This document shows positions 1 to 20,182 of a stretch of DNA of 20,182 nt, one piece after another (position 1 is the first letter of the stretch; each line of letters starts with the position of its first letter). The notes beneath the pieces were generated by a model. That model ran no database searches. It had not been told where the DNA came from and was given only the letters and a program-made list of their open reading frames with translations. A program made the translations under genes and the position numbers. This DNA comes from a virus, in the IMG/VR virus record IMGVR_UViG_3300034196_000052, positions 1-20,182 of that record. One strand, 5' to 3'.

Positions 1-924
1 GAGGTATTCATTGCGGTCACCTGCTTGGCGTTTGGCCAAAACCATCTGGGCGGCCTGCTCGGCTGCGGAGAGGTTTGCCTCTGTCCGTTCCATCTGGCGG
101 GCGGTTGTGCCGTTGATGCGCTGCCCGGTCACCCACTGGGTGTGGTAGCTCTCGGCGTTGGCCAGCAGCTCGTTGAGGCTGTGGCACTTGCGCAGAACGG
201 CGGCATCGCTGGTTTTCAGGAAGTGGGCTGCCACGTGGTGGGCAACGTCGGCGCCCAGGCGGTCAACCAGTTGGCCGAGCTGACCACCGACCTTGGCGTT
301 CCACACCGGCCAGGCGCTGTAGCGCTTGCGGTAAGCCATCGCGTAGTTCGCCCAGACCTTGAAGGTTTTGCAGGTCTGGTCTTTCGGGCCCGGCATGTCG
401 GCAGGGATCTCAACCCGTGGGGCGTCGATACGATCAACCACCAGCACCAGACCGCGGGACTGAGCTGGCACAACCTCGGCGGGAGCCGGGGGTGCAATTG
501 GTTCAATGACCGGTTCCATGACTGATTCAAGAGAGTTACTGATTCTGGGTGCAACTGCTGCACTACCCCCTAGTGCAGGAGATTCACTAGGGGGTGAACC
601 TGCTGCACTACCCGGGTGAATCTTCTGCACTACCCCTGGTGCAGGAGGTGCACCACCATCGAGAGTGAGGAAGTAAACGTTCGACGAATTCCCTTTAGGG
701 CCACCCTTTCGGATTTCCTTTCGCAACAAGCCGGCTTCACACAGGGCCGTGATGTGGTTCATTACTGAGCGCTTGCTGATTTCGCACTGGTCAGCGACAT
801 GCTGATAGGACGGCCAGCACTCGCCTATGTCGCTGGCGTTGTCAGCCAGCTTTATCAGGACAAGCTTGCGCAATGGATTGCCGACGCGAAGCTTCATCGC
901 GGCGACCATAAGGCCCATGCTCAC
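1..924 (-). CDS. O-like phage replication initiator (3' end beyond window)
   Basis: Open frame with no stop before the window edge, about 308 codons visible. The N-terminal ~85 residues form a winged-helix domain of the helix_turn_helix_36 type, with the stretches GNPLRKLVLIKLADNA, GECWPSYQHVADQCEISKRS and LCEAGLLRKE, as in the DNA-binding half of phage O-like replication proteins. A Pro/Ala/Gly/Ser-rich linker (about residues 88-135) follows, then a helical C-terminal part of unknown fold. The chosen start is GTG at 924. It overlaps the rha stop (GTGA) and has GAGG six bases upstream, whereas the ATG at 918 is 12 bases away. It gives an N-terminus V/M-S-M-G-L-M-V. It is the most distal gene seen in the leftward operon, and its linker DNA carries the iterons. 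The role (binding the origin and loading a helicase) is inferred from the family and the iterons. Confidence 0.85.
   Translation of the reverse strand, partial: MSMGLMVAAMKLRVGNPLRKLVLIKLADNASDIGECWPSYQHVADQCEISKRSVMNHITALCEAGLLRKEIRKGGPKGNSSNVYFLTLDGGAPPAPGVVQKIHPGSAAGSPPSESPALGGSAAVAPRISNSLESVMEPVIEPIAPPAPAEVVPAQSRGLVLVVDRIDAPRVEIPADMPGPKDQTCKTFKVWANYAMAYRKRYSAWPVWNAKVGGQLGQLVDRLGADVAHHVAAHFLKTSDAAVLRKCHSLNELLANAESYHTQWVTGQRINGTTARQMERTEANLSAAEQAAQMVLAKRQAGDRNEYL
547..655. repeat. Iteron cluster, probable replication origin inside the O-like gene
   Basis: Four imperfect palindromes of the form T(G/T)CAC-N5-9-GTG(C/A)A recur about every 22 bp: 559-577, 583-598, 604-620 and 626-643. The direct repeat CTGCACTACCC is exact at 558, 603 and 625, with a degenerate copy near 582. 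Half-sites GGGTGCA (548) and GGTGCACC (648) flank the cluster. Lambda has its origin iterons inside gene O, where the encoded protein is a flexible linker. Here the repeats likewise encode a low-complexity linker, so the DNA function probably shapes the protein sequence. Confidence 0.72.
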
Positions 925-1709
925 GCGGCACCTCGCACTGCTTTATCGTGGGTGAACAGGCCGTCCCAGGTCTTCTTCATGGGCAGCTCGCCGGCCAGGT
1001 ACAGGTCGTACAGGCGTGCGGCGCCCTTCTTCAGCAGGATCGGCGTGTAGGAGATGAATGGGTCTTTTCCGTGCGGGGTGACTTCGACCTGGTGCTCGGT
1101 CATGTACTTGTCGCGGGCGTAGGAGCCCACGCGGTGACGAACGCCAGACTTGCTCTCGTTGTAGAGCCAGCTTCGGGCTTCCAGGTAATTCCCCACCTGC
1201 ATGACGTTGACCCCATTCAGGCCTTTGCAGAACTGGGTGTGGGTCATGCCTTCCTTGAACAGGTTCTCCAAGGAATAGATCTTGGTCGCCTGCTGCTCGA
1301 CTTGGGCTGTGAGCATCAAGCGGGCCTTTTCAGACTCCATGGCGATCTGCAGGATTTCGATGGTGGAAAGCTGTTGTGGTTGCGCAACCTGCCCTTCCAG
1401 TTCCTGCCAGCGGTCGATAACTCGTGCGCGGTGCTCGTCGCTGTATCCAGCCACAACCAGATGCGTGTCACGCTCGGTCAGGTCGTAGACATCGATGGGG
1501 CGGCCGCCGGTGGCTTCACGCCGAGTTTTACGATCTGATCGTAAAAGTCCTTTGGCAAAAAGACGCTCGATGGTGGTGATGACATCGTTGTGGCGGGCCT
1601 CGACCAGATCGGCGATTTCCCGAGATGACATTGTCCGCGCCACGTTTTGCGATTGCGAAAAACGTGGCGCGGATTCGTTGGTGTTGACGACTGATTGGGG
1701 AATAGGCAT
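921..1709 (-). CDS. rha: Rha family phage regulatory protein with antirepressor-like C-terminus
   Basis: 262 aa. Residues ~27-108 match the Rha domain (SSREIADLVEARHNDV, then GGRPIDVYDLTERDTHLV and a WQELE end). Residues ~112-148 look helical. Residues ~150-258 resemble the KilAC/ANT-type domain of phage antirepressors (FKEGMTHTQFCKGLNGVNV, LLKKGAARLYDLYLAGELP). The frame is open up to 2018, but the start at 1709 (MPIPQ) is preferred. It has GGAG seven bases upstream, and longer versions would run through a terminator-like hairpin and over an opposite gene. Its stop overlaps the GTG start of the replication gene, so the two are probably translationally coupled. Rha proteins are known to interfere with phage growth in some hosts. 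An antirepressor role is inferred from domain layout only. Confidence 0.9.
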   Translation of the reverse strand: MPIPQSVVNTNESAPRFSQSQNVARTMSSREIADLVEARHNDVITTIERLFAKGLLRSDRKTRREATGGRPIDVYDLTERDTHLVVAGYSDEHRARVIDRWQELEGQVAQPQQLSTIEILQIAMESEKARLMLTAQVEQQATKIYSLENLFKEGMTHTQFCKGLNGVNVMQVGNYLEARSWLYNESKSGVRHRVGSYARDKYMTEHQVEVTPHGKDPFISYTPILLKKGAARLYDLYLAGELPMKKTWDGLFTHDKAVRGAA

Positions 1710-1745
1710 TATTCGCTCCAGAACGTTGTTAAATGCAGTACGAAG

Positions 1746-1771
1746 AACCACCCGGCCAGGTGGTTTTTTTT
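1746..1771 (+). terminator. Intrinsic terminator reading rightward
   Basis: Perfect 7-bp stem AACCACC (1746-1752) / GGTGGTT (1759-1765), loop CGGCCA, followed by eight T on the plus strand (1764-1771). On the minus strand the hairpin is followed only by CTTCG, so the strong direction is rightward. All genes immediately to its left are on the minus strand, so it would stop antisense transcripts rather than end a visible gene. Confidence 0.75.
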
Positions 1772-1803
1772 CGCCTGAGATTTGGTGGTGCGTGTGAATT
1801 GGG

Positions 1804-1863
1804 TGTCCGGCGCATCCGTGGTAGCTTTCTGCTTCCACACAAGAAGGCCTAGGAGGCCGGACA
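1804..1863 (+). promoter_or_regulatory. Long-range stem covering the ribosome site of the next gene
   Basis: TGTCCGGC (1804-1811) pairs perfectly with GCCGGACA (1856-1863). The right arm includes the last G of the AGGAGG ribosome site (1851-1856) and the A of the ATG. A smaller GTGG/CCAC stem (1818-1821 / 1835-1838) lies inside. This could hold the start region closed. The folding is inferred by eye. Confidence 0.45.
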
Positions 1864-2051
1864 TGACTGATATCGTTGCAGCTAAAAACAACTCCTCTCA
1901 CGCCGCTCAACAAGCTGTGATCACGCTGATCGAGGCCAGCGGAGCAGAGCTTTTCCGAAACAGTGGCGTAAGCGAAGACGGCGGGAAGAAAGCCGCCGAA
2001 TTCCTGATTGCGTTTCATAAAACGCTTACCGCGTACTACAAGGAGCTTTAA
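1863..2051 (+). CDS. Small phage protein of unknown function, opposite to the cro-cII-O operon
   Basis: 62 aa, starting MTDIVAAKNNSSHAAQQAVI and ending in FHKTLTAYYKEL. It has a near-perfect ribosome site (TAGGAGG, six bases before ATG), so this start is preferred to the upstream in-frame ATG at 1782. It looks like a single compact helical protein with no signal or membrane segment. It is transcribed against the leftward operon, and its last 26 bp overlap the 3' end of the 62-aa minus-strand gene tail to tail. I recognise the general type (small conserved Pseudomonas prophage protein) but no function. The structured leader suggests translational control. Confidence 0.75.
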   Translation: MTDIVAAKNNSSHAAQQAVITLIEASGAELFRNSGVSEDGGKKAAEFLIAFHKTLTAYYKEL

Positions 2052-2214
2052 GAGCGCCTAGTCCGGCGACCAGTGCCTTAGAGATACTGGTCGCTGCGAC
2101 CTCGATGCCCTCCACTTCTCCGCGAACTGCCAATGCCACAACTGCATCAGCCAGGGCTCGTGATGCGATGTCGATTTGACGATCATCCAGTGCAGCTTCG
2201 TTTTCTTGGGGCAT
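2026..2214 (-). CDS. Small protein of unknown function between cII and rha
   Basis: 62 aa from MPQENEAALDDRQID. GGAG lies seven bases before the ATG, and the longer in-frame start at 2259 would overlap the CII gene. The protein is a predicted all-helical Ala/Val-rich chain (SRALADAVVALAVRGEVEGIEV). It follows the CII-family gene by 22 bp in the same operon. Its 3' part contains a perfect 9-bp stem-loop (GCGACCAGT 2066-2074 / ACTGGTCGC 2086-2094) and, just after it on the minus strand, a boxA-like CGCTCTTAAAG (2046-2056). No function can be assigned. Confidence 0.75.
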   Translation of the reverse strand: MPQENEAALDDRQIDIASRALADAVVALAVRGEVEGIEVAATSISKALVAGLGALKAPCSTR

Positions 2215-2236
2215 GGTCTTTCTCCGGTTGTGAAAC

Positions 2237-2659
2237 TCAGGCGGCTTTAACCGACGCATCCATCACGTCCAGGCTCTGGCGAACGTGACCGATCTCTTGG
2301 CGGATCAGGTTCTTCTCGAAGGTGCTGACGTGGTTGTCGCCCAGCGCCTCATGGACAGCGATGGTCAGGTCGGCCACTTCCTTCGCGACATTGATCAGCG
2401 ACTTGGTAAGTGCCTCGGGCTTGGGTTCGGTCTTCGCCACCAGGTCAAAGCTGAACTCGGCGGCCAGGACCGCAAGCGGGCGCATGTCGCCGGTATGCAG
2501 CAAGATCCCGAACAGATGCTCAACCGTCAGGCGATGAGCATCGTTGTCAGGGTTGGCGCGCTGCAGGAGGCTCACGTGCGGAACACCCATCTTTGCAGCC
2601 AGGGACTTGGGCTCATTGCCCTTCACTGCTGCCTGGCACGCATCCAAAAAGTCTTCCAT
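2237..2659 (-). CDS. cII: Phage regulatory CII family protein (CP76-like)
   Basis: 140 aa from MEDFLDACQAAVKG; GAGG lies eight bases before the ATG. The N-terminal half has the pattern of the phage regulatory CII / CP76 family: a short helix, a helix-turn-helix-like segment (PKSLAAKMGVPHVSLLQRANPD, about residues 17-38), then LTVEHLFGILLHTGD. The C-terminal half is helical and probably oligomerises. It is the second gene after PR. By analogy it would steer the lysogeny decision by activating a promoter, but no CII-dependent promoter could be located here. The gene symbol is used for the family, not for orthology to lambda CII. Confidence 0.82.
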   Translation of the reverse strand: MEDFLDACQAAVKGNEPKSLAAKMGVPHVSLLQRANPDNDAHRLTVEHLFGILLHTGDMRPLAVLAAEFSFDLVAKTEPKPEALTKSLINVAKEVADLTIAVHEALGDNHVSTFEKNLIRQEIGHVRQSLDVMDASVKAA

Positions 2660-2741
2660 TCGTAAAACCTCAAATTTGTTTCCGTGGCGCCCTGCAGGTG
2701 CAGAGGCGATCATTTGCTCAATGGAACGGCGGACAGGGATG

Positions 2742-2936
2742 TCAGGCAGCGGTTTTCTGGGACGGGAACGGACGCTGCTCTTGGGCCGACAAGCTGCCGT
2801 CCTCTTCGAGGGTCACGAACACATCGCGGCCGACACGGATCGCTTTACTTAACGCGCCCTGCGTGCAACCAAGCATCTGGGCGGCCTTCGTATGGCCGTG
2901 TTCTTTGGCAAATTCGGTGAGTGTGATTCGGCGCAT
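2742..2936 (-). CDS. cro: Cro-like repressor
   Basis: 64 aa, alignable by eye over its whole length with lambda Cro. Shared patterns include RITL at the N-terminus, a helix-turn-helix (TKAAQMLGCTQGALSKAI, about residues 16-33), GR-x-(V/I)-F-(V/L)-T, and the C-terminal PFPS. GAGG is eight bases before the ATG. It is the first gene of the leftward PR transcript and faces cI across the three-operator region. It is expected to bind the same operators as CI with opposite preference, favouring lytic growth. Confidence 0.92.
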   Translation of the reverse strand: MRRITLTEFAKEHGHTKAAQMLGCTQGALSKAIRVGRDVFVTLEEDGSLSAQEQRPFPSQKTAA

Positions 2937-2965
2937 CGCGGCGTCCTCTACATAGATTCACCACA

Positions 2966-2995
2966 AGTATGACCGCCGGTATTGTTATCAGTCAA
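2966..2995 (-). promoter_or_regulatory. PR promoter for cro-cII-rha-O
   Basis: On the minus strand, -35 TTGACT (2990-2995), an 18-bp spacer and -10 CATACT (2966-2971). The spacer contains operator site 1 and the -35 overlaps site 2, so bound CI would block it. The same geometry recurs at the rightward promoter at 6395-6424. Confidence 0.75.
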
Positions 2996-3033
2996 TACCG
3001 GCGATATTGGTTAAGCAAATACCGTAGGTAATA
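2968..3033. promoter_or_regulatory. Three-site cI/cro operator (OR equivalent)
   Basis: Three 17-bp palindromes match the consensus CAATACCG-N-CGGTATTG. Site 1 (2968-2984) has a degenerate left half and a perfect right half. Site 2 (2993-3009) has a perfect left half and one mismatch on the right. Site 3 (3017-3033) is the weakest. Centres are at 2976, 3001 and 3025, so sites lie on the same DNA face two to two and a half turns apart. Sites 1 and 2 overlap PR, site 2 abuts the PRM -35 and site 3 covers the PRM -10, which is the lambda OR logic. Confidence 0.85.
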
Positions 3034-3034
3034 T
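3007..3034 (+). promoter_or_regulatory. PRM promoter for cI
   Basis: -35 TTGGTT (3007-3012), 16-bp spacer, -10 TAATAT (3029-3034). The expected start of transcription is about 3041, at most a few bases before the cI ATG (3044), leaving no room for a ribosome site. This matches the leaderless lambda PRM transcript. Confidence 0.6.
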
Positions 3035-3043
3035 GATCGAGAG

Positions 3044-3844
3044 ATGAAAAAAGACTCCCGAAGGCTTCCTCTCTCTGATTGGCAGCTGCAAGACAGCGAA
3101 CGACTAAAGGCGATCTTCCATAAGAAGCGAGCTGATCTAGGCTTGACCCAAGAAAAGTTGGCAGCAGAGCTTGGTGACACCGTTACGCAAGGCGCGATCA
3201 GTCATTTTATGAACGGTAGAACCGCGCTTAGCATAAAGGCAGCCACCGTCTTTGCCAGGGCGCTGAAAGTTCCAGTTTCAGAGATCAGCCCTACGCTCGC
3301 TTCGCGCATCGAAGAGATGGCCTCATCCCTTGACCATGCAGGGCGAAAGTCAGCGGATACTCCAAAGGCTGCCGCTAACACGCCATTCCCTGTCGGCGAG
3401 GATGAGGGGGTCATTGATGATCGCTACGCCTTCATTCCTCAATACGACGCTAGAGCGGCCGCAGGCATTGGCCATGACAATCCGCACGTCGAGGTAAAGT
3501 CCACTCTGGCCTTCAAGCGCGAGTGGCTGCGCCTAAAGGGCGCAAACCCTGCAAGCCTGATCGTTATCTATGCCGATGGCGAGAGCATGTGGCCAACAAT
3601 TGATGATCATGATGTGCTGCTGCTGGACACGTCCAAGACTGATCCGGCGGATGGCCATGTCTTTGTCCTGGCAAATACGGACAAAGGGACAATCGTTAAG
3701 CGCCTCATAAAGCACGGCACCTCCTGGATCATCCAGAGCGACAACCCTGACGAAAATAAATATCCCGATATCGTGCTGCCTGATGGCGAGATCAACGAAC
3801 ACCGAATCATCGGTCGCGTCATCTGGCGCGGCGGAGATTTGTAG
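3044..3844 (+). CDS. cI: CI-type prophage repressor, S24 autopeptidase
   Basis: 266 aa. Residues ~17-80 are a Cro/C1-type helix-turn-helix (LGLTQEKLAAELG, then VTQGAISHFMNGRTALS). A linker (~90-125) precedes the S24/LexA-like peptidase domain. The catalytic serine is S181 in DGESMWPT and the lysine is K219 in GTIVKRL. The probable self-cleavage bond is A140-G141 in RAAAGIGH, 40 residues before the serine, as in lambda CI. It should therefore be inactivated after DNA damage through RecA. It is expressed from PRM with little or no leader. The downstream gene begins 15 bp after the stop, so the lysogenic transcript probably continues into it. Confidence 0.93.
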   Translation: MKKDSRRLPLSDWQLQDSERLKAIFHKKRADLGLTQEKLAAELGDTVTQGAISHFMNGRTALSIKAATVFARALKVPVSEISPTLASRIEEMASSLDHAGRKSADTPKAAANTPFPVGEDEGVIDDRYAFIPQYDARAAAGIGHDNPHVEVKSTLAFKREWLRLKGANPASLIVIYADGESMWPTIDDHDVLLLDTSKTDPADGHVFVLANTDKGTIVKRLIKHGTSWIIQSDNPDENKYPDIVLPDGEINEHRIIGRVIWRGGDL

Positions 3845-3858
3845 GAGGTCCCATCGCC

Positions 3859-4089
3859 CTGACCAAACCCAACCAGCAACTGCGGCGCGACCTGAAAGAG
3901 GCTGCAGCCCTGCTCAAGTGGGCGGGCGTGGACTTGTATGTCGTCTCCAAGCGAATGATGGCTGCTGGCGACGAGCAAGGCGCCATGGAGCTGATGAAGA
4001 TCGCAATGAGCCTTCAGGAGACCGAGGACAAGCTGGCGGGTTATGCGGATGAGGTGAAGGCAGGAAGGATTGCGTGGTTCGTAGCTTAA
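3859..4089 (+). CDS. Small protein of unknown function after cI, probable CTG start
   Basis: A 76-residue frame with clear coding character: TKPNQQLRRDLKEAAALLK, then VVSKRMMAAGDEQGAMELMK and a C-terminal IAWFVA. It ends in TAA at 4087. There is no ATG, GTG or TTG before residue 36. An excellent ribosome site (AGGAGG at 3843-3848, overlapping the cI stop) points to CTG at 3859 (ten bases away) or ATC at 3853 (four bases away). CTG followed by ACC-AAA gives a typical M-T-K-P start. The protein appears all-helical and soluble. It is coupled to cI and so is probably made in the lysogen. Function unknown. Confidence 0.7.
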   Translation: MTKPNQQLRRDLKEAAALLKWAGVDLYVVSKRMMAAGDEQGAMELMKIAMSLQETEDKLAGYADEVKAGRIAWFVA

Positions 4090-4131
4090 TCACCTCGATA
4101 GTTTCTGAGACTTAACACGGATTGATAAGAA

Positions 4132-5082
4132 TTGACCAAAAAAGAAAGCTTTAGCACTTACGAGCATAAGTTTGGGTCGATAAAGACTTCGGCCGACCTC
4201 AAAGCTATACCCGGGTACTTGCCGCAAGTTGACTTCTCAGACGAATCAATTCGTCGACTGGAGGAAATGCTTGATGGTTACGACTTTACAAAAGAAGATG
4301 AGTACCCATGCGGCATAAAGGGGTGCGCGACAAAACACCAGCATGGCTATCTCGTCAGAACAACAGATGGAATACTTACTAACATTGGAAACCGCTGCGG
4401 AAAAAAGTACCTTGATCTAGACTTCTCTAGAGTGAAAAAAGACTACTTGGCTCGCAGAAAGGCTGCCGACAATCTCGCGTCACTGAAGGCCATAAGAAGT
4501 GAATTCTCACTTTATCAGGATCGCCTCGATAGCATCGTAGCGTCCTGCATTGCCTTCTCGCGATGCCGCAGACTCCTTTCTGAACAGATTCCTGACTCGT
4601 TCGGGATTGCTATGAATATGGGACGCAACGGAACTCGAGAAATTATCAAAACACGCCGCATGAGTAAGCGTGAAGCCTCTATCCATTACGTTCAAACTAA
4701 TACCAATAGCAAAGATTACGATGGCCGAAGACCAACGATTGATGAGGTTATTGGTAGATTCGATGGGATTAGCATATTTCAGGAAAGCGCACAGGATTTC
4801 GTAAGAAATGAAATTGTGAAGCCGCTTGATGAAATGAGATCAATTACCGACTTCAGCCTCGACTTCTTGTCAGAAAAAAAACTTGAGGATCTATCAAGAA
4901 AAACGAATACAGCAATACGTCATATTAATAAAGCAGAAGATATGGTCGAGCAAGGTTACAAATTTTACAATGCGGATAACCTATCACTCTTAGAGCTGCT
5001 TGGGGCGGATAAATATACTCTGAGCAATTCAATATCAATGGTTAGCGATATAATCGCTAGTTCATTAAAGAAATCTGGATAA
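4132..5082 (+). CDS. Accessory protein with putative zinc-binding cluster, in the rex position
   Basis: 316 aa from a TTG start (TTG-ACC-AAA-AAA). No good ribosome site is visible and no ATG occurs until residue 46. The N-terminal third has C60-x4-C65-x3-H69-x-H71 and, after a short beta-like stretch, IGNRCGKKYL with C89. This resembles a zinc ribbon whose second knuckle reads G-N-x-C-G-x-K. The rest is helical and rich in Lys, Ser, Asp and Asn. The gene is clearly more A+T-rich than its neighbours and uses rarer codons, which suggests horizontal gain. It lies directly downstream of cI, where lambdoid prophages carry rexAB or other exclusion genes. A role in superinfection exclusion or defence is inference. 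Family not recognised. Confidence 0.8.
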   Translation: MTKKESFSTYEHKFGSIKTSADLKAIPGYLPQVDFSDESIRRLEEMLDGYDFTKEDEYPCGIKGCATKHQHGYLVRTTDGILTNIGNRCGKKYLDLDFSRVKKDYLARRKAADNLASLKAIRSEFSLYQDRLDSIVASCIAFSRCRRLLSEQIPDSFGIAMNMGRNGTREIIKTRRMSKREASIHYVQTNTNSKDYDGRRPTIDEVIGRFDGISIFQESAQDFVRNEIVKPLDEMRSITDFSLDFLSEKKLEDLSRKTNTAIRHINKAEDMVEQGYKFYNADNLSLLELLGADKYTLSNSISMVSDIIASSLKKSG

Positions 5083-5332
5083 CGCTAGCTGGAATAACCG
5101 ATAGCATAGAGGCTTCAGACCCTTTTGGTTCGACCAACTCTGGAAGCTCCATCCATAAAATGGCCAAGTCTGGGCTGAGCGTCTGGTCATGCTCTAGGAA
5201 ACAATTCCCCGGTTCGTACCACTCAGCCACGCGGTAGCCGTCACATGGATTGAAAACCAGGCATTCCTGGCCATCCCTGGGAGAAATCTTACATGTGCTC
5301 TTGAAGTGGAGGACCACTCGCTCGCTGGTCAT
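5057..5332 (-). CDS. DUF551-like phage protein
   Basis: 91 aa. The central part has the layout of DUF551 proteins: PRDGQECLVFNP (the P-x-x-G-x-x-VLV strand), then YRVAEWYEPGNCF and a closing LAILWMELPELVEP (compare the usual THWMPLPEPP). These small proteins are common in phage early regions and have no established function. The start at 5332 has only a weak GGTGA nearby. The gene is convergent with the 316-aa gene, overlapping it by 26 bp, and diverges from the lipoprotein gene, so it must have its own promoter in the A+T-rich stretch 5335-5385. I could not fix that promoter. Confidence 0.7.
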   Translation of the reverse strand: MTSERVVLHFKSTCKISPRDGQECLVFNPCDGYRVAEWYEPGNCFLEHDQTLSPDLAILWMELPELVEPKGSEASMLSVIPASVIQISLMN

Positions 5333-5386
5333 AGATCACCATTAGCAATCATTTTTAAAAAAACCATTCCAAACAAGAATACATCA

Positions 5387-5409
5387 AAGCCCGGCCCAGC
5401 GCCGGGCTT
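5387..5409 (+). terminator. Terminator-like hairpin before the lipoprotein gene
   Basis: Perfect 9-bp stem AAGCCCGGC (5387-5395) / GCCGGGCTT (5401-5409) with loop CCAGC, followed by CTTGT on the plus strand. The T-tract is modest. It would end the cI-lineage transcript and separate the lipoprotein gene as its own unit. Confidence 0.65.
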
Positions 5410-5489
5410 CTTGTATCTGCCCTTCCCTGTCTCGATGGTGGCGGTAAGCCACGAATGGTAAAGTGCGCGCTCATTTAGGGAGGGATACC

Positions 5490-6323
5490 ATGTCAAAAAA
5501 TAGATTATTCGGCGCCGCCTTTGTGGGCGCCATCGCGGGACTTCTGCTCCAGAGTTGCGCCCAAGTTCCAGTAAGGATTGATAGAAGTGCGTATCGGATG
5601 CCTGAGCGCCCCGTCACCAATCTTTTGTCGAGCAGTAATGCCCAGGGCAGTTACGCAGAAGCTGGCGATGGATCTAGTATTGCTGACCTGATCAAAAAAT
5701 CTGGCGGCAGCAAAGGGGAGTACGAATCGAGCCAACAATACGAACAGCGCCTCCGAGCCATGGTGCCAGCGAAGATCTCATTCACTCGCGCCTTAGATCG
5801 CGCATGGTATACCTACGACGCTGACAGTCAGCTGCTTAAAATATCCATTATTCTCGATGACGGATTCGACAAGGGCTATCGCGAAAACTCTGGGATGTCA
5901 GCCCACTACCCGGCAATTTTGCTCGGAGGGTCGATAAAATTCACTGATCAGTACGTAGGTCAAAACGCTTTCGGGGCTTCGGTTCAGGTGGATCAGGTTT
6001 TGGCCAAGAAGAACTACGCGGTACTGGGCGCCCTTCCGCGCAACTCTACTCTGCAAATATCTTCGATTACTGGCGACTTGTCTGTGCCTCGCGAAGAGAT
6101 GTCAGTGTCCAGCAAGGATCTTGCAATACGCATAGATGGAGACACCAAGGCACCTTTTTACGCCCAGTCAGCCGATCACCAAAAAGCTACCATCGCATCA
6201 AGGCAGGAAACCATCTCAGCGCTGAACTTCTTCAGGGTCGCACCTTCAAAAATCTCCATCATCAACCTAAAAACCGGAAAGGTTTACTCCGAAAGCCTGA
6301 AGGCAACCAGTAAAGCCTACTAG
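5490..6323 (+). CDS. Predicted lipoprotein, possible lysogenic-conversion gene
   Basis: 277 aa from ATG 5490, with GGGAGGG six bases upstream; the longer frame from 5463 lacks such a site. The N-terminus is a lipoprotein signal peptide: KNR, then a hydrophobic run, then LLLQSC with the lipidation Cys at residue 20. The mature protein is Ser-rich and mixed alpha/beta with no membrane segment, so it is probably anchored to the inner or outer membrane. It sits between two terminator hairpins (5387-5409 and 6339-6363) as a separate transcription unit between cI and PL, a usual site for genes expressed from the prophage. A surface role such as blocking phage entry is a guess from location and lipidation. 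No family recognised. Confidence 0.82.
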   Translation: MSKNRLFGAAFVGAIAGLLLQSCAQVPVRIDRSAYRMPERPVTNLLSSSNAQGSYAEAGDGSSIADLIKKSGGSKGEYESSQQYEQRLRAMVPAKISFTRALDRAWYTYDADSQLLKISIILDDGFDKGYRENSGMSAHYPAILLGGSIKFTDQYVGQNAFGASVQVDQVLAKKNYAVLGALPRNSTLQISSITGDLSVPREEMSVSSKDLAIRIDGDTKAPFYAQSADHQKATIASRQETISALNFFRVAPSKISIINLKTGKVYSESLKATSKAY

Positions 6324-6338
6324 CCAGTCGAATATCCC

Positions 6339-6363
6339 AGCCCGCCATTGAGCGGGCTTTTTT
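6339..6363 (+). terminator. Intrinsic terminator after the lipoprotein gene
   Basis: Perfect 7-bp stem AGCCCGC (6339-6345) / GCGGGCT (6352-6358), loop CATTGA, then six T (6358-6363). It ends the lipoprotein unit 18 bp before the first PL operator. Confidence 0.88.
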
Positions 6364-6380
6364 GTGGGCGGTAAAAAATA

Positions 6381-6423
6381 TATGACCGGAGGTATTGACC
6401 AACATACAATACCGGCGGTATTG
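6381..6423. promoter_or_regulatory. Two-site cI/cro operator (OL equivalent)
   Basis: Site A (6381-6397) is TATGACCG-G-AGGTATTG. Site B (6407-6423) is a perfect copy of the 17-bp consensus CAATACCG-G-CGGTATTG. Centres are 26 bp apart. The first eight bases of site A (TATGACCG) are identical to those of site 1 near cro. About 3.4 kb separates this pair from the OR-like cluster, a distance that allows CI-mediated looping as in lambda. Confidence 0.85.
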
Positions 6424-6424
6424 T
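6395..6424 (+). promoter_or_regulatory. PL-type early promoter for the rightward operon
   Basis: -35 TTGACC (6395-6400), 18-bp spacer, -10 TATTGT (6419-6424). Operator site A overlaps the -35 and the perfect site B spans the spacer and -10. This is the same promoter-operator design as PR at 2966-2995. Confidence 0.75.
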
Positions 6425-6433
6425 TCTCTCCAT

Positions 6434-6455
6434 CGAGTCACCCGACAGGGACTCG
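6434..6455 (+). other. First hairpin of the PL transcript
   Basis: CGAGTC (6434-6439) pairs with GACTCG (6450-6455). An inner CC/GG (6441-6442 / 6448-6449) closes the loop CGACA. It begins within a few bases of the expected transcript start and could protect the 5' end of the RNA. Confidence 0.5.
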
Positions 6456-6474
6456 CCAGGGCCTCGCAGCCCGC

Positions 6475-6546
6475 CGCTCTTTAAAAATTCAGAAGACGAT
6501 CCCGCTGCGGAAATAACAGCGGGGCCGCCTGTCCGGCAAGGACAGG
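6475..6546 (+). promoter_or_regulatory. nut/put-like antitermination site: boxA plus two hairpins
   Basis: About 45 bases into the PL transcript, CGCTCTTTAAAA (6475-6486) matches the bacterial/phage boxA consensus. Two perfect 7-bp hairpins follow. The first is CCCGCTG (6501-6507) / CAGCGGG (6517-6523) with a 9-base loop. The second is CCTGTCC (6528-6534) / GGACAGG (6540-6546) with the pentaloop GGCAA, close to the P22 boxB loop GACAA. Order and position fit a nut site. Two adjacent hairpins also recall the RNA-only put sites of HK022. No N-like protein is recognisable in the window. Confidence 0.6.
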
Positions 6547-6663
6547 GAGGGCCGACGCAAAGGCTCTGGCAAAACCTAACTATTTAGCCGCTACGCCTCT
6601 ACTGGGGACCGGCGATCTGATCTGACCTACCGCCTAGGGAGTGACTTGGGTGCTGGAAGGAAA

Positions 6664-6680
6664 CGCAGGGAGAACCTGCG
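6664..6680 (+). other. boxB-like hairpin in the PL leader
   Basis: CGCAGG (6664-6669) / CCTGCG (6675-6680), a perfect 6-bp stem with loop GAGAA. That loop fits the G-N-R-N-A pentaloop class of boxB hairpins. It lies about 180 bases downstream of boxA. The rest of 6547-6742 shows no gene and only short weak stems. Confidence 0.4.
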
Positions 6681-6742
6681 GCGGATCGAGGGATACCGAA
6701 CTGGCGAATGATCCAGATATGCGTTGCGAGACAGATTTCCTC

Positions 6743-6791
6743 GATGCCCTTCTAACGAGGGGTATCAGGGAAATCAAACGGGAGTCACAAC
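6743..6791 (+). promoter_or_regulatory. Hairpin-plus-ribosome-site module, copy 1
   Basis: GATGCCC (6743-6749) pairs with GGGTATC (6760-6766, one G-U pair), extended by TTC/GAG inside. A purine-rich spacer (AGGGAAATCAAA) and CGGGAG then lead to the ATG at 6792. The hairpin loop side (TTCTAACGAG) and the spacer closely match copy 2 at 7910-7955. Confidence 0.6.
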
Positions 6792-7187
6792 ATGAGTGTT
6801 GATGCATACGCCGGGATCGACCCGGCACGGAAGCGCTGCTGCGCCGTTGGCGAGGTGGATGCCGATAGTGTGGTGGAGGCTTTGCGGGATGGCCTGATCG
6901 TCGTGCCGGTTTCGATCGAGACGGCCAGGCAGATTTGGGGGAGTGAGCCGGTTGATATCTACGCAATTGCCATTGGCGAAAACACAGCTCCCGCCAAGGT
7001 TGAAGGTCTGAGTGCTGAGCAGGTTGAACAAGTTCGTGAGGTAGTCCAGGAATTGGCGGAGAAAAGCGGCACCGACTTTGATGCCGCCTTTGAATCTGCA
7101 ATGGGCGTGATGAAGTATCACGCCATTGAATCCGTTCCTTGGGGTAAGAAGGCTGCAGGCGGATCAGGCGGGGTAAAGAAAGGCTGA
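6792..7187 (+). CDS. First PL-operon protein, unknown function
   Basis: 131 aa. The N-terminus MSVDAYAGIDPARKRCCAV looks like a beta hairpin. A central acidic helical part contains LSAEQVEQVREVVQELAEKSG, and the tail is Gly/Lys-rich (GKKAAGGSGGVKKG). There is no signal or membrane segment and no arginine-rich N-terminal motif like that of lambda N, so an antiterminator role is unsupported. The start is fixed by GGGAG eight bases before the ATG and by the hairpin module. Its 3' end overlaps the minus-strand DUF2622-like gene by 24 bp. I recognise it only as the kind of small early protein seen in Pseudomonas prophages. Confidence 0.75.
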   Translation: MSVDAYAGIDPARKRCCAVGEVDADSVVEALRDGLIVVPVSIETARQIWGSEPVDIYAIAIGENTAPAKVEGLSAEQVEQVREVVQELAEKSGTDFDAAFESAMGVMKYHAIESVPWGKKAAGGSGGVKKG

Positions 7188-7454
7188 CCATTCTTCATCT
7201 TTGATCTGGCATACAAAGATAGCAGCCTCCTTCTGGGGCGAAAGCGGATTAGCAAATGTCTTCACACGATCCCGTACTGAGGAAACGCTCAAGCCGCTGA
7301 GGCCAAAGTAAGTGCCAGAAGGCATCTGGCGTCTTGAGCCGTCAGAAAACGACACCTCTCTCTCGATCCCCGTTGCATCCATGTTGGCATGCAGCCGCTC
7401 GTAATCATCGGAACTCGCCCCGAACAGCTCAACACGCACCAAGTACTGCGCCAT
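7164..7454 (-). CDS. DUF2622/GhoS-like protein
   Basis: 96 aa from MAQYLVRVELFGASSDDYER, with AAGGA eight to nine bases before the ATG; the longer frame to 7559 would include the promoter palindromes. The opening R-V-E-L-x-G/N-A-x-x-x-D-Y-x-x-L-H pattern, FSDGSRRQMPSGTY and the C-terminal W-S-A-F are typical of DUF2622. This family is grouped with GhoS, the endoribonuclease antitoxin of the type V GhoT/GhoS system. It is the only clearly supported family gene against the direction of the PL operon, and it has its own promoter with flanking palindromes. No GhoT-like partner follows on its strand. Ribonuclease activity is untested inference; many phage members have unknown roles. Confidence 0.8.
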   Translation of the reverse strand: MAQYLVRVELFGASSDDYERLHANMDATGIEREVSFSDGSRRQMPSGTYFGLSGLSVSSVRDRVKTFANPLSPQKEAAIFVCQIKDEEWSAFLYPA

Positions 7455-7469
7455 AACGATGTTCCTTAT

Positions 7470-7522
7470 TTCGACTGTGGAAGTCGAAGCATATGGTTTC
7501 CCCTCGACTGTGGAAAGCGAGG
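7470..7522 (-). promoter_or_regulatory. Promoter of the DUF2622-like gene with paired palindromes
   Basis: On the minus strand: -35 TTTCCA (7511-7516), 17-bp spacer, -10 TATGCT (7488-7493). One palindrome, TTCGACT/AGTCGAA around GTGGA (7470-7488), covers the transcription start side. A related one, CCTCG/CGAGG around the same core (7502-7522), covers the -35. Both contain the direct repeat CGACTGTGGAA (7472-7482, 7505-7515). They look like two operators for one regulator, or hairpins in RNA. Confidence 0.5.
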
Positions 7523-7571
7523 AAACAGGGAGCCTGCCCCTGTAAAAACAGGCGACCACATCAGATTCAAA

Positions 7572-7601
7572 CCGGCGACCGACGCCAGTAGCGGGTCACG
7601 G
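7572..7601 (+). repeat. CAGTA bulged hairpin, copy 1
   Basis: Loop CAGTA (7586-7590), upper stem CGC/GCG, a two-base 5' bulge GA (7581-7582), lower stem GACC (7577-7580) / GGTC (7594-7597), then CCG/CGG (7572-7574 / 7599-7601) across an internal loop. Confidence 0.6.
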
Positions 7602-7866
7602 CCAGCTCCAAAAGATTTGAATTAGCGATCCCGATAGCCTCGGCTGGGAACGCCGGACCTCATGCACCCTGCCCCACTCAATCAGGGCACTTAGAGCTGT
7701 AGCGTGCATGTTGTAAGGACCTGTGATCCACGGCGAACAGATGCTGTTTGACGCTGTGAGTAGGAAGCTCGAAGCCCGAACCCATGACGAACCGCCGACC
7801 TGCAATCAGCAGCGGGATACGCGGCGCCGCCCTAGCGAAGAGGGAGTCACCGCTGACGCAACAAAC

Positions 7867-7893
7867 CCAGGCCGCCGCCAGTAGCGGGCCTGG
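7867..7893 (+). repeat. CAGTA bulged hairpin, copy 2
   Basis: Loop CAGTA (7879-7883), upper stem CGC/GCG, two-base 5' bulge GC (7874-7875), lower stem CCAGGCC (7867-7873) / GGCCTGG (7887-7893), perfect over seven pairs. It has the same architecture as copy 1 with a different lower-stem sequence. Confidence 0.65.
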
Positions 7894-7909
7894 ACTCCAC
7901 ATATTTCTG

Positions 7910-7955
7910 ATGCCGCTTCTATGAGGCGGCATTGGAAATCAACGGAGGAAGTGAG
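7910..7955 (+). promoter_or_regulatory. Hairpin-plus-ribosome-site module, copy 2
   Basis: ATGCCGC (7910-7916) / GCGGCAT (7926-7932), extended inward by TTC/GAG. TGGAAATCAA, then CGGAGG and AAGTGAG lead to the ATG at 7956. Confidence 0.65.
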
Positions 7956-8393
7956 ATGGACAGATTTGGAAGCTTTCCGGAACAACTGATGACCTGCTTC
8001 ATGCTCGGTTTTCCGGTAGCAGGCTTAGTGTTAGGCGCCGTCGTCGTCGGCCTCGTCTGGCGAAAAGCCTGGGCCTGGATTGACGATGCGGAGGCCGGTC
8101 GAAACCCGGTGCTGGAGTTTATGGCGCGGCTGCGTGGATGGACGCCGTATACCACGGAGGGCAGCGGCTACCAATGGTGGAAAGACAAAAAGGACTCAAC
8201 GCAAACGGAGGTTCTGCTGCCGTTTCTTGGGCTGTTCTTTTTCTCCCCTCTCGCGGTCTTCCTCGCCATCAAGCTTTACCCAGTCGTCATTGGAGCCATG
8301 ACACTGGTTGCGGTCGCTTTTGTGGCTCGGTTCGCCCGCCGGCACAAGAAACTGTTCGACAAGCACCTGAAAGATCCCGAAGCACACAAATGA
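7956..8393 (+). CDS. Small inner-membrane protein of unknown function
   Basis: 145 aa. One membrane segment lies at about residues 12-35 (ending at W35-R36-K37), then a polar region of about 50 residues with GYQWWKDKKD. A second hydrophobic block at about 86-127 is long enough for two segments. The C-terminus is strongly basic (RFARRHKKLFDKHLKD) and should be cytoplasmic. The start has GGAGG seven bases upstream; the in-frame ATG at 7932 lies in the hairpin arm and is unlikely. It is an early gene between structured RNA modules, so a host-takeover or exclusion role is possible but unsupported. It does not resemble GhoT, which is about 57 aa. Confidence 0.8.
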   Translation: MDRFGSFPEQLMTCFMLGFPVAGLVLGAVVVGLVWRKAWAWIDDAEAGRNPVLEFMARLRGWTPYTTEGSGYQWWKDKKDSTQTEVLLPFLGLFFFSPLAVFLAIKLYPVVIGAMTLVAVAFVARFARRHKKLFDKHLKDPEAHK

Positions 8394-8408
8394 CGGACCT
8401 TTTCACTG

Positions 8409-8458
8409 ATGCCCATCCAGAGCGGTGGGCATTGGGAAAACAACCGGGAGTAAGTGAG
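8409..8458 (+). promoter_or_regulatory. Hairpin-plus-ribosome-site module, copy 3
   Basis: ATGCCCA (8409-8415) / TGGGCAT (8426-8432), a bulged T, CC/GG and loop AGAGC. TGGGAAAACAACC, GGGAG and TAAGTGAG lead to the ATG at 8459. The segment after the hairpin is close to that of copy 2. Confidence 0.65.
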
Positions 8459-8983
8459 ATGGCCTACTACAAGACAAGCGATGCCGGAGTTCTGGCGGCT
8501 TGGAAGGCGTACAGAGAAAGCGCGGATCGTTTGCAGGTGCTGGGCGAAGAGTTCGCCAATCGGTTTGTAGGCGCCACCGCACTGTTCCAGACCAGCATGC
8601 ACAGCGGTCGTAACTTCTACGGCCTGAAGTTCAGCCCACCAATGCCACAGCCGCTGTGGACGAAGCCAGACCCAAAGGCAGATAGCTCGCAGTTCCCGCG
8701 CTCAAGTCTGCCGCCGGGCACCAAGGGCGAAGAGCGGAAGGCGTTGAAGCTTGAGCTGCACAAGCTGCAAGAAGAATTCAAGGAGCATAAGCCGAAGGAC
8801 AAAGCGGACCTCCAGCCGTTCCTCGACGCAATGGGCCTTGGCGGTGGTTCGCTGTTCTTCTCCAGTTACAAGCATGTGGTCGCGCCTGACTGCATCTACG
8901 TCAGCACGTCCGCCAAGCCGAATGGTGTGATGACCGAAATCCTCGGCAGCGAGTACGAAGCCGCTGAAGCCGCAAACAACTGA
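8459..8983 (+). CDS. Soluble early phage protein of unknown function
   Basis: 174 aa from MAYYKTSDAGVLAAWKAYRE, the start being set by the GGGAG/GTGAG leader it shares with the previous gene. A helical N-terminus (about 10-45) is followed by a Pro-rich segment (SPPMPQPLWTKPDPKAD), then a charged helix (GEERKALKLELHKLQEEFKEH) that may form a short coiled coil. The C-terminal beta part contains LFFSSYKHVVAPDCIYVSTS. No enzyme motif or membrane segment is visible. The gene lies 65 bp after the membrane-protein gene. Not recognised beyond a general phage hypothetical. Confidence 0.78.
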   Translation: MAYYKTSDAGVLAAWKAYRESADRLQVLGEEFANRFVGATALFQTSMHSGRNFYGLKFSPPMPQPLWTKPDPKADSSQFPRSSLPPGTKGEERKALKLELHKLQEEFKEHKPKDKADLQPFLDAMGLGGGSLFFSSYKHVVAPDCIYVSTSAKPNGVMTEILGSEYEAAEAANN

Positions 8984-9036
8984 ACAACCAGCGCCACGAC
9001 AGCCTGTCGTTAACTGCCCGATCCTCTCTATGAGAG

Positions 9037-9220
9037 CGCATCTGGGTGTGATCTTCAATCCAGCGGGCGCGGCCTTCGGGCGACATGAGCAGGTAGCGCT
9101 GCTCAGCAGCTAAAACGCAAATGAGCGGGCCGGTGCGAGCTCCGGCTGCCAAGGATGTCGTGGATAGCAGCCTTGGATACCCCGAGATGGCGATTGACCA
9201 CAAGATCACACCCAGATGCG
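9037..9220 (+). repeat. 19-bp perfect inverted repeat closing a 146-base domain
   Basis: CGCATCTGGGTGTGATCTT (9037-9055) is the exact reverse complement of 9202-9220. Five more pairs, CAATC (9056-9060) / GATTG (9192-9196), continue the stem after a 5-base bulge on the right. Confidence 0.75.
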
Positions 9221-9277
9221 GACGACCACTACACCCCGCGCAAAGCGGCCCCCTGCATCACACCTATGACGACCTAC

Positions 9278-9306
9278 CCCGATCCGTAGCCAGTAGCTGG
9301 ACCGGG
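9278..9306 (+). repeat. CAGTA bulged hairpin, copy 3
   Basis: Loop CAGTA (9291-9295), upper stem AGC/GCT, two-base 5' bulge GT (9286-9287), lower stem TCC/GGA, an A-C mismatch, then CCCG (9278-9281) / CGGG (9303-9306). Upper and lower stems differ from copies 1 and 2 by compensating changes. Confidence 0.65.
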
Positions 9307-9550
9307 CTCACAGATGGCGACCTGCTGTTTCAGGCCTGCCATCTGGTTTCACAAATGCCTCTAGTCCCCCTGGAGGTATTTGGAAGCTCCGGGGCCCACT
9401 GCACATCCCGCAGGGAGGGAGCCGAAAGGTAGCAGCAGCCCGCACATGCGGAACCTGCAAGGCGTTCGGTGCCATTAACCGACGGAATGGGAAGCGTCGA
9501 CAACTCAATCTCTGGCGGCCGGGGAAGACCGGCACCCAATCTCATAGGTG

Positions 9551-9593
9551 GCTCACTGCCTTCCCAGTGAGCGAACAACGGAGGGTAACCATC
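9551..9593 (+). promoter_or_regulatory. Hairpin-plus-ribosome-site module, copy 4
   Basis: Perfect 8-bp stem GCTCACTG (9551-9558) / CAGTGAGC (9565-9572), then GAACAACGGAGGG and eight bases to an ATG at 9594. The AACAACGGAG segment matches the other modules. Confidence 0.6.
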
Positions 9594-9602
9594 ATGGACT
9601 AA
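9594..9602 (+). CDS. Two-codon minigene (ATG-GAC-TAA)
   Basis: An ATG follows a strong GGAGGG site at normal spacing, but the frame stops after one further codon. It is either the start of a deleted gene that kept its leader or a true minigene. The lambda bar minigenes, also two codons long, are known to trap peptidyl-tRNA and inhibit growth. No continuation of a gene is seen in the other two frames to the terminator at 9657. Confidence 0.4.
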   Translation: MD

Positions 9603-9656
9603 TTGATCAGCTGCCCGACGCCACATGCGCCCGGCAGGCTTGTACGTAAAGAGGGA

Positions 9657-9686
9657 AAAGCCCGGGCAATGTTCGGGCTTTTTATT
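9657..9686 (+). terminator. Intrinsic terminator inside the PL operon
   Basis: AAGCCCG (9658-9664) / CGGGCTT (9674-9680) with a 9-base loop, extended by A-T pairs and followed by TTTTTATT. Genes continue on the same strand only 30 bases later with no new promoter evident, so it probably requires readthrough or antitermination. Confidence 0.82.
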
Positions 9687-9714
9687 GAGCACGCAAACAA
9701 CGGAGCAAGACGAT

Positions 9715-9909
9715 ATGAAAATCCTTCCGGCCGCGAGCGGATGCAATACTTCAAGCATGACTCGGGTAGTTGATGGCGGCGCATTGATAGCTATGTTCCT
9801 TTCCTACAATGACGCCGTTGCGTACATCGAAACCAAGCAGGCGGCGCGCAATGCAAAGCCGTTGACTGGTGACGGCTTTGTTAAACATGGTCAAAGACCT
9901 TTGCGATAA
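9715..9909 (+). CDS. 64-aa protein of unknown function
   Basis: MKILPAASGCNTSSMTRVVD, then GGALIAMFLSYNDAVAYIET and a basic tail. The ATG has ACGGAG nine bases upstream within the recurring AACAACGGAG context. The longer frame from 9625 would run through the terminator hairpin and is rejected. It is probably a small mixed alpha/beta protein; the central segment is hydrophobic but reads as a strand plus helix rather than a membrane span. No family recognised. Confidence 0.65.
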   Translation: MKILPAASGCNTSSMTRVVDGGALIAMFLSYNDAVAYIETKQAARNAKPLTGDGFVKHGQRPLR

Positions 9910-10062
9910 CCAACCCCGCCCACCTCAAGCCCCTTAACTGGGGCTCCAAACTCACACCCGCCTCTATTACGTCAGCACTCCCCCCCCGCGCCCATCGGCA
10001 ACCAGCGGGAGGCATGAGTGTTGACGAATACAGGTGAACAACCCGCCAAACTGGAGGCGATC
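9910..10062 (+). other. Intergenic stretch with hairpins, a C-run and a 7-codon leader ORF
   Basis: AGCCCC/GGGGCT (9928-9933 / 9940-9945) is a stem without a T-tract. Eight C in a row occur at 9980-9987. CCCGC (9985-9989) can pair with GCGGG (10005-10009), which is part of a GCGGGAGG ribosome site before ATG 10014. That ATG opens only MSVDEYR and then TGA (10035-10037). Its first codons echo MSVDAY of the gene at 6792, so it may be the stub of a lost paralogue or a leader peptide for the gene at 10063. Confidence 0.4.
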
Positions 10063-10329
10063 ATGATCCAAAGTCACCAAGCTCACTGCGATGTAGCACT
10101 TGCAATGAACCAGCGCCGCAATATGTCCTTGGCCCTTTGTCTTGGGCTGGTCGGCTCCAGCACGCCAAAGAGCTCCCCCCGCTACCGTGTAGTTCCAGCG
10201 GGCCACGAGTTCTTCCACGTCGTCGAAGCCACCACTGGAAAGGTGAAGGGGTTCCGTCGCAATCACAACGAAGCCTGTGCCCTCGCCCGCTCCCTGGAGT
10301 CGCGTCATGCAAACAAGCTACGCGGATAG
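10063..10329 (+). CDS. 88-aa protein of unknown function
   Basis: Starts MIQSHQAHCDVALAMNQRRN at an ATG with GGAGG five bases upstream, preferred to a GTG at 10018. The C-terminal half (YRVVPAGHEFFHVVEATTGK, then GFRRNHNEACALARSLE) reads as a beta hairpin followed by a helix, a layout seen in several small phage early proteins of unknown role. Its last 23 bases overlap the next gene, so translation is coupled. Confidence 0.72.
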   Translation: MIQSHQAHCDVALAMNQRRNMSLALCLGLVGSSTPKSSPRYRVVPAGHEFFHVVEATTGKVKGFRRNHNEACALARSLESRHANKLRG

Positions 10330-10537
10330 CGCCCAGGCCCGCGAATCCGACAGGCGCTGGGACTTGCCCAACTTCGGAAAGACTCAGCATATCGATCTGT
10401 TCCACGAGTACACGGCAGATGACCTGGCAGAGCGTGAGGCGCGTCACCTCACAGAACGCGCCAGCTTAAAGCTGCGTATCAGCGTAGCCATGGGGCAGAT
10501 GGAACTGATCTGCCCGCCAGTAAGGGGTGCTGAATGA
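10307..10537 (+). CDS. 76-aa protein of unknown function
   Basis: Starts at ATG 10307 (MQTSYADSAQARESDRRWDL) with GGAG seven bases before. A charged N-terminal part leads into a helical segment (YTADDLAEREARHLTERASL) that may form a coiled coil. It overlaps the upstream gene by 23 bp and the downstream gene by ATGA. No recognised domain; the position suggests an accessory of the recombination cluster. Confidence 0.7.
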   Translation: MQTSYADSAQARESDRRWDLPNFGKTQHIDLFHEYTADDLAEREARHLTERASLKLRISVAMGQMELICPPVRGAE

Positions 10538-10761
10538 ACATCGCCCAGCGAGACCACCAGATAGCCGCGGGCTGGATAGAGGCCGAGATAGAAAACCTGA
10601 TCCGGGATCTGGGTAAGGAAAATGCCAGCGCTGCGGCGCGGTCATGCATAACCCTGGCTTTTATGCTGAGAGCCATCGACGAAGCTGAGCACCGTCATTA
10701 CCAGGCGAAAATTGACCAGATCTACGCCAAACACAACGCCTCTACCGTTTCCGCCGCATAA
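10534..10761 (+). CDS. 75-aa helical phage protein
   Basis: Begins in an ATGA overlap with the previous stop. Sequence MNIAQRDHQIAAGWIEAEIE, then LGKENASAAARSCITLAFML and RAIDEAEHRHYQAKIDQI: three amphipathic helices with no catalytic motif. The type recurs in Pseudomonas phages near recT, but no function is known to me. Confidence 0.72.
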   Translation: MNIAQRDHQIAAGWIEAEIENLIRDLGKENASAAARSCITLAFMLRAIDEAEHRHYQAKIDQIYAKHNASTVSAA

Positions 10762-10815
10762 CTCTGCTGACCCACACCACTTTCAATGCTGCGCCAAGCG
10801 CGGCGAGGGATCGTC

Positions 10816-11970
10816 ATGTCCAAAAATACCAATCAAGCACTCGCACAAGAATCGCTCGAAACATCTGAGGCTCAAGAAGTACATAAATCTGTAGCGCCTG
10901 CTGTTTCGATCACCGACATCGTCGAATATCAACCGCATGAAGAGCAGATCGTTCGCCTGGAGACCACCTACGCGAAGCTGGTCGTTGATTGCTCGACGAG
11001 CGAAGGCTTGGCAAATGCCAAAGAGGTTCGCGTTGACATCCGCGACGTGCGCTATGCCCTGGCGAACACCACCAAGACAGCACTGGTGCCATACCAGCAG
11101 AAGGTGAAAGAAGCGCAGGCCCGAGTTAATCAGGTCAAGGATTTTGGCGAGGCGTTGAAGGCCCGAGTTTTGGTCCTGGAAGAGCCAGTTGATGAAGCCA
11201 TCAAAGCCGAAGAAAAGCGTATCGCCGATGCGAAGGCCGAGAAGGAGCGCCTTGAGCAAGAGCGCATCGAAGCCATCCGGGCAAAAATCAACCGCTTCAG
11301 CGCTGTCGCTGCCGCCTATGCAAGCCGAAGCGCAGCCGACGTTTCTAACATCCTGCAGGGCGTCAAGGAAGCGGTGATCCTGCCCGAGGAGTATGGCGAG
11401 TTTGAAGCTGAAGCCACCATCGCTCGCGACAACGCGATTGATCAGCTAGAAGTGCTGCACAAGTCTGCCCTGGAGCGCGAAGCGGCCGCCGAAAAGCTAC
11501 TGGCCCAGCAAAAGGAGCTTGATGAGCTGCGCGAGAAGCAGCGAATCGCCGACGCCGAGGCTGAAGAGCTGCGCAAACAACGCGCAGAAGAAGACCGCAA
11601 GCGCTTGAAGCAGCAACAGGATGAGTTGGACCAGCAGCGCCGTGACATGGAGGCTCAGCAACGTCGGCAGCGTGAGGAGCAGGAAGAGCAACAACGCCAG
11701 CAGCGCGAGCGCGAGGCACAGTATCAGCGCGACCAGGAAGAGCTGGCCCGTCTGCGCGCCCAGGCTGCCGCGCCTGCTCCAGTAACGGCTGTCGCTCCAA
11801 TCGAACAGAAAGTTGAAACTGCCCCTGCGGCAGTCGCCGTCGCCTCCATTGCATCCATCGACGTAGACCCGACTACACCCCCGGCTGAAGAAATTGTCGA
11901 AGTGGTCGCCCTGGGCTTCGACGTTGACATCGACACCGCTCGCACTTGGCTGCGTGCCCTCAGCTTCTAA
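10816..11970 (+). CDS. Coiled-coil protein associated with the RecT module (DUF1351-like)
   Basis: 384 aa from MSKNTNQALAQESLETSEAQ, with GAGGG six bases before ATG; the upstream in-frame ATG (10786) lacks a site. The N-terminal ~90 residues form a globular part with VRVDIRDVRYALANTTK. A first charged coiled coil spans about 92-162 (EEKRIADAKAEKERLEQERI). A conserved-looking segment follows (~165-205), and a long Gln/Arg/Glu-rich coiled coil spans about 208-316. An Ala/Pro linker leads to a small C-terminal domain (VVALGFDVDIDTARTWL). The layout matches the long helical proteins that precede RecT in many phages. A scaffold or assembly role is inferred. It is not a membrane protein. Confidence 0.75.
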   Translation: MSKNTNQALAQESLETSEAQEVHKSVAPAVSITDIVEYQPHEEQIVRLETTYAKLVVDCSTSEGLANAKEVRVDIRDVRYALANTTKTALVPYQQKVKEAQARVNQVKDFGEALKARVLVLEEPVDEAIKAEEKRIADAKAEKERLEQERIEAIRAKINRFSAVAAAYASRSAADVSNILQGVKEAVILPEEYGEFEAEATIARDNAIDQLEVLHKSALEREAAAEKLLAQQKELDELREKQRIADAEAEELRKQRAEEDRKRLKQQQDELDQQRRDMEAQQRRQREEQEEQQRQQREREAQYQRDQEELARLRAQAAAPAPVTAVAPIEQKVETAPAAVAVASIASIDVDPTTPPAEEIVEVVALGFDVDIDTARTWLRALSF

Positions 11971-12023
11971 CCACCCTTTCCATCTGACGGCCAGCACAAC
12001 CCATGCTGGCTACGGAGAGCGTT

Positions 12024-13013
12024 ATGACCGATACAGACACCCAAGCACAAACCGGCCTCGCCACTTACCACGACCCATCGCACAACGCTGCAGCACTCAT
12101 CCTCGACCCGGGCACCATGAAGTCGATGAGCGATCTCGCGATGATGATGTCAAAGGGCGTTACAACAGTCCCTAAGCACCTCAAGGGCAACCAGGCTGAC
12201 TGCATGGCGGTAGTGCTGCAAGCGATGCAATGGCAGATGAACCCATTCGCGGTGGCGCAGAAGACCTTTATCGTCAACGGTGGCGCATTGAGCTATGAGG
12301 CCCAGCTCGTGAACGCAGTGATCACCGCCAAGGCGCCGGTCAAAGGTCGCTTGAACTTTGAGTGGTTCGGCTCCTGGGAAAACGTCATCGGGAAGATGCG
12401 CGAAGTCACCAGCAAAACGAAGAAGGACGAGGATACAGGCGAGCCCAAAAAGTATCGTGTCCCGGCCTGGAGCTTTGACGACGAAAAAGGCCTCGGGATC
12501 AAGGTCTGGGCAACCTTCAAAGGCGAAGACGAACCGCGCACTCTTGAGCTGTTGCTGACCCAGGTTCGCACACGCAACTCTACGCTCTGGGCGGAAGACC
12601 CGAAGCAGCAAATCGCATACCTGGTCACCAAAAAATGGGCGCGACTCTTCTGCCCTGACGTGATCCTTGGTGTTTACACCCCTGACGAATTCGAGGACTC
12701 GTACGGCGGCGAGATCGATATCACCCCCGCCAAACAGACTGCGAACACCGCTGCCGCGGCAAGCGTGTCATTCGGGCCTAAATCTCCATCACCTGACATC
12801 GACGGAGTATTTGCGGACCTTCTGGTCGTCGCGAAGCGCCAGGACATTGAAGCCTACGCGGCAGCTTGGGCGGGCCTCAAGCCAAAGCAGCGTGCGGCAA
12901 TCGGTCTTGAATGCCACGAAGCACTCAAGAGCATGGCAGCGACCGTTGATGCTGACTTCACCGACATGAGCAGCTCCAGCGCAGACCAACCCCATACAGA
13001 GGAGGCCGCGTAG
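12024..13013 (+). CDS. recT: RecT family single-strand annealing protein
   Basis: 329 aa from ATG 12024 with GGAG six bases upstream. Typical RecT features are QADCMAVVLQAMQWQMNPFA near residue 60; then an N-G-G-x-LSYEAQLVNAVI segment; SWENVIGKMREVTSKTKKDE in the DNA-binding core; and WAEDPKQQIAYLVTKKWARL with CPDVILGVYTPDEF at the end of the core. The last ~100 residues are a variable tail. It anneals complementary single strands made by the exonuclease encoded next, whose GTG start overlaps its stop (TAGTG). Together they form a Red-like recombination pair. Confidence 0.93.
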   Translation: MTDTDTQAQTGLATYHDPSHNAAALILDPGTMKSMSDLAMMMSKGVTTVPKHLKGNQADCMAVVLQAMQWQMNPFAVAQKTFIVNGGALSYEAQLVNAVITAKAPVKGRLNFEWFGSWENVIGKMREVTSKTKKDEDTGEPKKYRVPAWSFDDEKGLGIKVWATFKGEDEPRTLELLLTQVRTRNSTLWAEDPKQQIAYLVTKKWARLFCPDVILGVYTPDEFEDSYGGEIDITPAKQTANTAAAASVSFGPKSPSPDIDGVFADLLVVAKRQDIEAYAAAWAGLKPKQRAAIGLECHEALKSMAATVDADFTDMSSSSADQPHTEEAA

Positions 13014-13675
13014 TGAGAACTGAGCTTCAGGGCACGGACAAGTGGCATGCAGACCGATCTGGTCGCGTGACAGCCAGCCGCTTTAAAGACGTGTTGGCCT
13101 GGGGAAAGCCTGACAAACATGGGAAGCGCGAGCCGATGGGCGCGCGCACCTCCTACATGCGCGAACTGTGCTTCGAGCGGCTGGCAAAGAAGTCCAAACA
13201 CAACGTCAGCAGCGCCTCCCTGAAATGGGGGCACGCTGAAGAGCAAAAGGCCCAGGACGCCTACGAGATGCTGACCGGCAACATCGTCCTCCCCTCCGAG
13301 TTCATCGTCCACCCCAAGTACGACTGGCTTGGCTGCTCTCCCGACGGCCTGATCAACGATGACGGCGGTACTGAATCAAAGTGCCCTTTCAACGAAGCAA
13401 TTCACATCAGAACCTGGCTCGAAGGCATGCCCGAAGAACACATCCCGCAGATTCAGGGATGCATGTTCGTTACAGGTCGCAAGTGGTGGGACTTTATTTC
13501 GTTCGATTCTCGCCAGGATGAAGAGTGTCAGCTCTATATCGAGACGATTTACCGCGACGAGGACTACATCGCAAACCTGCACAAGGAGCTGGTCCAGTTC
13601 AACCTGGAACTCAATCGCATGGTCGACGAGGTCGCAGACAAGGCACGTGCGCAAGCCCACCGCCTGGGAGCCTGA
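13013..13675 (+). CDS. YqaJ/lambda-type exonuclease
   Basis: 220 aa, GTG start overlapping the recT stop by one base, with GAGGAGG seven bases upstream. YqaJ recombinase hallmarks are all present: R-x-TASRF at 18-24, WGHAEE at 72-77, the metal-binding D111 in SPDGL, E121-x-K123 in TESKCP, and H-x-PQIQGCM at 143-151, then WWDFISFDSR. It should degrade duplex ends 5' to 3' to give 3' single strands for RecT. All expected active-site residues are intact. Confidence 0.94.
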   Translation: MRTELQGTDKWHADRSGRVTASRFKDVLAWGKPDKHGKREPMGARTSYMRELCFERLAKKSKHNVSSASLKWGHAEEQKAQDAYEMLTGNIVLPSEFIVHPKYDWLGCSPDGLINDDGGTESKCPFNEAIHIRTWLEGMPEEHIPQIQGCMFVTGRKWWDFISFDSRQDEECQLYIETIYRDEDYIANLHKELVQFNLELNRMVDEVADKARAQAHRLGA

Positions 13676-13677
13676 GC

Positions 13678-13860
13678 ATGCGCCGCATAACCCGCATCCA
13701 GCAACGCAAACGTCAAACCTGGCTCGTACTGCCGGCCAGTGGAATTAAAGCCAACCCGGAGAAACAACCATGTCAGTTGCAACCGATACAGCCGAGTTTC
13801 TTGAAGAACTCAACGGCGGCGCTTTTGCCAGCCAAATCGGCCACGCCATATCCGAAGTAG
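13678..13860 (+). CDS. Possible small basic protein after the exonuclease
   Basis: 60-residue frame starting MRRITRIQQRKRQTWLVLPA, with GGGAG seven bases before the ATG, two bases after the exonuclease stop. The N-terminus is strongly basic. The second half overlaps the next gene by 91 bp and turns into low-quality sequence, so the gene may be truncated or not real. An arginine-rich N-terminus is a trait of N-type antiterminators, but nothing else supports that. Confidence 0.3.
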   Translation: MRRITRIQQRKRQTWLVLPASGIKANPEKQPCQLQPIQPSFLKNSTAALLPAKSATPYPK

Positions 13861-14117
13861 CCGCCGGGGTTGTCGACTATGGCAAGGCCGGCAAGCTGGT
13901 TATCACCCTGGACTTCAGCCAGATCGGCGAATCGCACCAGGTGAAGATCAAGCACAAGCTCGACTACAAGGTGCCAACCAAGCGTGGCACCCGCAGCGAG
14001 AACACCAGCCTCGATACGCCAATGCACGTGGGGACCGGTGGCCGCGTGACCCTCTTCGCGGAAAAGCATGACCAACTGTTCAGCCGCGATGACGCACCAA
14101 TTCCCAAACGCACCTGA
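13770..14117 (+). CDS. Conserved phage protein of unknown function before DUF2303
   Basis: 115 aa, ATG with GGAGAAACAACC upstream. The sequence reads as an N-terminal helix (AEFLEELNGGAFASQIGHAI) followed by beta strands (KLVITLDFSQIG, HQVKIKHKLDYKVPTKRG) and a small C-terminal strand (GGRVTLFAEKHDQLF). Proteins of this look commonly lie between the exonuclease and DUF2303 in siphovirus early operons. It might bind DNA with the recombination enzymes; no direct evidence. Confidence 0.8.
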   Translation: MSVATDTAEFLEELNGGAFASQIGHAISEVAAGVVDYGKAGKLVITLDFSQIGESHQVKIKHKLDYKVPTKRGTRSENTSLDTPMHVGTGGRVTLFAEKHDQLFSRDDAPIPKRT

Positions 14118-14160
14118 TTCACCCCGCTAACCCTCCCTCCGCAATCCAAGGAATTAAGCG

Positions 14161-14976
14161 ATGTCACTTACCAAAGATGCAATTCAGCTCATCACCGATA
14201 CGGCGCTGGAAGCCAACGGCAAGAAGCTGGAAACAGTGGTCCCTACCGTGGTGCTGCCGGAAAGCTCGAAAGTCATCGACCTGGAGAAGTTCCAGGCCGG
14301 CCGTAGCCGCTTCCGTGGCACCTACAGCACCCACTCGCTGGCAGATTTCGGCACCTATGTTGTTGAGCGCGCAGAACCAGGTGCGCGCGGCTTCATCGAC
14401 CAAGACGCAATGAGCTGTGCCCTGCTGTTCAACCTGGGCACCACCGCCGAACCCGGCCACGCCGATGACCGCGCCGTCCTCAAGCTGAAGCCCACCGCCG
14501 GCTACACCGCAGCCCAGCAAATCGGCGGGCGCGGTATCAGCCAAAAGGATTTGAGCGATTGGATCGAAGACTGGCACCAGTACCTCACCCCGGTTGACGA
14601 GGCTGGCAATGCAATCCCGGTCGCCAAGGCCATTGCTGCAGTGCGCACCATCACCATCAAGGCGTCGAGCGAATCGGAAACCACGGTAGGCGAAACCAGC
14701 GCCAGCCGCAGTGCCATGGACCAGATCGAGGCGCGCAGCAAAGAAACCCTGCCGGTTTCCCTGCAATTCCGCACGGTCCCGTTTGAAGGCCTGACCGAAC
14801 AACAGATCACCCTTCGCCTGTCGGTGATCACCAGCGGCTCGCAGCCGGTGTTGAAATTGCGCTGGGTGGGCGAAGAGGTACAGCGCGAAGACATCGCCCA
14901 GGAATTCAAGGCCGTTCTCCAACGCAGTATTGGCGAAGCCGCTGTGCTGTCTCTGGGCGCTTTCGACCCGAAGTAA
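14161..14976 (+). CDS. DUF2303 family protein
   Basis: 271 aa, ATG with AAGGA eight bases upstream. DUF2303 features include VVLPESSKVIDLEKFQAGRS near the start; then R-G-TYSTHSLADFGTYV; a central F-x-LGTTAEPGHADDRAVLKLK; the repeat-free helix QKDLSDWIEDWHQYL; and a C-terminal beta domain (LRLSVITSGSQPVLKLRWVG). The family is confined largely to phage recombination or replication clusters and has no proven function. A terminator-like hairpin follows 26 bp after the stop. Confidence 0.88.
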   Translation: MSLTKDAIQLITDTALEANGKKLETVVPTVVLPESSKVIDLEKFQAGRSRFRGTYSTHSLADFGTYVVERAEPGARGFIDQDAMSCALLFNLGTTAEPGHADDRAVLKLKPTAGYTAAQQIGGRGISQKDLSDWIEDWHQYLTPVDEAGNAIPVAKAIAAVRTITIKASSESETTVGETSASRSAMDQIEARSKETLPVSLQFRTVPFEGLTEQQITLRLSVITSGSQPVLKLRWVGEEVQREDIAQEFKAVLQRSIGEAAVLSLGAFDPK

Positions 14977-15002
14977 CGAAAAACTACCCGCTATAAACAC
15001 CG

Positions 15003-15025
15003 GGCGCCTCAGGGCGCCTTTCTCT
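15003..15025 (+). terminator. Weak intrinsic terminator between DUF2303 and the methyltransferase
   Basis: GGCGCC (15003-15008) pairs with GGCGCC (15013-15018) around TCAG, followed by TTTCTCTT. The T-tract is interrupted. It is a second stop signal inside the early operon. Confidence 0.55.
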
Positions 15026-15044
15026 TGTTCAGAGGAAAGTGCCC

Positions 15045-17138
15045 ATGTCCGCACGGAAGAAACACCCTTTCGATTTCAAAACCCAATATGGGCTCGGCTT
15101 CAACCCTCAGGACGATGAGATCGTTGTCGACTTCTTCTGTGGTGGTGGCGGCGCCGGTACCGGCTTGGAGATTGGCCTGGGCCGCGCGGTGAACGTGGCG
15201 AAAAACCACAGCCCGCAGGCGATCAGCATGCATACCGTTAACCACCCGGGCGCCCAGCACTTCACCACTGACGTTTTCGAGGGTGATCCTGACACCGAGT
15301 GCGGCGGCAAGGCCGTGGGCTGGTTCCACATGTCTCCGGACTGTACGCACCACAGCCAGGCAGCAGGCGGTCAACCGCGCAAGCGCGAGATCCGCAACCT
15401 GTCGTGGATCGGCTTGAAGTGGGGAGGCAAGAAGCGCCCCAGGGTGATCAGCCTGGAGAACGTGAAGCAGATCCTGCAATGGGGCCGGTTGATCGCCAAG
15501 CGCGACAAGGCCACAGGCCGCGTGGTGACGCTGGACCAGGTACCGCACCCAACCAAGAAGGGAAAGACCACCAACCGTGTGGCAGCGCCGGGTGAGCAAG
15601 TCCCGGTGTCGAATCAGTTCCTTGTGCCTGACCCAAAGCAACGCGGCCGCACCTGGCGCCGCTTTGTAGCCCTGCTGGAAGGCATGGGGTACGTCGTAGA
15701 GTGGAAGGTGATCAGGGCGTGCGACTTCGGCGCCCCGACCAGCCGGGAGCGCCTGTTTATGATCGCTCGGTGCGACGGCCAACCGATTGTGTGGCCTGAG
15801 CCAACTCACGCAAAGATCCCGGCCAAAGGCCAGCAGAAGTGGAAGACCGCCGCTGACTGCATCGACTTCAGCGACCTGGGCAAAAGCATCTTCGGGCGCA
15901 AGAAAGACCTTGCTGACGCCACGCTGCGCCGCGTCGCCAAGGGCATGAAGAAGTTCGTCATCGACAGCCCGGCGCCGTTCATTGTGCCGATTGCGAACTG
16001 GTCGGGTGAGTCGGTGCAGTCCGCCGGCGAGCCGCTGCGCACGATCACATCCTATCCCAAGGGCGGTGCCTTCTCGGTTGTCAGTCCGGTGATTGCACCC
16101 GCAACGCACCAGGGCAGCGACCGGATCAACGACCCGCTCGAACCCCTGCCCACGGTGACATGCGCCAATCGCGGCGAGCTGACACTGATCAGCCCGACGC
16201 TGATTCAGTCAGGCTACGGCGAGCGCCCAGGACAGGAGCCACGGGTGCCGGGCGTTGATCAACCCTTGGGCACCGTTGTGGCCGGCGGCGTGAAGCACGC
16301 ACTGGCATCCGCATGCATCGTCCAGGCTGGCCACGGCGAAGGCTCAGGCGCAAACAAACGCCGCTCCCACGGGGTGAACGATATCTGCGGCCCGGTGGGC
16401 ACCGTCACTGCCAGCGGCGGTGGGCAGTCCGTCAGCGCCGCGGTGATGATCCAGGCCAACGGCGGGTTCAACACCACGCACGCCAAGGACATTCGCGAAC
16501 CTATGACCACGGTGACCAACACCGGCAGCCAGCAGCAACTGGCGACGGCGCACCTGGTGCATATGCGCGGCAACTGTGATGCACGGGACGTGGGCGAGCC
16601 GCTGCACACAATCAGCGCCGGCGGCCAGCACCACGGGTTGGTCAGCGCATTCATGGAGCGGGCATTCGGCGGAAGTATTGGCCAGGGCCTGGAAGATCCG
16701 GCACCGACCATTACCGCCGGCGGTGGCGGCAAGAGCTCCCTGGTATCGCTCACCCTGTCGCCTGAGCATGAAGCTGGTGCGTTGCGCGTTGCAGCCTTCC
16801 TGATCAGCTACTACGGCACCGAGAACACCAGCGCGTGCGATGCCCCGGCACCCACCATCACCACCAAGGATCGCCTGGCACTCGTCACGGTGATGGTCCA
16901 GGGCACGCCATACGTGATCGTCGATATCTGCCTGCGGATGCTCAAGCCGGTTGAGCTGTACAAGGCTCAGGGGTTCCCAGCCGACTACATCATCACCCAC
17001 GGCTCCGACGGCAAGCCCTTCACCATCACCCAACAGGTTCATATGTGCGGCAACAGCGTCAGCCCGCCGCCAATGGCTGCCCTGGCGCGGGCCAATGACC
17101 CATGGCGCACCGAAGAACAAAAGGCAATAGCGGCGTAA
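15045..17138 (+). CDS. DNA cytosine-5 methyltransferase with repeat-rich target region
   Basis: 697 aa from ATG 15045 (AGGA eight bases upstream; a GTG at 15039 is too close). Motif I is VDFFCGGGGAG (D29-G38). The catalytic motif IV is SPDC with C100, the PDC variant common in phage enzymes rather than PPC. Motif VI is ENV (138-140), motif VIII APTSRERLFMIA, and motifs IX-X KPVELYKAQGF and CGNSVSPPP. Between them, residues ~311-618 are about eight repeats of 33-45 residues, each with a P-x-x-T-(I/V)-(T/S/V) core followed by a Gly-rich loop and L-V-S-like strand. They occupy the place of the target-recognition domain. It methylates cytosine at an unknown site, probably to protect phage DNA; no partner nuclease is visible. 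Confidence 0.93.
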   Translation: MSARKKHPFDFKTQYGLGFNPQDDEIVVDFFCGGGGAGTGLEIGLGRAVNVAKNHSPQAISMHTVNHPGAQHFTTDVFEGDPDTECGGKAVGWFHMSPDCTHHSQAAGGQPRKREIRNLSWIGLKWGGKKRPRVISLENVKQILQWGRLIAKRDKATGRVVTLDQVPHPTKKGKTTNRVAAPGEQVPVSNQFLVPDPKQRGRTWRRFVALLEGMGYVVEWKVIRACDFGAPTSRERLFMIARCDGQPIVWPEPTHAKIPAKGQQKWKTAADCIDFSDLGKSIFGRKKDLADATLRRVAKGMKKFVIDSPAPFIVPIANWSGESVQSAGEPLRTITSYPKGGAFSVVSPVIAPATHQGSDRINDPLEPLPTVTCANRGELTLISPTLIQSGYGERPGQEPRVPGVDQPLGTVVAGGVKHALASACIVQAGHGEGSGANKRRSHGVNDICGPVGTVTASGGGQSVSAAVMIQANGGFNTTHAKDIREPMTTVTNTGSQQQLATAHLVHMRGNCDARDVGEPLHTISAGGQHHGLVSAFMERAFGGSIGQGLEDPAPTITAGGGGKSSLVSLTLSPEHEAGALRVAAFLISYYGTENTSACDAPAPTITTKDRLALVTVMVQGTPYVIVDICLRMLKPVELYKAQGFPADYIITHGSDGKPFTITQQVHMCGNSVSPPPMAALARANDPWRTEEQKAIAA

Positions 17139-17139
17139 C

Positions 17140-17244
17140 TCACAAGCACGGCAGGGCCGCCAGCCATTCAGCCAGGCGCATCAGCGCCAGGCTTAGAAAC
17201 TCAATCAGTACCTGGTACATCAGCTCAGCTATGAGTTGTTTCAT
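17140..17244 (-). CDS. Possible 34-aa hydrophobic peptide, antisense in an operon gap
   Basis: MKQLIAELMYQVLIEFLSLA, then LMRLAEWLAALPCL, ending in TGA two bases past the methyltransferase stop. AGGGA lies seven bases before its ATG. It fills the 97-bp gap between two plus-strand genes exactly and overlaps the 5' end of the next one. The peptide is one amphipathic or membrane helix, similar in size to phage membrane peptides and type I toxins. No promoter was identified, so it may be a chance frame. Confidence 0.35.
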   Translation of the reverse strand: MKQLIAELMYQVLIEFLSLALMRLAEWLAALPCL

Positions 17245-17952
17245 GTGGAATCCCTATCGCCGTTGATTTGGCCCCACTTTGCGGAACGCGTGAAAGACCA
17301 TGGTGTGGTCTCGCCCACCAATTATGTAATCAAGCGCCCGGGCATGGCCCGGCAAGGACTCCCCGTGATCAACCTGTTCTGGCGCCTTGTCGCCAAGCTG
17401 CTTGCGCGCCCGGCGGTTGCCGCCTGGCTCATCGCCCGTGCCCAGCGCACCCCATACCTGCACATCATGTCCGCCGACGGCGCCGAGATGTACATGGGCC
17501 GCTGGTGGCTGTTCAACCCCTACTCCCGGGAAACGCACAAGCCGGCGATGTGGTGGTGCCCGTGGTCCTTCCGCATCCACCACATCATGCGGCGCGACGA
17601 AGACCGGGACATGCACGATCACCCATGGAACGCCCGCACGATCATCCTGCGCGGCTGGTACAACGAGCAGCGGCCGGCGAGCGATGAGTGGAAGAAGGCG
17701 GTCAGGTCATCGCTGATTCCGAATCCCGATCCCAAGCTCGTCGATTGGATTATGAAAGACGCATGTGAGTGGATCAGGCGCGACCAGGGCGACACCGCGC
17801 GCCTCAGCCACGGCGAGTACCACCGCATCGACGAACTGTCGCCCGGCGGCGTCTTCACGCTGTTCATCACCAGCAAGTGGCGTGGTGACTGGGGCTTTCT
17901 GGTCAACGGCGTGAAGGTGCCGTGGCGCACCTACACAAAAACCGATAACTGA
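17236..17952 (+). CDS. Cupin-like phage protein
   Basis: Up to 238 aa. The start is uncertain: TTG 17236, GTG 17245 or ATG 17344, none with a good ribosome site; the largest frame is given. The C-terminal half has a cupin-like pattern: SFRIHHIMRRDEDRDMHDHP (His-x-His metal motif), W-N-A-R-T-I-I-L-x-G-W-Y-N-E, then SHGEYHRIDELSPGGVFTLF and the final strand WGFLVNG. The N-terminal ~80 residues include an amphipathic helix that may contact membrane (VINLFWRLVAKLLARPAVAA). Related proteins are frequent in phages; substrate unknown. Confidence 0.8.
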   Translation: MFHVESLSPLIWPHFAERVKDHGVVSPTNYVIKRPGMARQGLPVINLFWRLVAKLLARPAVAAWLIARAQRTPYLHIMSADGAEMYMGRWWLFNPYSRETHKPAMWWCPWSFRIHHIMRRDEDRDMHDHPWNARTIILRGWYNEQRPASDEWKKAVRSSLIPNPDPKLVDWIMKDACEWIRRDQGDTARLSHGEYHRIDELSPGGVFTLFITSKWRGDWGFLVNGVKVPWRTYTKTDN

Positions 17953-17967
17953 GCTGGAGATCGCAAG

Positions 17968-18378
17968 ATGAGCTGTCAATGGAAACTGGTGCCAGTTGAA
18001 CCGACCGAAACCATGGTGATAAACGGCTTCGAATCCGTTCCGGACGAGTGCTTTTCCGATGAGGAAGTCTGGGAGCAGTACCAGGAGATGAGCGGCTGCC
18101 AGCAAGCGGCGTTCCGCGCGAAACTGTGCTGGGCCGCCATGCTCGCCGCCGCCCCTGTTCCGCAGCAAGCCGACCTCGACCGCGTAATCGTGCAGCCCGC
18201 GCCGGCAGCGGTGGCGCTGCCTGAACGCCTGCAACAAGTTCTCAAGTTTCTGGATGGGGCCGAAAACCTGGATGGCTACTGGTTTGGAGAGCCAGGGCCC
18301 CACGGAAGTAAAGTTTGGTGGCGCGCCGAGCTGCGCAAAGCCCTGGAAGAAACGAACCTCTTCGCAAAACAGCAGTAA
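17968..18378 (+). CDS. Phage protein with W-x-LVPVEPT N-terminus
   Basis: 136 aa, ATG with GGAG eight bases upstream. It starts MSCQWKLVPVEPTETMVING and continues to a short helix ending in WAAMLAAAP, the signature of a widespread small phage protein type in which W-(R/K)-LVP-x-EPT-x-EM is followed by a Y/W-x-x-ML-AAAP end. A Pro/Ala linker and a helical C-terminal extension (ERLQQVLKFLDGAE) are specific to this one. Function not known. Confidence 0.8.
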   Translation: MSCQWKLVPVEPTETMVINGFESVPDECFSDEEVWEQYQEMSGCQQAAFRAKLCWAAMLAAAPVPQQADLDRVIVQPAPAAVALPERLQQVLKFLDGAENLDGYWFGEPGPHGSKVWWRAELRKALEETNLFAKQQ

Positions 18379-18398
18379 CCCCTCCCCCTTCAAAGTCA

Positions 18399-18412
18399 GC
18401 CGCTATAGCGGC
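18399..18412 (+). other. Palindromic hairpin before the PD-(D/E)XK-like gene
   Basis: GCCGC (18399-18403) / GCGGC (18408-18412) around TATA, a 14-bp palindrome. It is followed directly by the AAGGAC ribosome site of the gene at 18424. A similar GCGGCAAGGAC string precedes the gene at 20106. Confidence 0.45.
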
Positions 18413-18423
18413 AAGGACGAAAA

Positions 18424-19209
18424 ATGCCTATCGATAAAATCGAAAAGGAGGCTGACCTCTGCGCGCTGTTCATCCAGGAGTTCAACCAAATGCCCGGATG
18501 GACATGCTACCCCGAGGCTGCCGGATTCGACGTGCTGGTAGTGCACGAAGACGGCCGACAGATCGGCGTCGAGGCGAAGATGCAGCTGAACGCCAAGGTG
18601 GCCGACCAGATTCTTCCGAACCTCGGCGAGGATTATTACGGTCACCCCGGCCCAGACCATCGCCTTGTAATCGTCAGCAAGATCACCGATGCCAGCGCCG
18701 GCATAGCAAAAATGCTCGTGCGCTTGGGCGTAAAGGTTGCAATGCCTCGCCGCGGCTCTGGCTTCAACGGGGACTCATTCACATTCGACCGCTTTTACAA
18801 CATTGCTGAGGCTGCCGGTAGGACCTCCATTTTTTCTGAGCAATGGCTTTATGACTGGAACCCGCCCGAACGCTGCCAGGTGCCGGTGCTGGTCACGAAC
18901 CTACCGGCCGGCGTTCCATCTCCTGTTCGCCTGACGCCGTGGAAAGAGTCGGCCCTAAAGGTGTTAGCCCAGCTCCGTCGCCAAGGCTTCATCACCGCCA
19001 AACAGATTGCCGGCCACGGCATCGGGGTCACTGCGTGGACCCAAGCACCGGGAAGCAAACCAGCATGGCTGGCGAAGGGCACGGTCCGCGGCACATGGAT
19101 CGAAACTGAGCATATGCCGGCCTTCGACAAGCAGCACCCGGACGTGTACGCCCTCGCTGTCGAAACCCTGGCCGCTACTGCGCCGGCCGAATTGGAGTTG
19201 ACACCATGA
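18424..19209 (+). CDS. Putative PD-(D/E)XK-fold protein
   Basis: 261 aa, ATG with AAGGA six bases upstream. The N-terminal part reads E-A-D-L-C-A-L-F-I-Q-E-F, then WTCYPEAAGFDVLVV and QIGVEAKMQ. This gives D36-x13-E50-A-K52, the core of the restriction-endonuclease-like fold, followed by a strand LVIVSKIT. Residues ~165-215 contain a likely winged helix (ALKVLAQLRRQGFITAKQIA). A nuclease or nuclease-like DNA-binding role is therefore suggested. It lies in the same operon as the methyltransferase but is separated by two genes, so a restriction-modification pair is not established. Confidence 0.75.
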   Translation: MPIDKIEKEADLCALFIQEFNQMPGWTCYPEAAGFDVLVVHEDGRQIGVEAKMQLNAKVADQILPNLGEDYYGHPGPDHRLVIVSKITDASAGIAKMLVRLGVKVAMPRRGSGFNGDSFTFDRFYNIAEAAGRTSIFSEQWLYDWNPPERCQVPVLVTNLPAGVPSPVRLTPWKESALKVLAQLRRQGFITAKQIAGHGIGVTAWTQAPGSKPAWLAKGTVRGTWIETEHMPAFDKQHPDVYALAVETLAATAPAELELTP

Positions 19210-19262
19210 TCGCCACCCCCTGGTTTGCTTACGTCTTCATCTACAAGGGGCCGAGGCCATGA
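19206..19262 (+). CDS. 18-aa micro-ORF coupled on both sides
   Basis: MIATPWFAYVFIYKGPRP. Its ATG overlaps the upstream stop (ATGA at 19206-19209), GGAG is eight bases before, and its own TGA overlaps the next ATG (19259-19262). Such double coupling is hard to get by chance. The peptide is hydrophobic with a basic tail. It may serve only to carry ribosomes to the next gene or may act itself. Confidence 0.55.
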   Translation: MIATPWFAYVFIYKGPRP

Positions 19263-19546
19263 GCAAGCGCCACCCAATGCAACCTGTGGAAGTAGCGGCT
19301 GATCAAGTCGTCCGGTTCAAGAAAAACCAAATCATCTGCGATATGCAGGACCTGTGCGCAAAACATGGCCTGGACCTGAACGATATAGCCTGTCGCGAAT
19401 ACTCGAAAGATGATCGCTCCCAACTCATGCAGTTGATCGGCTACAGCGTTTCAGCTTATGGCGGCCTCAGCTGCGCCAGAGCGAAGCACACCATGCGCGC
19501 CGATGAAAAAGCTGGCGCCCTTCGCGACACCGCACTTCCAAAGTAA
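19259..19546 (+). CDS. Conserved small phage protein with DRSQLMQLIGYS motif
   Basis: 95 aa, beginning in the ATGA overlap with the micro-ORF. It has the pattern of a common phage family: HPMQPVEVAADQVVRFKKNQ, then HGLDLNDIACREYSKDDRSQ and LMQLIGYSVSAYGGLS. The family usually reads P-x-QP-L, RFK-x-N-x-I, S-x-(E/D)DR-x-Q and QLIGYS-x-S-G-F-G-x-L. Function is unknown. It is found widely in phage early or accessory blocks. Confidence 0.83.
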   Translation: MSKRHPMQPVEVAADQVVRFKKNQIICDMQDLCAKHGLDLNDIACREYSKDDRSQLMQLIGYSVSAYGGLSCARAKHTMRADEKAGALRDTALPK

Positions 19547-19595
19547 CCCCAATCCCCCTACATGCCTGCCGGTGAGCGGCGGGCGAGGTATTCCT

Positions 19596-20069
19596 ATGTC
19601 AGCAGTTCAGCGATTCCACGAAGCAGCCAACGACGCCCTGGTCAAACTCAGCGGTTACTGCCTGCCGGGTGCCAAGCTTGCCCTGGTCATTGTTACCCCG
19701 GGCGAGCCAGAGCGAGACATCATCCTTGAAGATCATGGCCTGGATAGAAACGAGGTGGTCAGCGCACTGCGCCGGCGTGGCCTGAGCATCGACGGCGACA
19801 ACGCCTACAAGCGCGACCTGTGCGACTCGATAGTCGGAACCCTGGCCTTTGGCGCCCAAGACCGGTGCCCGCCTCCAGCAGGCCACTGGGCACAGACATT
19901 CTGGGATATGGGTCGTGAGTCGTCAGCCAATACCCAAGAGCTGATATCGGCGTTGGAGCTGGTTACCGACTGCCTGAGCAAGGCTCTTACCGGTGGAGAG
20001 GTATCGGCCAAAAAGGCTGGCAGCGCATTGGTCACCGCTGCTGAGCTGCTCGCCAAGCAAAACACCTAA
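19596..20069 (+). CDS. Phage hypothetical protein
   Basis: 157 aa from MSAVQRFHEAANDALVKLSG, with GAGG seven bases before ATG; the frame upstream to 19458 overlaps the previous gene and is not used. The N-terminal half has alternating strands and helices (PGAKLALVIVTPGEPERDIIL). A middle helix carries ALRRRGLSIDGDNAYKRDLC and a C-terminal helical pair carries TQELISALELVTDCLSKALT. No membrane segment or catalytic signature; no family recognised. Confidence 0.75.
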   Translation: MSAVQRFHEAANDALVKLSGYCLPGAKLALVIVTPGEPERDIILEDHGLDRNEVVSALRRRGLSIDGDNAYKRDLCDSIVGTLAFGAQDRCPPPAGHWAQTFWDMGRESSANTQELISALELVTDCLSKALTGGEVSAKKAGSALVTAAELLAKQNT

Positions 20070-20105
20070 CCCACCTTCTGCCACCCAGCGCGGCAAGGAC
20101 ACCCC

Positions 20106-20182
20106 ATGTACGCAACGAAACTCACCCTGCTCATCACGGCCATCGTGTTGTACGTGGCGGGGTCCACCTTCTGGTTTTTCTG
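20106..20182 (+). CDS. Membrane protein, 5' fragment cut by window end
   Basis: ATG at 20106 after CAAGGACACCCC. The visible 25 residues are MYATKLTLLITAIVLYVAGS followed by TFWFF, a single hydrophobic segment. Probably a small inner-membrane phage protein; the rest lies beyond the window. Confidence 0.6.
   Translation, partial: MYATKLTLLITAIVLYVAGSTFWFF

Follow-up and report, generated by a model that had tools for sequence, protein, structure and literature searches.

Which described RNAs does this leader resemble? In phage lambda, the nut site of the early-left leader lies next to PL and places a boxA 5′ of a small hairpin, boxB, whose GNRA-like pentaloop follows close behind; it has a cognate protein, N, and occurs in both the PL and the PR operon. 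Untranslated rrn leaders likewise carry a boxA motif, and rrn-type boxA antitermination confers Rho resistance dependent on NusB/S10. GOLLD and ROOL are large structured RNAs carried by phages. The put RNA of phage HK022 binds the β′ zinc-binding domain of RNA polymerase. It is about 70 nt long, forms two stems, is present at PL and PR, and suppresses terminators without a phage protein (PMC9378689).

Here, we analysed a window of 20,182 nt (the whole stretch of DNA under study, positions 1 to 20,182 of the IMG/VR record IMGVR_UViG_3300034196_000052), in which a bulged hairpin with a CAGTA loop is a genuine, covarying RNA element of the PL operon (Table 1). A 29-nt covariance model (R1), built from 38 sequences and composed of an 8-bp lower stem, a 2-nt 5′ bulge, a 3-bp upper stem and a 5-nt loop, returned exactly three matches in the window (E 4e-8 to 2e-7, filters off), scores that partly reflect construction, as copies 2 and 3 are members of R1 and the 29-mer of copy 1 is identical to one already inside it; the next-best match had an E of 0.3. 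The three + strand copies proposed by the first-pass annotation are therefore borne out to within a base or two, and so is their anatomy: the CAGTA loop, an upper stem of 3 bp (CGC/GCG or AGC/GCT), a two-base 5′ bulge starting with G (GA, GC or GT) and a covarying lower stem. For copy 2, the lower stem of 7 bp first given was correct; those of copies 1 and 3 extend, mismatches included, beyond the lengths first given. A fourth, variant copy claimed at 7629-7649 was rejected because R1 recovers nothing there, even at E 10 with filters off. The window contains four occurrences of the motif GCCAGTAGC, where 0.18 would be expected from shuffles, and 0 of 100 shuffles reach that number; three are the + strand hairpin copies, and the fourth is a minus-strand occurrence within an ORF (11496-11504). 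Two things speak for the view that all copies fall in a non-coding stretch of the PL transcript: the operator/promoter and boxA upstream, and the fact that structure is conserved and a reading frame is not. Resemblances of the hairpin to a kink-turn, a CsrA site or an IRE are presumably superficial and were dropped.

Table 1. Coordinates of the leader elements in the window
Feature	Position	Strand	Remarks
PL promoter-like site overlapping operator CAATACCGGCGGTATTG (6407-6423)	6395..6424	+	Inferred from position downstream of cI
boxA-like GCTCTTTAAAAATT in PL leader	6476..6489	+	Same place in related leaders
CAGTA hairpin copy 1	7573..7601	+	R1 44.4 bits, E 4.2e-8
Module B, conserved untranslated RNA module	7620..7830	+	88 distinct loci by independent pattern
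CAGTA hairpin copy 2, 3′ end of module B	7866..7894	+	R1 42.9 bits, E 9.2e-8
Module E, sequence 5′ of copy 3	9201..9277	+	Common to window, L035 and L107
CAGTA hairpin copy 3, AGC/GCT upper stem	9278..9306	+	R1 41.4 bits, E 2e-7
Intrinsic terminator in PL operon	9658..9688	+	Downstream of the three hairpins, upstream of RecT/YqaJ recombination genes

How widely does the hairpin occur? The pattern CCGNNGCCAGTAGCNGG recurs in at least 120 stretches of IMG/VR and, among the matches listed, those in Pseudomonas-like contigs mostly have long paired lower stems. R1 matches 53 of 299 sampled genomes of Pseudomonas (the genus to which G001, P. marginalis, belongs), mostly with one to three copies per genome; eight carrier genomes searched whole hold one to three copies each, which fits the expectation for a prophage element. 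At the level of the order, G001 alone matches among 195 sampled genomes (0/194 for the others), a result that covers these 195 and is compatible with occurrence elsewhere. Scores for L192 (Stutzerimonas) and L158 were weak. Homologues with covarying stems are many in Pseudomonas (pro)phages, in keeping with the covariation first described from the window copies. In this phage form, two-sided (compensatory) changes affect 7 of 11 pairs, and 64 two-sided changed cells compare with 22 ± 3 in shuffles and with 1-14 when the pairing was slid as a control. The alignment is 91% paired, a value that, like the invariance of the loop, is inflated because the selection pattern fixes the inner bases and a pairing filter was applied. 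Two sets are free of that selection, namely loci fetched via flanking modules only and a tailocin set with unconstrained stems. Rfam 15 gave no match at gathering threshold in the window and 11 related loci, nor for any leader module, and a permissive search of the PL region returned a single weak match, at a terminator, with nothing in the leader. This agrees with the initial impression that no named motif fits, and it separates the RNA from GOLLD and ROOL, as does its being the modular leader of a protein-coding operon.

The sequences 5′ of the hairpin group into modules A, B, C and D and further, smaller families; these are unrelated to one another, exchangeable and highly conserved, and each ends in the hairpin. 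Module A folds into a domain of several hairpins with some compensatory changes, and some leaders carry two tandem units. In motif-independent searches, the core GNNGCCAGTAGC stood at the expected place after module A in 64 of 78 distinct loci and after module B in 70 of 88, and the hairpin lies nearly always inside a boxA-containing PL leader, so that the early suggestion of a unit of a larger RNA gains weight. Module B had 48 matches in the first loci, 47 of them with a CAGTA hairpin downstream, and the gap to the hairpin is 41-48 nt in most loci. About a fifth of the module A/B loci lack a canonical hairpin: the CAGTA loop is retained within another stem, loop or stem bear single-base changes (CAGAA, CAGCA, CAGTT; CTC for CGC), or there is no hairpin at all.

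Other non-coding elements neighbour these modules. Just upstream of copy 3, a perfect 19-nt inverted repeat (9037-9055 / 9202-9220) encloses 146 nt of non-coding DNA; both repeat ends match the window in L035 and the middle differs, which suggests that the enclosed stretch may be an exchangeable domain. A second recurrent RNA-like element stands before genes at 8390-8455 and at about 7905-7940 and 6735-6770, with an outer stem, an internal loop (often ACTGA / TTGGG) and an inner stem, followed by a Shine-Dalgarno sequence and ATG; the 8390-8455 copy has 35 matches among 227 hairpin contexts. Pairing of the CAGUA loop with the downstream 5′UTR hairpin (ACTG) was discarded, since on inspection it is not conserved. 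At 9961-10060, a conserved leader (GTCAGCACTC...GAGTGTTGAC) precedes the phrog_6742 gene at 10063 and is covered by at most about 60 matches in the 227 contexts.

In the window, the order after cI (3044-3844) is two other + strand ORFs, a terminator (6339), the promoter-like site with its cI-type operator, whose sequence CAATACCGGCGGTATTG resembles repeats at 2974-3003 beside cI/cro, and boxA, the only site with an exact GCTCTTTAA. Two inserted genes, one of them in opposite orientation, separate boxA from copy 1; in this interval, a small gene (phrog_8894, function unknown; 7167-7454, minus strand) runs against the PL transcript. Related loci present operator/promoter, short GC hairpins, boxA, structured module, CAGTA hairpin, second 5′UTR hairpin and start codon in this order, with boxA as GCTCTTTAACA, GCTCTTTAG or GTTCTTTAACA. 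The form GCTCTTTAACA matches the rrn-type element, and the GC hairpins 5′ of it parallel those of rrn leaders; different from rrn, phage-specific modules and the CAGTA hairpin follow boxA, and phage or tailocin operons are driven. Under a strict regular expression, 54 of 149 hairpin copies have a boxA on their own strand in the preceding 3.5 kb, compared with one that has it downstream and three that have it on the opposite strand. A looser expression places boxA 5′ of the hairpin in 12 of 13 near-complete prophages; the near-complete carrier G518 has no recognisable boxA, and none was seen in an evident PR leader among the 13. For most hairpins, boxA is 170 nt to 3 kb away, and additional copies come without a separate boxA. 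In five loci, boxA starts just 36-37 nt ahead of the loop, a nut-like geometry. Every R1 copy is on a single strand in 38 of 38 records, in which none was found on the other strand or in the rightward (PR) operon.

R1 had no match in lambda (34000-39500), D3 (1-49999), MD8 or HK022 (20000-40751). The P. aeruginosa phages D3 and MD8 have boxA-bearing untranslated PL leaders of different sequence (L485, minus strand, about 45000-44640; L483, 4590-5200); boxA leaders may therefore be general among Pseudomonas lambdoid phages. In UFJF_PfDIW6, a CDS annotated antisense over the structured PL leader (UNY42246; L246 5804-6319, minus strand) is probably not a real gene.

The leader also occurs outside prophages, in the clusters for R-tailocins, weapons of the phage-tail type encoded on many Pseudomonas chromosomes; these copies, like boxA and the modular build, had escaped the first-pass annotation. 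The module A search matched the R-tailocin region of P. fluorescens Q8r1-96 (EU982300), where prtR, boxA GCTCTTTAG, module A and a variant hairpin (GATC-CGTACC-GCGC-CAGTC-GCGC-CGAAA-GATC) follow one another. This leader, with its CAGTA or CAGTC hairpin, sits between prtR and the holin gene and matches, whole or in part, 57 of 99 sampled Pseudomonas genomes, a count that includes a few prophage module A matches. PrtR adjoins it in 30 of 30 distinct tailocin loci examined, and the holin lies inside the examined 3.2 kb in most. The tailocin hairpin has an internal loop in place of the 2-nt bulge and is thus a variant, not an identical copy. Its 4-bp lower stem covaries (GATC/GATC, GAAC/GTTC, GACT/AGTC, GGTC/GACC, GGAC/GTCC, GACC/GGTC), and in one type the upper stem changes from GCGC/GCGC to GCAC/GTGC; with stems unconstrained in the search, 97.6% of cells are paired, and 20 two-sided cells compare with 5 ± 2.

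What might such a leader do? Of 68 phage loci, 18 have an intrinsic terminator on the hairpin strand in the 3 kb that follow the last copy, and 7 have one on the opposite strand; tailocin clusters have two to three internal sense-strand terminators each versus none or one antisense; EU982300 has one between the sheath and tube genes. Unless internal promoters exist, distal expression from the leader promoter thus needs read-through. Our leading interpretation, which we hold tentatively and at a little under even confidence, is a boxA-type processive antitermination leader whose hairpin docks a host factor or RNA polymerase, and we think that the hairpin helps polymerase to read through long operons. 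boxA in the nascent RNA would recruit NusB-S10 and other Nus factors, and the module and the CAGTA hairpin, with its near-invariant loop, 3-bp upper stem and 5′ bulge starting with G, would add a contact with a host factor or with polymerase itself. Polymerase would then stay terminator-resistant in cis along the operon, and the chromosomal R-tailocin operon would be preceded by the same device. Structure, recurrence, position, boxA association, tailocin copies and internal terminators are observed; from them we infer the binding partner and the antitermination activity. Antitermination would account for the position and strand of the leader, for its independence of the genes that follow, for its reuse in tailocins and for the internal terminators.

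As the 3′ end of several unrelated modules that are exchangeable and highly conserved, the hairpin might instead be a boundary, processing or stability element that closes each module and blocks or guides RNases, its effect being the release of the leader as a stable ncRNA with a function of its own, for instance as a decoy or regulator. In a few phage loci, a terminator 31-33 nt beyond the hairpin would free just such a discrete RNA. We consider this unlikely: a generic boundary needs no near-invariant loop and bulge, and the boxA association and the presence in tailocin operons point to elongation.

A strict nut site, with the hairpin as boxB for a phage N-like peptide too diverged for BLAST or Pfam, seems improbable. 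The PL leader position and the minimal loci, in which the hairpin comes about 15 nt behind boxA, are what such a site predicts, and the early-left location next to PL and the order of boxA and small hairpin are shared with lambda, as is the close spacing in five loci. Unlike boxB, the Pseudomonas hairpin has a CAGTA loop and a 5′ bulge and usually lies far from boxA; in contrast to nut, it occurs in several copies per leader and in tailocin operons, and a PR copy is absent. R-tailocin leaders adjoin only few and variable regulatory genes. BLAST found no ORF family common to all 13 near-complete prophages (the best families reach 11), a search that small diverged proteins could escape. N36 (PF11438) was found in 0 of 14 records, a weak test, as the model has 35 positions and stayed below cut-off in every control genome too, and the PL-operon proteins of the window that were tested are of unknown function or without match, none being N-like. 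The first-pass annotation's reading of the hairpin as the binding site of an RNA-binding protein may still hold; the lack of a family common to all 13 carriers speaks against a dedicated phage protein and favours a host factor or RNA polymerase as the putative partner.

Could the hairpin control translation, or act post-transcriptionally on the first downstream gene, via a host protein that binds RNA, for example a ribosomal protein or an RNA chaperone? A start codon and the second 5′UTR hairpin often follow within about 60-150 nt. Set against this, the downstream genes differ widely, the distance varies, and some hairpins lie far from any gene, in leaders with two tandem units; we regard such control as quite improbable. 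A riboswitch or gene-specific element was likewise rejected because the first genes are too diverse, and this diversity, together with the lack of an ORF family common to all 13 prophages, argues for a role at the operon level. In L027 and L242, the gene directly after the leader hairpin encodes a CsrA/RsmA-like protein. That the hairpin is incidental to a DNA-level boundary promoting recombination between mosaic modules is highly improbable: mosaic flanks and the place of the hairpin at the borders between modules fit it, but stem sequences change with pairing kept, which removes the sequence identity that a recombination joint needs, and the element always follows the transcribed strand and is retained in chromosomal tailocins.

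Antitermination has evidence to face as well, namely the distant boxA, the extra copies without boxA, the lack of a PR copy, G518, the fifth of module A/B loci without canonical hairpin, the boxA-bearing PL leaders of D3 and MD8 that have no hairpin, a loop unlike known boxB loops, and the N-family protein not found. Like put, the leader is a structured RNA just downstream of PL with no obvious dedicated phage protein; unlike put, it is longer, modular and boxA-bearing. We therefore suppose that it works like nut or put, while it departs from the defining features of both in its loop, the lack of a PR copy, the N protein not found, and the lack of similarity to put. Whether boxA, exchangeable modules and the CAGUA hairpin, acting with host Nus factors or with RNA polymerase alone and without a phage protein in prophages and R-tailocins, form a new RNA-encoded class of antitermination is a bolder claim, and a doubtful one at present.

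In the open-access literature, we found no paper describing this leader and no account of antitermination in the early operons of Pseudomonas lambdoid phages or of read-through in chromosomal R-tailocin operons, which span about 20 kb and contain internal terminators. The covariance model serves to annotate leaders that are now left blank or mis-called as genes, as with the antisense CDS of UFJF_PfDIW6. One conserved, covarying leader shared by prophages and tailocins makes the question of read-through directly testable.
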